In this document: positions 1 to 64,000 of the stretch, in pieces | Layout: every line of letters starts with the position of its first letter | Numbering within the stretch: position 1 is the stretch's first letter | Source: Deltaproteobacteria bacterium HGW-Deltaproteobacteria-18 | GTDB lineage: Bacteria > Desulfobacterota > Desulfovibrionia > Desulfovibrionales > Desulfomicrobiaceae | NCBI GenBank assembly: GCA_002841885.1 | Contig: PHBE01000007.1 | Coordinates: 186,001-250,000 of the forward strand | Length of the DNA stretch: 64,000 bases | Reading direction: 5' to 3' | Translations under genes and position numbers: made by a program | The notes under the pieces: model-generated | The model's database searches: none | Seen by the model: the letters and a program-made list of their open reading frames with translations, nothing else | Told to the model about the DNA's origin: nothing

Positions 1-8
1 GATGTGCT

Positions 9-908
9 TCATGGGTGGCCCGTGCGCATGGAGAATGAGCTGATGCGTTTCAGGAATGGATAGAGTTGCGTCAGATGTTCCATTTGGCACGGGGACAGCT
101 TCTCGCAAAGTTCCTGTCGGGACTCGAAGAAGAACCGTGCATCCTCTTCACTCATGGGAGGCCTTTTATCATAGAACGTCCAGCCGTTGTTCAACTCCAC
201 CAAGGTACTTTTCATTTTGTAGAAAAACTCGTGGATATTGTCATCTACATCATAATCCTTGTATTTTTCCGATACCTTGTCTTCAATGTGATCCATGTTG
301 ATGCGCAAGGCGACTGCCGGAGCGCCAACTCCTGGGTAAAAACGTTCCTCCCCGAAGTTTTCGAACAAAAACATGGTCTTGTAGAAATTGACGTGCTTCG
401 GATTGACCATGATGCATATATCATCAATTTTGTTCATCATTGAATATTCAAACATCGTCTTTGAAAGGAACACCATGAGATTGCACCAGCGTGTTTCTCT
501 GGGCGTTGCCAAGGCTGATAGCTCGGTGATCATTCTTCCTCTGGATCGCAGTGAATCGAGTTCAGGCCTATACAGTACATCCATGGGCAATCCAAAGAGT
601 TTGCTGTCGAAGATTTGGGTCAGGGTGGATATGACTGTGACATAGGTCCTGAAAATGAAAACGCACGTCGCCGGCAGCAGATTGTAAATGCTGAGATGCA
701 TTTCCGAAGAGTGCGGCTGCTGGATGTACCCCGAGGCAAGGTATTCCCTGTAGACGAGGGCGAAGGACTGAGACCACTCATCGCGGTTTTCCGCAATCTT
801 GATGTTCGGTCGGTCTATTTCGTCCATCTTGGCCCTCAGCATGGCCGAGCGGCGAAGTCTGACGGATCTTCGGCGGTCCTGGCGCGTATTTTCGGAGAGA
901 TCGGTCAT
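9..908 (-). CDS. FeeM-like / exosortase-associated N-acyltransferase (paralogue 1)
   Basis: 299-residue protein of the GNAT-like family that includes FeeM N-acyl amino acid synthases and the exosortase-system acyltransferase (TIGR03694 type). Family members move an acyl group from acyl-ACP or acyl-CoA to an amino group; the substrate here cannot be read from sequence. Seen directly: a basic N-terminus, then a core with 'LPATCVFIFRTYVTVISTLT', 'FGLPMDVLY', 'ITELSALA' and 'IMVNPKHVNFYKTMFLFENF', all repeated in similar form in the paralogue just upstream. An ATG 20 codons further out (968) is possible, but the ATG at 908 has GGAG five bases before it. Soluble, no signal peptide. It is the last gene of a minus-strand set. 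A candidate sigma-54 element lies at 1051-1066. Family assignment is from recognised motifs; the EPS-locus role is inferred. Confidence 0.75.
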   Translation of the reverse strand: MTDLSENTRQDRRRSVRLRRSAMLRAKMDEIDRPNIKIAENRDEWSQSFALVYREYLASGYIQQPHSSEMHLSIYNLLPATCVFIFRTYVTVISTLTQIFDSKLFGLPMDVLYRPELDSLRSRGRMITELSALATPRETRWCNLMVFLSKTMFEYSMMNKIDDICIMVNPKHVNFYKTMFLFENFGEERFYPGVGAPAVALRINMDHIEDKVSEKYKDYDVDDNIHEFFYKMKSTLVELNNGWTFYDKRPPMSEEDARFFFESRQELCEKLSPCQMEHLTQLYPFLKRISSFSMRTGHP

Positions 909-1050
909 GGGTTCTCCATATTCGCGAGCATGAAAAAAAAGAGGAAAAGCAGACGCGGCTCGCGTCACGGCCCTGGTGACAAAAAGCAGGCGACTCTGCT
1001 CGCGATGGTTTCCTCCTGGCAGCGGCGTTTGTAGAGGCGTTAATGATCAC

Positions 1051-1066
1051 TGCATATGCCATGCCT
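1051..1066 (-). promoter_or_regulatory. Candidate sigma-54 promoter before acyltransferase 1
   Basis: On the minus strand AGGCATG-GCAT-ATGCA places GG and GC ten bases apart, as in -24/-12 elements (consensus TGGCACG-N4-TTGCW). It lies in the 176-bp gap between the two acyltransferase genes, about 140 bp before the start at 908. No TGCAAC activator site is seen nearby, so this is weaker than the 5325 site. Confidence 0.3.
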
Positions 1067-1084
1067 GAAACAGGTTTGGGGGAA

Positions 1085-1951
1085 TCAGATCTGCAGGCCG
1101 GGGTACGAATTCCGGAGCAGGATTTTGCATTCCAGGGAAAGATCCTTCACGTCGTCCATGACGTCGGACAGGATGTGGTTGATAAGGCTCGTGTCCAGGG
1201 GGGCGAGGCGGAACCGGGGGAAGTCCAGGTCTTTGAAGATGCCGGTGATACGATCGCAGAGGGCGATCCGCAGGGACAGGTAGTGAGAGTTGAGGGTGTT
1301 GCGGTATGAGGCCATGAGACCGCTCTCCCCGAGTCGATCCCGCACGGTGGCAACGTTCGCGCGCAGCGCCACGGCCGGCGCGTTGACCCTGTGGTAGTGC
1401 TTCTCATCTCCGAAGATTTCCAGGTCGCAGAGCCTCTTGTAAATGGGGACATGCTTCGGGTTGACCATCACGCAGACATCGTCGACATCTTGGAATACGC
1501 AATACAGAAAGAGCAGTCTGGTGAAATTGTGAATGCCGATTCTCGAAAATCTCTGCGTGTTGGACGCCAGAGAGCACACTTCCACCACCTTACGCCGCTG
1601 CCTGCGCAGCGACGCAAGTTCCTTGCCGAACAAGTCATCCATGGGCAGGCCGAACTGACTGGAATCGGGAACAAGCGTTGCGGTGGATATTACGGTGTTT
1701 TCTGACTTGGCTAAAAGGACCGTTGTTTTGGGAAGCAAATGGTGCTTTGTGACCAATATCTCGTTTTTGTTTTCCTTTGTATATCCAGCCTGTACATACT
1801 CATGATACAAGAGATGGTAGGATTCAAGCAGTTCACATGCGGAATCCGCAACCTTGAACAGATAGTCAATCTCATCGGCTTGAGGAGAGTATTCTTTTTC
1901 CAGCGTGATCGATTTTGTGAAGTTAAGCCATCTATGTCTTTCAAGTGTCAT
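1085..1951 (-). CDS. FeeM-like / exosortase-associated N-acyltransferase (paralogue 2)
   Basis: 288-residue paralogue of the gene at 9-908, with the same order of motifs: 'LLPKTTVLLAKSENTVISTA', 'FGLPMDDLF', 'VVEVCSLAS', 'CVMVNPKHVPIYKRLCDLEI' and 'VNAPAVALRANV'. The FeeM/TIGR03694 family makes N-acylated amino compounds from acyl carriers; the in-vivo acceptor is unknown. Start: ATG at 1951 follows GGAGATATA; a TTG five codons earlier has no better site. Two diverged copies side by side suggest an old duplication with different acyl or amine specificity (inference). A long hairpin (1989-2041) lies directly upstream, between this gene and the barrel gene. Confidence 0.75.
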   Translation of the reverse strand: MTLERHRWLNFTKSITLEKEYSPQADEIDYLFKVADSACELLESYHLLYHEYVQAGYTKENKNEILVTKHHLLPKTTVLLAKSENTVISTATLVPDSSQFGLPMDDLFGKELASLRRQRRKVVEVCSLASNTQRFSRIGIHNFTRLLFLYCVFQDVDDVCVMVNPKHVPIYKRLCDLEIFGDEKHYHRVNAPAVALRANVATVRDRLGESGLMASYRNTLNSHYLSLRIALCDRITGIFKDLDFPRFRLAPLDTSLINHILSDVMDDVKDLSLECKILLRNSYPGLQI

Positions 1952-1988
1952 TATATCTCCAGACAAATGTGTTTTAGTGTGTTGCTCG

Positions 1989-2041
1989 CAAGAGCGGCGC
2001 TATCACTGGTTCGCTTGGAACGCATGATAGCGCCGCTCTTG
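1989..2041. repeat. 17-bp perfect inverted repeat (long hairpin)
   Basis: CAAGAGCGGCGCTATCA (1989-2005) is exactly complementary to 2025-2041, with a 19-nt loop that itself holds GTTC/GAAC. It lies between the end of the barrel gene (2128) and the start of acyltransferase 2 (1951). No T-run follows on either strand, so a classic intrinsic terminator is not obvious. It could attenuate read-through, protect the 3' end or bind a protein. Confidence 0.7.
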
Positions 2042-2127
2042 TCGGCGAATATCTTCGCCGCGAGCTGCCGGGGCTGAAGTGTTGCGTGTCCCCGAAGGTC
2101 GCGGCGCAGGTGGAGTGCGTTTTTTAT

Positions 2128-4002
2128 CTAAAAATAATATTTGGCTTTGCAAAAGATCTGGTCATTGTCCCGGTAGCGGCCGAACAGGGAGTCTTCCGGG
2201 CCGAAAAAGACGTTTGCGCCCAAGGTGAATTCGAGATTTTTGTAGTAACTCAGGATGGCTTCCGGCGTCAGAAACGAGCCCCCGTCGCTCAGATCAAGGG
2301 CATAGCGCAACTTCAGCATGGCGTTTCCCCGCCAGAATTCGCGGTTGATCTCGCCGTTCAAGTAAAAATTGTCGCGCCGAAGGAACAGAATGCTGGACTC
2401 GTATTCAAACACGTGCTGGTGCGAGATCTGTACGTTCGCGTACCAGTCCTGTTCGCCCAGATAATCCACCCCCAGAACATAATGGAGTACGGGTTTGGCC
2501 ACAGAGTCGAGGGACTCCGTGTTCAAGGTCTGTTTGTCGAAATAGGCCCCTTCGCCCCGAAATCCGAATTTGTCTGCGGTGGTTTCAAATTCCACGGCCC
2601 AGATGTGTTGCCTTTGGTAGTCGGCATGCAGGGTGGGCCCTGCGGGATTGGCCGGGTCAAAGCGCAGGCGGGGCGATTTTTCAGTGGCGTAGAGGTAGCT
2701 CGCTGCCACATCCCATCCCGCCAGCGATACGGAGGTGCGCAGGCCCAGGTCGGCGTTGTCCAGGCCCTTGCCGGGCTTGGACTCCTTGATTCTCAGTTCG
2801 CTCGGCTGATTGCCCAGGAGAGCCCAAGTGGTCCCGGAGAAGTCGAATTCGTTTTCCTCGAAAAAGGGGATGAAGATGCCTTCCAGCGTGACGTCGCCGG
2901 GGAACAGACGCATTCTGGCCATCCAGTTGGGAATCTTGCGGTCTTCCAGTTCCGGGACAAAAAATTCCCGCATATCCTGTGGATTGACGTTGTCCACGGG
3001 GCTGATCTGGTCCGTCTTGCCCCAGCGCACGATCTGCCTGCCCAAACGCAGATCCCAGTCGGGGGTGGCGTGGAAGAGATAGCCTTCGTAAAGATCCAGA
3101 TCATATTCGTCCGTTGAATGTTCGGGGCCAAACCAGAGGTAGTCGGACTGCAGCGAGGCCAGGAGAAAGGTGGTCGATGCGCCGGGGGCGGCTGCAGAAT
3201 CGTTGCCGGACAAAGGCGGAGTCCATTTTCCTTCAAGCCTGACCGTGTTGCGGAAGTTTCGCGCCTGTTCCGGGTCTCCTGATTCATGCAGTTCCTGCGC
3301 GATTTTTGCCAGGAGAAACCCCGAGATATCCAACCGCCCCCAGGGTGAAAGCTCTTCCTGGTTCTCGTCTGAAGCTTTGGAGTCTGCAAAGGTGAGGATT
3401 TTATTCTCAGCAGCGCCGTCTATGCCTGCCAAGGCCACGGGGTATGCCGGATGAACCTTTCCGTTGCCGGGTTCGACGGCCTGCGGTGGCGGGGTGGGAA
3501 GAGCGGGCTCCGGGAATGGCGTTGCCGGATTCATCGGAGCCAGGCTGACCACGATTCTGTGGGCGGCGCTTTCCTTGCTTGCGGGGATCGTGTCGATCCG
3601 GTGTGCCGCGTCGCGTTTCAAGTCCAGGACCACGCGCACGGTCTGTGGGTTGAATTGGGCCGCGCGGACGCGGAGGAGCAATGGATGCCGGGCGGGCAGC
3701 GTGGTGGCCGGGCCGGAAAGCCGTGCCTCGGTGATGTCGAGCACCAGGCGCTTGGAATCGTCCAGTACAAAAGAGCGCACGTCCCGGGGTGCCCTGGACA
3801 GATGGATGACCAGGGTTTGCGGCGCGTCAGCCGGGCTCAGGTCGAAAGATGATACCAGGACAGACGTGTTTGCAGAGGTCGGGATCGGGAAGAGGAACGA
3901 TATGAGCAGAAGGGTGGCGTGCAGAAAAGGCGGCAAGGTTGATCCGGGTTGGCGGTGCGTCCCTCTGCAAGATGAGGGCGACCATTTTTGTCGAATTTTC
4001 AT
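2128..4002 (-). CDS. AMIN-domain plus beta-barrel outer-membrane protein (DUF1302-like)
   Basis: 624 residues. N-terminal signal peptide (hydrophobic 'LHATLLLISFLFPIPTSA' region), then an AMIN-like domain at about 48-155 ('VLDITEARLSGPA', 'RVRAAQFNPQTVRVVLDL'), which in known proteins binds peptidoglycan or envelope polymers. A low-complexity Pro/Ala linker follows. From about residue 225 the sequence is barrel-like with alternating aromatic strands ('WDLRLGRQIVRWGKTDQISP', 'DWYANVQISHQHVFEYES') and ends in 'KAKYYF', an outer-membrane C-terminal aromatic. The 'GRQ..RWG..D' pattern is typical of DUF1302-type barrels. Probably an envelope export or polymer-guiding pore; function unproven. It follows the LolA-like gene by 118 bp on the same strand. 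Confidence 0.65.
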   Translation of the reverse strand: MKIRQKWSPSSCRGTHRQPGSTLPPFLHATLLLISFLFPIPTSANTSVLVSSFDLSPADAPQTLVIHLSRAPRDVRSFVLDDSKRLVLDITEARLSGPATTLPARHPLLLRVRAAQFNPQTVRVVLDLKRDAAHRIDTIPASKESAAHRIVVSLAPMNPATPFPEPALPTPPPQAVEPGNGKVHPAYPVALAGIDGAAENKILTFADSKASDENQEELSPWGRLDISGFLLAKIAQELHESGDPEQARNFRNTVRLEGKWTPPLSGNDSAAAPGASTTFLLASLQSDYLWFGPEHSTDEYDLDLYEGYLFHATPDWDLRLGRQIVRWGKTDQISPVDNVNPQDMREFFVPELEDRKIPNWMARMRLFPGDVTLEGIFIPFFEENEFDFSGTTWALLGNQPSELRIKESKPGKGLDNADLGLRTSVSLAGWDVAASYLYATEKSPRLRFDPANPAGPTLHADYQRQHIWAVEFETTADKFGFRGEGAYFDKQTLNTESLDSVAKPVLHYVLGVDYLGEQDWYANVQISHQHVFEYESSILFLRRDNFYLNGEINREFWRGNAMLKLRYALDLSDGGSFLTPEAILSYYKNLEFTLGANVFFGPEDSLFGRYRDNDQIFCKAKYYF

Positions 4003-4120
4003 ATGTTTCGGATCTCCCAGAACTGCGCTTCAATTTGTGCGCAATTTTTTTTCAGTAATGGAGAAAAATTGAGCATGTTCATGGGGTGGAGAAATTTATA
4101 CGTATGTATATGCTTTGATT

Positions 4121-4915
4121 TTACCATCTCTCGAGAGCCTGTTGTGTGAACATGCTGTCCAATACTCCTGTATTGTATTGGATACTTGTTGTCTCCAGGG
4201 TTGTTTTATGGCCGGAAGGGAGGTCTTCCATGACCACCTTGGTCTCGGTCCAGATGTTCTGGATGTTCTCCAGTTGGAGCACGGCGTAGCGTTTGACCGG
4301 GGTCTCGCCGCCGGTAAAGAAATCCACCCGCAAAGGCAGGAGCATATCCTGGGCCACCCAGGTTCGGATCGAGGTGTACTGGGAGTTTGTGCCTGTTTTG
4401 GGGCGGCTCTCCAAGATCCAGCACCGTACCTTGTTCAGGGATTCATCGCCAACAATGGTGTGTTCGGAATCATCAACAGGTCTTCGCTCCATGTCCTCGT
4501 AAGTGAAATCGGTGTTCACGAAGCTGCGGCTCTTTTGCCCAGCCACGATGCGTCGCGTTCTGTTCAGGGCTGGCAGATAGAGGAACTGGGCCGTCCCCCC
4601 TTGGCCGTCCTCGACGGCCAGAAAGCCTGTCCCCTGGATATCCGCAGGGGCCGTGAAGCGAAGCAGGGTTGAGCGTGCACCGTTTTTTTCCAGGACGGAA
4701 ACGTTCAACTGGCGAACGCGCTTTTGTCCCTCAGCCGGAATGAGTTCCATGGTTTGGCGGGAGACGGAGTTGTCGCCCACGTAGCGGTCATGGACCAACT
4801 GGGCCAGTTCCTGGCCTGAAGGCTGGGCGTGGGCCGGGACGGCCGGATGTGCAAAACCCCAGATAAGGATCGAGCAGACAAGGAAATATTTCGGGATCAG
4901 GGTATGGGTATGCAT
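4121..4915 (-). CDS. Outer-membrane lipoprotein-sorting (LolA-like) periplasmic protein
   Basis: 264 residues with a signal peptide (about 1-30, ending 'PAVPAHAQ'). The mature part matches the LolA-like 'outer membrane lipoprotein-sorting protein' family (PF17131 type): 'SRQTMELIPAEGQKRVRQLN', 'LLRFTAPADIQGTGFLAVED', 'FLYLPALNRTRRIVAGQKSR', 'TDFTYEDM', and 'WVAQDMLLPLRVDFF'. Such proteins usually sit beside RND/MMPL exporters and DUF1302-type barrels, and the next gene here is such a barrel; no RND pump is in the window. It is the first gene of the minus-strand group and diverges from prsT across a 679-bp regulatory region. Confidence 0.75.
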   Translation of the reverse strand: MHTHTLIPKYFLVCSILIWGFAHPAVPAHAQPSGQELAQLVHDRYVGDNSVSRQTMELIPAEGQKRVRQLNVSVLEKNGARSTLLRFTAPADIQGTGFLAVEDGQGGTAQFLYLPALNRTRRIVAGQKSRSFVNTDFTYEDMERRPVDDSEHTIVGDESLNKVRCWILESRPKTGTNSQYTSIRTWVAQDMLLPLRVDFFTGGETPVKRYAVLQLENIQNIWTETKVVMEDLPSGHKTTLETTSIQYNTGVLDSMFTQQALERW

Positions 4916-5139
4916 GATCGGTGCTCACGGATTATTGATTGTTTCTGGTCTCCTCCATATCCAACATTTTTCAGTGATATTGTTTGAAGTGTCAATGATA
5001 TGTTGGAAGAAGTGTAAAAATTTAGATGCAACAGCTGTGATCTAGATCTTTACAGTGAATTATTTCGGATAATTTCGCTAAAGTGTAAATTTTTTCGACA
5101 TTAAATCGAGATATTTTTAACACTTGAAGTCAATTTTTG

Positions 5140-5232
5140 TGTTGCATTGCAGTGCAACATGCGGACATGAAAATGAAGATTTTATATCTGTTACATGTTG
5201 ATGCAACACTTCTGCTGCGTGCAACACTTCTG
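5140..5232 (+). promoter_or_regulatory. Putative activator-binding sites (TGCAAC repeats) for the EPS operon
   Basis: An inverted repeat TGTTGCA-N6-TGCAACA lies at 5140-5159, followed by two identical direct copies of TGCAACACTTCTG at 5202-5214 and 5220-5232, 18 bp apart. A further TGCAACA is at 5027. They lie about 100-210 bp upstream of the sigma-54 start site, the usual place for enhancer sites. PrsR or the second NtrC-type regulator encoded in this window is the likely binder (inference). The same half-site recurs at 48160-48186. Confidence 0.6.
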
Positions 5233-5324
5233 TATGCTCCAGCGCCCTCCGCGAAATCCGCTTTTTGTTAATTATCCTCTTGGAATTATGTCATAAATTA
5301 AAATTAAGCAGGCTTTTCACCTCC

Positions 5325-5340
5325 GGGCATTGAACTTGCT
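5325..5340 (+). promoter_or_regulatory. Sigma-54 (-24/-12) promoter for prsT operon
   Basis: GGGCATT-GAAC-TTGCT matches the sigma-54 consensus TGGCAYR-N4-TTGCW at nearly every conserved position, with GG (5326-5327) and GC (5338-5339) exactly ten bases apart. The predicted start site is near 5351, leaving a leader of about 245 nt before the prsT ATG. Two sigma-54-type activators are encoded at the far end of the locus, and TGCAAC repeats lie just upstream. Confidence 0.7.
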
Positions 5341-5349
5341 CAAGGTAGA

Positions 5350-5391
5350 CTCGACAGGCGACGGGTGACTGTCAGCCATGCCTCTGTCGAG
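5350..5391 (+). other. Hairpin in the prsT 5' leader
   Basis: CTCGACAG at 5350-5357 pairs perfectly with CTGTCGAG at 5384-5391, and nearby GGC/GCC bases can extend the stem. It would form at the very 5' end of the sigma-54 transcript. It may stabilise the message; nothing resembles a known riboswitch. Confidence 0.4.
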
Positions 5392-5594
5392 GCTGATGGC
5401 AAATGTTCGCAGGGATATCATCGGCGCTTTTGAAGATGACGTCCGCGTTGTTCTGCGCAGCGGATACATTTCCAGATTCCTGTCGCCCGGGCGCGGTCAA
5501 TTCGTTTGGGACTGGCTTCTCAGTCCCGACCAAGGCGAATTATTCAGCATACGGAGCGATCCCTTTTTCAAAAGGATCGTTCGACGGAGGAAGA

Positions 5595-8249
5595 ATGATC
5601 AGATCTGCCGTATTCGCGATTGTGCTCATGCTCTGCGTCGGACTTGCAGGCTGCAAGGGGCATACCAGCGAATCTCTCAACGCCGAAGGGGAGGCCCTTT
5701 TCAAGCAAGGCAACTATAATGGGGCGATCGTCCATTATAAAAATGCGCTGGAGAAGGAACCCAATTTTGTAGCTGCGCGATTCAACCTCGGACTGGCTTA
5801 TATCGAAACAGGCAAGATGGATCAGGCCGAGCGGGAGTTTCAGAAAGTTCTGCTGCAGAATCCCTATGACGGACGAGTCAATTTTCAGCTGGGCCGGATC
5901 GCCAATTTTCAGAACAAGCCTGCCGAGGCCGTGCCCCTGATCATGGCCTATCTGAAGGATCATCCGGATGATGCCGCCGCCCTGGAGCAATTGGCCATTT
6001 CGGCCACGATCTCCGGAGATCCCGCCAGCGCTCGGGAGCATCTGGAAAGGGCCCTGGCCGTCGAGCCCGGCCGGATTTCGGCCAAGTTGGGCCTGGTTCA
6101 GATTTTCATGGTTCAGGGAGACAGGGGCGCAGCCCGCTCGATGCTCGAAGAATTGCTGGTCCAGGAACCCGACAACCGGACGGCTTTGCACGCATTGGCG
6201 CAGCTTGAGACCCAGGAGAAGGATCCCGAAGCCATGCTCGATGTGTACTCCCGCATCTCCTCCATTTATCCCTCCGATCTTTTTGCCCGCTACAAGGAAG
6301 GCAGCCTTCTCATGAACAGGGGTGAAGGGGAGAAGGTCAAGGCGTCGGCCGAAGCCATGCTGAGAGATTACCCCGACAACGCCGAAGGGCACCGGCTCAT
6401 GGGGCTGTATCTCTTCCGCGAAGGCAAATTCGACGAGGCCGCGACGTACCTCGGCAAATCCCTGCGCATCAAACCTGATCTGGAAACGTACTACCTGTTG
6501 GGTCTTGTCTATTACAACCTCGATAATCTGGAACTGGCGGTGACCCAATTCCAGACCGTGCTCGATTACAGTCCCGGCTTCGTGCAGGCGAGGATCATGC
6601 AAGGCGAGATCTTTCTGCGTCAGGGGCGTGGACCGGAGGCGATGGTCGTGGCTGAAAAGCTGATCAGCGGGAGCCCGGATGATTTTCGCGGCCATGTTCT
6701 CAAGGGCGATGCCCTGATGATTCAGGGGAAGGCCCATGAAGCGCTGACCGAACTCGAACTGGCGATCGGATTGGCGCCATCCCATTATGGATTGCTGCTT
6801 AAAACGGGACTGCTCAAGCTCTCCCTGGGGGATTCTCGCGGAGAGGACGATTTGATGAGTGCGATAAAGATTTCGCCCGAGGGCGTTGATGCGCGCATGG
6901 CTCTGCACTCGTATTATTTCAGAAATGGCCGGACGGACGAGGCTTTGGCCGTGCTGAGCGAAGGCCTGAACGGGAGCAGGAACGACGCTGTGCTCTACAA
7001 CTCCCTGGCCAAGGCTTCGCTGGGGCGCAAGGACGCCGAGGGGGCCGAGGAGTATCTGGCCAAGGCACGGGCCGCGGATCCGGCTTTCCTCCAGACCTAT
7101 TATCACGGCGCCATTGCCAAGCTTTTCCGGAACAAGCCCGATGAGGCCATTACGCAGTATGACTTGGCTCTGGGTTATGCTCCGGACGATTTGCGCGCCC
7201 TCATTGCCTCGGCGGCGGTCCTTGAGAAACAGGGGAAGTTCGACGAGGCCCGGGTTCGACTGGAAAAAGCACGCGCCACGAAGGACACCGGGGCGATCCT
7301 CATGCTTTCGAGTTTTCTGCAACGAAACGGAAAAAGCGACGAGGCCCTGGCGGTTCTGGACGAGGAACGAACGCAGCAACCCAAGAACATGGTCCTTGTC
7401 CAGGGCATGGCCAAGCTGCATGTCGCACGCAAGGAGATGGACAAAGCCATGGCCTTGTACGGCCAGCTTGAACAGATCGACCCCTATGCCGGGACTGTGG
7501 AGCGGATGAGGGCGTGGATGGCTGCCGGAGATCTGGACAAAGCCGAGGAAAGTGCTCGGCGCCTGATGCAGTTGAAGCCGGACGAGGCTCAGGCCTGCCT
7601 GCCGTTGGCGAATATTCTCGGGTTGCGCAAGGACCGGACGGAGGCAGAGAACTTGCTGGTCAAGGCATGGGCGCTGGAACCCTTGAACGGTCAGATCGGC
7701 GTCGTGCTGGGCGAGTTTCAACTGCGTGGCCGGGAGGCAAAGAAGGCGATTGCCACCTTCGATCAGGTTTTGGCGCAATTCCCCACCAACGTTCATGCCC
7801 TGACCGGGAAGGGCATGGCTCTGCAGATGCTGGGCAGGAATGACGAAGCAGCCAGGATGTATCTCCAGGCCGTTCAGGCCCGGCACAACCATGTCCCCGC
7901 CTTGAACAATCTGGCGATGATCTGGGCTGATGACGAGACGAAAAGTGTTCAGGCCGTGAATTTGGCCATGGCGGCCTTTGTTCTCGCAAGCAATGACCCC
8001 GCCATTCTCGACACTCTCGGCTACGCCCTGATCCGCAACAAACGCCCGGAGGAGGCTCTGGGTGTATTCGCGCGGGCCTTGCTTCTTGCCCCGGGCAATC
8101 CCGGGATCCTCTATCATCAGGGCTTGGCCCAGGCCGAACTGGGCCGAACAAGCGAGGCCAGAGCAACCCTTGGAGTGGCTCTGGCCGAGACCGATTTCGC
8201 GGAACGCGAGGACGCCGAAAAACTACTGCGCACCTTGAGCGGGAAGTAG
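5595..8249 (+). CDS. prsT: PEP-CTERM/XrtA system TPR-repeat lipoprotein PrsT
   Basis: 884 residues. The ATG at 5595 has a strong CGGAGGAAG site and gives a lipoprotein signal, with a hydrophobic stretch ending in the lipobox 'LAGC' (Cys about 20); the upstream in-frame extension to 5403 lacks this. The rest is a solenoid of more than twenty TPR units, seen as repeated 'A...LG.A....G..DEA...' patterns such as 'FNLGLAYIETGKMDQAEREF' and 'YYLLGLVYYNLDNLELAVTQ'. Length and layout fit TIGR02917 (PrsT), a membrane-anchored scaffold found with exosortase A EPS loci. It heads the plus-strand array behind a sigma-54 promoter and is followed after 9 bp by the sugar transferase. The role as an assembly scaffold for EPS export or sorting is inferred. 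Confidence 0.88.
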   Translation: MIRSAVFAIVLMLCVGLAGCKGHTSESLNAEGEALFKQGNYNGAIVHYKNALEKEPNFVAARFNLGLAYIETGKMDQAEREFQKVLLQNPYDGRVNFQLGRIANFQNKPAEAVPLIMAYLKDHPDDAAALEQLAISATISGDPASAREHLERALAVEPGRISAKLGLVQIFMVQGDRGAARSMLEELLVQEPDNRTALHALAQLETQEKDPEAMLDVYSRISSIYPSDLFARYKEGSLLMNRGEGEKVKASAEAMLRDYPDNAEGHRLMGLYLFREGKFDEAATYLGKSLRIKPDLETYYLLGLVYYNLDNLELAVTQFQTVLDYSPGFVQARIMQGEIFLRQGRGPEAMVVAEKLISGSPDDFRGHVLKGDALMIQGKAHEALTELELAIGLAPSHYGLLLKTGLLKLSLGDSRGEDDLMSAIKISPEGVDARMALHSYYFRNGRTDEALAVLSEGLNGSRNDAVLYNSLAKASLGRKDAEGAEEYLAKARAADPAFLQTYYHGAIAKLFRNKPDEAITQYDLALGYAPDDLRALIASAAVLEKQGKFDEARVRLEKARATKDTGAILMLSSFLQRNGKSDEALAVLDEERTQQPKNMVLVQGMAKLHVARKEMDKAMALYGQLEQIDPYAGTVERMRAWMAAGDLDKAEESARRLMQLKPDEAQACLPLANILGLRKDRTEAENLLVKAWALEPLNGQIGVVLGEFQLRGREAKKAIATFDQVLAQFPTNVHALTGKGMALQMLGRNDEAARMYLQAVQARHNHVPALNNLAMIWADDETKSVQAVNLAMAAFVLASNDPAILDTLGYALIRNKRPEEALGVFARALLLAPGNPGILYHQGLAQAELGRTSEARATLGVALAETDFAEREDAEKLLRTLSGK

Positions 8250-8258
8250 GGAGGAAGC

Positions 8259-9635
8259 ATGTCACCATTGATATTTCGCAATCTTGCCCATGATATCGTC
8301 TGGGCGTTGCTGGCCCTGAGTGCGTCTCTGGCCATTCTGGCGCCGTCCGTCTCGTCGCTGTCCGGGGACTTCGAATTCGTTCGGGGAGCCAGCAGCGTTC
8401 TGGTCATCACGATCCTGCCCTCAGTCGCGGTATGGTCGGTATTCTGGTTCACGGGTCGCCGGCCGAGAGCGCCGAAGGCCTTGTATTATCAGGCCGTGGC
8501 GACCTCGCTGAGCATGGCAGCGCTTTATGTCGTGGACATGTCGTCGGGTGTGCTCGGTAGCGAAATCCGCCTTGTCGCGCTGGGGCTTGGCGTCTTTGCC
8601 GGGCTCAAGTCCGCCGAATTCCTGTTCGCCAAGTATCGCCGGGTCATCCCCGGAGTGCTCAAGCGCGTGCTTATCGTCGGGGACGGCCCTCTGGCCGAGC
8701 AGATGGAGGAGTTCATGCTCGCCAACCGGGAGAGTTATGTCATGCTGGGCAGGGTCAGCTGTACGTCGGAGGTGTTTCCCCCGACAGAAGGCAAGGCAGG
8801 GCACGAAACGGCTCCGGACAGGATCGGCAGGTTGTTGCGTCTGGCTCAGAATTTCGGGGCTGACAAGGTCGTGGTCGCCCTGGCCGAGCGGCGGGGCTTC
8901 TTTCCGGTGGAGGAACTCCTCAACTGCAAGATGGCGGGGATCGAGGTAATGGACGCCCCCTCCTTCTACGAAAGCGCGACGCACAAGCTGCTGATCGAAA
9001 ATATTTCGCCCAGCTGGTTCATATTCAGCCACGGTTTCAAGGTGAACTGGATGCTGCGTCTGTGCAAGCGCGTCTTCGACCTGATTGCCGCCAGCGTCGG
9101 TCTGATCTGCCTGTCGCCGCTGCTGCCGCTCATCGCCCTCGCCATCAAGCTGGATTCCCCCGGTCCCATACTTTTCCGGCAGGTCCGGGTCGGCCGGGGC
9201 GACAATCCCTTTGTACTCATGAAGTTCCGCACCATGCGCGAGAATGCCGAAGCAGGGATCGGGGCCGTCTGGTCCCAGAAGGACGATCCGCGCATAACGA
9301 AGGTTGGCAACTTCCTGCGTCGTTCCCGTCTGGACGAGATTCCGCAGTTGCTCAACATCCTCAAGGGCGACATGAGCCTGGTCGGTCCCAGGCCGGAACG
9401 CCCTGAGTTCGTAAGCGAATTGAAGAAAGTGATTCCGTACTATTCAGAGCGCCATTACGTTAAGCCTGGGCTGACAGGGTGGGCACAGGTGCTATATTCA
9501 TATGGTTCTACCATAGAAGATGCAATCGAAAAGCTTCGATATGATATGTATTATATAAAAAATATATCAATAATTCTTGATTTATACATTGTAATAAAAA
9601 CATTCAAAGTCGTATTGCTTGGAAAAGGGAGGTAG
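8259..9635 (+). CDS. XrtA-associated polyprenyl-phosphate sugar-1-phosphate transferase (TIGR03013 type)
   Basis: 458 residues; ATG preceded by GGGAGGAAG. About four N-terminal membrane helices (1-115), a Rossmann-like CoA-binding-fold region (about 125-230, 'KRVLIVGDGPLAEQMEEF'), then a C-terminal bacterial sugar transferase domain (about 265-458) with a membrane helix and the motifs 'ILFRQVRVGRGDNPFVLMKF', 'RRSRLDEIPQLLNILKGDMS' and 'LVGPRPERPEF'. Enzymes of this PF02397 family start repeat-unit assembly by placing sugar-1-phosphate on undecaprenyl phosphate at the inner membrane. This layout is the one seen in XrtA/PEP-CTERM EPS loci. The last 30 codons become AT-rich. It is probably cotranscribed with prsT and the exporter gene 3 bp downstream. 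Confidence 0.9.
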   Translation: MSPLIFRNLAHDIVWALLALSASLAILAPSVSSLSGDFEFVRGASSVLVITILPSVAVWSVFWFTGRRPRAPKALYYQAVATSLSMAALYVVDMSSGVLGSEIRLVALGLGVFAGLKSAEFLFAKYRRVIPGVLKRVLIVGDGPLAEQMEEFMLANRESYVMLGRVSCTSEVFPPTEGKAGHETAPDRIGRLLRLAQNFGADKVVVALAERRGFFPVEELLNCKMAGIEVMDAPSFYESATHKLLIENISPSWFIFSHGFKVNWMLRLCKRVFDLIAASVGLICLSPLLPLIALAIKLDSPGPILFRQVRVGRGDNPFVLMKFRTMRENAEAGIGAVWSQKDDPRITKVGNFLRRSRLDEIPQLLNILKGDMSLVGPRPERPEFVSELKKVIPYYSERHYVKPGLTGWAQVLYSYGSTIEDAIEKLRYDMYYIKNISIILDLYIVIKTFKVVLLGKGR

Positions 9636-9637
9636 AA

Positions 9638-10483
9638 ATGTTGTCTGATACCGGAGTTGTATCCATTGTTTGGAAAAAATGTTTCATGATCAATGTTGCT
9701 GTGCTTATTTTCGCTACGCTACTTCTTGGCGGGACAGGGTTTGCGGAGGAGTACGTCATCGGCGCTGGAGACAGCGTGCATGTCTTCGTGTGGGGTGAGC
9801 CGGACCTGACGGTTCCCGCCCTCGTACGTCCCGACGGCCGTATCTCCCTCCCCGGAGCCGGAGAGATCATGGCCGAGGGCTTGACCCCCGTAGCCCTGCA
9901 AAAGGAGATCGCCAACCGACTCTCGGCCCTGGTCAAGGAACCGATGGTCACGGTGTCCATGGTCGGCATCGAGAACAGCAAAGTTTACATCATCGGCGGA
10001 GGCGTTGTCACGGGCGTTTATCCCCTGAAACAGAAGACTTCGCTCCTGCATCTTTTGGCGGGTATGGATCTGGCCCGGGCCGACCTGCATGGAGCACATG
10101 TCATGCGCGACGGAGTCCGGATGGACAGGGATTTCGACCTTCTGCTGCGCAACGGGGACTTGAAGCAGGACCTTGTCCTCCGCAACAACGACGTCATCGT
10201 CTTTCCGGCCCTGCCTGAACCGTATGTCTATGTCGTCGGTGCCGTGAACACGCCCCAGGCGTTGCCTTACACTGATGGAATGACGGTGCTCGATGCTCTG
10301 CTGGCCTGTGGCGGATTCAACAAATTCGCCAAGAAGAACGACACGGTCGTGGTCCGGCGGGAGAACGGCGCGGAGAAGCGGATCGAAGTACGGGCCCAGG
10401 ATCTGGCCGAGGGCCGCGATTTGTCGCAAAACGTGGTCTTGCACCGCGGAGACTACATCATTGCCGCGGAAAGCTTTTTTTAG
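9638..10483 (+). CDS. Polysaccharide export periplasmic/outer-membrane protein (Wza-like, TIGR03027 type)
   Basis: 281 residues. The N-terminus holds a signal peptide ('INVAVLIFATLLLGGTGFAE'); no lipobox Cys is seen. Next is the polysaccharide export (PES/BexD) domain: 'EYVIGAGDSVHVFVWGEPDL', 'VRPDGRISLPGAGEI', then SLBB-like ligand loops ('YIIGGGVVTGVYPLKQKTSL', 'YVYVVGAVNTPQALPYTDGM'). The ATG at 9638 has GGGAGG upstream; an internal ATG before the hydrophobic stretch is also possible. It would form the exit channel for the polymer together with the Wzz-like protein encoded next (21 bp downstream). Family membership is clear; oligomeric channel formation is known for the family, not shown here. 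Confidence 0.88.
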   Translation: MLSDTGVVSIVWKKCFMINVAVLIFATLLLGGTGFAEEYVIGAGDSVHVFVWGEPDLTVPALVRPDGRISLPGAGEIMAEGLTPVALQKEIANRLSALVKEPMVTVSMVGIENSKVYIIGGGVVTGVYPLKQKTSLLHLLAGMDLARADLHGAHVMRDGVRMDRDFDLLLRNGDLKQDLVLRNNDVIVFPALPEPYVYVVGAVNTPQALPYTDGMTVLDALLACGGFNKFAKKNDTVVVRRENGAEKRIEVRAQDLAEGRDLSQNVVLHRGDYIIAAESFF

Positions 10484-10504
10484 GCAGCAGGAGCGGAGCC
10501 ACAC

Positions 10505-11974
10505 ATGAATCATGAACTTTATCAGCAATTTGAAAGGTACGCGCGGATCTTGCTGCAGCGCAAGCGAATCGTGGTCGTCGTGGCTCTGCTGGTCATGACC
10601 ATGGGTGTTGTAACCAGCTATGTCCTTCCCAGGAAGTACGAGGCGCAGTCTACGGTCTTCATCGAGCAGAGCGTTATCAGCGAACTGGTCAAGGGCATTG
10701 CCACCACGCCGTCCATGGAGGCCAAGATCAAGGTTTTGACCGTGGCCATGCTGAGCAGGGAAACGCTCTCCAAGGTTATGCGCATTCTGGATAAGGATGT
10801 TGAGTTTGATTCCGACATGGCCCGGGAGGCATACATCAAGGATTTGCGGGAGCGGATATCCATCAGGCTGGATGAAAAACGGGGGATTTTCTTCATCTCC
10901 TTTCAGGACAGCGATCCACATTATGCCCGTGATTTCGTCAACACCATCACTCAAGTCTACATCGAATCCAATACGGCCTCCAAGCGGGACGAGTCCCTGG
11001 AAGCGACCCGCTTTTTATCCGAGCAGATAGAGAGCTTCAAGAAGCGCCTCGACATCGTGGAGGAGGAGATCAACCAGTACAAAGCCGAGCATGGCCTTCA
11101 GCTGGCGACGGACGAGACCACCATCCGTTTCGAGATTGCCGATGCCCAGAGAAAGCTGGAGGCCGTTCGGGCGCGCAGGCTTGAGCTTGAGACCAAGTTG
11201 CAGCTCCTGCCTTCCGGAACGGGCCGTTCCGCGCATCTGGCCGATATGGAGCGCCAATTGGCAGCGCTTTTGACGGCCTATACGGACCAGCATCCAAAGG
11301 TGATCCGGCTGCAGGGACAGATCAGGGCGGTGAAAACCAGTCCGTCGGGCGGCATGGTTGGAAATTCGGGGGGCGCGGCCAAAACCCTGATCCAGGCTGA
11401 GATCGATGCCATCGCGCTTCAGGAAACGGCCGGGCTCGCAACCATCGATGAAAAGACAGCGCTTCTGCGCCGGATTCCCGCGCTCCGCACGGGTTTGAAC
11501 GAACTCCTGCGCAAGAAGGAAAACGAGACCCTGATCTACAGCCAGCTCGTGACCCGTTACGGCCAGTCTGAAGTTTCCAAACAAATGGAAATGGAAAACA
11601 AGTCCATGAACTTTCGGGTCGTGGATCCAGCCGTCTTGCCCGACACCGCAGTCAGTCCCCAGCGTGTTTCGATCATGCTCTTGTCGGTCCTGGCTGGAAT
11701 CGGAATCGGCATAGCCGTCATCATGGTGCCATATTTAATGCGCGGATCGGTTGAGAGCCTGGCTGACCTGCGGTCCCTCAACCACCGGGTGCTGGCCGTT
11801 CTGCCATCCATTCCCAAGCCGAAAGAAGAGAGATTGCGCGTGAGAGGGGATCGTATTTTCCTGTCAGGCGCAGCGCTCTATTTTCTCATGCTGGTGAGCA
11901 TTGGAGTCATGGAAGCCCTGGGCAAGTCACCCATCGACGCGCTGTTTGAACGGGCGCGAGACCTTTGGTTGTAG
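10505..11974 (+). CDS. Polysaccharide chain-length determinant (Wzz-like, TIGR03007 type)
   Basis: 489-residue inner-membrane co-polymerase. A first membrane helix lies at about 20-42 ('KRIVVVVALLVMTMGVVTSY'), then a Wzz domain ('KYEAQSTVFIEQSVI') and a long periplasmic coiled-coil section (about 165-350). The usual C-terminal Wzz helix is at about 395-415 ('VSIMLLSVLAGIGIGIAVIM') and an extra hydrophobic segment at about 455-473. It lacks the fused kinase domain, which is the separate gene immediately downstream, as in Gram-positive-style and XrtA loci. It would set polymer length and link the exporter to the tyrosine kinase. Order exporter-Wzz-kinase-ATPase matches other exosortase A loci. 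Confidence 0.88.
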   Translation: MNHELYQQFERYARILLQRKRIVVVVALLVMTMGVVTSYVLPRKYEAQSTVFIEQSVISELVKGIATTPSMEAKIKVLTVAMLSRETLSKVMRILDKDVEFDSDMAREAYIKDLRERISIRLDEKRGIFFISFQDSDPHYARDFVNTITQVYIESNTASKRDESLEATRFLSEQIESFKKRLDIVEEEINQYKAEHGLQLATDETTIRFEIADAQRKLEAVRARRLELETKLQLLPSGTGRSAHLADMERQLAALLTAYTDQHPKVIRLQGQIRAVKTSPSGGMVGNSGGAAKTLIQAEIDAIALQETAGLATIDEKTALLRRIPALRTGLNELLRKKENETLIYSQLVTRYGQSEVSKQMEMENKSMNFRVVDPAVLPDTAVSPQRVSIMLLSVLAGIGIGIAVIMVPYLMRGSVESLADLRSLNHRVLAVLPSIPKPKEERLRVRGDRIFLSGAALYFLMLVSIGVMEALGKSPIDALFERARDLWL

Positions 11975-12010
11975 TTTCGAAACCTGAATACGAGAGGACA
12001 CTTAAAACCA

Positions 12011-12811
12011 ATGAGCAGAATCGAGGACGCACTGGCCAAGGCGGCTGGAATGCAAGCCGGATTTTACAGCAAGGGAAACATGGCCGCAGGGCCCGGCATT
12101 GTCCGGGTACCCATGGGCGAGTCGACCAGCGTCGGCGGAGTCCGTCTGGCCGAGGAGACCATGGTGGTCATCAACGCGCCTCTGTCGCCCATGGCGGAGG
12201 AGTATCGCAAGCTTAAGGAGGCGTTGATCAAGATGACCAAGCGCGAACGTTTCGACAACCTCATTGCCGTGACCAGTTCCACCGCGGGAGAGGGCAAGAG
12301 CATGACCTCTGTCAATCTGGCCGCAAGCCTTGCTGGCGAGTACGACCATACTGTTCTGCTCGTCGATGCCGATCTGCGGCGTCCTGCCGTGCACAAGTAT
12401 CTTGGTCTGGGCGCGTGCAAGGGGCTTTCGGATTGCATGCGTGAAGGCCTGGACGTGGGTGAACTGCTGGTCAAGACAGGTATCGGCAAGCTCTCGGTGC
12501 TGCCAGCGGGCACGCCCACACCCAATCCGGTGGAGCTCTTCTCTTCCGACGCCATGCGCAATCTGTTTCGGGAAATCAAGATACGATACGGGGACCGCTA
12601 CATCATAGTCGACACCCCTCCGGTGCTGCCCTTTGCCGAGACGCGATCCATCGCGAGCATCGTCGACGGTGTGATTCTGGTCGTGAAGGAGGGGATGCCA
12701 AGCCTGGATCAGATCGAGGAGGCCATCGAAGCCCTGGATCAGAAGGTCTTGGGCATTGTCTACAACGGGGCGCATCTGCAGAGCAGGTCGTCCTACTATT
12801 ACGCGGAGTAG
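12011..12811 (+). CDS. XrtA-associated tyrosine autokinase (BY-kinase)
   Basis: 266 residues. The BY-kinase signatures are all visible: Walker A 'SSTAGEGKSMTSVNLA' (about residue 95), Walker A' 'VLLVDADLRRP', Walker B 'YIIVDTPPVLPFAE', and a short C-terminal tyrosine cluster 'SSYYYAE'. These cytoplasmic kinases autophosphorylate the tyrosine tail and act with the Wzz-like partner to control polymer length and export. The partner is encoded directly upstream and the ExeA-like ATPase begins 9 bp downstream. A GAGAGGA lies about 11 bases before the ATG, slightly far. Matches the TIGR03018 type by context and motifs. Confidence 0.9.
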   Translation: MSRIEDALAKAAGMQAGFYSKGNMAAGPGIVRVPMGESTSVGGVRLAEETMVVINAPLSPMAEEYRKLKEALIKMTKRERFDNLIAVTSSTAGEGKSMTSVNLAASLAGEYDHTVLLVDADLRRPAVHKYLGLGACKGLSDCMREGLDVGELLVKTGIGKLSVLPAGTPTPNPVELFSSDAMRNLFREIKIRYGDRYIIVDTPPVLPFAETRSIASIVDGVILVVKEGMPSLDQIEEAIEALDQKVLGIVYNGAHLQSRSSYYYAE

Positions 12812-12819
12812 CCTGTCCC

Positions 12820-14007
12820 GTGTACACAGCATTCTTCGGGTTGCGCGAGAAACCCTTCGATCTTCTTCCCAACCCCGACTTCCTGTATCCGAGTCGGGCT
12901 CACAAGCGGGCGCTGACCTATCTGACGCATGGGATCAAGGAGCGGGCGGGGTTCATTCTTCTGACCGGCGAAGTGGGGTCCGGCAAGACTACCCTGATCC
13001 GCAACATGATCCGGTCCCAGCTGCGGAACAGTGTTCTGGCCAAGGTGTTCAACACCCGTGTCGATTCCCTGCAGCTCTTGATGCAGATCAACGGCGATTT
13101 CGGACTGGATACAGACGGTCGGGACAAGGCCACGTTGCTGCGGGAGTTGAACGATTTTCTCATCGAACAATATGCTCAGCGCCGGCAGGCCGTGCTGATC
13201 ATCGACGAGGCCCAGAATCTTTCCGCCGAGATCCTGGAAGAGGTGCGCATGCTCTCCAATCTGGAGACGGACCGGGACAAGCTTCTGCAGATCATTCTTG
13301 TCGGCCAGCCGGAGTTGCGTGAAATCCTGGCTCAGCCCGGTCTCCTGCAGTTGCGGCAGCGTATCCAGATCAACTGCCACCTGCAGCCTCTTAGCGCAGC
13401 GGAGGTCCGTGAGTACATTCTTTTCCGCCTGGAGAAGGCCGGCAACAAGACGGCCCTGGTCTTCGACGATGACGCCGTGGAGGCCATCGCCACATACAGC
13501 CGTGGCATTCCCCGGCTCGTCAACATCCTCTGCGATTACATCATGATCGATGCGTTTTCTTCCCAGACCCGGAACATAGAGGGAAGCGTGATCCACGAAC
13601 TGGCAGCGGATCTTTCCTTCGAGGCTCAGTACTGGAATCCGGAGCCGCTTGAAAAACCGGAGATCGCCGCAAGGCCTGCACCGATCGAAGAGAAACGTGA
13701 CGCCACTGACGTGGCCCGGAATACGGCCGCGCAAGCCAGAATCCTGAGCGTCATCGGATCCATGAACAAGCGTATCGAGGAACTGGAATTCATGCCCGTC
13801 TGGGATCATGCGGCCCTGCTCGACATGCAGGAGCGGATGGACAGGCTGGAAAACTCCCTGGAGACCAAAATCCGGGAGCTGCGATCGATGCAGCAGCAAT
13901 TGCGCAGCGAAATCGTACAGCAGTTCGATCCCCTGCCGGTCAAGGTCGATGTGAAGAAACGCAACGGGGCCATGCGAAGCATCTGGAATTACCTGTGGGG
14001 GAACTGA
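12820..14007 (+). CDS. XrtA-associated AAA ATPase (ExeA/GspA-like, TIGR03015 type)
   Basis: 395 residues starting at GTG (12820), eight bases after the previous stop. 'MYTAFFGLREKPFDLLPNPD' is the hallmark start of ExeA/GspA-type ATPases. Walker A 'TGEVGSGKTTLI' (about 46-57) and Walker B 'QAVLIIDEAQNLS' (about 123-135) follow, then 'LQLRQRIQINCHLQPLSAAE' and an AAA lid. The C-terminal 130 residues form a charged, probably coiled-coil tail ('ALLDMQERMDRLENSLETKI') and lack a membrane helix. The family is found in exosortase A EPS loci, where it is thought to energise or organise secretion; its exact task is not known. Confidence 0.88.
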   Translation: MYTAFFGLREKPFDLLPNPDFLYPSRAHKRALTYLTHGIKERAGFILLTGEVGSGKTTLIRNMIRSQLRNSVLAKVFNTRVDSLQLLMQINGDFGLDTDGRDKATLLRELNDFLIEQYAQRRQAVLIIDEAQNLSAEILEEVRMLSNLETDRDKLLQIILVGQPELREILAQPGLLQLRQRIQINCHLQPLSAAEVREYILFRLEKAGNKTALVFDDDAVEAIATYSRGIPRLVNILCDYIMIDAFSSQTRNIEGSVIHELAADLSFEAQYWNPEPLEKPEIAARPAPIEEKRDATDVARNTAAQARILSVIGSMNKRIEELEFMPVWDHAALLDMQERMDRLENSLETKIRELRSMQQQLRSEIVQQFDPLPVKVDVKKRNGAMRSIWNYLWGN

Positions 14008-14014
14008 TTGCAAC

Positions 14015-14042
14015 AGGCCTCGGGACATAACGGGCCTTTTTT
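14015..14042 (+). terminator. Weak intrinsic-terminator-like hairpin
   Basis: AGGCCT (14015-14020) pairs with GGGCCT (14032-14037, one G-T pair) across an 11-nt loop and runs into seven T residues (14036-14042). It lies between the ATPase and the barrel gene in what is otherwise one array, so it may only reduce downstream expression. Confidence 0.4.
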
Positions 14043-14069
14043 ATCCGCACTTCAACGTGAGACCGCACC

Positions 14070-15293
14070 ATGAAAAACTATCTGATCGCAGCCTTTTTTC
14101 TGATGACAGCCGGGTCTCCTGCCTGGGCAGAGCCCGAGTGGCAGGCATCCTTGAGCGTGAGCGAAGAGTATAACGACAACATTAGGGAAGAGCGCCACGG
14201 CAAAGATGATTTCGTGACAACCGTCCGCCCCGGCTTGAGCTACAAACATGTAGGGGCGCGCACACTGCTGGAGACGAACTACAGCGGGGCATGGCATCAT
14301 TACGCTTCCGGGAGCCGGGATCAGGAATTCAACCACAACGCCATGCTTCATGGCCTGCTGGATGCATGGGACGGGTTTTTCTTTCTGGACGTCCGCGACA
14401 CCTATCGGATGGTCAACCAGGATCGCACACGCGGCGAAGCCCTGGAAGACGACTCGACTATCGACCAGCTGCAGCAGAACATCTTCACCTTTTCCCCGTT
14501 TTTCACCCCACGGTTCGGGCAGCGCGGCCAGGCCAAGGTCGGCTACGCCTACAGCAACATCTGGTATGACGAGGATGACCGGGACACCAAGAACATCCAT
14601 CGGGGTTTCGTGGACGCGGAATACGAACTCTCAGGACAGACCGCCTTGCTCAGCGGCTACTCCTATACCCAGGAACTCTGGGAAGACGAGATCCTGGACC
14701 GCAACATAGCCTACCTCGGCGGCCGCTATGCCTACGCAGAAAATGGGGTGGCGTACCTGAAAGCCGGTCCCCAGCATACCCGCTATCGGAATAGCGACAC
14801 CAGCTCTTCAAGCCTGTTCTGGGATGCGGGACTGGATCATGATTTCGGGGCCGTGCTCCTGCACCTGAGCACGGGAGTGTCCTTCGAGGACGATCCGGAA
14901 ACGGGTGAGACCTATGAACGAAGGTTCGGCACTCTGCGGTTGAGCAAGACCTGGTCGCGAACCACGGGCAGCGTGTTCTCCACGTTGGAAGAATACGAAG
15001 ACAGGAGTGATGAAGTCGGGGACGGGGAGACGGTGCGCAGAACGTTGCTGGGATTGAACCTGTCCCATGAGCTGAGCGAACGAATGACCGTCTCCATGGG
15101 CTTGATCCATGATTTTCAGAATCGTTCGGATGACGACACGCGGCGCTTGTACGCAAATATCGGGCTGAACTATGCCTTGAGCGAACGCATGAAACTCGGC
15201 TGCTGGTACCGCTTCAAGGATTCCTCGTCGGACGACGAGGAGGACGACTATGAGGTCAATCGGGTCGGAGTGCAGCTTTCAATGACCTTCTAG
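14070..15293 (+). CDS. PEP-CTERM system-associated outer-membrane beta-barrel (TIGR03016 type)
   Basis: 407 residues. A clean signal peptide ('IAAFFLMTAGSPAWA') precedes 'EWQASLSVSEEYNDNIREER', the typical start of this barrel family. The mature protein consists of alternating amphipathic strands ('VGYAYSNIWYDEDDRDTKNI', 'MKLGCWYRFKDSSSDDEEDD') and ends in '...VQLSMTF', an outer-membrane insertion signature with terminal Phe. The periodic acidic turns could bind calcium or face outside. In exosortase A loci such barrels are taken as the outer-membrane secretion pore partner; the role here is inferred from position. A weak terminator precedes it. Confidence 0.8.
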   Translation: MKNYLIAAFFLMTAGSPAWAEPEWQASLSVSEEYNDNIREERHGKDDFVTTVRPGLSYKHVGARTLLETNYSGAWHHYASGSRDQEFNHNAMLHGLLDAWDGFFFLDVRDTYRMVNQDRTRGEALEDDSTIDQLQQNIFTFSPFFTPRFGQRGQAKVGYAYSNIWYDEDDRDTKNIHRGFVDAEYELSGQTALLSGYSYTQELWEDEILDRNIAYLGGRYAYAENGVAYLKAGPQHTRYRNSDTSSSSLFWDAGLDHDFGAVLLHLSTGVSFEDDPETGETYERRFGTLRLSKTWSRTTGSVFSTLEEYEDRSDEVGDGETVRRTLLGLNLSHELSERMTVSMGLIHDFQNRSDDDTRRLYANIGLNYALSERMKLGCWYRFKDSSSDDEEDDYEVNRVGVQLSMTF

Positions 15294-15373
15294 GCGGAGG
15301 CGATGAGCGGGACAGGATGACGATGACGGCAGAGCTTGCAGCGCGAAAGGTCTGTAACGATGAATGGGGATAC

Positions 15374-16270
15374 ATGAAAAACGCCTTGACCATCGATGTG
15401 GAAGATTATTTCCAAGTCACAGCCTTTGACGGCGTTGTGAGGCGGCAGGACTGGATGATTTATCCGTCCCGTGTCGAGAGCAACACCCGGCGGGTGCTGG
15501 ACTTGCTTGATGAATTTTCCCTGTCAGGCACATTCTTCGTCCTGGGCTGGGTGGCGGAGCATTATCCAGCCGTTGTGCAGGCCATTGCAAACGGCGGTCA
15601 TGAGGTGGCCTGTCATGGGTATGGCCACGAACTCGTCTACAACCTGCAGCCCCAAACCTTCCGCGTCGACGTGCGCAGGTGCAAGGCCCTGCTCGAGGAT
15701 CTGATCGGGGCCCCTGTCCTTGGCTACCGGGCACCGAGCTATTCAATCACCAGCAAATCCATGTGGGCCCTGGACATCCTCATCGAGGAGGGCTTTGCCT
15801 ATGATTCGAGCATCTTTCCCATTGTACACGACAACTACGGCATCCCGGGTTCCCAGCGATTTCCGTACGACATCGTTCGTCCCGGCGGCAGCATCCGCGA
15901 ATTCCCCCTGACTACCCTGGCGGTGAACTTCGCGGGTCGCAGGATTGTCCTGCCCATCGCCGGGGGGGGCTATCTGCGCCTGCTCCCGGCAGGGATTGTG
16001 CTCTGGGGGATGCGCAGCATCAACAGCGCGGAGCAGCAGCCCGTGGTTCTCTATTTCCACCCTTGGGAACTGGATCCTGACCAGCCGCGGATCAAGGCCC
16101 GGCTCAGGTCCCGCTTCCGGCACTATCTCAATCTGGACACGACGGAAGACAAGGTCCGCAGTCTTCTGGGCGGGCTGCGCTTCGACACCATGGTCAAGGT
16201 CCTGGGGCTGGCCGGGAAGAACGGCGATGAAAGCGGATGCGAGGTCGGCCTGGAGGTTTCGCAGCCATGA
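15374..16270 (+). CDS. XrtA system polysaccharide deacetylase (TIGR03006 type)
   Basis: 298 residues from the ATG at 15374, which follows GGGGATAC and gives the family's usual start 'MKNALTIDVEDYFQVTAF'; an ATG 19 codons earlier is in frame but adds sequence not seen in the family. NodB-fold motifs: metal-binding 'DVEDYF', 'FVLGWVAEHYP', the His pair in 'GHEVACHGYGHELVY', and 'GYRAPSYSI'. A C-terminal 'VVLYFHPWELDPDQP' carries the catalytic His region. It would remove N- or O-acetyl groups from the EPS. The stop overlaps the ATG of the FemAB-like gene (ATGA), indicating translational coupling. Confidence 0.88.
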   Translation: MKNALTIDVEDYFQVTAFDGVVRRQDWMIYPSRVESNTRRVLDLLDEFSLSGTFFVLGWVAEHYPAVVQAIANGGHEVACHGYGHELVYNLQPQTFRVDVRRCKALLEDLIGAPVLGYRAPSYSITSKSMWALDILIEEGFAYDSSIFPIVHDNYGIPGSQRFPYDIVRPGGSIREFPLTTLAVNFAGRRIVLPIAGGGYLRLLPAGIVLWGMRSINSAEQQPVVLYFHPWELDPDQPRIKARLRSRFRHYLNLDTTEDKVRSLLGGLRFDTMVKVLGLAGKNGDESGCEVGLEVSQP

Positions 16271-17295
16271 GCGTGTGCACGGAAACCTTTCGGGGCGCAG
16301 CCGCGGACTGGGACCGCTTTGTTGCATCCATGCCTTGCGCGGCGGGGTATCACAGCCACGCCTGGCGGACCATTCTGGAGCGCAGCTTCGGGCATGAAAC
16401 CCATTCTCTGGTTGCCAGGACAAACGGTGTCATGACCGGGGTTCTGCCGCTGGTCCACATGCGCAGCATCTTTGGCAATTTTTTGGTCTCCCTGCCCTTT
16501 GTGACCTACGGCGGGCTGCTCTGCCGGGATCAGGCCTCAAGCCATGCCCTGCTGGAAGCCGCCGGGGAATTGCGTTCCCGGCTGGGCGCGCATCACGTGG
16601 AGCTGCGTCACACCCAGGCCGTGAATCCGGATCTGCCCGCCCGGCGGCACAAGGTGGTCATGGTGCTTGCCCTGGATCAAAGCGAAGAGGAGATGTGGAC
16701 GGGTTTCAAGGCCAAGGTCCGCAACCAGGTTCGCAAGGCGCAAAAAGCCGGTCTGGAGACGGTCTGGGGCGAGGAAGAGCTGCTGGACGAATTCTACAAC
16801 GTGTTCGTGCGCAACATGAGGGATCTGGGCACCCCCGTGTACGCGCGTTCATTTTTTGCCAACATCCTGGCCGGTCTGCCTGGCGTGACGCGGTTCGTGC
16901 TGATCAGAAGGCAGGGGGAGGCCATCGCCGCCGGGTTGCTCTACTGGCATGGCCAGACTCTGGAAATTCCCTGGGCCTCGTCCATCCGGGACTACAATTC
17001 TCTTTGTCCCAACAATCTCATGTACTGGGAATCCATTCGACATGGCCTGCGTTTGGGGCTGCGCCGGTTTGATCTCGGCCGCTCATCCATCGGTTCCGGG
17101 ACGTTCAGGTTCAAGGAGCAATGGGGAGCAAGGCCCGAAATATTGCAGTGGCACTACCTTCTGTCTTCGGATGCGAAGCTGCCGAACCTGAGCAACAGCA
17201 ACCCCAGGTTTTCCTTGGCCATCAGACTGTGGCAACGCCTGCCCCTGGGCATGACCCGCACCCTCGGACCCCTGATCGTACGGGACATCCCATGA
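16267..17295 (+). CDS. FemAB-family XrtA-associated aminoacyl/acyl transferase (TIGR03019 type)
   Basis: 342 residues from the ATG at 16267, which overlaps the previous stop and has GGAGG upstream; an ATG ten codons earlier lies inside the deacetylase gene. Two GNAT-like lobes: 'RFVASMPCAAGYHSHAWRTI' and 'GVLPLVHMRSIFGNFLVSLP' in the first, then 'WTGFKAKVRNQVRKAQKAGL' and 'FDLGRSSIGSGTFRFKEQWG' in the second, the pattern of FemAB/LPG-synthase-like enzymes. The known family uses aminoacyl-tRNA or acyl-CoA; in EPS loci it probably decorates amino sugars, which would fit the deacetylase and aminotransferase on either side (inference). The end overlaps the next start (ATGA). Confidence 0.85.
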   Translation: MSVCTETFRGAAADWDRFVASMPCAAGYHSHAWRTILERSFGHETHSLVARTNGVMTGVLPLVHMRSIFGNFLVSLPFVTYGGLLCRDQASSHALLEAAGELRSRLGAHHVELRHTQAVNPDLPARRHKVVMVLALDQSEEEMWTGFKAKVRNQVRKAQKAGLETVWGEEELLDEFYNVFVRNMRDLGTPVYARSFFANILAGLPGVTRFVLIRRQGEAIAAGLLYWHGQTLEIPWASSIRDYNSLCPNNLMYWESIRHGLRLGLRRFDLGRSSIGSGTFRFKEQWGARPEILQWHYLLSSDAKLPNLSNSNPRFSLAIRLWQRLPLGMTRTLGPLIVRDIP

Positions 17296-18530
17296 GCGCC
17301 CCGTACTTGCGCATGCTGCCACCGAGCGCTTCGCCGCTGCGTCCCGCCGATATCGCGGCCGGGATCAGGGCGTGGATGACTGGCCAGGGCGCGGAATCCT
17401 TGCGGCGCGAAGTGAAACGGCGGTTCGGTGCCCGGCACGTTTTTTTTGCAACCTCCGGCCGGGCCGGACTCTCGGCTTCGCTGCGGGCCATGCACAGGCT
17501 TTGTCCGCAACGGGATCAGGTGCTCCTGCCCGCCTTCACCTCCTTTTCCGTGCCTTCTGCCGTGGTCAATGCCGGGCTCAAGGTCGGACTGTACGATTTG
17601 AATCCCCGGACCCTGGCCCCGGAGATGGTCAGTCTGGAAAAGGGCATGAGTGGCCAGACCCTGTGCGTCGTGGCCTGTCATCTTTTTGGATATCCCCTGG
17701 ATATGAGCGGGCTGCGCGAGCTGTGTCGCATACACGGCGCAACTCTTCTGGATGACGCAGCGCAGGCCATGGGCGCGCGGACAGGGGCAGATCTGGCCGG
17801 GACCATGGGCGATGCGGGGCTTTTCAGCCTGAGCCGGGGCAAGAACGTCACCGCCGTGGACGGCGGGATCGTCCTCACCGACCGCGACGATTTGGCAGAC
17901 GCTCTTCAGGCCATGCCCGAGCTTTTTGCGGCGGGCGGAAGGGCCCGTCCCGTCCTGAGTCTGGCCCTGGCCCTGGCGCTCATGGTCATGCTTCATCCCC
18001 GGGCTTACTGGCTGCCCGCATCCCTGCCGTTTCTGGGGATCGGATCCTCGGTTTTTGACCCTGATTTTTGTCTGGAAGGTCTGGATGCGGTGCGGTCCGG
18101 CATAGGCCGAAGCGTTCTTGACCGGCTGGACGATTTGAATGCTGCCCGTCAGAGGACCGCCGCTTCCCTGCGCTCAGGGCTGCGGGAAGTGGCTGGCGTA
18201 CGTGTCGTGCCGCCGGCCGACGGGACCTCTCCAGTGTATCTGCGCTTGCCGATCCTGCCGATTTCTGGTGCCTGGCCGAGGGATTTTGCGCTCAGGGCGA
18301 AGGCGCTGGGTGTGACCCGCTCCTATCCCCTGGCTCTGCATCGCATTGCGGGGCTTGCTCCGTTTCTGGCGTTCGTCGGGGAGTATCCCGGGGCCTCGTT
18401 GCTGGCCGCCAATCTCCTGACCCTGCCTACCCATGGCTACGTGCTCGGTGACGATATCGGGGCCATTGTTCGGATTTTCAAGGATCTGCCTGCGCAGAAC
18501 TGCGCAGGCGTCAAGGAGGTTGCAGCATGA
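17292..18530 (+). CDS. DegT/DnrJ/EryC1-family PLP aminotransferase
   Basis: 412 residues from the ATG at 17292 (coupled to the FemAB-like stop); a longer frame back to 17121 overlaps that gene and is not real. Fold-type I features: 'VFFATSGRAGLSASLRAMHR', 'ALLPAFTSFSVPSAV'-like loop, 'CHLFGYPLDMSGLRELC', 'LLDDAAQAMGA' (PLP-ring Asp) and 'FSLSRGKNVTAVDGGIVLTD', whose Lys is the Schiff-base residue. Known family members transaminate keto-sugars on nucleotide carriers. Here it probably makes an amino sugar for the repeat unit, though the sequence is divergent and a non-sugar substrate is possible. The end overlaps the GT2 start (ATGA). Confidence 0.78.
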   Translation: MSAPYLRMLPPSASPLRPADIAAGIRAWMTGQGAESLRREVKRRFGARHVFFATSGRAGLSASLRAMHRLCPQRDQVLLPAFTSFSVPSAVVNAGLKVGLYDLNPRTLAPEMVSLEKGMSGQTLCVVACHLFGYPLDMSGLRELCRIHGATLLDDAAQAMGARTGADLAGTMGDAGLFSLSRGKNVTAVDGGIVLTDRDDLADALQAMPELFAAGGRARPVLSLALALALMVMLHPRAYWLPASLPFLGIGSSVFDPDFCLEGLDAVRSGIGRSVLDRLDDLNAARQRTAASLRSGLREVAGVRVVPPADGTSPVYLRLPILPISGAWPRDFALRAKALGVTRSYPLALHRIAGLAPFLAFVGEYPGASLLAANLLTLPTHGYVLGDDIGAIVRIFKDLPAQNCAGVKEVAA

Positions 18531-19642
18531 ACGCGCTGTTCTGGTTCTCCTTGCTGACCCTTGCGTACGCCTTTGCCGGATACCCGTTGCTTGTCGCATT
18601 CTTTGGCCACAGGCGCTTGGTCGTACCACTTGGAGGCGAACCTCCGAGCATCAGTGTGCTGCTTTCGGTCTATAACGAAGAGCGTGTCATCACGGCCAAG
18701 ATCCGCAATTTTCTGGAACTCGACTATCCGCAGGACCGCATCGAGCTTCTGGTGGTCTCCGATGGAAGCGACGACGCCACCGGATTCCTGGTGGAACAGT
18801 TCTCCTCCGCGCGGGTCCGTCTGTTGCGGCAGTCCGGGCGTGGGGGCAAGACCCGGGCCATCAACAGGGCCGCCACCGAGGCCACCGGAGATATTCTGGT
18901 TTTCACCGACGCGAATTCCATGTTCCGTCCGGACAGCATGCGCAAGCTGGCTGCGCCCTTTACTCGTGAAGATGTCGGCTTGGTCGGTGGGCGCAGCGTG
19001 TATGCGGACATGGACGGGTGCGAGACTCCGGGGGGGCTGTACCGACGATACGAGGAGTGGATCAAGAGCGGCGAGAGCGGACTTTTTTCCATCGTTGGCG
19101 CCGACGGCGCGATCTACGCCTTGCGCAAGGAGCTGTTTGAACCCCTGCGCCCGGAATACATCAATGACTTCCTGCATCCCATCCAGGTCGTCCTGCGTGG
19201 CAAGCGGGCCATAAGCGAGCCTTCGGCCGTGGTGGTCGAGGCGGGGGAAGAAAACGGCGGGGCGGAGCTCAGACGGCAGACACGCATCATGGCCCAGTCC
19301 TGGCTGCTTTGCCTGCGCTTCAGCGGCGATCTTTTGCAGGCTGGGCGATTCGGATTTCTGTGGCAGCTCGTCTCGCACAAGGTTTTGCGCTGGCTGACCC
19401 TGCCGTTTCTGGCTGTGCTGGTTGCGAGTGCCATCGCGGGTGGGGGAAACGGGGTTTTTCAGCTTCTCGTCCTGTCCGGCCTGGCAGGCCTGGCCCTGCT
19501 GGCATGGGCGGGATTCCGGGGACGGAAGGGCATTTCACACGCAGCGTGGATGTTTCTCATCCTGCATTGGGCCGCGTTGCTGGGACTTTTTCGGCTTGCC
19601 CAGGGCGAGAGATTCGTGACCTGGAACCCGAGGGGGAAGTAA
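18527..19642 (+). CDS. Membrane glycosyltransferase family 2
   Basis: 371 residues. Short N-terminal membrane helix, then a GT-A domain: 'ISVLLSVYNEERVITAKIRN', 'LLVVSDGSDDATGFL', 'GKTRAINRAATEATGDILVF', the DxD-like 'FTDANSMF', and 'GADGAIYALRKELF'. Two to three C-terminal helices at about 285-365. The order and helices resemble processive or polyprenyl-linked GT2 enzymes working at the inner membrane on nucleotide sugars. The ATG overlaps the aminotransferase stop, and the acyltransferase gene begins one base after its stop, so all are in one message. Donor and linkage cannot be told from sequence. Confidence 0.85.
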   Translation: MNALFWFSLLTLAYAFAGYPLLVAFFGHRRLVVPLGGEPPSISVLLSVYNEERVITAKIRNFLELDYPQDRIELLVVSDGSDDATGFLVEQFSSARVRLLRQSGRGGKTRAINRAATEATGDILVFTDANSMFRPDSMRKLAAPFTREDVGLVGGRSVYADMDGCETPGGLYRRYEEWIKSGESGLFSIVGADGAIYALRKELFEPLRPEYINDFLHPIQVVLRGKRAISEPSAVVVEAGEENGGAELRRQTRIMAQSWLLCLRFSGDLLQAGRFGFLWQLVSHKVLRWLTLPFLAVLVASAIAGGGNGVFQLLVLSGLAGLALLAWAGFRGRKGISHAAWMFLILHWAALLGLFRLAQGERFVTWNPRGK

Positions 19643-19643
19643 G

Positions 19644-20822
19644 ATGGCCGAATCCGTCAGCGCTCAGGCACCCGCTTCTTCACGCATAGAGTCCGTCGAC
19701 ATGGTGCGGGGCATTGCCATCGTGCTCATGATCGTGGGGCACAGCTACGACTATCTCTCCTACGAAGCGGCCGCGGTCATGGGTTCGGCCTCGCCGCTCC
19801 CGCTGGCCATGCTGAACATCGATGCGACCACGGTCTTCATTTTCTTCAATCGTTGGTTCACGCACAGCGGGGCGCCCATTTTTCTGTTTCTGGCCGGTGT
19901 TGGTGCCTATCTGTGGAGCTACAAGGGCGGGGTCAAAAGATCGTTGGGCAGCTTCCTGATCCCCAGAGGATTGCTGTTGATTGCGCTGCAGTTGGTGAGG
20001 ACTGTCATGCAGTTACTCACTTCGGAGTATGCGGCGTCTCTTGATGTGCTTTGGAGTATCGGGATGTCCATGATACTGCTATCATTTTTTTCAAATCTTC
20101 CCCGCAACGTGCTTGTTTTTCTGAGCATTGCGATTCTGGTCGGACATGGACTTCCCGCCGTGTTTGGATTCAATGGCGAAGAGTATGTTCTTTGGCGGGT
20201 CTTTATGACTGCCGATATTTTTGAATTTATTGGTGGAACATCGATATTTAATCGGTTTCCAGTCATTCCATGGTTTGGAATGATGCTTTTAGGTTATGCG
20301 ACAGGCCATTTGTTTCACTTGCCCCCTAAGGAAAGAAGAAATGTGTTCCTGTTCCTGGGGTTGTCCCTTTTTTTTGTGTTCCTGGTGCTGCGCGGTGCAA
20401 ATGTCTACGGGTATCAGTCTGTATGGCAGGAATATCCTGAAACATGGAAGACGGTGGCATCCTTTGTAAATATTTTGAAATACCCGCCTTCCTTGTATTT
20501 TTCCCTTGTAACGCTCGGGACAATTTTTTTGTTTTTGTTTTTGATTGATTATTTTTCGTTGAGATGTCTTTTTTTGATAACCATTGGGTCGACATCTCTT
20601 TTTATATATATAGTACATCTTCCTTTATGTAAGATTATCGCTGTTGGATTGTCGACAATTTTAAATTACATGTATTGGCCAATATCAAAGAATATTTATT
20701 TTAGCTTGACTTCAAGTCATTTTATAGCGCTTATTGCACTTATTTGTATTTATCCAATAAGCAAATACTATTTGAATATTAAGCGTAAGTATAAGCGATT
20801 TAGAATTATTAGCTACTTATAG
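19644..20822 (+). CDS. Multi-pass DUF1624/HGSNAT-like membrane acetyltransferase
   Basis: 392 residues with about ten hydrophobic helices. The N-terminal 'RIESVDMVRGIAIVLMIVGH' and 'GAPIFLFLAGVGAYLW' match the DUF1624/YeiB/heparan-glucosaminide-acetyltransferase superfamily, which carries acetyl groups across the membrane for sugar modification. His in 'VGHSYDY' is the likely acetyl-relay residue (family knowledge). The last 90 codons become markedly AT-rich, and the AT-rich tract runs on to 20870, marking an edge between blocks of different composition and perhaps of different origin. Function in O- or N-acetylating the EPS repeat is inferred. Confidence 0.72.
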   Translation: MAESVSAQAPASSRIESVDMVRGIAIVLMIVGHSYDYLSYEAAAVMGSASPLPLAMLNIDATTVFIFFNRWFTHSGAPIFLFLAGVGAYLWSYKGGVKRSLGSFLIPRGLLLIALQLVRTVMQLLTSEYAASLDVLWSIGMSMILLSFFSNLPRNVLVFLSIAILVGHGLPAVFGFNGEEYVLWRVFMTADIFEFIGGTSIFNRFPVIPWFGMMLLGYATGHLFHLPPKERRNVFLFLGLSLFFVFLVLRGANVYGYQSVWQEYPETWKTVASFVNILKYPPSLYFSLVTLGTIFLFLFLIDYFSLRCLFLITIGSTSLFIYIVHLPLCKIIAVGLSTILNYMYWPISKNIYFSLTSSHFIALIALICIYPISKYYLNIKRKYKRFRIISYL

Positions 20823-20870
20823 GTGATGATTAACTTTGTTTGAGTTCTCCTTTTCAATTTAAGAGGCTGT

Positions 20871-22118
20871 ATGCATACAATCGTAATTTTTATAATAGTT
20901 CTTGTAGTGATGGCTCGCATGCCGGAATTATTCACTTTTCTGATTCCTCTGCATCTTGGAAAAGTTGCGTTTGCATTGGGCTTTCTTTCTTTGTTTTTCC
21001 TGCCGAAAGGACTTTTGGGAAAACTGAAGAACAGTGTGCCGTTTGCACACTTTCTGTTCCTGCTGTTCATCATGGCAATGGCGAGCGTTCCTTTCAGCGT
21101 CTGGGGTACCGGGGCTTTGAACAGCCTGCTCTCTTTCAGCAGAATCCTCTTTTTTGCTGGCTGTCTGGCGCTGCTTTCAGCAGCCGGGCGGCTGGATCAA
21201 TACAGGGCGGCGCTCATTTACGGCGTCTCTTTGCTGGCTGCGGTAATGATCATGAGCACGGGCGCCGGAAGGATGTCCGCCGGCTTTACGTACGACCCGA
21301 ACGACATCGCACTCCTGTTTGTCACGTTCATGCCTGTTGTTCTGGCCGAGGCCATGAACGGGAACATGATCCGGCGCGGTTTCTATCTGGGGCTGGGCGC
21401 CATGGTCCTGCTCGGACTTGTCCTGACCGGTTCGCGCGGTGCGATCGTCGCGATTGGCGTTCAGGCCCTGTATTTCGTCCTGACCGCCAAAAAGTTCAGG
21501 CTCCTGGCCATCGGGCTTGTCTGTGCGGCCGGTCTGGTTGTGGTGGCGACCGCCGAGCAGTCGTTGTGGGATCGTTTTGCGAGCCTGACCGCGGAGGGTG
21601 AGGCCGCCGATTACAATCTTGAGGGCAGGTCCGGCCGCGTGCAGATTTGGAAAAACGGCCTGAAGATCGTGGCCGACAATCCGGTGCTTGGGGTGGGTAT
21701 CGGGATGTTCGGAACGGCGCACTTTCTGCTTGATGGCAAGATCGGGCTCACAGCGCACAATACCTATCTTCAGTTTGCCGCGGAACTCGGAATCCCCGGG
21801 TTCATCCTGTATCTGGCCATGCTTTGCAGCGCCTGGCAGATGATCACGAGGCACGTCGAGGAGGATGAACACGCCGGCGCGCGTGCCCGCTGGATTGCCT
21901 TGAAGGTCGGGATTGTCGGCTTTGGGACGGCGAGCTTCTTCATTTCTGCGGGGTATTCTTCGACGCTGTACTATCTGCTCGGCTTGGCCGCGGTCATGCA
22001 TTTCCATCATGTCGAATCAAGCGGCGCGCCTGTTCCGCAAAAAGCCCGCTCGAGCGTTCAGCTCAGGTATCCTCCGCAGAGTGCGCTGCAGGTGCGGCAG
22101 CAGAAGGTGCGCCTGTGA
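20871..22118 (+). CDS. O-antigen ligase/polymerase (Wzy-like)
   Basis: 415 residues, with about 11-12 membrane helices. The hallmark periplasmic loop is present: 'VLTGSRGAIVAIGVQ' and, further on, 'EGRSGRVQIWKNGLKIVADN' with 'GVGIGMFGTAHFLLDGKIGL' and 'TAHNTYLQFAAELGIPGFIL', where the 'HN.YL....E.G..G' motif is typical of the WaaL/Wzy superfamily. It would join repeat units on the periplasmic face. RBS AAGAGG sits before the ATG at 20871. Its stop overlaps the flippase start, so polymerase and flippase are coupled, as in other Wzx/Wzy pathways. Confidence 0.87.
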   Translation: MHTIVIFIIVLVVMARMPELFTFLIPLHLGKVAFALGFLSLFFLPKGLLGKLKNSVPFAHFLFLLFIMAMASVPFSVWGTGALNSLLSFSRILFFAGCLALLSAAGRLDQYRAALIYGVSLLAAVMIMSTGAGRMSAGFTYDPNDIALLFVTFMPVVLAEAMNGNMIRRGFYLGLGAMVLLGLVLTGSRGAIVAIGVQALYFVLTAKKFRLLAIGLVCAAGLVVVATAEQSLWDRFASLTAEGEAADYNLEGRSGRVQIWKNGLKIVADNPVLGVGIGMFGTAHFLLDGKIGLTAHNTYLQFAAELGIPGFILYLAMLCSAWQMITRHVEEDEHAGARARWIALKVGIVGFGTASFFISAGYSSTLYYLLGLAAVMHFHHVESSGAPVPQKARSSVQLRYPPQSALQVRQQKVRL

Positions 22119-23608
22119 GAATGGTGCAGTATCTCGTACGCAACTCCACGTTGCGCCTGGTGTCCTTCGGGGTGGGGATAGTCTTTGCCCTGTTTGTGAC
22201 GCCGGTCATAATAAATGCCATAGGCCAGGCCGCCTACGGTGTCTGGGCGTTGATCAGCGCCACAGTGGCCAACTATCTGCTGCTTGATTTCGGGCTTTCC
22301 CAGGCTGTTTCAAAATTTGTGGCAGCTGCCATTGCCCGAGAAGATCAGAAGGAAATAAATCGCATTTGTTCCACCGGGATTGCGTTGAACATCGTATCAT
22401 GCCTTTTGTCACTCGTTATTACTATTGCACTGCTTTATTTAGGCAGGGATCATATTCCGCAGGGAACTGATTTCGCACAAGTTCAGACGTATTTCGCCAT
22501 CTACGCGGGCACATTTTCCCTGCTTTTTCTTTTTCGAACCTGGAACGGGGTGCTGGCGGCCGAGATGCGCTGGACCCTTCTGGCTCTTATTTCCATGGTC
22601 AAGAACGTGGTTGTGAGTCTTTCGGTTCTGATCTGGATTTCAGGGGAAAACGGTCTGCTTTTTCTGTCCGTCGTCAACGGAGCGGGTTTTCTTTTTGAAG
22701 GGATTGTCTACTGGATTTTCGCCCGGCGCGGCTTTTCGGCCAGCATCAGGTTCAGGCATGTCGATTGGCGACTTGGAGGAGAACTTTTCCGATTCGGGCT
22801 GACCTCCCTGGTGGCCCAGTTGGGACAGGCCATGCGCTTCAGGTCGCAGCCATACATCATCGTCAAAACCATCGGCGCGGAAGGAGTTGCGGTGTTCTCG
22901 ATCGCAACACAGCTGATAACCTATTTCACCAATCTTATTCGCAGCGCCTTTGGCATATTCATTCCCCACTTCAGCCGTCTTCAGGCCAAGCATGATCACG
23001 ATGGGATTCGGCAATCCATGCTGGGCGCGCTGTGGCTCAGTTATCGGGTTTCGGCCTATGTAGGGCTTTGTCTTGTTTTTTACGGGGGAGAGTTTGTCGA
23101 TCTGTGGCTTGGTCCCGAGTTTCGGGACGTACAGCTTGTTCTTGTGCCCATGGCGCTTGGCTCAATATTTTCCACAAGCATAATTCCCGCACAAGAATTT
23201 CTCATGGGCATTTCCCAACATAGAATAACGGCTATATGCAATATAGGCGAGGGAATATGCGTTGTCTTGGCTTCAATGTTTTCCATGATGTACTGGGGAA
23301 TTATCGGTGTTGGGTGGTCTTTTTTTTTCTGCGCGTTTATTTTTCGCGCATATCTTTTGCCTTATTATGCGTTTCGTCAAGCTGGGTTGCCTTTTTTAAA
23401 TTATTTACAGTTGATCGGATGCGTTGCGCTGACGCATGTATTGCCTCAATGGATTTTCTGGATTTTGGTCAGGGATTACATGGGAACGGGATATCTCTCC
23501 TTGTTTGCAATGTCGGTCATGCAGGGATTGGTAGTCATTGTGGTGCAATACGGGCTCTTTCGTCTGGATCGCAGACTGGTCGGGTTCGGGGACGCGGCGC
23601 GAACATGA
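22115..23608 (+). CDS. Polysaccharide flippase (Wzx-like, MOP superfamily)
   Basis: 497 residues with about 13-14 membrane helices. The start 'VQYLVRNSTLRLVSFGVGIV' and 'FVTPVIINAIGQAAYGVWAL' with 'DFGLSQAVSKFVAAAIARED' are typical of Wzx/RfbX proteins, and the C-terminal half holds further helix pairs. It would flip the lipid-linked repeat unit to the periplasm for Wzy. The start is GTG at 22115 overlapping the Wzy stop, or the ATG two codons on (22121). The 3' part (23200-23400) is AT-richer than its surroundings. Confidence 0.88.
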   Translation: MRMVQYLVRNSTLRLVSFGVGIVFALFVTPVIINAIGQAAYGVWALISATVANYLLLDFGLSQAVSKFVAAAIAREDQKEINRICSTGIALNIVSCLLSLVITIALLYLGRDHIPQGTDFAQVQTYFAIYAGTFSLLFLFRTWNGVLAAEMRWTLLALISMVKNVVVSLSVLIWISGENGLLFLSVVNGAGFLFEGIVYWIFARRGFSASIRFRHVDWRLGGELFRFGLTSLVAQLGQAMRFRSQPYIIVKTIGAEGVAVFSIATQLITYFTNLIRSAFGIFIPHFSRLQAKHDHDGIRQSMLGALWLSYRVSAYVGLCLVFYGGEFVDLWLGPEFRDVQLVLVPMALGSIFSTSIIPAQEFLMGISQHRITAICNIGEGICVVLASMFSMMYWGIIGVGWSFFFCAFIFRAYLLPYYAFRQAGLPFLNYLQLIGCVALTHVLPQWIFWILVRDYMGTGYLSLFAMSVMQGLVVIVVQYGLFRLDRRLVGFGDAART

Positions 23609-23663
23609 AGCGCATATCCTTGGCGGTCCCGCCTCCATCATTTGAGAGCGCATGGAGTTCCGT

Positions 23664-24842
23664 ATGATCAAGGACAGGGATTTTCTGGTTTTTTCCGACG
23701 ACTGGGGGCGGCATCCGTTCAGTTGTCAGCACATCATGCAGCATTTTCTGCCCTGCAACAGGGTGCTGTGGGTTAACACCATAGGCATGCGTCTGCCCCG
23801 CCTCTGTCTTTATGATGTGAAAAGGGCTGCCGGAAAAATCTCGTCTTGGACTTCAAATCCGCCGCAAGAAAGTCTTCCGGATAATCTGCGTGTTGTTTCG
23901 CCGGTCATGGTTCCTTTCAGTAACGTGTATCCTGTTCGAAATTTCAATAAATGGAGTGTAGTCCGTTCAGTCAAAAAAGCCATGGCTGAATGGGGTATGC
24001 ATGATCCAATATTTTTTGCGACGGTTCCAAATGCTTCTGAGTATATTGGATACTTTGATGAGTGTCTTGTTTCGTATTATTGCGTTGATGATTTTACAGT
24101 ATGGCCTGGTATGAATTTGCCGGACTTGGTTATGGAATTTGAAAAGAGGCTTTTGGAAGAAGCTGATATTGTCATGGCTGTTTCTGATGAACTTTATTCG
24201 ACAAAAAAAAGTGTTAACAATAGTACGCTCCTGTTAACGCATGGTGTTGATGTCGATCATTTTTTCACGAAAACAGTTAAGCGGCAACGGGTACTTTCTT
24301 TGGCCGATATTCCTGGTCCCATAATTGGCTTCTACGGACTTATTGACTCTCATCTGGATCTGGAAATCATTCGCATGCTGCTCGATTGGCGTCTTGATTG
24401 GACTGTAGTGCTCATTGGTACAAAACGTATCGATCTTGGCACACTGGAATCGAGACCGAATTTTCGTTGGTTGCCTGCCGTGCCCTATGAGGATTTGCCG
24501 CAATACGCTTCGGCCTTTGATGTGGCCATAATTCCCTACGTGGTGAATCAGCACACGAATACTGCAAATCCCCTGAAGCTAAGAGAGTACCTGGCGACCG
24601 GCAAGCCGGTTGTGACCACGGCCATGGCGGAAGTTTTCCGTTTTAAGGAGCACCTGCGTATTGCGGCCAGTCCGGAAGATTTTGCGAGTGAAGTGGACAA
24701 GGCGTTGTCTGATGTTGTGGACCCTGTGGCCAGGCTTGCCTGTTTGAAAGGGGATGCGTGGACGGACAAGGCGCAGATGGTCTCCGACTGGATTGAAGAG
24801 GCTCTTTTGACAAAATCTCAAGCCGGGTTGGGCGTCAAATGA
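23664..24842 (+). CDS. Glycosyltransferase (GT1/GT4-like, TuaH type)
   Basis: 392 residues from the ATG at 23664, preceded by GGAGTTCCGT; an ATG four codons earlier is less well placed. The N-terminus 'IKDRDFLVFSDDWGRHPFSC' and the middle 'YYCVDDFTVWPGMNLPDLVM' are those of TuaH-like GT-B enzymes. The C-terminal nucleotide-sugar half has 'GPIIGFYGLIDSHLDLEIIR', 'AIIPYVVNQHTNTANPLKLR' and 'YLATGKPVVTT'. No membrane helices, so a cytoplasmic enzyme adding a sugar to the lipid-linked repeat unit. The region 23930-24400 is AT-rich relative to its ends, suggesting mosaic descent. The stop overlaps the next start (ATGA). Confidence 0.8.
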   Translation: MIKDRDFLVFSDDWGRHPFSCQHIMQHFLPCNRVLWVNTIGMRLPRLCLYDVKRAAGKISSWTSNPPQESLPDNLRVVSPVMVPFSNVYPVRNFNKWSVVRSVKKAMAEWGMHDPIFFATVPNASEYIGYFDECLVSYYCVDDFTVWPGMNLPDLVMEFEKRLLEEADIVMAVSDELYSTKKSVNNSTLLLTHGVDVDHFFTKTVKRQRVLSLADIPGPIIGFYGLIDSHLDLEIIRMLLDWRLDWTVVLIGTKRIDLGTLESRPNFRWLPAVPYEDLPQYASAFDVAIIPYVVNQHTNTANPLKLREYLATGKPVVTTAMAEVFRFKEHLRIAASPEDFASEVDKALSDVVDPVARLACLKGDAWTDKAQMVSDWIEEALLTKSQAGLGVK

Positions 24843-25969
24843 GACCCCGCATATTCATCAGTTTGGCCACCTCCAATTTGGGCGGGCCGGGAAAGGGATT
24901 GCTTCAATTTCTGAGATCGGGGGGTTTTGAGCTTTGTGATCCTGTCATCGCGGATTTTGTCGCCGAGTCAGGTTCCGAATCGGAGTTTGCGCGAGTCATG
25001 CGGCTGTCGGGAGCCAATGTTGCCGAGCTTCGCCAGACTAAAAAATTTGATCTGGACTTGGTTGATCAGGCGCAGGGCATCGTAAAAAGTGAAGGCTGCC
25101 AAATATTGCAGTCGCACGGATATAAAAGTCACGTGCTGTGCGCTCTCTTAAGGAGGCGCATGCGGCTTCCGTGGATTGCTTTTGTTCACGGCTGGACTTC
25201 AGAAAACATGAAAATGCATTGTTATCGGATTGTTGAAATGGGCCTGGTGACTCTGGCAACACGAGTTGTCGCTGTTTCCGAAGCGCTGGGCAAACGACTG
25301 CCGGGAATCGCGCAACGCAAGATGACGATTATCCCCAACGCCGTAGATCCGGCTGAACGCAATGATTTCAGTGGGCGTGATGTACGGCAGGAATTGGGCA
25401 TTCCCGGCGAGGCACTGGTTGTTGGGGTGGTTGGACGATTGAGCCCGGAGAAAGGGCAGATTTTTTTTCTTAAGGCCCTGGTTCAGACTCGCCGGAGCGT
25501 GCCCAATGCCGTGGGCGTTTTTTTGGGTGATGGCCAGGATCGGGCCATGTTGGAGGTCGAGGCCGCCAGACGTGGCCTCGCGGGTGCTGTTTTTTTTACG
25601 GGCCATGTTTCGGGCTTGGGCGATTATTACCGGGCCATGGACCTGGTGGCCATGCCTTCTTTGAGCGAGGGGATGCCCAATGTGGCCCTGGAAGCCATGA
25701 TGTTCGCAAAGCCGGTGGTTGCGAGTCGGGTGGGCGGTGTGCCCGAGGTCGTGGTTGAAGGCGAGACGGGCTTCATGGTCAGGGCGGGTGATGCCGAGGC
25801 CTTGGCTTTGGCGCTCATTCGCATGCTGACATCGTCGAGCCGAATGCTGGCCATGGGGGAAGCGGGGAGGCGTCGCGTGCTTGAAAATTTTTCACCAACG
25901 GTCAGAGTGGATCGCTTGCTGGCGCTCTATAAGCAAATCCTCTTGGCACGAACTATTGAAGGAAAATAA
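24839..25969 (+). CDS. Glycosyltransferase family 4
   Basis: 376 residues, GT-B fold. The N-terminal Gly-rich loop is 'LATSNLGGPGKGLLQFLRSG'. The C-terminal half holds 'VVGVVGRLSPEKGQIFFLKA', 'GVFLGDGQDRAMLEVEAARR' and the EX7E-type 'MPSLSEGMPNVALEAMMFAK', followed by 'VVASRVGGVPEVVVEGETG'. Retaining GT4 enzymes use nucleotide sugars; the sugar here is unknown. The ATG overlaps the preceding stop and the acyltransferase ATG follows one base after its own stop, so the genes are co-expressed. Confidence 0.87.
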   Translation: MRPRIFISLATSNLGGPGKGLLQFLRSGGFELCDPVIADFVAESGSESEFARVMRLSGANVAELRQTKKFDLDLVDQAQGIVKSEGCQILQSHGYKSHVLCALLRRRMRLPWIAFVHGWTSENMKMHCYRIVEMGLVTLATRVVAVSEALGKRLPGIAQRKMTIIPNAVDPAERNDFSGRDVRQELGIPGEALVVGVVGRLSPEKGQIFFLKALVQTRRSVPNAVGVFLGDGQDRAMLEVEAARRGLAGAVFFTGHVSGLGDYYRAMDLVAMPSLSEGMPNVALEAMMFAKPVVASRVGGVPEVVVEGETGFMVRAGDAEALALALIRMLTSSSRMLAMGEAGRRRVLENFSPTVRVDRLLALYKQILLARTIEGK

Positions 25970-25970
25970 A

Positions 25971-26768
25971 ATGCGTAATTTTTCTGAATTCAAACTGGCG
26001 ATCAGACGCCGTGAGACTCCATTTCATTCAAAGCTCTATGATATTGCAAAGAAATTTTATGGATTATCGGTGCCTGTAATCCCTGGAGTGCATAAATTTT
26101 TGTATAATGAATGGGCGTTTCGGACTTCAGTGTGGCATGATTTCTGGCGTGTCGTTTATTATGAGCCTATGTTCAAATCGATGTGCAAAGAGGTCGGTCC
26201 TGGCTTTAAGATGTATTATGGAGGAAATGGAATTACTCGTATTGGCGGGAATCTGAATATCTATATAGGATCAAATGTTACGATCTTCGATAATGTCAGC
26301 TTGGCAGGCCTCAAGATATTTGACGATCCTGAACTCAGGATTGGAGATAACACGTACATTTCACCACGATCCCGGTTCATGGTTGCCAAAAGTGTTGTCA
26401 TTGGCAGCTGGAGCCTGATTGGATGCCGCATCGTCATGGATAACTCCGGACATCCCATCGCAAATGCAGCCGCCAGGATGTCTTCCGGAGGCGGAAGCCC
26501 TTCGCGGACGAGCGTCAAGCCGGTGAGCGTGGGCGATCTGTGTCTGCTTGGTGCCGGGAGCTGTCTTTATCCCGGCGCACGTCTTGGCGACGGGGTCGTG
26601 GCCAAGGTCGGCGCGCATGTGGCGGGCGAAATTCCTCCGTTCTGCCTTGTTGCGGGGAATCCGGGCCGCATTGTGGCTAAACTCCCCATTTCCGAAGAAC
26701 TCAAAGAACATTTTGGGGAAGATCGATTCCGGATATGGAAAGAGCAACAGGGCGCAGTTGTCATATAG
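25971..26768 (+). CDS. Hexapeptide-repeat (LbetaH) acyltransferase
   Basis: 265 residues from the ATG at 25971, which has GAAGGAAA upstream; the frame extends back to 25881 but that stretch lies in the GT4 gene. After an N-terminal helical part with many aromatics come hexapeptide repeats at about 85-240 ('NLNIYIGSNVTIFDNVSLAG', 'LRIGDNTYISPRSRFMVAKS', 'VSVGDLCLLGAGSCLYPGAR'), ending in the family tail 'PPFCLVAGNPGRIVAKLP'. These trimeric left-handed helices transfer acetyl or other acyl groups from CoA. It is AT-rich, with the next gene forming an AT-rich pair (25980-27050). The target is probably an EPS sugar. Confidence 0.8.
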   Translation: MRNFSEFKLAIRRRETPFHSKLYDIAKKFYGLSVPVIPGVHKFLYNEWAFRTSVWHDFWRVVYYEPMFKSMCKEVGPGFKMYYGGNGITRIGGNLNIYIGSNVTIFDNVSLAGLKIFDDPELRIGDNTYISPRSRFMVAKSVVIGSWSLIGCRIVMDNSGHPIANAAARMSSGGGSPSRTSVKPVSVGDLCLLGAGSCLYPGARLGDGVVAKVGAHVAGEIPPFCLVAGNPGRIVAKLPISEELKEHFGEDRFRIWKEQQGAVVI

Positions 26769-26826
26769 TATGAATTTTTCAGAATTATATTGGCCGCTTG
26801 CACACATAGTTATGGGTTGGTGACAT

Positions 26827-27399
26827 ATGGTAAAGAAGTTGTTCCATGCAGTTTTTCTTATTATCGCGATAATTCCGTATGTGATATATCGTATAGGATC
26901 TTTTGTTATAGGAAAAAGCGCTGCATTCATAAGCATGTCGCAGTTCTTGTCTCTTTTTCCAGGTTTTTTTGGTTCTTATATTCGCGGCGGATTTTATCAT
27001 ATTGCGATGAATGATTTTCCGCAAAGCTGTGCGGTTGGATTTCTGACGACGTTCTCGTCACCGGATATCACAATCGGCAACAACACGGACTTCAGCACGG
27101 GTGCCAATATAGGCAGATGCCATATCGGGGCGGACTGCATGATCGGAACCTACGTCATGATAACCGGCGGAAAGAACCAGCACCGCTTTGATTCCCGGGA
27201 CATACCGATCCGGCTACAGGGTGGCGAGTTCCAGCCCATCACCATCGGGCGGGACTGTTGGGTCGGCAACGGTGCCATTATCATGGCCGACTTGGGCGAG
27301 GGCTGCGTCATCGCGGCCGGCAGCGTGGTGACCAAACCGGTTCCCCCGTACAGCATCGCTGCCGGCGTTCCCGCCAAGGTCATCGGAGAGCGCCCATGA
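26827..27399 (+). CDS. Hexapeptide-repeat acyltransferase with N-terminal membrane segment
   Basis: 190 residues. A hydrophobic N-terminal segment ('LFHAVFLIIAIIPYVIYRIG') is followed by an LbetaH domain: 'ITIGNNTDFSTGANIGRCHI', 'GADCMIGTYVMITGGKNQHR', 'TIGRDCWVGNGAIIMADLGE' and the tail 'PYSIAAGVPAKVIGERP', the CatB/WbbJ-type arrangement. The His in 'KNQHRF' lies near the usual catalytic position. The ribosome site is weak. The membrane segment suggests it works at the inner membrane on lipid-linked sugars (inference). GC content jumps from AT-rich to normal in mid-gene near 27040. The stop overlaps the GT4 start. Confidence 0.78.
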   Translation: MVKKLFHAVFLIIAIIPYVIYRIGSFVIGKSAAFISMSQFLSLFPGFFGSYIRGGFYHIAMNDFPQSCAVGFLTTFSSPDITIGNNTDFSTGANIGRCHIGADCMIGTYVMITGGKNQHRFDSRDIPIRLQGGEFQPITIGRDCWVGNGAIIMADLGEGCVIAAGSVVTKPVPPYSIAAGVPAKVIGERP

Positions 27400-28514
27400 A
27401 GCCCCATGTGATGCAGTGCATTGTCTCCCTGGCTCCCGGAGGGGCCGAGAGCCTGGCCTTGACCATTCTGGAGAAGGCGGACGTGCGAGGTTCGGTGTGC
27501 GGACTGGTGCGCGGCACCGGCGCGCTGATCCCGGCCATCGAGTCTCGGGGATTGCCCTGGCATGCGCTCTTGTCGAATTCCCCCCGCCGTTTTGCGGTCT
27601 GGAAGGCTCTTGCGGGCGTGCTGCGCCGTGAGAAGGTCGACGTGGCGCACGTACAGGCCGGCTACCTTCTTTCATTCGTGCTTCCTGCGGCGTTCATGGC
27701 CGGTGTGCGCGTCGTGTACACCGAGCACGCCAAGCACTCCCTCGAACAGCAGCCCATGCTGCGGCGCATGGTGCGCCTCTGCGCGCCGTTTCTGCACGCG
27801 GTCACCTGCGTCTCGGAGAATCTGAAGTCCTTCATGGTCGAGCGCGTAGGCATCAATGCACGCAGGATTCAGGTCATCCCTAACGGGGTGGATCTGGGTC
27901 GTTTCACGCGGGTTGAGCAAAGCCCTGATACGCGCGGGCTCTTGCCCGAGAACTGGGGCGGTCCGGATATCACGGTGTTCGGGAATGTGGCCCGGTTCAG
28001 CGAAGCCAAGGATCACCCCGGCCTACTGCGGGCCTTTGACGCGGTCCGGCGCAGATATCCCGGCGCCCGTCTCTTGCTGGTGGGCGATGGCGAGACCAGA
28101 CCGGACATCGAAGCCCTGGTCGACGGGCTTGATCTTGGCGACTTTGTCCGGCTGACGGGCATGCGCCGGGACGTGCCAGCCCTGCTTGGCCTCATGGACG
28201 TCTTTGTCTTGTCCTCCATGCGCGAGGGCATGCCGATCTCGGTCCTGGAGGCCATGGCCGCTGGCTTGCCGGTGCTCTCCACCGACGTCGGCGGGATCGG
28301 CGAGGTGGTGCAGGACGGTGTGACGGCCAGGGTCGTAGCTCCTCTGGACGTTCCGGCCCTGGCGGGAGGGCTGGCGTGGATGCTTGAAAACCCTGCCGCG
28401 CGGGCGGAAATGGCGGCGCGAGGCAGGGCCCTGATTCATGGGCAATACGGGCATGAGCGGATGGTGGAGCGTTATTTCCAGCTGTATGCGGAGGCGGGGA
28501 GGCGATCATGGTAG
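27396..28514 (+). CDS. Glycosyltransferase family 4
   Basis: 372 residues from the ATG at 27396 (ATGA overlap with the preceding stop); a longer in-frame extension back to 27258 lies within the acyltransferase gene. GT-B features: 'VMQCIVSLAPGGAESLALTI', 'VDVAHVQAGYLLSFVLPAAF', 'VIPNGVDLGRF', 'NVARFSEAKDHPGLLRAFDA', 'LLLVGDGETRPDIEALVDGL' and the EX7E motif in 'SSMREGMPISVLEAMAAGLP'. Cytoplasmic, no membrane helices. Its 3' end overlaps the CapK-like gene by 7 bp. Likely adds one sugar of the repeat unit. Confidence 0.87.
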   Translation: MKPHVMQCIVSLAPGGAESLALTILEKADVRGSVCGLVRGTGALIPAIESRGLPWHALLSNSPRRFAVWKALAGVLRREKVDVAHVQAGYLLSFVLPAAFMAGVRVVYTEHAKHSLEQQPMLRRMVRLCAPFLHAVTCVSENLKSFMVERVGINARRIQVIPNGVDLGRFTRVEQSPDTRGLLPENWGGPDITVFGNVARFSEAKDHPGLLRAFDAVRRRYPGARLLLVGDGETRPDIEALVDGLDLGDFVRLTGMRRDVPALLGLMDVFVLSSMREGMPISVLEAMAAGLPVLSTDVGGIGEVVQDGVTARVVAPLDVPALAGGLAWMLENPAARAEMAARGRALIHGQYGHERMVERYFQLYAEAGRRSW

Positions 28515-29827
28515 GTCTGTTGCGCCAGGCAATGCACTCCCTGCGCGGAAGCAGACGCTATGCGCTGATGCGCGAAGGCATCGCCCTGCAACGGTTGCCT
28601 GAGGAGGAATTGCGGCGGTTGCAGTTGGCCAGGCTTGTCCGTCTGGTCCATCATGCCGCCGAAACAGTGCCGTTCTATCAGGAACTCTTCCGTGGGCGCG
28701 GCCTCAGGGCGAAGGATATCCGGACGTTTGAAGATTTTGCCGGCCTGCCGGTTCTTTCCAAGCAGGAGCTGCGCGACAGCCTCCCGCGCATGCTGTCCAC
28801 CGAATCGGACGCATCACGCCGTGTGGACAACGCCACCGGAGGGTCCACTGGAGAACCTGTCAGATTTTATCAGGACATGGACGTGTTCGACGCCATGCAG
28901 GGCAGCTTCATGCTCGGGCTGTCGTTCGCTGGGTGGAAGCCCTCCGACATGATCGTCAACATCTGGGGCAATCCGAGGGACACGGGATCTGCACGGCCGT
29001 CAGTGAATCTGAAGCAATGGCTCTCCGGCTCCATGACCCTGAGCGCCTATCGCTACGGGCGCAGGGAGATGGACGACTGGCTTGAAGTCCTCGCGCGTTT
29101 TCGCAGGGTCTTCGTGTACGGCTATGTCTCCGTTCTCAGTGACTTGGCCGCGCACATTCAGGCCGGCGGATTCACGCCTTCGAGCGTGTGCGCGGTCATG
29201 ACTTCGGCTGAAAAGCTCCATGACCATCAGCGCGCCCTCATCGAGCAAGCCTTTGGTTGCCGGGTTCACGACCAGTACGGGAGCAGGGAGGTGCCGTGCA
29301 TCGCCGTGGAGTGCGAGCACGGAGGCATGCACCTGTTGACGCATTCGGCCTATGTCGAGTTCCTGCCCGAGGAGGGTTCGGAATTGAAGCGCCTGGTCGT
29401 GACCGGCCTCACCAATCGGACCATGCCGCTTCTGCGCTACGAGATCGGCGATTATGCGGCTCCGCTCTCCCAAAGCTGTCCCTGCGGCCGGGGCTTTCCT
29501 CTTGTCCGCATGGATATCGGCCGCATCTATGACTTCATGTTTGCCGCTGGTGGCGGCAAGGTTCACGGCGCGTATTTTGTCAAGATCATCAAAGGGATAG
29601 AAGGTGTTCTTTCATTTCAGTTCAGGCAGTCCGTCCCCGGAGAAGTGGAACTTTTCGTCAAATGCAAGGAGGGCATCAGTGAAACGTCCACGGAGCAGCT
29701 CAAGGCCTTGCCGCAAGGCGTCGCCAATGATCACGGGGGCGAAATCCGGCTGCGTGTCCGTTTTGTAGATGAAATTCCACGTACAATCGGTGGCAAACAC
29801 AGGTATATCGTCTGTGAGGTGCAGTAA
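28508..29827 (+). CDS. CapK/PaaK-like AMP-forming ligase
   Basis: 439 residues of the phenylacetate-CoA-ligase-like family. The adenylate-forming signature is 'DNATGGSTGEPVRFYQDMDV' (P-loop, about 114-133), then 'DQYGSREVPCIAVECEHGGM' and 'NRTMPLLRYEIGDYAAPLSQ'; a Cys pair in 'SQSCPCGRGFP' may bind zinc, as in some PaaK proteins. CapK members occur in capsule and EPS loci; they may activate an acid for transfer to a sugar, but no substrate is proven. Here the neighbours are a GT4 and a deacetylase, so acyl or aminoacyl decoration is a reasonable guess. One-base overlap with the next gene. Confidence 0.8.
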   Translation: MVGLLRQAMHSLRGSRRYALMREGIALQRLPEEELRRLQLARLVRLVHHAAETVPFYQELFRGRGLRAKDIRTFEDFAGLPVLSKQELRDSLPRMLSTESDASRRVDNATGGSTGEPVRFYQDMDVFDAMQGSFMLGLSFAGWKPSDMIVNIWGNPRDTGSARPSVNLKQWLSGSMTLSAYRYGRREMDDWLEVLARFRRVFVYGYVSVLSDLAAHIQAGGFTPSSVCAVMTSAEKLHDHQRALIEQAFGCRVHDQYGSREVPCIAVECEHGGMHLLTHSAYVEFLPEEGSELKRLVVTGLTNRTMPLLRYEIGDYAAPLSQSCPCGRGFPLVRMDIGRIYDFMFAAGGGKVHGAYFVKIIKGIEGVLSFQFRQSVPGEVELFVKCKEGISETSTEQLKALPQGVANDHGGEIRLRVRFVDEIPRTIGGKHRYIVCEVQ

Positions 29828-31035
29828 TGTCCCGTCCTGCAACAAGTTCCGTCATGTTTCACACCGTGGGTGTGCCCGACGGGCGCTGGGCCTGGAGTTT
29901 TCTCACGGTTCCGTGGCAGCTCTTCGACGCCCAGCTTAGCGCGTTGCGGCGCTTCGGCTATCGGTCGGTTTTTCTGCGCGAGTACATGGATATCGCCCTG
30001 TCCGGACGCCTTGGCCAGGAGCGGGTTGTGTCCCTGACTTTTGACGACGGGTATCTGGATAATTGGGTCTTTGCAGCGCCGTTGCTCAAAAAACACGGTT
30101 TTTGCGCCACGATTTTCGTTTCAACCGATTTCGTCGATCCCGCGAGCGAACCACGGCCCCAGTTTGATCCGCTACGTCCGGACAGTGCCCGTTTGCCGGG
30201 CGCGGGCTTCCTGTCCTGGAGCGAGATGCGCGCCCTGGAACAGAGCGGGGTCATGGAGATCCAGTCCCACGGGATCACGCACACCTGGTATCCCGTCGGG
30301 CCGGGGATCGTGGATTTTCGCCACCCGGGCGATGCGCACTACTGGATGGACTGGAACGCGGCACCCGCCGACAAATGGCGCTATCTGAATTTCAAATCCG
30401 ATCCCGGCGTCTGGGGCGAGCCGGTGTATGAGCATGTCAAATCCATGGACGGCCCGATTTTTCATCCCGATGCGCGCGTTGGGCAGGCGCTGCGCGAATT
30501 TACGGCCGCACAGGGTCGGTCGTTTTTCGAGCGGCCGGATTGGAGAGACGCATTGCACGCCAAGGCCGGTGAACTGGTAAATACCTATACGCAAAACGGG
30601 TTCGAGACGCATGACGAATTCATGCTGCGGGTGCGTCGTGAGCTTGCGGAGTCAAAAGCCATTCTTGAAGACAACCTGGGCAAGAAGATCGATTTCTTCT
30701 GCTGGCCAGGGGGCGGGTACACTGCGGAAGTGTTTGACGCGGCAGCCGAATATTATGCCGGCACCACCGTCGGGTCCCGCGAACGGCTCCGGCCGGCGGC
30801 ACTGGATGCGCAGGGGTGCTTCCGCTTTTCCCGCGTGGGGCCTCCGGGGGTCGAGGGGCGCATGGGGTTTCGCTATCTCGGTCCATGGCTGCTGCCGCTG
30901 TTCCTGGAGGAGGTTCGGGGCGGAAACCGCTTGGCTCGGCTGCTACGGGGAGGAGGGAAACTCGCGGTCGAAAACTGGGAAAAAATGAAGATCGCCATGC
31001 TTGGGCGGGTGAGGAACGAATCATGTCACGAATAA
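29827..31035 (+). CDS. Polysaccharide deacetylase family protein (NodB fold)
   Basis: 402 residues. The NodB motif 1 'VVSLTFDDGYLDNWVFAAPL' is clear, followed by 'KHGFCATIFVSTDFVDPASE', and 'EIQSHGITHTWYP' carries the metal-binding His pair. Later 'KKIDFFCWPGGGYTAEVF' matches the RxxxPxG-type motif 3 of the family. No signal peptide is seen, so the location is unclear; the first deacetylase of the locus (15374) is of a different subfamily. It would remove acetyl groups from a sugar of this EPS. The 3' end overlaps the start of the next gene by 13 bp. Confidence 0.82.
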   Translation: MSRPATSSVMFHTVGVPDGRWAWSFLTVPWQLFDAQLSALRRFGYRSVFLREYMDIALSGRLGQERVVSLTFDDGYLDNWVFAAPLLKKHGFCATIFVSTDFVDPASEPRPQFDPLRPDSARLPGAGFLSWSEMRALEQSGVMEIQSHGITHTWYPVGPGIVDFRHPGDAHYWMDWNAAPADKWRYLNFKSDPGVWGEPVYEHVKSMDGPIFHPDARVGQALREFTAAQGRSFFERPDWRDALHAKAGELVNTYTQNGFETHDEFMLRVRRELAESKAILEDNLGKKIDFFCWPGGGYTAEVFDAAAEYYAGTTVGSRERLRPAALDAQGCFRFSRVGPPGVEGRMGFRYLGPWLLPLFLEEVRGGNRLARLLRGGGKLAVENWEKMKIAMLGRVRNESCHE

Positions 31036-33311
31036 TCGCCGTGAGAAAGCTGGGCGGACGCGGAGCGTATGGCCTGTTGTTCTGGGCCGTGCTCGCCATC
31101 ATGGGCATGTTCGCGCCGGCATCGTTTGCTGCGGTGAATACGGGCGTGTTCTCTCCGAGGGGGATTGGCGGCGGCGGCGGAATGTACATCATCTCCGTCT
31201 CTCCATACGACGAGGGGCTCATGTTCCTGGTCACCGACATGGGCGGGGCATACCGCTCGGAAGACGGCGGCGAGCGGTGGGAGCTGATTCATTACAGCCA
31301 AGGGTTTCGCTTCATGCAGTTCTCCACGCCCCCGGTGTTCTTCAATGATCGCATATATTGGCGCTCGGGGAAGAGCGCGCTGCGAGTCAGCATGGACAAG
31401 GGGTGCTCGTGGTCGAAGGTGACGGGCATGCCCTGGGAAAAGTCCGATATCCTGAATTTGACGGCTGTTCCCGGCTCGCCGGATGTTCTTCTCGTCAGCA
31501 CGACTGGCGGACTGTGGCGCACCGAGGATGGCTGCGTGACCTGGAAAAAGGTTCTGGAAGGGCAAACCACCGAGACCGTCATCCTTGGCGAGGTCCTCTG
31601 TGCCATGGCGTCCCCGGATGGTGTGGCCCGAAGCCGGGACCGGGGCTTGACGTGGACAACGTCTCCAGTGGTCGTCGATGGGCGGACAATCACGGGGCAT
31701 CCGGCCGTGGCGTTTGCGGGTGCGATGTCGGGAGAAGCTTCGCTCATGGTGGCCAGCCTGCAAAAGTTCGGTATCATCCGCTCTACGGATCAGGGTTCGA
31801 CCTGGACTCTCGCTCATTCGCCGTATCGGGGTGAAAATCATCTTGTCATGGCGCCTGGGCAGACCACGGTCGCGTATGCCGCCCAGACCGGATCAAACGT
31901 CAACATCAATCTGCTGCGTTCCGTTGACGGAGGCCGAAGCTGGAGTCCGAGCTTCAGGATGGCCGACTTCGCCCGGAAATATGCCTGGAAGGCGAATGTG
32001 GCTCCCTCCTGGATTCAGGATTCCCTGAAATGGAGCTATCTGATCTCGCCCAAGGGCTTTGCCGTTAATCCTCGAAGACCCGATGAGGCATTTCTTGTCA
32101 CGCAGGGCGAACTTTACCGCACACAGGACGGTGGAGAGTCATGGCATCCTCGCATGGCCCGGGAGGTCTTTCATGGTCAGGGCCCGCATGCGCTGCATTA
32201 CGGGAGCATCGGGCTGGAGGTGACTAGCGCCTGGGGGTATCATTTCGACCCCCATCATCCTTCCAGGCACTACATCACCTATACGGACATCGGCTTCGCC
32301 AGATCGCCCGACAACGGGGCAAGCTGGCAATGGGCGGGCCAGGGGTCGCCCTGGAGAAACACGTTCTATGATCTGGCCATCGATCCGGATGTGCCGGATG
32401 TGCTCTATGCGGCGGTGAGCGCCCGGCACGACATTCCTCACCATTCCAATCTGTCGGTGACGAAATCGGGATATCGGGGGCATCAGGGCGGGGTGGTCAA
32501 ATCAACGGACGGCGGCGTGAGCTGGCAGGTTCCTTACAGGCCGGGGAGTTCATCCGGGTTGCCCAAGCAGGTCTGCACCACCGTGGTTCTGGATCCCAAG
32601 TCGCCTCCTGGCCGGCGAACCCTTTATGCCGGTGTGTACGGGGAGGGCGATGATGACGACGCGGGAGTGTACAAGTCCGTTGACGGGGGAATTTCGTGGG
32701 CAAAAATCTCTCCGGGCCCGGGTATCGCGCCCAATCTGCACGTCTACAGGCTGCGCATGCATCCGGAGAGCGGGAATCTGTACTGTCTCATCACGGGGCT
32801 ACGATCCAAGAAGGATTATTTCACGGCTCCGGGCGGCGTCTGGAAGTCGACGGATGGCGGCGGTACATGGACGTCGATCAGCAATGGGGTCGATCTTGTC
32901 TGGTGGGCCACGAACTTCGCTCTGGATCCTGAGGACGAGGATGTGATGTACGTCTCGGCCGGGTCCTCGGAAGGTCACTGGATGCAGGGGGGCATATACA
33001 AGACGGTCGATGGTGGGGGCTCCTGGGCGCATGTCCTGACCGATGAGATGATCCATGACGCGGGCGGAGGGGGCAGCTATGAGCAAACAATGGCTGTGGC
33101 CCTTCACCCTCAAGATTCCCGGCTGGTTTATGCCGGCACTTCCAGGAACGGCTTGCTCTTCAGTCAGGATGGCGGGGCGACATGGCGGCACTATGCCCAG
33201 TTTCCTGCCGCAACGGTGCAAAGCATCAATTTCGATCCTGCGGACATGACACGAATCATTGTCACGACCTTTGGACAGGGCGTGTTTGAAGGTCCGCATC
33301 TTCCGGAATGA
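31023..33311 (+). CDS. Secreted BNR/Asp-box beta-propeller protein (sialidase/GH74-like)
   Basis: 762 residues from the ATG at 31023; the frame extends upstream to 30816 inside the deacetylase gene. A signal peptide is visible ('LLFWAVLAIMGMFAPASFAA'). The mature part is built of at least ten Asp-box motifs (S.D.G..W): 'SEDGGERW', 'STDQGSTW', 'SVDGGRSW', 'TQDGGESW', 'SPDNGASW', 'STDGGVSW', 'SVDGGISW', 'STDGGGTW', 'TVDGGGSW', 'SQDGGATW'. This repeat is found in sialidases, xyloglucanases (GH74) and Vps10-type propellers. A paired propeller that binds or cleaves polysaccharide is likely; catalytic residues were not identified. It may trim or bind the EPS made here (inference). Confidence 0.82.
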   Translation: MSRIIAVRKLGGRGAYGLLFWAVLAIMGMFAPASFAAVNTGVFSPRGIGGGGGMYIISVSPYDEGLMFLVTDMGGAYRSEDGGERWELIHYSQGFRFMQFSTPPVFFNDRIYWRSGKSALRVSMDKGCSWSKVTGMPWEKSDILNLTAVPGSPDVLLVSTTGGLWRTEDGCVTWKKVLEGQTTETVILGEVLCAMASPDGVARSRDRGLTWTTSPVVVDGRTITGHPAVAFAGAMSGEASLMVASLQKFGIIRSTDQGSTWTLAHSPYRGENHLVMAPGQTTVAYAAQTGSNVNINLLRSVDGGRSWSPSFRMADFARKYAWKANVAPSWIQDSLKWSYLISPKGFAVNPRRPDEAFLVTQGELYRTQDGGESWHPRMAREVFHGQGPHALHYGSIGLEVTSAWGYHFDPHHPSRHYITYTDIGFARSPDNGASWQWAGQGSPWRNTFYDLAIDPDVPDVLYAAVSARHDIPHHSNLSVTKSGYRGHQGGVVKSTDGGVSWQVPYRPGSSSGLPKQVCTTVVLDPKSPPGRRTLYAGVYGEGDDDDAGVYKSVDGGISWAKISPGPGIAPNLHVYRLRMHPESGNLYCLITGLRSKKDYFTAPGGVWKSTDGGGTWTSISNGVDLVWWATNFALDPEDEDVMYVSAGSSEGHWMQGGIYKTVDGGGSWAHVLTDEMIHDAGGGGSYEQTMAVALHPQDSRLVYAGTSRNGLLFSQDGGATWRHYAQFPAATVQSINFDPADMTRIIVTTFGQGVFEGPHLPE

Positions 33312-33382
33312 GGGTGGATAAGACATGAGCTTGCATGAAAGAGCGGGACTGAAAATTGATGCATGTATAAAACGAGGTGCTT

Positions 33383-35200
33383 ATGTCCTCATTTTTTAGC
33401 TGCTTTGGTAGCGATGAAGGATGCTTGAATCAGGATCATCTTTTTTCAGATATTGATGAAACGTTGAATCCTTGTCGGACGCGGACATTATCGAGTTTTA
33501 TCGGCAAGAATTTTCGCATCAGAATTGGTCAAACTCCTTCTCCGGAAATGAAATATTCAACTTTCCTTGATAACTTGAAATGGAAAATATTCATAATAGG
33601 TGATATTGTTGATATCCCTGCAAACCATGTAGAAATAATAACTAAAGCGCTGAATAAAGAGTCATTTTATGAGCTTTCCAAATTTGAAGGTATGTACGGG
33701 ATAATAGCTGTAAATAATACTAAAAATGATGTTTTTGTAGTTACAGACAGAAGAAGTCAATATTCCATATATTGGGGAATTGTTTCAGATAAATTGTACG
33801 TAGGTTCTGAAATGTCTTCGTTTTGTAAGCTGGATGCTTTTGATATCAACGAGAAGTGGATATGGGAGCTTTTGTATTATAACTTTCCTGTGTCAAACGT
33901 AAGTGTTTTAAAAGGTGTGACCAGAGCGTCTGCTGGAACCGTGATGAAATTTTCTTTGCACGGCCCGATTGAACATAAAACTTTTGAATATGCTCCGGAA
34001 TTCAAGGTGCATACGCCTCTTCTCAAAAAGAAAAAAGCCTTGGAAACCGCCTTGGACGTCTTTTCGGAAAGATTTCCGCTTTATTACGAAGGCAAGGAAA
34101 TGGCCTGTCCCATCACTGCCGGTTGGGATGCGAGGACGGTCCTGGCTTTCAAGCCGGATGGCGCACCCCTGACCACCTACACGTACGGGATTCCCGGTAC
34201 ATCGGATCTGCTTCGTGCGGCAAAAGTGGCTCGCAGGGCCGGAACGTTGCACAAGGAAGTTTTGTTCGATCAGGAATTCGTAAGCGGCTTGCCGCAGCTT
34301 ATGTTGGATACGGTTTACGTGTCTTCCGGAACGCAAGGCGTGAAGCGGGCAACGTTGCTGCACGTGTATCGTTTGATAACCCAAAACGGGACGAAATATC
34401 CTCTTACGTTGAGCGGTGTTGCCTTGGGAGCGCTCCGGGGACATGCAGGGTGGCATCCTTTGACATCTCCGGATGTGTACAACCTCTTTGAAGGCAAATC
34501 GTCAAAATTTCAAAGCGGTGCATGGCGTGATATTTTTGAAGGAAATCTTGAATATTTTTCTGATCATATTGAAGAGACTAACTGTTTTCTTGAAAATAAA
34601 TTTGGAAGTTTTACGTCGAGTGCGCATCATTTTTTATATAGTTTGTACATGATTGGAGCGAGATATTTCGGCGGTGAAATGAAAATTGCAGACAACTTCA
34701 CCACGTGGCGTGTTCCTGCATATGATACAAAAATTATTGAGTATGGTTTTGCTTCGGAATTGAGCATGCTGAATTATTCCCAGTTCCTGCCCGAGCATAC
34801 ACGCGGATCACGCCGCGAAATGGTCATGCAATCCTATTTGTTGACCAAAAAAGCTCCGCATCTTGCAAAAATTCCCATTGTCAGTGCGCGGCCAGAATTT
34901 GTTTTGGCCGGAGGTTTTTTTCATTTCCTGTACCGTGCCTATCATAAAGTTTGCAATGCGTGGAACAAGGAGATGAATCATGTCCCGCTCGAAGATTGGG
35001 AGCAATGGCTCAACAAAGACTGTAAAACATGGATTGATGCTTTTTTTAAAACTTCTGAGCTTCAAATATCAAAATATGTTTCAGAAAAAAAATTGATGAA
35101 ATTACTTGATGAAGACAAAAGCGGCCATATTTTCAGCAAGATTTTTACTATAGAGATAATTCTAAAACTCGTAAAAAATAGATGGGTAAAATTTTGGTAA
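33383..35200 (+). CDS. Asparagine-synthase-like amidotransferase without N-terminal nucleophile Cys
   Basis: 605 residues from the ATG at 33383, after ACGAGGTGCTT; a GTG two codons earlier is possible. The N-terminal half resembles a class-II glutaminase/AsnB fold ('FEGMYGIIAVNNTKNDVFVV', 'DRRSQYSIYWGIVSDKLYVG', 'SEMSSFC'), but the protein starts 'MSSF' and so lacks the Cys2 nucleophile of active glutaminases. The second half has the PP-loop 'MACPITAGWDARTVLAF', as in AsnB and beta-lactam-synthetase-type ligases. Exosortase A loci often carry AsnB-type amidotransferases, but with the Cys. This one may therefore use free amine or ammonia. AT-rich (about 33340-36060), unlike its neighbours, suggesting separate acquisition. 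Confidence 0.75.
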   Translation: MSSFFSCFGSDEGCLNQDHLFSDIDETLNPCRTRTLSSFIGKNFRIRIGQTPSPEMKYSTFLDNLKWKIFIIGDIVDIPANHVEIITKALNKESFYELSKFEGMYGIIAVNNTKNDVFVVTDRRSQYSIYWGIVSDKLYVGSEMSSFCKLDAFDINEKWIWELLYYNFPVSNVSVLKGVTRASAGTVMKFSLHGPIEHKTFEYAPEFKVHTPLLKKKKALETALDVFSERFPLYYEGKEMACPITAGWDARTVLAFKPDGAPLTTYTYGIPGTSDLLRAAKVARRAGTLHKEVLFDQEFVSGLPQLMLDTVYVSSGTQGVKRATLLHVYRLITQNGTKYPLTLSGVALGALRGHAGWHPLTSPDVYNLFEGKSSKFQSGAWRDIFEGNLEYFSDHIEETNCFLENKFGSFTSSAHHFLYSLYMIGARYFGGEMKIADNFTTWRVPAYDTKIIEYGFASELSMLNYSQFLPEHTRGSRREMVMQSYLLTKKAPHLAKIPIVSARPEFVLAGGFFHFLYRAYHKVCNAWNKEMNHVPLEDWEQWLNKDCKTWIDAFFKTSELQISKYVSEKKLMKLLDEDKSGHIFSKIFTIEIILKLVKNRWVKFW

Positions 35201-35240
35201 GTGCTTAAATATTAAGTTTTTAAATTAGTTAGAGGTAGAA

Positions 35241-36035
35241 ATGAGTGAAGTTAAGAAAGTTTTATGGACTGGAGGATGGGACTCGACATTTAGAGTGCTT
35301 TCTCTTGTTCTGATAGAAAAATGTCCAGTACAGACGTACTATATAATTGATCCTTTTCGATGGTCTCTTGTCCATGAGTTCAAGGCGATGAGCAACGTCA
35401 AGCGTCTTTTGACGCAGAGATACCCTGAGTTGAGCGCTCTTTTGTTGCCGACGCTTTATTTTGATAAAACCGATGTGGGAGAGAATTTGCATTTATCCGC
35501 ATCTTATGAGGGGCTTAAAAACAGGCTCGGCGGGCAGTATGAGTGGTTATCCATTTGGGCGGACAGATTCGGGGTTTCAGAGATTGAGCTCGTTATTGAA
35601 CGTTCAAATTCGGTTGTAGGCTGTCATTCTGTCATATCAAATTATTTATCAAAAGAGGAAAATGGGTCTCGTTGTATAGATCAAAAGTATAAAGGATCTC
35701 CAGTTTATGATCTTTTTCATCGTTTTGTTTTTTCTATAACAGATATTTATAAATTAGATATGCAAAAAATATCGAAAGAACATGATTTTTTTGATATACT
35801 GAGTTTGTCATGGTTTTGTCATCGTCCTACATTTTTTTCAAAGCCTTGCGGTTCATGTAATCCATGTAAAAATACATACGAAATAGGTCTTAAATATAGA
35901 CTTGGTATGTATGGACAATTTATTTATAAACTGAATTTTTATTCAAATCCAAAAAATTATTTTGATAAGAATTCAAGAATATATTCTGTCGCAAAATTTA
36001 TGAAAAATTCTTTTGTAAAGAAAGAATCCTCATGA
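35241..36035 (+). CDS. PP-loop ATPase with Cys cluster (QueC-like)
   Basis: 264 residues. 'KKVLWTGGWDSTFRVLSLVL' at the start is a PP-loop (SGGxDS type) of the adenine-nucleotide alpha-hydrolase superfamily. Near the C-terminus, 'WFCHRPTFFSKPCGSCNPCK' gives closely spaced cysteines of the kind that bind Zn in QueC-type enzymes. The rest has no clear signature. Such enzymes adenylate a carboxylate or amide and pass nitrogen or sulfur. It sits between the AsnB-like and the ATP-grasp genes and shares their AT-rich composition (down to about 36060), so a joint modification pathway is suggested. It is not a normal queuosine gene by context. Substrate unknown. Confidence 0.65.
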   Translation: MSEVKKVLWTGGWDSTFRVLSLVLIEKCPVQTYYIIDPFRWSLVHEFKAMSNVKRLLTQRYPELSALLLPTLYFDKTDVGENLHLSASYEGLKNRLGGQYEWLSIWADRFGVSEIELVIERSNSVVGCHSVISNYLSKEENGSRCIDQKYKGSPVYDLFHRFVFSITDIYKLDMQKISKEHDFFDILSLSWFCHRPTFFSKPCGSCNPCKNTYEIGLKYRLGMYGQFIYKLNFYSNPKNYFDKNSRIYSVAKFMKNSFVKKESS

Positions 36036-36075
36036 TTTTTTGTACTTAAATTATGTATTTTAATATGGAGATAAT

Positions 36076-37248
36076 GTGGGACGCGCACTCATCACTTCGG
36101 CCAGTACTCGTGTTGCCTACTGCATCTGCAAGAATTTAAGCAGTCATGGTATCCAGGCGGTAATGGCGGATTCCGATCCGCTGGCCATGTCATTCTGGTC
36201 CCGTCATGCCGCCGGCAGGCATGTTTACGCCTCGCCCTTTCTGGATGAGGCCCGCTTTGTCGAAGACCTCCTCCGGATCATCGACAGGGAGAGTATCGAC
36301 GTCCTTGTCCCTGTTCTGGAAGAAACTTATTTCGTGGCCCGCCATCGCGCTGTCCTTGCCCCCCATGTGCGCATCTTCATGTCCGAATACGAGAAACTCA
36401 TCAGCCTCCATGACAAGCGCTCTCTCAAAAGCATTGCGGATCGTCTCGGGGTGCGCATGCCCATGACCGTGGAGTTGGAAGACGCGCTGGCCCTGGGCTT
36501 GCCGTCTGACTTTCATTTCCCTGCCGTCCTCAAGCCCAAGCAGGGCGGGGGGGGATGGTCGGTGATGGAGGTGGCCGACATGCCCGTCCTCCGAGTCTTG
36601 GCTGAACAGCCTGAGTTGCTGCCGGATCGATACCTTGTTCAGGAGAAAATCCACGGTCCCATTGCAGGAGTGGCCATGCTTTACAAAGACGGGCGTCTCG
36701 TCGCCTCGGATTCGTACTGGACCGTACAGACCTATCCTCATCCGTATGGTCAGCCAACAGTGCGTGTCAGCCGCGATTTTCCCGCAGCGACGGCGGCGCT
36801 GAAGACCATTCTGGACGATTTGCGATGGACCGGGCCGTGCCAGGCGGACTTCCTGCATGACGAGGTCAGGAACGAGAGTTTTCTCATCGACGTCAATCCG
36901 CGTTTTTGGGGGTCAGTCGGACAGAGCATCGCCCGGGGCATTGATTTTCCCTACTACTATTACAAATGCGCCATGGATGAGAATGATTTCAGTGCGCCCC
37001 TTGACCCGCCGGAGGTGGCAACGAGGTGGCTGGGCGGAGACATGATGCGCAAGGCTTGCGGATTATTGGCCAGGCCGAACGTCGAGCGGCCGGATGCGGA
37101 GTTTTCCAGATTCGCGGCCATGGATGATTTTGAGCTGCGGGATCCTTTTCCCCTGGCGGGCTGGGTTGCCTGCCAGGCCGTACGCAAGGTGCGCAGCCTT
37201 GTCGGACGGGGCGCGCACCGCGAGGCCCTGGACGGGGTTTGGGAATAG
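36076..37248 (+). CDS. ATP-grasp carboxylate-amine ligase-like protein
   Basis: 390 residues starting at GTG 36076, preceded by ATGGAGATAAT. Layout: N-terminal Rossmann-like domain ('RALITSASTRVAYCICKNLS', 'SIDVLVPVLEETYFVAR'), then ATP-grasp: Gly-rich loop 'FPAVLKPKQGGGGWSVMEVA' (about 155-174), 'RYLVQEKIHGPIAGVAMLYK' and the metal-binding 'ESFLIDVNPRFWGSVGQSIA'. These fit the family that joins a carboxylate to an amine with ATP. The gene regains normal GC content. It follows the AsnB-like and PP-loop genes and precedes exosortase. It could add an amino acid to a sugar or lipid; substrate not known. Confidence 0.75.
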   Translation: MGRALITSASTRVAYCICKNLSSHGIQAVMADSDPLAMSFWSRHAAGRHVYASPFLDEARFVEDLLRIIDRESIDVLVPVLEETYFVARHRAVLAPHVRIFMSEYEKLISLHDKRSLKSIADRLGVRMPMTVELEDALALGLPSDFHFPAVLKPKQGGGGWSVMEVADMPVLRVLAEQPELLPDRYLVQEKIHGPIAGVAMLYKDGRLVASDSYWTVQTYPHPYGQPTVRVSRDFPAATAALKTILDDLRWTGPCQADFLHDEVRNESFLIDVNPRFWGSVGQSIARGIDFPYYYYKCAMDENDFSAPLDPPEVATRWLGGDMMRKACGLLARPNVERPDAEFSRFAAMDDFELRDPFPLAGWVACQAVRKVRSLVGRGAHREALDGVWE

Positions 37249-37289
37249 GTCGGGTCCTTTGGAATGTGAACATCTGATGGGGGAACTGG

Positions 37290-38123
37290 ATGGAACTTTT
37301 GAAGAATCAAAAAAATCTGATCATCTGGGGTGTTTTCCTGATCGTGGCGGTCGGGGTCGTCTATTGGCCGATTGTCGTCCCAATGGTCAGGCAGTGGGCT
37401 GCCGACGACAATTATTCGCACGGCTTTCTCGTGCCCTTCATCGCCGGGTATCTGGCCTACATGCGTCGGGAAGAGCTCCTGGAGGCGGAGGTCAGGCCTG
37501 CCGAGTCCGGCCTGGGTCTCGTCTTCTTCGGGCTGGGCATGCTTCTTTTCGGCTGGCTGGGTACGGAATATTACACCATGCGCGCCTCGCTGGTGATCAT
37601 CATCGCGGGTTCGGTGCTCTATATCCTGGGATGGAGGATTTTCAGTATTCTTCTTGCACCGTTGGCCTATCTGCTGCTCATGATTCCGATCCCCTACATT
37701 ATCTACGACGCAGCCGCCTTTCCGCTGAAGCTCTTTGTGACCAAGGTTTCGGTCCTGGCCTTGAAAGCCATGGGCATCGTCATCTGGCAGGAAGGCAACA
37801 TCCTCATGTTCCCGAATATCACCCTTGAAGTGGCAGATGCATGCAGCGGGCTGCGTTCCATCATGTCCCTTCTGGCCCTGGGCACGGCATACGCCTTCGT
37901 GCTGCACACTTCGGTCCGGGACCGGGTGGTGCTCATCGGTTCCACGCTGCCCATCGCGGTCTTCACCAATTGCCTGCGGGTCATCGTCACGGGGGGACTG
38001 GCCCAGTATTTCGGGGCGGCTGCAGCCGAGGGATTTTTTCACGAATTTGCCGGAGTTTTCGTTTTTTTCGCTGCTGTGGTCATGTTCTTGGTCCTGGGCG
38101 CGGCACTCAAGAGGTGGTCATGA
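37290..38123 (+). CDS. Exosortase (XrtA-type membrane protein-sorting transpeptidase)
   Basis: 277 residues with about eight membrane helices. The exosortase signatures are complete: 'DDNYSHGFLVPFIAGYLAYM' early, catalytic Cys185 in 'VADACSGLRSIMSLLALG', Arg230 in 'TNCLRVIVTGGLA' and His251 in 'EGFFHEFAGVFVFF'. Exosortases cleave C-terminal PEP-CTERM sorting signals at the inner membrane and link the proteins onward to the surface polymer. The separate EpsI gene overlaps its end by 4 bp (ATGA), the split form of the exosortase-EpsI fusion seen in some species. No target with a PEP-CTERM tail was seen in this window, so substrates must be elsewhere. Exact exosortase subtype is inferred from the neighbouring families. 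Confidence 0.92.
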   Translation: MELLKNQKNLIIWGVFLIVAVGVVYWPIVVPMVRQWAADDNYSHGFLVPFIAGYLAYMRREELLEAEVRPAESGLGLVFFGLGMLLFGWLGTEYYTMRASLVIIIAGSVLYILGWRIFSILLAPLAYLLLMIPIPYIIYDAAAFPLKLFVTKVSVLALKAMGIVIWQEGNILMFPNITLEVADACSGLRSIMSLLALGTAYAFVLHTSVRDRVVLIGSTLPIAVFTNCLRVIVTGGLAQYFGAAAAEGFFHEFAGVFVFFAAVVMFLVLGAALKRWS

Positions 38124-38752
38124 ACATTCGCTTCCGTTTTATTTTCATCATTCTTTTCTTGGCCGGGGCCGGAACATACATGGGTCTTCACCGCGATCTC
38201 GAAGTGCCGCTGGCTCGTCCCTTCGGGGATTTCCCGATCAGCCATGCGGGCTGGCGCATGATCGGACAGGCAAGCCTTGGCGAAAACATCATCAAGGTGC
38301 TCATGCCGACGGACTACCTTTCCCGGCGCTATGCCAGGGAGGACGGATCGAGCGTGGACATGTACCTGAGTTTTTTTGACGGTGGTCCCGATTCCGGGCG
38401 GATTCACTCGCCCAAGCATTGCCTGCCGGGCGGGGGCTGGACGGAAATGTCCTCTAGGCACGCCACGTTGGAGCTGGGCGCGGAGACGGTCAACCTGGTC
38501 CAGGCCGTATACGCCATGGGTAACAACCGCGAGACCATCTACTACTGGTTCTCCATGCGCGGCAGGACCATGCCAGACGAGTTCTCCCTGAAACTTGCCG
38601 AGATAACGGGCTCCATGTTCCACCGCCGCCGGGATCAGAGCTTCATGAGAATTTCCGTGCAGGGGGGGGGCAGTCAGGAAGCGGCGGAGAAACAGATCGA
38701 AGACTTTTTGCGGGATTTCTATCCGCTCATTCGCGATTTTTTGCCAAGCTAG
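38120..38752 (+). CDS. epsI: EpsI family exosortase partner
   Basis: 210 residues from the ATG at 38120, coupled to the exosortase stop; the open frame back to 37841 lies within the exosortase gene. An N-terminal membrane anchor ('FRFIFIILFLAGAGTYMGLH') is followed by a periplasmic domain with 'VDMYLSFFDGGPDSGRIHSP' and 'KHCLPGGGWTEM', the EpsI hallmark (TIGR02914). The protein is found fused or adjacent to exosortase A; its exact biochemical job is unknown, probably assisting EPS assembly or sorting. The next gene begins 17 bp downstream. Confidence 0.9.
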   Translation: MNIRFRFIFIILFLAGAGTYMGLHRDLEVPLARPFGDFPISHAGWRMIGQASLGENIIKVLMPTDYLSRRYAREDGSSVDMYLSFFDGGPDSGRIHSPKHCLPGGGWTEMSSRHATLELGAETVNLVQAVYAMGNNRETIYYWFSMRGRTMPDEFSLKLAEITGSMFHRRRDQSFMRISVQGGGSQEAAEKQIEDFLRDFYPLIRDFLPS

Positions 38753-38769
38753 GGACTTGAGGGGGGCTT

Positions 38770-40875
38770 ATGTACACGGACATGTCGAGTTTTGTCGTAC
38801 GCGGTATTTCATGCCGCCTGTCCGCTGCGCTCCTGCTTCTCCTGTGCGCGCTTATTTTCTGCCGGGGGCTGGCATTTGCCAAGGCCTCGGATGACATCTC
38901 GCCCTCGCAGGTCCTCGTTCTCTACAATGCGGATTGGCGGGCACGGCATCCTCTGATCCCCTCGGCACAGGATTCCCTGGCAGTCGCCGAGCATTATGCG
39001 CGGATGCATACCGACCCCGTCACCGGGGAGCGGCCCTATCTGCTGGGATTGACAGGTGCGCGGTCGTCAAAAAGCCTCCTTGCGGGCGATCACTTGCAGG
39101 AACGCAGCCACGACAACAGTTGCGGGGTCGTGTATCAGCCCCGTGATTCGAAACGCCCAGTTCCCGCCTGCGAGATGCGGGACAGCCGCATGGTGGAGGT
39201 GGCGCTGCCCAGGTCCAAGGTTCCGTGGGACCTAGGTACGTTAAGGCTTGAGATCGAGTCTGACGACAGCTCAAGCCGCACACGCCTCGTGCTGGTCGAG
39301 AATGGTTTGAGCCTTTACCCCGACAAGGTGCGGGTACGGCATGGCGAGGATTGGCAGATCAGGGCTCTGGGCGGACTCATCTTGCCGGGGTCGTTTACGG
39401 CCAGAGCCCGGTGCGGGAATGTTCAGGGCGATGTCCATGAGTGGAGCGCCGAATACAAGGACATTCGTCAGGCGTCCTGGAGTTCCACCGGTCTCGACGG
39501 AATTCGCGACGATCAGAATTATCTGGATTTTGTGGAAGCCCCGATCAAGGCGTTTCTGGAAGACCCTTCCAATGCCAGGCCTGACGGGACGCTGCTGAAA
39601 GATCATGTTCTGTACATTGTCGTTTGTCATGGGCTACCCCGAACCGTTTCGGCTCCTTACGGCATTGCCACCGGGGTCGGTCTGCAGTTGCGCGATTACG
39701 GCTCGGAGATTGATTTTTGTCAGAGGCTTCAGCTCATGTACTACGATTTCAAAAGCCTGCACCTAAGTGAGGTCCAGCCGATGCGCTTTGCCCCGGTTTC
39801 GTCTTCAAAGCCAAATGCATTCGCGAACATTTTGCTCCGCACGCGAATGTCCATGCCCCTCGAGGGAGTGGATGCAAATCCGTTCGTGCATCCGGCGGCC
39901 TACCGCAAAGGCGGGAACAAGGCAGGGCTGGGTTCGCCCCGGTTTACCTCCGCGCTACGGGCCCTGCGCCCGGATCGTCATCTTTTTTTCGCCATGCGCA
40001 TCGACGGGCAAACACCCCTTGAAGCCATGGAACTGGTGGACAGGGGCGTCTATGCCTCCAGATATGCCGGCCCGGAGCTGGGCGTACTTCCGGATATCCC
40101 TCTCCGTAAGGCTCCGGAACGCGTTGGAGAGATCGGCGATCGGACTCCGGCCAAGCCGTTCTGGGACCTGGGATACAGGCATCTGTTCCAACACCCCAAA
40201 GGCAGGGTCCGGCTGGATCTTTTCCGGCTGGCCCCTGATTGCGGTTTTTTCAACTCCGGTCCCGTGTTTCTTCCCGGAGGGATTGCGGCCTTTGTGCAGT
40301 CGAACCAGGGCTGGAACGTGAAGAATTCAAGATTTCACGAGTTCCTGAGGCAAGGAGTGACGGTCACGGCCGGGGCGGCTCGCGTTGACCCGCGCAAGAC
40401 GCCCCACATACACAGCCACAGTTTCTGGGACGAAGCGGTGTTTTATCCGGCCCTGCGTGAAGGCCGCCCTGTTGGTGAAATTTTGCTTGGCAATCAGGTC
40501 CACATGGGCTGGATCACCAGCTTTGTTGGCGACCCCCTGTACCGTTTGCCTTTGGTGCCGCAAAAGCCGGGCGGGCTGAACGGTCTGACGTGGGAAAAAA
40601 ACGTGCGCGTGGCACCTGTCCGGGATGCGGAGCGCGGCAGGGGCTATCTGGTCATGGCTGATTTGGGATCGAGCGCCCATGAGCCCCGCCTGGCACAGAT
40701 GCGCCTTGGCCGCATCGCAGCCGAGGGAGACGGGGCGAAGCATGTCTTCGAACGCTTCGCCTCAAGACCCTGTATCTTCGTCCCCAAGCGGGAAGTTCGC
40801 AAGAGAGATCCGTGGCGGCTGGAATTGATGGATCCTTTCGGCAATACGGCAACGCTTGCAGGCACGCTGGAGTAG
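38770..40875 (+). CDS. TIGR03790-type exported protein
   Basis: 701 residues. A hydrophobic signal or anchor (about 18-40) precedes 'SPSQVLVLYNADWRARHPLI' and 'LAVAEHYARMHTDPVTGERP', the typical start of the TIGR03790 family of uncharacterised exported proteins. The body is long and mixed alpha/beta without recognised catalytic motifs; segments such as 'DHVLYIVVCHGLPRTVSAPY' and 'GNQVHMGWITSFVGDPLYRL' resemble that family. The family is found in bacteria with PEP-CTERM/exosortase systems, and here it lies directly after exosortase and EpsI. There is no PEP-CTERM tail at its C-terminus. Function unknown. Confidence 0.7.
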   Translation: MYTDMSSFVVRGISCRLSAALLLLLCALIFCRGLAFAKASDDISPSQVLVLYNADWRARHPLIPSAQDSLAVAEHYARMHTDPVTGERPYLLGLTGARSSKSLLAGDHLQERSHDNSCGVVYQPRDSKRPVPACEMRDSRMVEVALPRSKVPWDLGTLRLEIESDDSSSRTRLVLVENGLSLYPDKVRVRHGEDWQIRALGGLILPGSFTARARCGNVQGDVHEWSAEYKDIRQASWSSTGLDGIRDDQNYLDFVEAPIKAFLEDPSNARPDGTLLKDHVLYIVVCHGLPRTVSAPYGIATGVGLQLRDYGSEIDFCQRLQLMYYDFKSLHLSEVQPMRFAPVSSSKPNAFANILLRTRMSMPLEGVDANPFVHPAAYRKGGNKAGLGSPRFTSALRALRPDRHLFFAMRIDGQTPLEAMELVDRGVYASRYAGPELGVLPDIPLRKAPERVGEIGDRTPAKPFWDLGYRHLFQHPKGRVRLDLFRLAPDCGFFNSGPVFLPGGIAAFVQSNQGWNVKNSRFHEFLRQGVTVTAGAARVDPRKTPHIHSHSFWDEAVFYPALREGRPVGEILLGNQVHMGWITSFVGDPLYRLPLVPQKPGGLNGLTWEKNVRVAPVRDAERGRGYLVMADLGSSAHEPRLAQMRLGRIAAEGDGAKHVFERFASRPCIFVPKREVRKRDPWRLELMDPFGNTATLAGTLE

Positions 40876-40879
40876 ATCG

Positions 40880-42925
40880 ATGATGCCTCCCTTTCTGTCG
40901 TTTCTGACAACCCTGTGCGCCGTCATCCTGGCGTTCGGGTTTGCCGTGCGCATGCTGCTTGGCGTTATGCGCGCCGAGCGGTCGCGGGCCTCGGGAGTCC
41001 TGGCCCTGGCGCTCCTGCTGTCTGCCGGGCTGGAAACGACGGATCTGCTGACGCTTCTGTATCCCGGCATGTTGCAGTCATGGCGTATGGCCGGTCTGCT
41101 GGTGGAAGGAGCTTTGGGGCCGGCCTGGATCTGTTTCACGGCCCTTTTTGCCCGGAGCTACGAAGAGGGGCGGTTGCCCGGAATACAGCGTGCCATGATC
41201 CTCCTGTCCTGCCTCATGCTGCCCTGGGCCGGGTATCTGGCTGCTCAGGGCGCCTATTTTGCCCCGGATTTCGCGACCGAAGGCCTTCTTTTTCTCCTTC
41301 CCGGAAGCTTCTATTTCTATATCGGTTTCGCCGTATGCTGCGTCGTGGCCCTTCTCAATATCGAAGCCACCCTGGCGGCGGCCGTGCATCATCGCCGCTG
41401 GAAAATCAAATTCGTGCTTCTGGGGGCAGTGAGCATCCTGGCCTCCTTGATCCTCTATTACAGCCAGAGCCTCCTGCATCGTTCCATCAACATGAGCCTG
41501 GCCAGCCTGCGCTCTTCTGCCCTGTTGGTCGGCGCGTGCATGATGTGGTTTTCGGATTTGCGTCGCGGGTCCGAGGTGAGGATCAGCTTCTCCAGACGGA
41601 TGGCCTTCAAATCCGTGGTTCTGGTCGCTGCCGGGTTGTATCTGGTCGGGCTCGGATTGCTCGGCGAGGGCGCGCGCCTTTTCGGAGACGAGCTGGGTCG
41701 GGCCGTGCTGCTGGTGATCAGCTTTCTGGCCGGGCTTGGACTCCTGATTGTTTTTCTTTCTGACACGGTGCGCCGCAAGATCCGTCTTTTTCTGCAGCTG
41801 CACTTTTATGGCGAGAAGTATGATTATCGCATCCAGTGGGTGCAGTTCACGCAGCATCTGGCAGCGGCCCGCACGCAAAGCGAATTGCAGCAGGCGGCAT
41901 TGTCGGCCTGCTGTGAAACATTCGGCATCGTAGGTGCGGGGCTTTTTCTTTTCGACCATGGTCGCAAACTTTATCTGTCTGCCAGCCTGGTGGAGATGGA
42001 TTTCCACGAAGGCGGTTTCGGGGCAGACTCGGCTCTAGTGACTGCGCTTGACCTCCGGCGTTCCGTGTTGCGCACGGCGGATGTTGACGACCCTTCGCCT
42101 TGGCTCGCGCGGGCCGTCTTCGCCATTCCCATTTTTCGCGAAGAAATGTTGGACGGATTCGTGCTTCTGGGTCCGCCCATCAATCCCCAAGAAGAGTATG
42201 ACGAGGAGGACTTTGAACTGATGGACACCATGGCCCGGCATATCTCCTCGGCTCTCTTGAACATGCGCCTCCTGGAACAATTGGCTCGGTCGAGGGAGAT
42301 GGAGATCATGGGCAAGGTCTCGGCTTTCGTGCTCCATGATTTGAAGAATCATGTCTATACGCTTTCGCTCATGGTCGACAACGCGCAAAAACATATCGGC
42401 AATCCCGAATTCCAGAAGGATATGGTCGATTCTTTGGGCCGCACGGTGGGCAAGATGAAGATCCTCATCTCGCAACTCAAGGGTCTCCCCGACCGGCAAA
42501 CCCTGAAGCGTGAACCTGTGGGCCTTCTGTCGCTGGCAAGGGAGGCCACCCGTCCCCTGCCGCAGGAGCGTCTGGATTTTCAGGGTACGGATGTGCGGGT
42601 GCTGGTTGACAGCGTGGAGATGGGCAAGGTGATCCTTAACCTTTGCCTGAATGCGCTGGAGGCTTCCACGGCGGGTCAATCCATATCCATTACGGTCGGG
42701 GAGGAACCGGAGCCATTTGTGAAGGTCGTGGATCATGGCGTGGGGATTGCCGAGGAGTTTCTGGCGGGCGGTCTCTTCGAACCGTTCAAGTCCACCAAGA
42801 CCAAGGGCATGGGCATCGGACTGTATCAATGCAAGCAGATCGTTGAAGCTCACCGAGGGCGAATCGAGGTTCGTAGTGTTCCGGGAGAAGGTGCTGAATT
42901 TGTTGTTTGTATTGAGGATAGATAG
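40880..42925 (+). CDS. prsK: PEP-CTERM system sensor histidine kinase PrsK
   Basis: 681 residues from the ATG at 40880 with GGAG nearby; a TTG eight codons earlier overlaps the preceding gene. Eight to nine N-terminal membrane helices (about 1-300), a GAF-like domain (about 320-455), then the kinase core. The H-box 'FVLHDLKNHVYTLSLM' puts the phosphorylated His at about 486, and the ATPase boxes are 'LNLCLNALEAS', 'DHGVGIAEEF' and 'KGMGIGLYQCKQI'. The layout and 'HDLKN' variant match the TIGR02916 PrsK family that signals for exosortase A systems. It would phosphorylate PrsR, encoded 132 bp downstream. Signal sensed unknown. Confidence 0.9.
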   Translation: MMPPFLSFLTTLCAVILAFGFAVRMLLGVMRAERSRASGVLALALLLSAGLETTDLLTLLYPGMLQSWRMAGLLVEGALGPAWICFTALFARSYEEGRLPGIQRAMILLSCLMLPWAGYLAAQGAYFAPDFATEGLLFLLPGSFYFYIGFAVCCVVALLNIEATLAAAVHHRRWKIKFVLLGAVSILASLILYYSQSLLHRSINMSLASLRSSALLVGACMMWFSDLRRGSEVRISFSRRMAFKSVVLVAAGLYLVGLGLLGEGARLFGDELGRAVLLVISFLAGLGLLIVFLSDTVRRKIRLFLQLHFYGEKYDYRIQWVQFTQHLAAARTQSELQQAALSACCETFGIVGAGLFLFDHGRKLYLSASLVEMDFHEGGFGADSALVTALDLRRSVLRTADVDDPSPWLARAVFAIPIFREEMLDGFVLLGPPINPQEEYDEEDFELMDTMARHISSALLNMRLLEQLARSREMEIMGKVSAFVLHDLKNHVYTLSLMVDNAQKHIGNPEFQKDMVDSLGRTVGKMKILISQLKGLPDRQTLKREPVGLLSLAREATRPLPQERLDFQGTDVRVLVDSVEMGKVILNLCLNALEASTAGQSISITVGEEPEPFVKVVDHGVGIAEEFLAGGLFEPFKSTKTKGMGIGLYQCKQIVEAHRGRIEVRSVPGEGAEFVVCIEDR

Positions 42926-43057
42926 ACTTTGTTATCAATTTTTAGGCGAGAGATATGGACTTGTAATGTGAAGATGTGTTATTTTTCAATAAAATTGATC
43001 GGTGGTGTCGAATAAAATGTGTTCTGATTCAAAAAATACCTTGAGTGGGGCCAATAA

Positions 43058-44428
43058 TTGGAACATTTGCTTATTGTTGATGATAACGAGGATGTACTGA
43101 CCCAGCTCAAATGGGGGTTGGCCTCGGAACCATACGCGCTCCATCTTGCCTCCAATGTTGACGAGGCGCTGGCTGTCTTTCGTCGGCTTCATCCCGGTGT
43201 GGTGACCCTTGATCTGGGTCTTCCGCCGCATGTCGAGTCTTCGGAGGAGGGGTTTAGGGCGTTGGCGGAGATGCTCAAATTTGAGCCTTCAGCCAAGATC
43301 ATTGTCGTCACCGGCAATGACGATCGGGAAAATGCCCTGCAGGCGATCAAGCTGGGTGCCTTTGATTTTTTTCGCAAGCCCATCGACCTGGACGAGTTGC
43401 GAGTCATCATTCGCCGTGCGTTCCATTTGCATGGCATTGAGCGCGAGACAGTGGTTCAGCAGGGCGAAGCAGCCCTCGAGGTCAGGGACAACTGCGGGAT
43501 CGTAGGGGCGTGCGCGGCCATGCGCGGGGTGCTGGGTCTTATCGACAAGGTCGCGGCTTCGGACGTGCCGATTCTTGTTTCCGGCGAGAGCGGCACAGGC
43601 AAGGAACTGGTGGCCAGAGCCATTCATGCCAAGAGTTTGCGCAAGCATGGTCCCTTGATCTGTATCAACTGTGGAGCCATCCCCGAGAACCTGATCGAGT
43701 CCGAGTTGTTTGGTCATGAAAAGGGAGCCTTCACAGGTGCGGCCTCCACGGTAAGGGGCAAGGTCGAATACGCCAGCGACGGAACCCTCTTTTTGGACGA
43801 GATAGGGGAACTGCCCGTCAATCTCCAGGTCAAGTTGCTCAGATTTCTGCAGGAGATGGTCATTCAACGTGTGGGGGGGAGAAAGGACATCTCCGTGAAT
43901 GTGCGCATCATCGCGGCCACGAATATCGACATCGCCGCAGCCATAGCCCAGGGGCGTTTTCGGGAAGATCTGTATTACCGCATCGGCGTGGTCAATATCC
44001 ATCTTCCTCCGCTGCGGGAACGGGAAGGCGACGTGCGTATTCTGGCCGAATATTTTCTGGATCGCATCACCCGCGATCTGGGTAAACCCCGATGCGGGTT
44101 CGCGCCTGATGCCCTGGCCTGCCTCAATACTTATGGCTGGCCTGGCAATATCCGTGAACTTGAAAACAAGTTGCGGCGAGCAGTGCTGCTTGCGGACTCG
44201 ACCCTGCTCACGGCCGAGGAACTGGGTTTCGGGGAGGGTGTCGATGCCCTGAATGGGTTGGGTCTGAAGGACAAGACTCTGAAGGAAGCCAGAGCCATGC
44301 TCGAAAAGAAGATGGTTCTGGCTGCCTTGGCCAAGCATGAGGGCAACATAGTCAAGGCTTCTGACGCACTTGGGATCAGTCGGCCGACCATGTATGATCT
44401 TTTGAAGAAGCACGAGATCGAAAATTAG
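43058..44428 (+). CDS. prsR: PEP-CTERM-box sigma-54 response regulator PrsR
   Basis: 456 residues starting at TTG 43058 ('MEHLLIVDDNEDVLTQ'), the only start consistent with an intact receiver domain. Receiver with phospho-Asp about 52 ('VVTLDLGLPP'). The central sigma-54 AAA+ domain (about 145-385) has Walker A 'SGESGTGKELVARAIH', 'GHEKGAFTGAA' (the GAFTGA loop that contacts sigma-54), 'DGTLFLDEIGELPVNLQVKL' and 'TNIDIAAA'. The C-terminus is a Fis-type HTH ('ASDALGISRPTMYDLL'). Matches TIGR02915. It is the prime candidate to activate the sigma-54 promoter before prsT from the TGCAAC sites. Phosphorylation by PrsK is inferred from pairing. Confidence 0.92.
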   Translation: MEHLLIVDDNEDVLTQLKWGLASEPYALHLASNVDEALAVFRRLHPGVVTLDLGLPPHVESSEEGFRALAEMLKFEPSAKIIVVTGNDDRENALQAIKLGAFDFFRKPIDLDELRVIIRRAFHLHGIERETVVQQGEAALEVRDNCGIVGACAAMRGVLGLIDKVAASDVPILVSGESGTGKELVARAIHAKSLRKHGPLICINCGAIPENLIESELFGHEKGAFTGAASTVRGKVEYASDGTLFLDEIGELPVNLQVKLLRFLQEMVIQRVGGRKDISVNVRIIAATNIDIAAAIAQGRFREDLYYRIGVVNIHLPPLREREGDVRILAEYFLDRITRDLGKPRCGFAPDALACLNTYGWPGNIRELENKLRRAVLLADSTLLTAEELGFGEGVDALNGLGLKDKTLKEARAMLEKKMVLAALAKHEGNIVKASDALGISRPTMYDLLKKHEIEN

Positions 44429-44694
44429 CAGGTAAAGGGCGTATTTTTTTTGGGTTCAGTTCTATGCAGATTCATGTTGGCAATGTATTCATCTTTTACA
44501 TTTTTAATTTATGTTCATTTTTTTAATATAATTAATTTAAATTCTGAGATATTTGTATATTTTTATTTAATTTTTCTGATCTTTTAATTTTATTAAATAC
44601 AGTATTTAATATTTATAGAGTAAATAATATATTTGAAATTATTAATATAGTGATAATTTTATATAAATTAAAATAGTTATTAAATGGGTTTTGT

Positions 44695-46425
44695 ATGGCA
44701 AAATGTTGTGCTAATAAAGATCGTCTGTTCGAGTTGAGCAGCGAAAAGTCGGGCGCCGGGAGGGAGCGGTTCGGCCGTAAAATTCGTGGGCCCGAAGACT
44801 TTGATGGGTTTCGGGTGGTTAGCGAGTTGAAAGAGCAGTTGGGCGTGTTGATGGCGCAGGACGAAGGCCTTTCCAGGGTTTTGGGCTGTCTTGAAGAAAA
44901 AATGTCGATGTATCGGGATTTTTGCGATTTTCCGGCCCACGGTTTCATCTGCATGGACGTCCAGGGACGACTGCGGGAGGCAAATTCCTGGATGATCGAT
45001 CAGTTAGGTGTGGAAAGCTGCGCACTGCTCAATTTGCCTTTCGAGCACCACGTTGTCTCTCAAGATGTGCAAAAATTCAGGGAACATCTTGGCCTAGTCT
45101 TCGAAACAGGGGTGCGGCAGACTTGCGAGCTGATGCTCAAACGGAAGAATCTGCAGGAGTTCCGGGTTCAAATCGAGACAGGCAGGTCTTTAAATGGTGG
45201 GTGCTCCGAATTATGCATCTCTGTTTTGAGATCCAGCCCAGATATGAGTGGTACGGTATTTAAAAATTTTGATTCTTGTTCTTGCCTTGATGAAGAGTTA
45301 TGTTCCAAGTCAATGCATCAATTAGAAATTGAAAATAGATTTCAGATATTATTGCAACAATTTCACGCAATATTAAGTGATATTAATGGGACAGTAATAA
45401 TTGTTTCTCCGGAAATGAGAGTTCAATGGTCGAACATAGTTAATGATTTTGGGATAAATTCAAATATACCTGATAGCGTTATGAATTACTGTTTTGAATT
45501 TGTTAGTAATTTTTCAAAATTTTACGAAAATGGAATTGTATTCGAATGTTTTAAGACAGGAGAGAAAAGGTCTTGCATTATTACGCATGGAGAGTCTGTG
45601 CTTGATATAAGGGCTTTTCCTGTTAAAGAAAATGGAAGTGTCGCTAATGTGCTTTTGCTGGTATGTGATGTTACGGGAAGAATGGCGATTCAGGAGGATG
45701 CGCAGTATGCATGTCATCTTTTGTCGCTTGGGGAGTTGGCGGCAAGTGTTGCGCATGAAATAAACAATCCGGTTAACGGCATCATCAACTACGGGCAAAT
45801 ATTGGTCAACGAGTGCGGCGCCGAGAGCATGGAGCATGACCTTGGGGCGCGGATCCTCAAAGAGGGGGAGCGCATCGGTCGCCTCGTCAAATCCCTCCTT
45901 TCCTATGCGCATGAAAGGCGAAAAGAGAAAAGGGCTACGTCGGTTTCGACGATTGTCGAAGAAACAATGGCCTTGACCCAGGCGCAAATCCGCAAGGACG
46001 GCATCCATCTTGTACTCAATTTTCCGGATACACTGCCCGAAGTCACGTCAAATCTGCAGCAAGTTCAGCAGGCGTTCATCAATATCATCAGCAACGCGCG
46101 CTATGCGCTGAATGAAAAGTACCCGGGGTGGCACAGGGACAAGAGTCTTGTGATCTCTGGCGAGGTCGTCATGATCGAGGAATGCCCTCATGTGCGGGTA
46201 GCATTTCTGGATCAGGGGGGCGGGATATCGGCGGAAAAGATTTCATTTTTGACCAAGCCTTTTTTCTCCACCAAGCCTTTTGGCAAGGGGACTGGTCTTG
46301 GGCTCAGTATCACGCAGAAGATCATTGAGGATCACGGGGGGTATCTGCGCTTTGAGAGTGAGGAGGGTTTGTTTACCCGCGTGATGATCGATTTACCGGT
46401 TCATCGGAAAGATGTGGGGAAATGA
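44695..46425 (+). CDS. PAS-domain sensor histidine kinase
   Basis: 576 residues, no membrane helices. Charged, probably coiled N-terminus, then one or two PAS-like regions (about 75-180 and 215-325, e.g. 'GFICMDVQGRLREANSWMID'). The kinase core has the H-box 'LAASVAHEINNPVNGIINYG' (His about 354), N-box-like 'NIISNARYALNEKY', 'FLDQGGGISAEKISF' and 'FGKGTGLGLSITQKIIEDHG'. A soluble NtrB-like kinase. The 3' end overlaps the next gene by 4 bp (ATGA), so they form a pair. The region 44429-44694 upstream is AT-rich without a clear promoter. It is a second regulatory pair next to PrsK/PrsR, with partner inferred from overlap. Confidence 0.85.
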   Translation: MAKCCANKDRLFELSSEKSGAGRERFGRKIRGPEDFDGFRVVSELKEQLGVLMAQDEGLSRVLGCLEEKMSMYRDFCDFPAHGFICMDVQGRLREANSWMIDQLGVESCALLNLPFEHHVVSQDVQKFREHLGLVFETGVRQTCELMLKRKNLQEFRVQIETGRSLNGGCSELCISVLRSSPDMSGTVFKNFDSCSCLDEELCSKSMHQLEIENRFQILLQQFHAILSDINGTVIIVSPEMRVQWSNIVNDFGINSNIPDSVMNYCFEFVSNFSKFYENGIVFECFKTGEKRSCIITHGESVLDIRAFPVKENGSVANVLLLVCDVTGRMAIQEDAQYACHLLSLGELAASVAHEINNPVNGIINYGQILVNECGAESMEHDLGARILKEGERIGRLVKSLLSYAHERRKEKRATSVSTIVEETMALTQAQIRKDGIHLVLNFPDTLPEVTSNLQQVQQAFINIISNARYALNEKYPGWHRDKSLVISGEVVMIEECPHVRVAFLDQGGGISAEKISFLTKPFFSTKPFGKGTGLGLSITQKIIEDHGGYLRFESEEGLFTRVMIDLPVHRKDVGK

Positions 46426-48149
46426 CAATGAGCGGCAGAATTCTGATTGTCGATGACGAAGAATCGATCAGGTTCACTCTTTCACGATTTTTGCGTGTCG
46501 CGGGTCATGCGGTCGTGACTACCTCGAGTTGCAGCGAGGCCTTGTCCAAAATTTCCGGCGAAGGGTTCGATGTCGTATTTGTGGACATATTCCTCGAAGA
46601 CGGCACGGGAATCGACATTCTGCGCGAGATCAAGGCGAGAGGGCTGAGTTGTCCGGTCATCATGATCACCGGTGATCCCGGTGTCGAGAGCGTGACCGAA
46701 GCCATTCATCTGGGCGCCTTCGACTACATTCCCAAGCCAGTCAAACAGGATGCATTGTTGAACGCCACCCGGCTGGCCTTGTCGTACAAACTCGCCAACG
46801 ATGAAAAGGAGAGATACCGGTCGAATCTTGAGGCGATTTTCAGAAGCGTCAGAGAGGCCATCATTTCTGTCAACAACGATTCCGTGCTGATCGAATTCAA
46901 TGAAGCTGCCAGAGAAATGTGCGGGTTTTCTCAGTCCGACGTTGGCAAGCCCGTCGGCTTGCTGCCGCAGACGGTCAACAGGAGATTCGAGACGATTCTC
47001 GCGGAAGGGCTGCTGAGCGGGAAGCCGCATGAGGAGGATCGCGTCGAGTGCCAGACTGGAAATGGGGTCCGCAAAGTGGTCAGTGCGCGAATCTATCCGC
47101 TGCTCAACGCCCAGGGCCAATCCACCGGCGTGGTAATGATGCTGCGTGACGATACGCATGTGTCAAATTTGGAGATGAAGCTCAAGGATTACGGACAGTT
47201 TTATCGTCTCATCGGAAAGAGCGAGCCGATGCAGAAGGTCTATGCCCTGATAAGAACGCTCGCCAGTGTGCAGACAACGACCCTGATCACCGGTGAAAGC
47301 GGTACGGGCAAGGAGTTGGTTGCCGATGCCCTGCATGCGGCCGGAGACGTCAGCGACAAGCCTCTGGTGAAGGTAAACTGTTCTGCCTTGCCCGAGAGCC
47401 TGCTGGAAAGTGAGCTCTTCGGTCATGTCAAGGGGGCGTTTACGGGTGCGATCAGGGATAGTGAGGGGCGCTTTCAGAAAGCCAGCGGCGGAACGATTTT
47501 TTTTGACGAGATTGGCGACCTTTCGCCCATCGTGCAGCTCAAGCTGTTGCGTGTTCTGGAAGAACGGGAGTTTGAGCGGGTTGGGAGTGCCACGACCGTG
47601 AAAGCCAATGTTCGGCTTATCGCGGCGACAAACAAGAACCTCCGGGAGCAGGTCGTCAAGGGTACATTGAGGGAGGATCTTTACTACCGTCTCAAGGTGG
47701 TTGAGATCAAGCTGCCTCCTTTGCGCGCTCGGACTGAGGACATTCCGCTCCTCGTCGATCATTTTCGCGAAAGGTTCAACGCAAAGTTCAAAAAGAACAT
47801 CAAATCCGTATCCTCCGATGTATTTCACGCCTTTCTCAAGCATCCATGGCCAGGCAATGTGCGCGAACTTGAGCATATTATGGAACATGCCTTTGTGCTT
47901 TGTACCAAGGGCATTATCACGTTTGACGACATGCCATTGGATTTTCTGAAGTCTTCAGGAGTACGGAGCTCGCATTCAGGAAGCCGGAATGACGATGCGA
48001 GTGTTGTTCTTGAAGCTCTGAACAGTACAGACTGGAACAAGGCGAAGGCTGCGCGGATGCTCGGGATAGACAGGGTGACCCTGTACCGTAAAATCAAGAG
48101 ATATGGCCTCGTCCGGGAATCTTCCGATACGAAACTGTTGCGTTTCTGA
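46422..48149 (+). CDS. NtrC-type sigma-54 response regulator with PAS domain
   Basis: 575 residues, coupled to the kinase gene (start ATG 46422 or the ATG two codons later). Receiver with phospho-Asp about 55 ('FDVVFVDIFLEDGTG'). A PAS-like domain at about 130-240 ('EAIISVNNDSVLIEFNEAAR') sits between receiver and AAA+, which is unusual. The AAA+ core at about 255-490 has 'ITGESGTGKELVADALH', 'GHVKGAFTGAIRD', 'IFFDEIGDLSPIVQLKLLRV' and 'ATNKNLREQ'; then a Fis-type HTH ('AARMLGIDRVTLYRKI'). The PAS insert may sense a small ligand. It is followed 12 bp after its stop by a TGCAAC inverted repeat and then a receiver-only gene. Confidence 0.88.
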   Translation: MTMSGRILIVDDEESIRFTLSRFLRVAGHAVVTTSSCSEALSKISGEGFDVVFVDIFLEDGTGIDILREIKARGLSCPVIMITGDPGVESVTEAIHLGAFDYIPKPVKQDALLNATRLALSYKLANDEKERYRSNLEAIFRSVREAIISVNNDSVLIEFNEAAREMCGFSQSDVGKPVGLLPQTVNRRFETILAEGLLSGKPHEEDRVECQTGNGVRKVVSARIYPLLNAQGQSTGVVMMLRDDTHVSNLEMKLKDYGQFYRLIGKSEPMQKVYALIRTLASVQTTTLITGESGTGKELVADALHAAGDVSDKPLVKVNCSALPESLLESELFGHVKGAFTGAIRDSEGRFQKASGGTIFFDEIGDLSPIVQLKLLRVLEEREFERVGSATTVKANVRLIAATNKNLREQVVKGTLREDLYYRLKVVEIKLPPLRARTEDIPLLVDHFRERFNAKFKKNIKSVSSDVFHAFLKHPWPGNVRELEHIMEHAFVLCTKGIITFDDMPLDFLKSSGVRSSHSGSRNDDASVVLEALNSTDWNKAKAARMLGIDRVTLYRKIKRYGLVRESSDTKLLRF

Positions 48150-48159
48150 TGCATCTTTT

Positions 48160-48186
48160 GCATGCAACGATTTTGTTGCATGCAAC
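48160..48186 (+). promoter_or_regulatory. TGCAAC palindromes, putative activator-binding site
   Basis: GCATGCAAC-N6-GTTGCATGC (48160-48183, perfect 9-bp arms) overlaps the palindrome GTTGCATGCAAC (48175-48186). The half-site TGCAAC is shared with 5140-5232 upstream of prsT. It begins 11 bp after the stop of the NtrC-type gene and lies about 150 bp upstream of a possible -24/-12 element at 48311-48326. This suggests a shared activator for both operons. Confidence 0.55.
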
Positions 48187-48310
48187 GTATTCTGCATGCA
48201 GTTTTCCAGCCCCGTATTCTGTTTTTATCGAAAAAATCAATTATTTTGAAGTAATGTGGAAGACATGTGAATTATTTTGTTGCTGGTATGAATATTGTAT
48301 TAAATCTGTT

Positions 48311-48326
48311 TGGTGGTTTCGAGGCA
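48311..48326 (+). promoter_or_regulatory. Candidate sigma-54 promoter for the receiver-only gene
   Basis: TGGTGGT-TTCG-AGGCA places GG (48312) and GC (48324) ten bases apart, 90 bp before the start at 48415 and downstream of the TGCAAC palindromes. The -12 half (AGGCA rather than TTGCA) is imperfect, so support comes mainly from spacing and context. Confidence 0.3.
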
Positions 48327-48414
48327 GTGCTGGCTCGGATGTGGATACCAGCTTTGTATTTCCGCATAACCTCTTACAAAAGATCATCTTCATGAAATTT
48401 CATTTAAAATAGCC

Positions 48415-48813
48415 ATGAATGCAAACATACTTGTCATCGATGACGAAGAATCCATTCGATTCACATTTTATAAATTTCTTGCCGAGAAAGGAAATCATGT
48501 CTGCACGTCAAAAAATTTGATGGAATCACTGTCTAAAATAAAAGAAAATGTTTTTGATGTTATAATCGTTGATATTATTCTTGGTGATGGATGTGGATTA
48601 GACGTATTGAGAAATGTTGACCGTAACGAAGTTGAAACGCAAGTCATCATAATGACTGCATATCCATCAGTAGAGACAATTGACATGAGTTTCAAAATGC
48701 ATGCAGCTGATTATATCATAAAGCCTATACGGCAAGATGAACTCATTTCTTCTGTAAATAATATAATACAAAAAAAAATATCTTTGCGCAAAAAAAATAA
48801 TATTGCTGTATAA
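48415..48813 (+). CDS. Receiver-only response regulator (truncated paralogue)
   Basis: 132 residues: a receiver domain and no output. 'MNANILVIDDEESIRFTFYK' is almost the same as the start of the upstream NtrC-type regulator ('ILIVDDEESIRFTLSRF'), as is 'FDVIIVDIILGDGCGLDVLR' (phospho-Asp about 53). Conserved 'IIMTAYPS' and the Lys in 'YIIKPIRQDEL' are present. After 'KKNNIAV' the gene stops; the 3' DNA shows no leftover AAA+ domain in any frame, so it looks like a real single-domain protein and not a frameshift. It may act as a phosphate sink or competitor of the regulator next door (inference). AT-rich compared with the regulators. It has its own candidate sigma-54 promoter and activator site. 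Confidence 0.85.
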   Translation: MNANILVIDDEESIRFTFYKFLAEKGNHVCTSKNLMESLSKIKENVFDVIIVDIILGDGCGLDVLRNVDRNEVETQVIIMTAYPSVETIDMSFKMHAADYIIKPIRQDELISSVNNIIQKKISLRKKNNIAV

Positions 48814-49169
48814 TTTTCACATTTATAAAAATCTGATTCCGGATTTGTGTAAATTTTTCCAAGTAAGATCTCACTGCAAACAATCCAACTCAGCAAAAGA
48901 CAGGCTGGAGGTTTCTGACGGAGTAATGTAACAGCTCAATCATCCCCATCTTCCACGGTAGCAATTGATCTGCGATAAGGCATGCAGGGAAAGTTACCCA
49001 ACTTTTTGTGCGGCTTGGGTTTGGACAGGCTCGGGAGAAGGGATTGGTCCACGTGTAGGGGCATGAGCGCCCGCATAGTGTCGAAGAAGCGTTTTATGAG
49101 TGGTGGGGCGCTAATAAGCGACATGACAAAAGGGGTTGGATTTTTACATCCAACCCCTTGATTTTCTTG
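48814..49169. other. Intergenic region before tRNA-Arg, no supported gene
   Basis: About 356 bp. A minus-strand open frame of 62 codons (48936-49124) exists, but it has no ribosome site and its start runs into the tRNA terminator, so it is not called. A strong hairpin (49130-49159) ends the region. Confidence 0.6.
49130..49159 (-). terminator. Intrinsic terminator of tRNA-Arg
   Basis: AAGGGGTTGGAT (49130-49141) and ATCCAACCCCTT (49148-49159) are perfectly complementary 12-bp arms around a 6-nt loop. On the minus strand the stem ends with four T residues, directly after the tRNA gene, so it fits tRNA termination. It could work both ways. Confidence 0.8.
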
Positions 49170-49246
49170 TGGCGCGCCAGGGAGGACTCGAACCCCCGAC
49201 CGATTGCTTAGAAGGCAATTGCTCTATCCGCCTGAGCTACTGGCGC
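49170..49246 (-). tRNA. tRNA-Arg (anticodon TCT)
   Basis: 77 nt including encoded CCA. Read on the minus strand: acceptor GCGCCAG with CTGGCGC, D stem GCTC/GAGC, anticodon stem ATTGC/GCAAT with loop CTTCTAA (anticodon TCT at plus 49210-49212), T loop TTCGAGT, discriminator G, then CCA. It decodes AGA/AGG arginine codons. Its 5' half is duplicated at 60513-60556, so the gene is the integration site of the downstream element, and its 5' half and promoter now come from the element. Confidence 0.97.
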
Positions 49247-49249
49247 GCA
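49206..49249. repeat. attL: 44-bp direct repeat in tRNA-Arg
   Basis: Identical for 44 bases to 60513-60556. It covers the anticodon loop through the 5' end of the tRNA plus three flanking bases, so the crossover took place in or near the anticodon loop. It ends on the tRNA side exactly where the anticodon loop begins. Confidence 0.9.
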
Positions 49250-49262
49250 TATGAGGAAAGCC

Positions 49263-49291
49263 TTGTTATTCAAGGACTCCTGGGCCGTCAA
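49263..49291 (-). promoter_or_regulatory. Promoter for tRNA-Arg supplied by the integrated element
   Basis: On the minus strand TTGACG (49291-49286), a 17-bp spacer and TAACAA (49268-49263) form a sigma-70-like promoter, with a start near 49256 and the tRNA at 49246. It lies outside the shared 44-bp repeat, in element DNA, so the element appears to bring a replacement promoter. Confidence 0.5.
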
Positions 49292-49321
49292 GCTTTTTGT
49301 CAATTGCGTTTCTCGGGGGTA

Positions 49322-49344
49322 TTCCCGTCTCGTGTTCCCGTCTC
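49322..49344. repeat. TTCCCGTCTC direct repeats (possible integrase arm sites, left end)
   Basis: Two identical 10-mers TTCCCGTCTC at 49322-49331 and 49335-49344, 13 bp apart, lie 73 bp inside the left att site, between it and the integrase 3' end. A similar pair is near the right end (60365-60384). Paired sites at both ends are what lambda-type integrases use as arm sites. Confidence 0.45.
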
Positions 49345-49404
49345 CATTAATTTTTCCCAAATCCCCTAGTCTGGGGACTTGGGCTCTGTTAAATGCTGCG
49401 GTGT

Positions 49405-50493
49405 TTACTGTGCTTGCGCGCGGGCCTGTTCGGTTGGCTTGGAAAGGCCGAGCAGGTTCGCCGAAGCCTTGGCAATGATGTTCGACTGAGTGACACCTTT
49501 GAAGCTGTGAAGGTATAGAGTCGTCGTCATCGGGTTCGTATGTCTGAGTACCTTTTGTATTGTGGCGATCGACTCGCCTCCATGCAGCATGAGGGTTGCC
49601 GTCAAGTGCCTGATCTCATGGGCAGTGAATCTCTCAATCTCTGCTTTCTTGGCAATGCCTGTAAAGAACTTCGGACGGTTGTAGAACTTGGTTCCCGTCC
49701 GAGGACTGATAAAGACAAACTCCTTCAAGCCCGTGTCGTATCGCTGTTGCTGTAGTAGGTCGACAAGGTTTGCGCTGACGCAGACCCAATCAGCTTCGCG
49801 GCCACTTTTGCGTTTTCCCGTCCAAAGCCTCAGTGAGGAATTGGCGAGGTCGACATCCGACCATCTGAGGCTCAGTATCTCACGAAGGCGTCCGCCCGTC
49901 TCAAAGTATGTCAGCAACATCAGGCGATCCTGAGGGTCACTGCAGGCATCCAGAGCCTTCCTGAAATCGTCCAGAGTTGGCACATGGCGCTCTTTCTTGT
50001 CTACTCTGAAGGGTTTAATCTTCACGAATGGGTTCGAACACGAGAGCATCTCGTTTTCGATGGCCCAGTAGCAAGCGCTCTTGAGGTGTCGGAGGTCTCT
50101 GTTTGATGAGAACGCAGAGATATCCTGGGCAACCCGCTGCAAGTGCCGTCTCAGTGATACCTGGCTTAAATCATCAACATGCGTCTTCGAGGGAATGCTC
50201 TCAAAGAGCCTGCGGAAGGCCAATCGCTTTGAGATCAAACTGGTCTTCACCATGTTTCTTGCTTCAAGGTCACGTAGATATTCGTCGTGAAGTTCCTGTA
50301 TCGTCGTGATCTTGTCTGGGCTTGCACTGCGGGCAATCTCGTCGAGCAGTTCCTTTCGGATAACCTCGTCGAGAAGTTTAGCCTCTCTCTTGGTGTTTGG
50401 TTCGGCCCTTCGTTCTCGTGATCTGCCTTGAACTTCAGCTCGTCCAAACCATTCTTTCTTCCCAGTCTTCTTGTTGATACGTTGTCTTGGCAT
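49405..50493 (-). CDS. int: Tyrosine-type integrase of the tRNA-Arg element
   Basis: 362 residues. N-terminal arm-binding-like basic part ('MPRQRINKKTGKKEWFGRAE'), a SAM-like core-binding domain (about 65-165), then the catalytic domain: Arg202 in 'FETGGRLREILSLRW', 'HEIRHLTATLMLHGG' with His292/Arg295, His318 in 'KVLRHTNP' and the nucleophile Tyr327 in 'TTTLYLHSFKG'. This is the complete active-site set of tyrosine recombinases. It lies next to attL and points toward the tRNA. It should integrate and excise the element by site-specific recombination at tRNA-Arg. The start overlaps by one base (TAATG) with the HTH gene upstream, so the two are translationally coupled. Confidence 0.92.
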   Translation of the reverse strand: MPRQRINKKTGKKEWFGRAEVQGRSRERRAEPNTKREAKLLDEVIRKELLDEIARSASPDKITTIQELHDEYLRDLEARNMVKTSLISKRLAFRRLFESIPSKTHVDDLSQVSLRRHLQRVAQDISAFSSNRDLRHLKSACYWAIENEMLSCSNPFVKIKPFRVDKKERHVPTLDDFRKALDACSDPQDRLMLLTYFETGGRLREILSLRWSDVDLANSSLRLWTGKRKSGREADWVCVSANLVDLLQQQRYDTGLKEFVFISPRTGTKFYNRPKFFTGIAKKAEIERFTAHEIRHLTATLMLHGGESIATIQKVLRHTNPMTTTLYLHSFKGVTQSNIIAKASANLLGLSKPTEQARAQAQ

Positions 50494-50738
50494 TAGTTTA
50501 GCCCTTCCTTAAATCGCTCCACTATTTCTTTTTCAATGAAGCGAATATGGGCACCAGCTTTCTTTCCGCCAAGCTTTCGCCAATGCCTATACACCCACTG
50601 AGGGGAGACCTGCAACCATTCTGCAACCGTGGGAACGTCGACTAATTTACACTCACCTAGTACGCTGCCACCGTGATTGAGTTTTGCACCTTCTGCTGCG
50701 GTGCTGAATTTCATTCCTTCCATCAAAACATTTCTCAT
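50493..50738 (-). CDS. Excisionase-like helix-turn-helix protein
   Basis: 81 residues. The C-terminal half 'LVDVPTVAEWLQVSPQWVYR' followed by 'HWRKLGGKKAGAHIRFIEKE' is a MerR/Xis-type winged helix-turn-helix, as used by excisionases and directionality factors. The N-terminal part is unremarkable. Its stop overlaps the integrase ATG by one base (TAATG). Position and size fit a recombination directionality factor for the integrase. Whether it directs excision or represses integrase is not decidable from sequence. Confidence 0.7.
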   Translation of the reverse strand: MRNVLMEGMKFSTAAEGAKLNHGGSVLGECKLVDVPTVAEWLQVSPQWVYRHWRKLGGKKAGAHIRFIEKEIVERFKEGLN

Positions 50739-51510
50739 TGGTCCGAAGTAAAAATTTCATTGCCCTAACCCGTCCTCTTCAGGGATAATTGTGTTTGTCA
50801 TCAAATAAAATACTGAATCTTCCTTCAGTACTAATGAACTGAACTTGTCATCCATATCATAATCTTATGTTTTGTCAAAAATTATCATTGGCTTGCAATG
50901 CATGTCTGCGGTCTCATGCAAAGTGTTCTGCGGAGAGATGGCTTCGCACTGGGCGTAGAGCACTACGGGCGTTGCCAGAGTCTGTTCTCGTGGAGCAGCG
51001 AGGCGCGCCCGTCTTGCTGTGAGGGATTGAGATGCGCTGCGATCTGCCAAGAGGCTCAGTTCTACACAAGCGTTGCGCCTCACAGACAAAAAGAAGATTG
51101 AGGCAGGTGTGTTTCTGGGTCTCTTTATTCTTGTCTGTCTGTGTGCTCTTTCAGTTGGGCTACCCACTACCCTCTCTCTTCATCTCTCATTAGGGGCAAT
51201 AATCGTGATTATATCAATGAAATAAGTGTGTTGCGATATTGCGGGGCTCACCTTCGATGTGGTCGCCAAGGATTAAGTCGTCGCTCTCAAAAAGCGGGCA
51301 ACAATGTTATCTAAGATCGTAATATCAGATAGTTGGATACTTAGCTTTCCTGCGCCAATAAACGTTGGTAGCGGGCAATAATTGTCCTGCGACGTCGGAG
51401 GATGGCATATGTGACGTTGACCAGCTATGTGGGTGACAAAGCGGGCAACTATTCTCTCAGTCCGCTCCAGCAGCCAAAAAGAAAGGCCACCTGTAGGCGG
51501 CCTATCATCT
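50739..51510. other. Non-coding region between the HTH and polymerase-like genes
   Basis: 772 bp without a convincing gene; a 100-codon minus-strand frame at 50865-51167 has no ribosome site and no recognisable domain. It contains a set of GGGCAAYWAT-type repeats (51194-51456), described separately, and could hold an origin or regulatory region. Confidence 0.55.
51194..51456 (+). repeat. Iteron-like direct repeats (GGGCAATAAT type)
   Basis: Core GGGCAATAAT at 51194, with copies at 51296 (GGGCAACAAT), 51373 (GGGCAATAAT) and 51443 (GGGCAACTAT); three are preceded by AGC (AGCGGGCAAY). Spacings are 102, 77 and 70 bp. A reverse-orientation copy lies in the polymerase-like gene at 52012-52027. They sit in non-coding DNA just beyond that gene, so they may bind an initiator or recombinase. 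Confidence 0.5.
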
Positions 51511-53022
51511 TTACTCTCGCTCCCACGGCAGGACTCGACCAAGCACCTCCGCAGAAGCTTCATCCATTGCCTTGCCCAGTAGGGCTGCGTCCTGCTCTCT
51601 GACTACGAAGCCGTCGAATATTGGGATGCATGGTATATCCAGGCTCATCAGCTTTTGTAGGACGCTCTCTGCTATCTCAGAGTCATAGTACTGCGCCTTT
51701 GTGCCGAACGCCGAGCAGAAATACTGGTTGATGGCGCTGTGCTTTGCTACGAACGCTGCGATGTAAGCGTTGATGTCTTTTGTTGTCAGATTCCATCCTT
51801 CCTTGGAGCTATGTTTCCTCATCGCAAGCTTCGCGCTCTTCATGTCCTTGCAGTTGATGACAATGAGAGCCATCGTTTTTGCGATCTCGCGGCGAAAGTC
51901 TTGAACATCCAACACATAGAGGTCGCCAGTCGGAGGCATCAGTCCCTGGAGTGCGTAGCAGATGTGGAGGTGAATAGCCTTGAAGTCGAGCGTGACAGTC
52001 GGGTGCCCACCCATTATTGCCCGCTTTCGCCATTTCTTGCGAATGCATTGGAGCCAGTGACCGTAGCGCCGTCCACCTTCTTGGAGTGATTCGTTATTGA
52101 AGACTCGGTATGTTCGCACACGATTCCGTGCAGCTATCGCGTATGCCTCTGAACATGCCGCGATAACGTTTGCAGTGTGATCGTCCAGTTCTGACTCCTT
52201 GAGCAGGCTGGCAGCATCCGCTCTCCTTCTCAGTCCTTCCTCGATTGCGCAAAGCGTGATGTCGTCGCCGTTGTCATCCTTGATCCACACATCGATCTTC
52301 GCGACATAGTCGGTTATCTTTTGCGATGCCGCTAGAATCTGATCATACTCGCCACTGAACCTAGGCGGTGCAACTATCCGTTTACTGCTATCCTTGATGA
52401 TCACGGCTGGCTTGCTGGCAGCGAGATCACTATGATCGACATTGGACCATGTGAGCCAAGCTAATACGTTTGGACTGAGGCGATATCTTGAGGCCAATCC
52501 CTTCCCGCTGCTGCTTCCATCAGCCCGTTCAGACTCCACTAGGTCAGCCTTCGCCATAAGGTCGATAAGCTCCAGCAGGTACTTATGGGAGACGGGGAGT
52601 CTGTAGGCCTTGAGTTGCGGGTATCGGTTGAACTTTCTGAAGTAGCAGACCCACGGCCTATTCTCATAGAATTTTTCGAATCCACCATTGTGCAGCGCGT
52701 ATTCAAGCGACGTCGATCCGCACGAGTCCGCAGCCATGAGTCCGTTTGCCATTATGGCCTCAAGGGTTCCGCGCTGCTTAGCGACGTCTGAGGGGCGCTC
52801 AGGACGCTTTAGTCCATGCTTCTCAAGGATGCTGAGAATGTTATTAATGACGATATCAACTTGTTTGTCTGTGACAGGACTGTTGTTCAACGCCGCCAAG
52901 ATCGGCCTCTCTGCTCTGAGGCGCTCGATCTCAAGTTTATTCTTCTGGTAAACGCGCTGTCTGTCGATGCCCAACTCTGGACAGAAGTGGATGTCCTGCC
53001 CTTTCACTCCACCAACGGCCAT
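51511..53022 (-). CDS. Putative single-subunit polymerase (divergent PolA/T7-RNAP-like)
   Basis: 503 residues. Not assigned to a named family by sight, but the C-terminal half carries a polymerase-like set in order: motif A 'TLDFKAIHLHICYALQG' (Asp346; compare PolA DYSQIELR), motif B 'RREIAKTMALIVIN' with Arg378-x3-Lys382-x7-Asn390 (the spacing of the O-helix R-x3-K-x7-Y of PolA and T7 RNAP), and motif C 'IPIFDGFVV' with Asp470 (compare the HD motif). The region before motif A, 'GGRRYGHWLQCIRKKW', is also conserved-looking. The N-terminal half is mixed, without an exonuclease signature. The start overlaps the zinc-finger gene by one base (TGATG). It may be a replicase or primase of the element (inference). 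Replication initiator without polymerase activity is an alternative. Confidence 0.5.
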   Translation of the reverse strand: MAVGGVKGQDIHFCPELGIDRQRVYQKNKLEIERLRAERPILAALNNSPVTDKQVDIVINNILSILEKHGLKRPERPSDVAKQRGTLEAIMANGLMAADSCGSTSLEYALHNGGFEKFYENRPWVCYFRKFNRYPQLKAYRLPVSHKYLLELIDLMAKADLVESERADGSSSGKGLASRYRLSPNVLAWLTWSNVDHSDLAASKPAVIIKDSSKRIVAPPRFSGEYDQILAASQKITDYVAKIDVWIKDDNGDDITLCAIEEGLRRRADAASLLKESELDDHTANVIAACSEAYAIAARNRVRTYRVFNNESLQEGGRRYGHWLQCIRKKWRKRAIMGGHPTVTLDFKAIHLHICYALQGLMPPTGDLYVLDVQDFRREIAKTMALIVINCKDMKSAKLAMRKHSSKEGWNLTTKDINAYIAAFVAKHSAINQYFCSAFGTKAQYYDSEIAESVLQKLMSLDIPCIPIFDGFVVREQDAALLGKAMDEASAEVLGRVLPWERE

Positions 53023-53489
53023 CAGCGAGCCTCGTTGTCGTATCCGAGGAAGTTGGCAACGCCAGTGGTGCGCCTACCTCGTGGGCGCTTGCCGAGGCGG
53101 TAAGGCCAAATAGGACAGTCATCCACCTCGCAAGCCACTATGTCCTTGAGCTTTTCACTGCATTCTCTGCACTTGGCCCTGATCGAACGCAGGGGACGCG
53201 GCGCAAGCTCGGATCGTTTCCCCATGCGTAGCGAATTAAGCGGACAGTGAGTTGAGGGACACAGCCTGACTTCCTTTGGTGATCCGTTACAACACCACAG
53301 GCACTTCTGGCGTATGGCCCGATACTCCGAGGATGGCACTTCCTGGTCAAACCCCCCGCATAAATCGGCACATTTTTGAACGTTAGCCTCTTCGGCATGG
53401 TTCAGGTCATCCTTGGTTGTGTCGTTGGAAAATATGCCGATATTCGCAGGTATTTCGAACGCGTGATGTTCACATGTAAACACTTCCAT
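53022..53489 (-). CDS. Small zinc-finger protein with two Cys repeats
   Basis: 155 residues. Two tandem units have the pattern C-x2-C ... C-x4-5-C-P-[LI]: 'IRQKCLWCCNGSPKEVRLCP' followed by 'STHCPLNSLRMGKR', and 'IRAKCRECSEKLKDIVACEV' followed by 'DDCPIWPYRLGKR'. This C4 ribbon is seen in small phage and integrative-element proteins, probably binding DNA or a partner. It overlaps both neighbours by one base (TGATG at each end), so HTH, zinc-finger and polymerase-like proteins form one translationally coupled unit. Function unknown; a replication accessory role is a guess. Confidence 0.65.
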   Translation of the reverse strand: MEVFTCEHHAFEIPANIGIFSNDTTKDDLNHAEEANVQKCADLCGGFDQEVPSSEYRAIRQKCLWCCNGSPKEVRLCPSTHCPLNSLRMGKRSELAPRPLRSIRAKCRECSEKLKDIVACEVDDCPIWPYRLGKRPRGRRTTGVANFLGYDNEAR

Positions 53490-53728
53490 CAGCGCGACTC
53501 CTCGACGCCGTTATCCTGCTCAAGGAGTTGAATGACGACGTGTCCAGGAATGCGCATGCTTCTGGGGCCTGGGCGAACAGCGATTAGCTTGCCGCTGTCG
53601 ATCCAGCGACGAACTGTCTTGGTTGACACGCTCAAGATGGCTGCGACTTGGTTAATAGTGTAGAGGCGTGCGACCTCGACGTTGCCCAATGCAAAGATGG
53701 TCTGGGTGATGTTTGAACTGATTTCCAT
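53489..53728 (-). CDS. MerR/excisionase-type DNA-binding protein
   Basis: 79 residues. 'LYTINQVAAILSVSTKTVRR' with 'WIDSGKLIAVRPGPRSMRIP' is the helix-turn-helix and wing of the excisionase/AlpA-type family. It is the first gene of the unit ending in the polymerase-like gene; its TGA overlaps the zinc-finger ATG. It probably controls this unit or the element's excision. Plus-strand bases ahead of its start are gene-free to 54572. Assignment to regulation rather than recombination is open. Confidence 0.7.
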   Translation of the reverse strand: MEISSNITQTIFALGNVEVARLYTINQVAAILSVSTKTVRRWIDSGKLIAVRPGPRSMRIPGHVVIQLLEQDNGVEESR

Positions 53729-54572
53729 AGTGAAACCCCTCTCGTTGATGTTTGTCGCAGCGGAATTGCTGCAAACATTGAGGGGAAATCTACGGACGTG
53801 GTAAAAGGAGCGTCACCTTACGCCACCTTATGACCACTAGTGTCTCGAATATGAGTGGATCGCGGTCGGAACTTTTGAGTTAGCTCGCCCAAGGAGTCGC
53901 CGTGCCAGTGGGGCGGGCTTTAAAGATTATTCGCGTGTTGCGATTCAGGGGAAGGCGGTGAGGGCTGTGTAAGCTTCGACCCACCCTCATTGCAAAACAC
54001 AACGAGGTGAGGGCGCTGTTAGTTTGTTAACGCGGGGCACTAATGAAGTCGGAGGCGTGCAGTTTTGGCAACGCGAGTCGATGCGGAAATGATGCCTGGG
54101 AAGGTTTGTTTGATACAAGAACGTGACTGAAGCCTTCAGTTAGGTGAAAGGCTTAATGTCAGAAACGGTCAGATTGGTCAGAAATGTCAGATTCGGTGTC
54201 GGAATGTGTCGGGGAAGGCGTGAATATGGTCATACTGATGACAGACCTCACCATTGAAGGCAAGAAAAGACACGAAAGGCAGAAGAGGCACTTCGCTTTG
54301 CTCGTGCGTGCAGCGGTGCAGTAGCCCCGCTACACATGTCTCTTGATTTTGCAATCAAGTATAAGATTGATGTATTGTACTAACTGAATTTAGTTGTGTC
54401 AAGCATAATATATTTTGCAGTCAATCATGATGGTTACGAATAGCTTGCTTTGCTTGCCAGGAAGGTGTTGCGGCTGGATACTCGTCTGCAGTAGTGATAT
54501 TGCGTTAGATTGCGTTAGATGACGGCGTTTACAGTAACGAAGCGTAACGGATGGTGACAAATGGTGACGGCG
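53729..54572. other. Non-coding region with repeat clusters (possible origin/regulation)
   Basis: 844 bp without a supported gene. It contains six GTCAGA/GTCGGA half-sites (54158-54213), a tandem TGCGTTAGAT at 54501-54520 and a 9-bp inverted repeat AGCGTAACG/CGTTACGCT at 54541-54579 that reaches into the end of the recombinase gene. It sits between the HTH start and the serine-recombinase stop. Confidence 0.5.
54158..54213 (+). repeat. GTCAGA iteron-like cluster
   Basis: GTCAGA starts at 54158, 54168, 54177 and 54186; related GTCGGA and GTCGGG follow at 54198 and 54208. The spacings (10, 9, 9, 12, 10 bp) put the copies on about the same face of the helix. Such arrays bind initiators or regulators. 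It is upstream of the polymerase unit's first gene. Confidence 0.5.
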
Positions 54573-55271
54573 TTACGCTGATCGCTCGGTCTGCTCCAGG
54601 CGCTTGAGGACTCGCTGTAGTTGAAGAAGCGACCACTGGCCTCCACGGGCAGTCGTGATTCCCTTCTCGTTGAGGGCGGCTACCATCTGGCGCTGTGTCA
54701 TGCCGCATGTTTTGAACATCAAGAGGAAGAACCGCATACTCTCTGCAAACTCGTTAGCCTTGGCTATGCGCGGTTCGTTGAGCGTGCTGGACAGTTGGGG
54801 GTTGCCCAGCCTCTTGCCGTTCCGCTTGGCCTCGGCCAGTGCAGCCTTGGTTCGCTGGCTGATCCGCTTGGCCTCGTCCTCGGCCACCGCCGCCAGGATA
54901 TGGATCGTGAGTGGTGTGGCGCTCGGCATGTCACAGCACAGGAAATCTACCTTACTCTCCATGAGGCTGGAGACGAAGTGTACGTTACGGGCAAGGCGGT
55001 CCAGCTTGGCGATGAGCAGCGTGGCCTTATGTCGTTTGGCGTAGGCGATGGCTTGCTGGAGCTGGGGACGTTTGGCCAGCGCATTGCTACCCTTGCCCGT
55101 CTCCACCTCGGTGAACTCGGCCAGGAGCTGCCAGTCCCCGCCGTTGAGGTACTGGCGAACGGCTTCCTGCTGGGCCTGGAGTCCAAGTCCTGACTGGCCC
55201 TGCTTCTGTGTGGACACTCGATAGTAACTAGCGAAACGGCCCGTGTGCTCTGTGTTTGCGGTCATCTTCAT
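54573..55271 (-). CDS. Serine recombinase (resolvase/invertase family)
   Basis: 232 residues from the ATG at 55271, which follows AGGAGGGCT; an open frame continues upstream for 39 codons without a site. 'GRFASYYRVSTQKQGQSGLG' gives the nucleophile Ser20; further family motifs are 'LLAEFTEVETGKGSNALAKR', 'LLIAKLDRLARNVHFVSSLM' and 'AAVAEDEAKRISQRTKAALA'. The C-terminus holds a resolvase-type HTH ('MTQRQMVAALNEKGITTARG'). Sites it might use include the 9-bp inverted repeat at 54541-54579 and small hairpins upstream (55372-55397, 55425-55445). It could resolve dimers of the element or switch DNA. No associated transposase is seen. Confidence 0.85.
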   Translation of the reverse strand: MKMTANTEHTGRFASYYRVSTQKQGQSGLGLQAQQEAVRQYLNGGDWQLLAEFTEVETGKGSNALAKRPQLQQAIAYAKRHKATLLIAKLDRLARNVHFVSSLMESKVDFLCCDMPSATPLTIHILAAVAEDEAKRISQRTKAALAEAKRNGKRLGNPQLSSTLNEPRIAKANEFAESMRFFLLMFKTCGMTQRQMVAALNEKGITTARGGQWSLLQLQRVLKRLEQTERSA

Positions 55272-55666
55272 AGCCCTCCTGTGGTGCTTGACTACGTTTC
55301 TATATGCTCGTTTGTTAGTAGTCAAAGAGCCAGCAGCGGGCGCTTGTCGTGTCTGTCCGCCAAACGATGAAGCCCTGCCGATCTTCACCAGCAGGGCCTC
55401 GGCCTTCGCCTGTATGTAGTGGCTAGGTCGATGGCGTTCCGACCTGGCCGATGATGGTGTGCTATGAGCCTCCCTCTCGACGCCTACCTACCCCCATGGC
55501 GGGACAATGCCGCCCCCACCCGTGCCACCCATAGTATCTTTTGTGTCCTCGCATTTTTCGTTCCAGACACTTTGTATTTTCAGGCACGTAATCCTTGTGT
55601 AACTGACCCTCATTAGGGGTGCCATTCACGGCATCTTGCGTTTACACGAAATATTTTACACCCCTA
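55272..55666. other. Gap between recombinase and membrane protein
   Basis: 395 bp. No gene. Two short hairpins lie upstream of the recombinase: GCCCTGC/GCAGGGC (55372-55397) and AGGTCG/CGACCT (55425-55445), which could be its binding sites. Beyond 55500 it is mixed sequence with no feature recognised. Confidence 0.4.
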
Positions 55667-56749
55667 TTATAACATCAAATATTCATAAAAACTTATATCA
55701 TCGTATGGCATTTTTAGTTTCTCTGATTCAGTTAAAAGATAATTGCAAAGCTGTTCGTCATCATGAAAAATACGTTCTATACCTTTTTCGTCAGTTAAAA
55801 AATAGCAATACCGTGTTTTGATTAAATTAAAGCCGTTACTTTTGAGGATGTCTTGTATTTTTTCATATTCCTTAATAATAATACTTATTTTATCTCTCCG
55901 CACCTTTTCTGGATTCTCAATTTTTCTTTTTAATAATTGTTGTTTATTATTCTGTTCAATATCTCTCGTCTTTGCATCTTTTATCCTGCCCACCCTTTCT
56001 TTGATATACTTATACTTAGCTTTATTCTCATCACCCTCGCACAATGCCATACATTTAGCCCATAGTGCCTTGTCTTGATTGTCTTCGTCTACTTCATTTG
56101 TTGCTTGTAAATACAGTTCGTCTTCGTTAATTACTTCAGAGTGCTTATTGTTATTCATGATTATTTCGCTGTGTTCCACTGAATCCTGTTTGTGTATCTG
56201 GATAGGCATGTCAACCTGTTTCTCTGGCATATTGTGTGATATATTTACAGGATTACTATATAAAATCTTGTCATTATATTGATTTTTATTAATTATTTGT
56301 TCATAATAATATGTATTTTTAACTCTTATAGATTTATTTAAATACAATGTCCAACATAAAGCGCCAATAAAATTTATTATAGTTTCTTTTAAACCAAAAA
56401 TCTGGAGTCCATCATCAAATAAGCTGTGCATTAAAATTATAATGAATATCGATAATACAGGTCCAGTAGTCCACAGAGTAAATATGGCTAATTCAACACT
56501 TGATTTTTCGTGTTTATAATAAAGTCTATAAGCACTTAAAAGTCTTATACTGAGAGAAGCTAAAGATAAAATATAAACCCATTGTTTAAAGTTTTGCCAT
56601 GTATCGAAAGATTTTAAGCCAGGATATAGGTGCTCTGCAATGCTAAACTGGCCTAATGATGCAATAGTTCCTATAATGCTAAGAACGCTTAAACTTAAAA
56701 CAAGAAACAATAACCAGCCTTTCACTCCGACGAGTTCTTTGTCGCTCAT
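55667..56749 (-). CDS. DUF2569-like membrane protein with charged cytoplasmic tail
   Basis: 360 residues, AT-rich. The start 'ELVGVKGWLLFLVLSLSVLS' matches the GWL opening of DUF2569 proteins, and four membrane helices fall within about 1-145. The remaining 215 residues are charged and Lys/Glu/Asn-rich, with likely coiled-coil segments and no recognised domain ('ALWAKCMALCEGDENKAKYK', 'KRKIENPEKVRRDKISIIIK'). This tail is far longer than in a usual DUF2569 protein. It diverges from the HNH gene across 463 bp. Function unknown; it may be part of the cargo encoded here. Confidence 0.55.
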   Translation of the reverse strand: MSDKELVGVKGWLLFLVLSLSVLSIIGTIASLGQFSIAEHLYPGLKSFDTWQNFKQWVYILSLASLSIRLLSAYRLYYKHEKSSVELAIFTLWTTGPVLSIFIIILMHSLFDDGLQIFGLKETIINFIGALCWTLYLNKSIRVKNTYYYEQIINKNQYNDKILYSNPVNISHNMPEKQVDMPIQIHKQDSVEHSEIIMNNNKHSEVINEDELYLQATNEVDEDNQDKALWAKCMALCEGDENKAKYKYIKERVGRIKDAKTRDIEQNNKQQLLKRKIENPEKVRRDKISIIIKEYEKIQDILKSNGFNLIKTRYCYFLTDEKGIERIFHDDEQLCNYLLTESEKLKMPYDDISFYEYLML

Positions 56750-57212
56750 TGATAGCCTCTCTCAAAGAGATAATTTTCCAGTTTCTATAAACTCACATTA
56801 TCCCATTAATCAAGAATCTTTACTGTCATACACTGCACGCCTCGCCAATCCTCTCCTGCCTATCCTTATAAGTTCTCACCATCGACAAGACATGTTTGGT
56901 CGAAGAGGTATGACGACGCGCCGTCAGCATATTCGCGCACAAGAATAACCGCTAGCATGGGCAGACTCACTACTCTAGAAGGGGCATGCTGGACCACCAC
57001 CCCATGCCCCGTGCCGCCTATTATCCCAACCCTTACGCATTATGCTTCGCAGAACTGTTTTGGAAACAGAAATTGTTACATCTTTACCATCCTCGTAGTT
57101 TCGAACCATAAAATTTGTATTCTCATGTCACGAAACTCTTGTGTCATACACCGCCAGCAGGATAATGGCGGGCACTGATGGCACCATTTTCTCAGAGGAC
57201 GGAGGAGCGGAT
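56750..57212. other. Divergent intergenic region
   Basis: 463 bp between the minus-strand DUF2569-like gene and the plus-strand HNH gene. It holds a hairpin GGGGCATG (56981-56988) / CATGCCCC (57003-57010) and no clear gene. The HNH ORF can be extended upstream to 57141, but the ribosome site points to 57213. Confidence 0.5.
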
Positions 57213-58265
57213 ATGCGTAATTGGAGCGAGGGGGAGATACAATCCGCCGTCGATGACTACTTCGCAATGCTAATTAAAGAAATGGACGGGGTAGAGTATG
57301 TAAAAAGTCATCATTGGACTGCACTCATGGGTAAACTTAATGAGCGTTCCAAGGGGGCAGTCGAATTAAAGTACCAAAATATTAGTGCTATCTTGCATGA
57401 GGAAGGGTGGCGGTTCGTTATGGGCTACAAGCCCAGGGGCAATTATCAGAAGGCTCTCAGGGGCCATGTCCTCCGATACGTGCATGACCACGGCCTAGAT
57501 CTCCGCCAGACACCCGACAAGGAGGATGTCTTCTCCTGGACCATCCTTAGCGACGGTGAAGCCATCAAGCGCGTGGATAAGTCCGCTATTGTGTATCACG
57601 GCACGGGAGTACCCAAGCAGGTGCTGCCGTTTTTCGGTATTGACGACGCCAATCCGCCAAAGTCGCTTCGTGTGATCCATCGAGGCAAGGAGATAGACCT
57701 ACGGGTCAGCGCCGATCCATTCCAGCGTGTTCGGTTGTTCTGGCCCAAGGCGCTGTCAGAAGACATGGCCCACACCTTCCCTGCCGAAACTGCGATGCTC
57801 AAGGCTGGCGAGGAACAAGGCAGAGGTGCGATCATCATGCACTTCCGCAAACTTGCGGCCTCCTTCTTTGAGGTTGAGTGTTACGGGGCAGGGGTAGTAG
57901 CGGAAGAAACCGTGCCTGACGAGTACATGGCACAAGTTGAAGGCAAGGCTGTCAGGGTTGAATATCTCCGACGGGTTCGCAGTGCGATCAACAGGCAGAA
58001 GGCTATTGAGTTTCACGGAACGGCCTGTGCGGTCTGCGGCTTCGACTTTGAAAAGACCTACGGCGACCTGGGGCGCGGATTCATAGAGGTTCATCACCTG
58101 AATCCACTAGGCGAATCCGAGGAGGAGGGCGAGGTAAATCCTGCGACCGACCTGGTTCCTCTATGTGCCAATTGCCATCGGATGGTCCATCGGGGAGAGG
58201 TGGGAGTGATCACGCCTGACGAATTGATAAGAATTGTGCAAAATGCAAGTAAGGACATTTTATGA
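57213..58265 (+). CDS. HNH endonuclease with extra N-terminal domains
   Basis: 350 residues from the ATG at 57213 (GGAGGAGCGGAT upstream). An N-terminal domain 'NWSEGEIQSAVDDYFAMLIK', 'LNERSKGAVELKYQNISAIL' and 'GYKPRGNYQKAL' resembles a domain often fused to HNH nucleases in defence or restriction proteins. A middle region of unknown fold follows. The HNH motif is at about 265-330: Cys pair 'CAVCGFDF', 'FIEVHHLNPLGE' and 'VPLCANCHRMVHRG'. HNH enzymes cut DNA at a metal site. Immediately downstream, 77 bp apart, lies the KAP NTPase gene on the same strand, so the pair may act together. Target not known. Confidence 0.78.
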   Translation: MRNWSEGEIQSAVDDYFAMLIKEMDGVEYVKSHHWTALMGKLNERSKGAVELKYQNISAILHEEGWRFVMGYKPRGNYQKALRGHVLRYVHDHGLDLRQTPDKEDVFSWTILSDGEAIKRVDKSAIVYHGTGVPKQVLPFFGIDDANPPKSLRVIHRGKEIDLRVSADPFQRVRLFWPKALSEDMAHTFPAETAMLKAGEEQGRGAIIMHFRKLAASFFEVECYGAGVVAEETVPDEYMAQVEGKAVRVEYLRRVRSAINRQKAIEFHGTACAVCGFDFEKTYGDLGRGFIEVHHLNPLGESEEEGEVNPATDLVPLCANCHRMVHRGEVGVITPDELIRIVQNASKDIL

Positions 58266-58341
58266 AATACACAGGCACAATAGAGCTGCCCATGAGGCGT
58301 CAGGAAATTTCTAAAATTTGTATTATGCCAACTGTGGTGTT

Positions 58342-59832
58342 ATGATGGAATATTTAAATTTGGGTGATAATTGGGCTATCGACAAGATGGAACGAAAGGA
58401 AGAGTCTGGCTTTTTAAGCAATTACCTAATTAATAAATATAAAAATTTTCAAAATATAGGTATAAAAAAAACATTTGTATTGAATATTAATGCTGACTGG
58501 GGATTTGGAAAGACATACTTATTAAAAAACTGGGCTGACGATTTGGCAAGAAACGGACATCCTGTCGTTTATTTTGATGCATGGGAAAATGATTTCTCAA
58601 ATGAACCTTTAGTTGCATTTATATCAACTATTAATCAGCAACTTTCTCAATATTTTGAATCTAATTCAGAAAATGAAGATCATGTAAAAATAAAAAATAA
58701 GCAATTAGAGTGGTTTAATAAAGGAAAAAAGTTGCTCGTATCAATTTCTCCAATATTATTTAATGTTGTTTCAAAAAAAATAGCAGGTTTTACTGTTAGC
58801 CAAATATGTGATTTATACAATGAGTCATGTTCTGAAGAATATAAAGAAGATGATGGTGTTTCACGTAAAGACGCTAAAGAAGTTGTATCGTCTATATTAT
58901 CCAAGGCAGCACTTGATGCTTTAGAGTCGCACTGTTCAGCAAAGGAGACGATCAATGAGTTCAAAGAAAAATTAAAAAGCGTTGTTGATTGCATTGAAGA
59001 ATCAGATAATTTCAAAATTCCAATATTTGTTTTTGTAGATGAACTTGATCGATGCAGGCCAAATTATTCGATAGAGTTGCTTGAGAATATAAAACATTTA
59101 TTTGGTGTAGAAGGAGTAATTTTTGTTGTTGGGACTGCGTCCTCACAGTTGTCTGAATCAATAAGAAAGATTTATGGACATAATTTTGATAGCCCAACAT
59201 ATCTAAAGCGCTTTTTCGATCAAACTTATACACTAAATGCTCCAGGAAGGGGTAGTTACGCAGAATATCTGTTTTTTTTATTTGGTCTAAATAACAGGGA
59301 GAATTTGGTCTCACTTCTCAATAAAGATTTCTATCAAGAAGAAGATCTTAATAGTGTAATATTTTATGTCATTTGTGAATATTTTAATGTTTCATTAAGA
59401 GATATGTATCAATATTGTGCGATAATTGATGGAATTTCTCTTTCTTCTGGATCAAAAAAATTACATACAGGATTGCTTACAATATATTTAATATACAGGT
59501 CGCTATTTAACGATGAATATTCGTCTTTTAATCAAAATATTAATAATAAAATTAGAGATATAAATAGTTCTGGAAGGATTTTGCCAAAAATAAAAACAAT
59601 GAGGATTAAAGATTTTTATAATTCGGTAAGAGATGAAATATCTGTCGGTGATTACATTTCATTATATTTACAAATCATTGAATTAAAACATTCAGCAATA
59701 ATAGATCAATATAACAATTTTAATTCTGGCATTGATTTAAGACAGAGTATTTTAGGATCGCTAATATCTAAAGAGTTTGAACAATTTTATAATTATAAAA
59801 AGCTTATTGAGCACGCAGGGAGACTTTCATGA
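58342..59832 (+). CDS. KAP-family P-loop NTPase
   Basis: 496 residues from the ATG at 58342 (or the adjoining ATG at 58345); the frame opens upstream at a TTG but without a site. Walker A 'NADWGFGKTYLLKNW' (about 47-61), 'PVVYFDAWENDFSNEPLVAF' and Walker B 'PIFVFVDELDRCRPNYSIEL' with a following 'LLENIKHLFGVEGVIFVVGT' are the KAP signature set. A moderately hydrophobic segment ('LLVSISPILFNVVSKKIAGF') lies in the middle, the position where KAP proteins often carry membrane insertions, but here it is short. KAP members include PifA, which excludes phage T7. AT-rich, unlike the host chromosome. A defence role with the HNH gene is inferred. Confidence 0.8.
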   Translation: MMEYLNLGDNWAIDKMERKEESGFLSNYLINKYKNFQNIGIKKTFVLNINADWGFGKTYLLKNWADDLARNGHPVVYFDAWENDFSNEPLVAFISTINQQLSQYFESNSENEDHVKIKNKQLEWFNKGKKLLVSISPILFNVVSKKIAGFTVSQICDLYNESCSEEYKEDDGVSRKDAKEVVSSILSKAALDALESHCSAKETINEFKEKLKSVVDCIEESDNFKIPIFVFVDELDRCRPNYSIELLENIKHLFGVEGVIFVVGTASSQLSESIRKIYGHNFDSPTYLKRFFDQTYTLNAPGRGSYAEYLFFLFGLNNRENLVSLLNKDFYQEEDLNSVIFYVICEYFNVSLRDMYQYCAIIDGISLSSGSKKLHTGLLTIYLIYRSLFNDEYSSFNQNINNKIRDINSSGRILPKIKTMRIKDFYNSVRDEISVGDYISLYLQIIELKHSAIIDQYNNFNSGIDLRQSILGSLISKEFEQFYNYKKLIEHAGRLS

Positions 59833-60512
59833 TACATGGAATTAAGGCATAAAGCATTCTAAACTTTGTATATTGTGAGATTTCACGTATAATAATTTGC
59901 CGATTTTCGACTTTTTACGAATGAATACGACAACACGAAACCATTTTCCAGTTGATCAGATCGCCGATTTCTAGGTGATTCCAGAATAATGAAGACCTCT
60001 TCGGTTAGGATGCATTGTTTAACGCAAACGCACCCGCGCTCTCACTCAAGACTATGGTGGCACGGGACCAATGGGATGGGGATGCCGTAGTAAGGAATCC
60101 TTTACCGCTCACGCAAATTTGCACCAGAACTAGCGGGGTGTGTGGAGACAGGGTGATTTAGGCGGCTCTATTTCACTACTGTTTGGTCGGAAATATGGGC
60201 GTAGTGAGGTGTGTCAAGGCAGAGCAGGGTCGCCCCAGGCTGGATGGGCGAGTAGGGTTCTTCGTGAAATAATCAATGATTTCAGCTTGTTAGTGTCAAA
60301 TTGGCTTAAGGCGACTAACGTGCTGATATTAAACGATAATGGGGGTGACGGGGTAGGCTTGGCGTTCCCGTTTTTATTCCCGTCAATGGTGTGTAATGGT
60401 GATGAATGATGAGTAAAGAATAAGAAGTGGTTGCGAGAGGAAAAAGCGGAATTGTGAGGAATATTGGTGGGATAGAAAGCTTGGCGGTTGTATAGCGTAA
60501 GTGCTTGATTTA
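59833..60512. other. Right end of element, no gene
   Basis: 680 bp between the KAP gene and attR with no supported coding frame in either strand. It holds a TTCCCGT pair (60365 and 60377), described separately. An 89-codon plus frame at 60140-60409 has no ribosome site and no domain. Confidence 0.55.
60365..60384. repeat. TTCCCGT direct pair (possible integrase arm sites, right end)
   Basis: TTCCCGT at 60365-60371 and TTCCCGTC at 60377-60384, 12 bp apart, in the same orientation as the pair at 49322-49344 and 129 bp inside attR. Such mirrored placement at both ends suggests integrase arm-type sites; the match is short. Confidence 0.4.
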
Positions 60513-60556
60513 GCTTAGAAGGCAATTGCTCTATCCGCCTGAGCTACTGGCGCGCA
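60513..60556. repeat. attR: truncated copy of the tRNA-Arg 5' half
   Basis: 44 bp identical to 49206-49249. It has the tRNA's 5' end through anticodon loop but no 3' half. In the uninterrupted chromosome this was the genuine 5' half of tRNA-Arg. It marks the right end of the element (unit length 11,307 bp). Confidence 0.9.
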
Positions 60557-60568
60557 AAATGGAAGCAT

Positions 60569-60597
60569 TCCCTATTTTTTCCAGGGCTGAAAGTCAA
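60569..60597 (-). promoter_or_regulatory. Probable original tRNA-Arg promoter, now orphaned
   Basis: On the minus strand TTGACT (60597-60592) is followed after 17 bases by TAGGGA (60574-60569), pointing at the truncated tRNA half. The -35 box is good and the -10 box is poor, so this is tentative. It would have driven the intact tRNA before insertion. Confidence 0.4.
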
Positions 60598-60752
60598 GTG
60601 GAGGTGTTGGCTTTTTCTGTTGCTCAAGGCGGTGGAAACTTCTATGGATTTTTTCCGGATTGCCGGTCCTCGGGGCTTTGCATGGCGCTGTGCCCGCGTT
60701 TTATCTTTCTTTTTCGGGTCGGCCTTTTTTCAATCTCTTTCCCCAAGTACAC

Positions 60753-61976
60753 ATGACCTTTGCCTCCTTTGCCGAATTTGAATCTCATCTTGACAGTCTG
60801 GGACTTTTTTCCATGCAGCTTGGCCTGTCGCGCATGCATGAGGCCCTTCGACTGATGGGCCTCGGGCGCATGCCCGCGACGGTTGTGCATGTGGTCGGGA
60901 CCAACGGCAAGGGCTCCACTTCCGGGTTTCTGGAGGCGCTGGCGCGGGCGCATGGCTTGGCCACGGGGCTTTACAATTCGCCGCATCTGGCCTGCGTGCG
61001 CGAGCGCATCCGCGTGCGCGGGGCAATGGTCAGCGAAGAAGGCTGGCTGGCTGCCGCCAACGCGGTCATGGACAGGTGCGCGGGCGTGGGGCTGACCTAT
61101 TTCGAGCTGCTGACGGTCATGGCGCTGTACATTTTCGCGCGGGAAGGGCTTGACCTCGTCATCCTCGAATCAGGGCTCGGCGGCACGCACGACGCCACCT
61201 GCGCCATCCCGGCCGACCTGGCGGTCATGACCCCGGTGGGGTTGGACCATGAGCATATCCTGGGTCCGGGTCTCATGGACATCGCCCGTGACAAGAGCGG
61301 GGCCCTGGGACGCTGTCCGGCCGTGACGGGCGCGCAGGACGCGTCCGTGATGGAAATATTCCGGCAAGTCGGAGAGGGGCATCCGCTCCTGGGCCTTGAG
61401 GACTGCCGCACGTCCGCTGGATTTTTCGTTCCGTCGGGAGCGGCCTCCCTGTCCCTGACTCCGGCGTCCCTGCCGGCCCATCCGCCGTATCAGTTGCGTA
61501 ACGCCGCCCTGGCCGCTCTGGCCTGGAGCCATCTCGCGTCGGTCCGGGGCTGGCAATTTGACGCGGCACTGTGTAGACAAGTCCTTGGCACGACGCGTTT
61601 TTTTGGACGTTTTTGCAGGCATGGACGGATTCTGGTCGACGGCGCCCACAACCCCATGGGCTTGACCGCCCTGTGCGAGGCGCTGGAGGCGACCGGGGAG
61701 CATTTCGACGTGCTTGTTTTTCAGGCCATGCGCGACAAGACACTGGAGCCTGCCGTGCTCATGCGCCTGCGGGCCCTGGCGGACACTGTCGTCGTCCCGG
61801 GCCTGCCCATGGAGCGCGCCTTTGACGCCCATGAACTGGCGATGCGTTTCGGCCCCGGGGCCAGGGCGGTGCAAGACCTGGAAGAGGCTCTGCGTCAGGA
61901 CGGCACGATTCTGCTTTGTGGTTCCCTGTATCTGGTGGGGGCCTATTACGAACTTTTTCCGGAACAGCTTTTGTAG
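60753..61976 (+). CDS. folC: Folylpolyglutamate synthase / dihydrofolate synthase
   Basis: 407 residues from the ATG at 60753 ('MTFASFAEFESHLDSLGLFS'); frames further upstream lack a family start. Mur-ligase fold: P-loop 'VVHVVGTNGKGSTSG' (about 48-60), 'YFELLTVMALYIFAREGLDL', 'LESGLGGTHDATCA', 'TPVGLDHEHILG', and a C-terminal domain with 'FGRFCRHGRILVDGAHNPMG'. It adds glutamate to folate in the cytosol with ATP. Its stop is 9 bp before the selA start, so both probably share a message. Normal GC content: this is host chromosome beyond attR. Confidence 0.9.
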   Translation: MTFASFAEFESHLDSLGLFSMQLGLSRMHEALRLMGLGRMPATVVHVVGTNGKGSTSGFLEALARAHGLATGLYNSPHLACVRERIRVRGAMVSEEGWLAAANAVMDRCAGVGLTYFELLTVMALYIFAREGLDLVILESGLGGTHDATCAIPADLAVMTPVGLDHEHILGPGLMDIARDKSGALGRCPAVTGAQDASVMEIFRQVGEGHPLLGLEDCRTSAGFFVPSGAASLSLTPASLPAHPPYQLRNAALAALAWSHLASVRGWQFDAALCRQVLGTTRFFGRFCRHGRILVDGAHNPMGLTALCEALEATGEHFDVLVFQAMRDKTLEPAVLMRLRALADTVVVPGLPMERAFDAHELAMRFGPGARAVQDLEEALRQDGTILLCGSLYLVGAYYELFPEQLL

Positions 61977-61985
61977 GGAGGTCCG

Positions 61986-63383
61986 GTGTCTTCTCTTTTC
62001 AGACATATTCCGTCCGTCGATCGTTTTCTGCAGGATCTGGAGCAGGATCAGGTCCTGACCGGCCTGCCGCGCCAGATGCTCAAGGACCTGGTAGGCGAGT
62101 TCCTGGACCTCTGCCGCGAAGAGATCCGCGCCGGGGTAATCAAGGACGAGAGCGCGCTGGCTTTTGCGACCCTGGCCGCACGGGCCGTGGCCTATGCACG
62201 GACGCGTTCTCGGCCCCATTTCAGGCGGGTCGTCAACGCCACGGGCGTGGTCATCCACACTAATCTCGGCCGCTCCATCCTGGCCGAAGAGGCTGTCCTG
62301 GCCGTGGCCGAGGGGTGCCGCCATTATTCAAATCTGGAGATGGATCTGGATACCGGCCAGCGCGGGAGCCGCTATTCCCACGTCGAGAAGCTGCTCTGCC
62401 GCCTGACCGGAGCCGAGGCGGGGCTTGTGGTCAACAACAACGCCGCCGCCGTGCTGCTGGTCCTCGACACCCTGGCCAAGGGCCGCGAGGTCGTGGTCTC
62501 GCGCGGGCAGCTGGTCGAGATCGGCGGCTCGTTCCGCATCCCCGAGGTCATGAAGAAGAGCGGGGCCGTGCTGCGCGAGGTCGGGGCCACCAACCGCACC
62601 CATCTGCGCGACTACGCGGAGGCCATCGGTCCCGATACCGCCATGCTCATGAAGGTGCACACCTCCAACTACCGCATCATCGGATTCCACAAGGAAGTGG
62701 ACCTGTCCGATCTGGTGGCGCTGGGCCGCGAGCGGGGCCTGTCCACCTTCGAGGACCTGGGCAGCGGCAATCTTTTCGATTTTTCCCCCTACGGATTCAT
62801 GCCCGAGCCTACGGTGCAGCAGGTGCTCAAAAGCGGGGTGGATGTGGTCACCTTCAGCGGCGACAAGCTGCTGGGCGGTCCCCAGGCTGGCGTGATCGTC
62901 GGTCGCCGGGAATTCATCGAGCGCATCAAGAAGAACCAGCTCAACCGGGCCCTGCGCATCGACAAGATGACGCTGGCCGCGCTGGAGGCGACCCTGCGCC
63001 TGTATCTCGACCCTGAGCAGGCCCGGCGCACGGTGCCGACCCTGGCCATGATCACGGCCGGACGGGATGAATTGCGGACCCGGGCCGGACGTCTGCGGCG
63101 CAGGCTGGTCCGGGATCTGGCGGGGCTGGCCTCGGTGGCGGTGAAGCCCGGTTTTTCGCGCGTGGGCGGCGGCTCTTTTCCAGAGCAGGATCTGCCGACA
63201 ACGCTGGTCAGCGTTGCGCCGACGGGCATGGATGTGGACTCCCTGCGCCAGGGCCTGCTGGCGACGGATACCCCGGTCGTAGGGCGGGTGGAGGACGGCG
63301 CGTTCTGCCTCGATCCACGCACGCTCATGGATGCGGAGTTCGCGGTGGTGGCGGGGGCCATAAAGGCTGTCCTCGCGCAGTGA
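61986..63383 (+). CDS. selA: L-seryl-tRNA(Sec) selenium transferase
   Basis: 465 residues from GTG 61986 with GGGAGGTCC just ahead. Fold-type I PLP enzyme: 'RRVVNATGVVIHTNLGRSIL', 'YSNLEMDLDTGQRGSRYSHV', 'STFEDLGSGNLFDF' and the Schiff-base Lys at about 294 in 'VVTFSGDKLLGGPQAGVIVG'. It converts Ser-tRNA(Sec) to Sec-tRNA(Sec) with selenophosphate, a trait common in sulfate-reducing deltaproteobacteria. The length is normal. The selenocysteine tRNA and SelB are not in this window. It overlaps no other gene; hisC begins 126 bp downstream. Confidence 0.95.
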   Translation: MSSLFRHIPSVDRFLQDLEQDQVLTGLPRQMLKDLVGEFLDLCREEIRAGVIKDESALAFATLAARAVAYARTRSRPHFRRVVNATGVVIHTNLGRSILAEEAVLAVAEGCRHYSNLEMDLDTGQRGSRYSHVEKLLCRLTGAEAGLVVNNNAAAVLLVLDTLAKGREVVVSRGQLVEIGGSFRIPEVMKKSGAVLREVGATNRTHLRDYAEAIGPDTAMLMKVHTSNYRIIGFHKEVDLSDLVALGRERGLSTFEDLGSGNLFDFSPYGFMPEPTVQQVLKSGVDVVTFSGDKLLGGPQAGVIVGRREFIERIKKNQLNRALRIDKMTLAALEATLRLYLDPEQARRTVPTLAMITAGRDELRTRAGRLRRRLVRDLAGLASVAVKPGFSRVGGGSFPEQDLPTTLVSVAPTGMDVDSLRQGLLATDTPVVGRVEDGAFCLDPRTLMDAEFAVVAGAIKAVLAQ

Positions 63384-63508
63384 TGACGTGAGCATTCCGG
63401 CAGTGCGTCCGATGCATGCCTGTTGAACGAATTTTGCAAGCCGCACATGCGGATAATCGAAGGGACGCGCACCCCGGCACAAGGGGCGCGCAGCAAAGGA
63501 GAATGTCA

Positions 63509-64000
63509 ATGACCAAGGTTCTGGTGCGGCCGGAGATGGAGGGTTTCAAGCCCTATTCGCCTGGCCTGTCCATCGATGAAATAAAGAAACGTTACGGCCT
63601 GGCCCGGGTCATCAAGATGGCCAGCAACGAGAACCCGCTGGGCACGTCCCCCGTGGTTCAGGAGCGGCTCAGGAACGTCAGTCCCATGGCTTTTCGCTAT
63701 GCCCAGGCCGGCTCTCCGGCCCTGACCGAGGCCTTGGCCGCGCATCTGGGCGTGCCCGCCTCCTGCGTGGTGGCGGGCAACGGCTCGGACGAGATCATCG
63801 ATCTTCTGCTGCGCGTGGTGGCCCGGCCCGGTGTGGACAACGTGGTGGCCTTCAAGCCCTGCTTCAGCATCTACGATGTGCAGTCCAGACTGTGTGGTGT
63901 GGAGTTTCGGCAGGCCAGGCTCAACGCCGACTTCTCCTTTCCGTTCGACAAGCTCCTTGCCCTGACCGACGAAAATACCGCCCTGGTTTTCGTGACCAAT
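63509..64000 (+). CDS. hisC: Histidinol-phosphate aminotransferase (partial, cut at window end)
   Basis: At least 164 codons, open to the last base. Start ATG 63509, seven bases after AAAGGAG, in preference to the ATG at 63503, which is too close. 'VRPEMEGFKPYSPGLSIDEI', 'VIKMASNENPLGTSPVVQER', 'FRYAQAGSPALTEALAAHLG' and 'VVAGNGSDEIIDLLLRVV' are the start of HisC; the catalytic Lys region is beyond the window. It acts in histidine synthesis (PLP-dependent transamination of imidazole-acetol phosphate). It is missing from the long-frame view only because it has no stop inside the window. Confidence 0.88.
   Translation, partial: MTKVLVRPEMEGFKPYSPGLSIDEIKKRYGLARVIKMASNENPLGTSPVVQERLRNVSPMAFRYAQAGSPALTEALAAHLGVPASCVVAGNGSDEIIDLLLRVVARPGVDNVVAFKPCFSIYDVQSRLCGVEFRQARLNADFSFPFDKLLALTDENTALVFVTN

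Follow-up and report, generated by a model that had tools for sequence, protein, structure and literature searches.

A divergent A-family polymerase, a candidate primase-polymerase, in an integrative element of a Desulfomicrobiaceae bacterium

The integrative element and its genes

The window is a 64,000-nucleotide stretch of contig PHBE01000007.1 of Deltaproteobacteria bacterium HGW-Deltaproteobacteria-18. A polymerase gene in this window sits in an 11,307-bp integrative element within tRNA-Arg(TCT), whose ends are marked by exact 44-bp direct repeats spaced 11,307 bp apart (Table 1). A search with the neighbouring folC gene detected folC in 15 of the 16 genomes of the genus (i.e. with the own genome counted). 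Among the 16 folC loci of the other congeneric genomes, the joined flanks of the element were recovered as a single BLAST piece across the junction in seven and an intact tRNA-Arg(TCT) was present beside folC in eight. The repeats and the uninterrupted congener loci indicate that the element inserted precisely at a position that is unoccupied in congeners, in agreement with the 11-kb integrative element of the preliminary description of this DNA.

Table 1. Features of the integrative element and of its polymerase gene (positions in the window)
Feature	Position	Strand	Evidence
tRNA-Arg(TCT), target of integration	49170..49246	-	ARAGORN
att repeat, tRNA side, in 5' half of tRNA-Arg(TCT)	49206..49249		exact repeat; empty site in congeners
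tyrosine integrase	49405..50493	-	PF00589 E 4e-22; phrog_1 E 1e-49
HTH_17 excisionase/AlpA-like protein	50493..50738	-	weak HTH_17 E 1e-4, under curated cut-off; overlaps integrase start
AGCGGGCAAYWAT, three copies (51293, 51370, 51440), downstream of polymerase gene	51293..51452	+	weak
A-family (TV-Pol/divPolA2-type) polymerase, 503 aa	51511..53022	-	ORF, phrog_4756, AlphaFold/Foldseek/VIA fold, conserved residues
motif C: Phe469-Asp470-Gly471	51610..51618	-	conservation
O-helix: Arg378-x3-Lys382-x7-Asn390; Asn at Y766/Y639 position by register	51853..51891	-	conservation
motif A: catalytic Asp346; His351 at sugar-gate position (E710 of PolA)	51970..51987	-	alignment, conservation
AGCGGGCAAYWAT, fourth copy, inverted, inside polymerase gene	52013..52025	-	sequence search
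Arg318, beta-hairpin Arg, aligned with GR of PolA motif TATGR	52069..52071	-	hhalign alignment
Cys-rich (predicted zinc-binding) 155-aa protein	53022..53489	-	weak zf-C4pol E 7e-4, under cut-off
HTH_17 (AlpA/MerR-like) regulator	53489..53728	-	PF12728 E 3.5e-12
serine recombinase (resolvase/invertase type)	54573..55388	-	PF00239 E 6e-26
DUF2569 membrane protein, cargo	55667..56749	-	PF10754 E 5e-8
HNH endonuclease, cargo, candidate defence protein	57141..58265	+	PF01844; PADLOC PDC-S36 E 3e-29, residues 26-125 only
KAP-family NTPase, cargo, candidate defence protein	58318..59832	+	PF07693 E 5e-33; PADLOC PDC-S20 E 4e-88
att repeat, folC side	60513..60556		exact 44-bp repeat; empty site in congeners

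The genes for the HTH_17 regulator, the Cys-rich protein (i.e. the Zn protein) and the polymerase are tightly packed and joined by one-base overlaps (TGATG), such that one base is common to the HTH stop and the start of the Zn gene, and another to the stop of the Zn gene and the polymerase start. An overlap of the form TAATG links the Xis-like and integrase genes. These overlaps make translational coupling likely, as had been proposed for the HTH, Zn and polymerase genes. The adjacent HNH and KAP NTPase genes (57141-59832) form a candidate defence pair, in a region of lower G+C content (about 33-45%). A Pfam scan of nine element proteins detected neither a helicase nor a relaxase, and no Fis was found among the element proteins scanned.

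Copies of AGCGGGCAAYWAT downstream of and within the polymerase gene could conceivably be putative origin or protein-binding sites. None of 100 shuffles reached this repeat, a figure that overstates its significance because AGCGGGCAAYWAT was chosen after the copies had been seen, and a 12-mer with one mismatch was reached by 7 of 100 shuffles. Exact 10-mer repeats in the window were equalled by 8 of 40 shuffles. Those within 2 kb of the gene exceeded all 40 shuffles in one (i.e. L123) of 32 chosen loci of the family; with the other 31 not above all shuffles, origin iterons or polymerase promoters were rejected as a family trait.

Relationships and predicted fold of the polymerase

The polymerase gene encodes 503 aa from an ATG start in an intact frame. 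Reading back from the DNA confirmed Asp346, Arg378, Lys382, Asn390, Phe469 and Asp470, and thereby the three motifs (Asp346; Arg378-x3-Lys382-x7-Asn390; Asp470) from which a polymerase had originally been recognised. Sequence searches of Pfam, NCBIfam and the PDB with the window protein or its family gave nothing meaningful. DNA_pol_A (PF00476) matched none of 50 members at E<=0.1, so that kinship to the A-family superfamily rests on fold and motifs. A copy of the host PolA was rejected as an origin of the gene, as the sole PF00476 match in the host genome is a separate gene. No nuclease domain was detected by Pfam in the protein or in 50 members, and the absence of an exonuclease part was thus correctly noted at the outset.

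A single significant match, to phrog_4756 (E 3e-43; function unknown), was obtained for the window protein in PHROGs, and the same group was matched by all 50 aligned family members. Weak matches among these 50 members were to phrog_414 (three members) and phrog_2051 (one), both labelled 'RNA polymerase', and to phrog_5995 (one), labelled 'DNA polymerase'. When AUR84708, the divPolA2 representative, was searched as a single sequence, a profile devoid of phage sequences aligned with it over columns 44-438 of 445 (E 1e-42), and the 50-row profile found this protein in its whole phage record (E 9e-49). Judged by these matches, the protein belongs to phrog_4756, together with a published divPolA2 representative, and not to a new family.

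With the window protein as query, matches were obtained in 125 phage records, in 3 plasmids and, with the own genome counted, in 13 of 150 genomes of relatives, and a profile search gave matches in 36 of 348 genomes of the class. No match was obtained in any other genome of the genus (15 genomes), a distribution typical of mobile genes. In a tree of 71 sequences (i.e. 63 non-redundant members and eight named phage or plasmid sequences), viral and bacterial members were mixed with 12 label changes, at least four of them forced by well-supported branches, with every IMG/VR contig labelled 'virus', although integrated elements may be among them. The sister of the window protein is a protein of G089 (support 98/97), whose locus also carries a homologue of the Zn protein.

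Key residues are strongly conserved. R318, R378 and K382 were kept in 63/63 non-redundant members, D346 and D470 in 62/63 and the fingers Asp D367 in 61/63, these counts having been made after removal of three fragments (L051, L054 and L056) and nine sequences at >=95% identity; one of the eight added phage or plasmid sequences has Lys at R318. A Pseudodesulfovibrio MAG (L068) has tandem members at 9284-10624 and 10870-12207, of which the first has lost both catalytic Asp (to Gly and Glu), and is possibly an inactive partner subunit, and the second keeps both. An IMG/VR contig (L046, 1-11746) contains three copies (>99% identical) of a ~3.4-kb unit in which a small integrase accompanies one family member; this is either a tandem element of very small size or an artefact of assembly.

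An AlphaFold model built on a 50-row alignment was mostly of pLDDT >90 for residues 300-503. At E<=1e-3, Foldseek matched the model to 33 PDB chains, every one of them from an A-family DNA polymerase. With VIA, the apicoplast DNA polymerase, a PolA (Z 13.6, rmsd 3.7, 236 aligned residues), was tied with the yeast mitochondrial RNA polymerase (Z 13.5), and aligned lengths were 226-272 residues among the best 50 matches listed. In the model, D346 is near the end of strand 340-347 and D470 in the turn between strands 466-468 and 471-475. This topology, and the fact that one L068 copy has lost the two Asp together, agree with a shared site for D346 and D470. R318 lies in a hairpin of strands 305-308 and 316-320, and helices 256-276, 281-289 and 292-299 of the thumb region were modelled at low confidence (block-mean pLDDT ~50-63). 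The top eleven Foldseek matches in BFVD were viral proteins of 400-450 residues (E 3e-18 to 5e-13), including a barbavirus protein named DNA polymerase; below rank eleven the matches were weaker and several were named DNA or RNA polymerase. For the N-terminal region, Foldseek gave no match at E<=1e-3, and its best fold matches, to winged-helix regulators, were at noise level (Z<=6.2). Modelled fold and motifs together identify the protein as an exonuclease-free A-family right-hand polymerase. The initial assignment to PolA/T7-RNAP-like right-hand enzymes is thus upheld by the model, by the 33 Foldseek chains and by the VIA matches to A-family enzymes.

Active-site residues and nucleotide choice

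Positions E710, Y766 and E883 of PolA are given in Klenow numbering. E710 and Y766 help PolA to keep out ribonucleotides; E883 lies outside that ribonucleotide gate and is a second mark of DNA polymerases. The family was aligned to 20 host PolA sequences by hhalign, at a probability of 6.8%, and this alignment was used solely to line up R318 (on the GR of TATGR), D346 (on D705) and His351 (on E710). Because the motif DYSQIELR used to select these 20 sequences itself specifies E710, and one sequence out of 21 had been omitted, the residues were recounted without motif selection and were E/Y/E in 21/21 host PolA. Asn390 and Gly471 were placed by their distance from Lys382 and Asp470, without a structural alignment.

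The family differs from PolA at all three positions, with His at the E710 place in 55/63 members, Asn at the Y766 place in 59/63 and Ser at the E883 place in 59/63. Among all 71 members the combination was H/N/S in 57, E/Y/E in two, E/N/E in one and other in 11, including H/N/G in the window protein. An E/Y/E gate is carried by the phage branch of AUR84708 and ICP1 gene 0500. T7 RNAP (883 aa) has Gly542, Tyr639 and Ser813 at these places. Asn at the YG position had been singled out in the preliminary description; it is present, and being the family norm it is no oddity of this protein. The Phe before the catalytic Asp, also singled out there, is indeed unusual (5/71 members). Replacement of E710 and Y766 by His and Asn and of E883 by Gly (Ser in most relatives) leads us to predict ribonucleotide use by this phrog_4756-type family, such that primers made by it would probably contain ribonucleotides.

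The gate differs between isolates of phage ICP1. In reference ICP1 (L149, NC_015157, 1124-4223), ORF98-102, including a Mom-like gene, lie between gp97 and gp103 and ORF100 is a family member with an H/N/A gate. A different family member, with an E/Y/E gate, is located between gp97 and gp103 in isolate 2017_Dha_AD (L157, MW794156, 1101-2805). A literature search on the function of ORF100/gp100 gave no ICP1 paper. Swaps between H/N/S and E/Y/E within one family, and even between family members at one ICP1 locus, would offer a clean test of the choice between RNA and DNA building blocks.

Loss of the sugar gate in the family and Ser rather than Glu after the catalytic Asp, as in T7 RNAP, would also be expected of a single-subunit RNA polymerase transcribing the genes of the element or phage from dedicated promoters. 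The yeast mitochondrial RNA polymerase is as close in fold as the DNA polymerases, the four weak 'RNA polymerase' matches in PHROGs point the same way, and this option is left open for divPolA2 in the sections available of Yutin et al. (PMC11348598). We regard it as unlikely, given that all 33 PDB chains matched by Foldseek are DNA polymerases, that one member weakly matches the 'DNA polymerase' phrog_5995 and that the protein, at 503 aa, is much smaller than T7 RNAP, to whose N-terminal domain the modelled N-terminal region bears a likeness at noise level (Z 5.5). Additionally, no promoter-like repeat stands out upstream of the element genes, the clearest repeat being downstream of and inside the polymerase gene, and the 31 chosen loci lacking an exact repeat above all shuffles also argue against dedicated promoters.

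The DNA polymerases among the best Foldseek matches and the DNA-polymerase gate of the AUR84708/ICP1 gene 0500 branch would instead suit a primer-dependent DNA polymerase, active in gap filling, repair or second-strand synthesis after entry of single-stranded DNA, with primers supplied by the host primase. A precedent is CCPol, which in the sections available merely extends primers when its partner MP is absent (PMC7581432). This function is quite improbable for the window protein, as H/N/S replaces the dNTP gate in 57 of 71 members and the nine element proteins scanned include no relaxase.

Genomic context, proposed function and known systems

Gene neighbourhoods connect the family with recombinases. 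An integrase was present within 7 kb in 9/12 relatives' loci and an integrase or resolvase in 11/12; for loci on genome contigs, an integrase or resolvase was found within 10 kb in 15/18, three of which repeat relatives' loci. An integrase baseline of ~4% was derived from 172 Pfam matches in 21 genomes (roughly 67 Mb), and is not strictly alike to the linkage counts, for which an iterated profile was used. As iterated profiles were applied to six-frame ORFs, some host recombinases may be included in the integrase and resolvase counts. In one locus (L126), tRNA-Ser(GGA) is present at 605-691 and 12649-12740, ~12 kb apart, on either side of an integrase, a resolvase and the polymerase; this region is probably another such element. 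Among the 25 most frequent of 74 Pfam families (137 neighbours, 18 loci), AAA_25 occurred twice and DEAD once, and the 25 most frequent of 79 families for 89 of 90 neighbours in nine further loci contained no D5-type helicase. KilA-N was found in 2/89 of these neighbour proteins. The family of the Zn protein had matches in 78/150 related genomes, versus 13/150 for the polymerase, and a homologue was near the polymerase in 2/12 relatives' loci; the Zn protein was thus rejected as a fixed partner of the polymerase family.

HsdM-type and HsdR-type type I restriction proteins are present among relatives' neighbours (2/89 each), candidate defence genes (PDC-S20 and PDC-S36) are carried on the element, and ICP1 isolates differ at one locus by an exchange of family members in which a Mom-like gene is also involved. 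The polymerase could on these grounds be cargo with an anti-phage or anti-defence function, as an A-family counterpart of defence reverse transcriptases, and defence has been raised for PolA-SSB pairs in the part of Rice 2023 available (PMC10061031). We consider this very unlikely: neither the polymerase nor the Zn protein had a PADLOC match at E<=0.01, the polymerase gene lies with the recombination and regulation genes in one half of the element, and what stays constant across the family is linkage to recombinases.

The reading that we favour, and hold to be reasonably probable, is that of a primase-polymerase of an 11.3-kb satellite-like integrative element that uses a host helicase. It is preferred because the gene occupies the primase slot of a PICMI-like layout and because an integrase is present in 9/12 loci against the ~4% expected. 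The integrase, with the AlpA-like HTH factor, would excise the element from tRNA-Arg; the polymerase would lay short primers on a single-stranded template, and perhaps extend them; and the host helicase and replicase would then copy the element circle. As no linked helicase was found on the element or in the neighbour families listed, a host helicase must serve in this scheme. The N-terminal region, possibly a winged helix, and the co-expressed Cys-rich protein, which may bind the template, are likely template-binding or specificity parts and would take the place of the zinc domain or SSB partner found in other primases. Joint Asp loss in one L068 copy is expected if D346 and D470 act together. 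Against this reading count the phage relatives, which lie beside regular replicative polymerases, in variable places and sometimes as 2-3 paralogues, as would suit an accessory role (PMC11348598, in the sections available), and the few members that keep a DNA-polymerase-like gate. The published case for priming by TV-Pol was built mainly on linkage to a D5 helicase, a linkage not seen for this family, and this too counts against it, as do the scans that gave no linked helicase, the rarity of the Zn protein beside relatives (2/12 loci), the weak origin-like repeats and the lack of a family match in Ma-LMM01, a named TV-Pol holder. The unusual replication or primase system suggested in the preliminary description is plausible as a role; that it is a stand-alone oddity finds no support, given the earlier accounts of TV-Pol (2008, PMC2579912) and, in the sections available, divPolA2 (2024, PMC11348598).

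Almost every primase known so far is of the DnaG or the AEP family, and the A-family CCPol-MP is an exception according to the available part of PMC10061031. Our more speculative and rather doubtful proposal is that the present family constitutes a third kind of RNA-capable primase, with an A-family palm in which E710, Y766 and the post-Asp Glu are traded for His, Asn and Ser and with a separate zinc-finger subunit for template recognition, common to integrative elements and large phages. divPolA2 and the bacterial TV-Pol with an N-terminal domain would then form a single family, of which the E/Y/E phage branch (AUR84708, ICP1 gene 0500) would represent a DNA-polymerase-like variant. Should the present family prime as well, mobile elements and phages far beyond Bacillota would have A-family priming as a general tool.

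The closest described relatives are divPolA2 and TV-Pol. divPolA2 is a phage branch for which the choice between DNA and RNA polymerase was left open (Yutin 2024, PMC11348598); the divPolA2 section of that paper covers phages alone and its available text names TV-Pol once, in the Background. In the literature searched, the two terms co-occur solely in that paper and its preprint. From the available description, divPolA2 resembles the window protein in lacking an exonuclease and in having an N-terminal globular region of unclear kind, but is from a lytic phage and not an integrative element, and AUR84708 has an E/Y/E gate in contrast to H/N/G. TV-Pol comprises polymerases predicted to prime in elements with resolvases and integrases (Iyer 2008, PMC2579912). 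As here, TV-Pols are nuclease-free proteins of 400-600 aa linked to gamma-delta resolvases and/or lambda-type integrases, and the window protein shares with the subset having an N-terminal domain the two palm Asp, the hairpin Arg, the fingers Asp and RxxxK. KilA-N among the neighbour proteins of the family is a further point in common with that subset. Three of four structural features given for TV-Pol (PMC2579912) are thus present, plus the recombinase context, the modelled thumb helices being of low confidence. TV-Pol is linked to a D5 helicase, unlike the window element. Ma-LMM01, a named holder of a TV-Pol, gave no match to the family profile, and its TV-Pol gene was not located by a PF00476 search. 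The case for membership in TV-Pol is accordingly one of features and context, no direct sequence match to any named member having been obtained.

CCPol, placed among the TV-Pols, has been proven to act as a primase-polymerase together with MP, its partner (Bebel 2020, PMC7581432). Like the window protein, CCPol-MP of SCCmec and the PolA-SSB pairs are A-family polymerases carried on elements and encoded next to a small partner protein and a recombinase (PMC7581432, PMC10061031). In the sections available, CCPol keeps E710 and F762, primes with dNTPs and has a preferred priming site downstream of its operon (PMC7581432). The window protein, by contrast, has His351 and Leu386 at the residues corresponding to E710 and F762. 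The partner of CCPol is an OB-fold protein, whereas the neighbour in the window is Cys-rich with a weak zf-C4pol match, and the CCPol operon has a helicase, with none among the nine element proteins scanned here. A replication protein of the virophage Zamilon was a far weaker fold match in BFVD (rank 41, E 4e-3) than the best eleven, and V13 of the virophage Sputnik is fused to a D5 helicase (PMC2579912).

In layout the element resembles PICMIs and other phage satellites, as a small site-specific island with an integrase, an AlpA-like HTH_17 protein, a gene in the primase slot and defence cargo. PICMIs, in the sections available of PMC10803314, all have an integrase, AlpA and a primase, and deletion of prim lowers copy number. 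PICMI prim is a DUF3987/DUF5906 protein, unlike the A-family polymerase of the window, and for the window element no Fis was found among the proteins scanned and no helper phage is known. No mention of a family-wide H/N/S gate was found in the available text of the papers cited here. Compared with these systems, what stands out in the alignments is this unusual family-wide active-site pattern, H/N/S in most members and H/N/G in the window protein.
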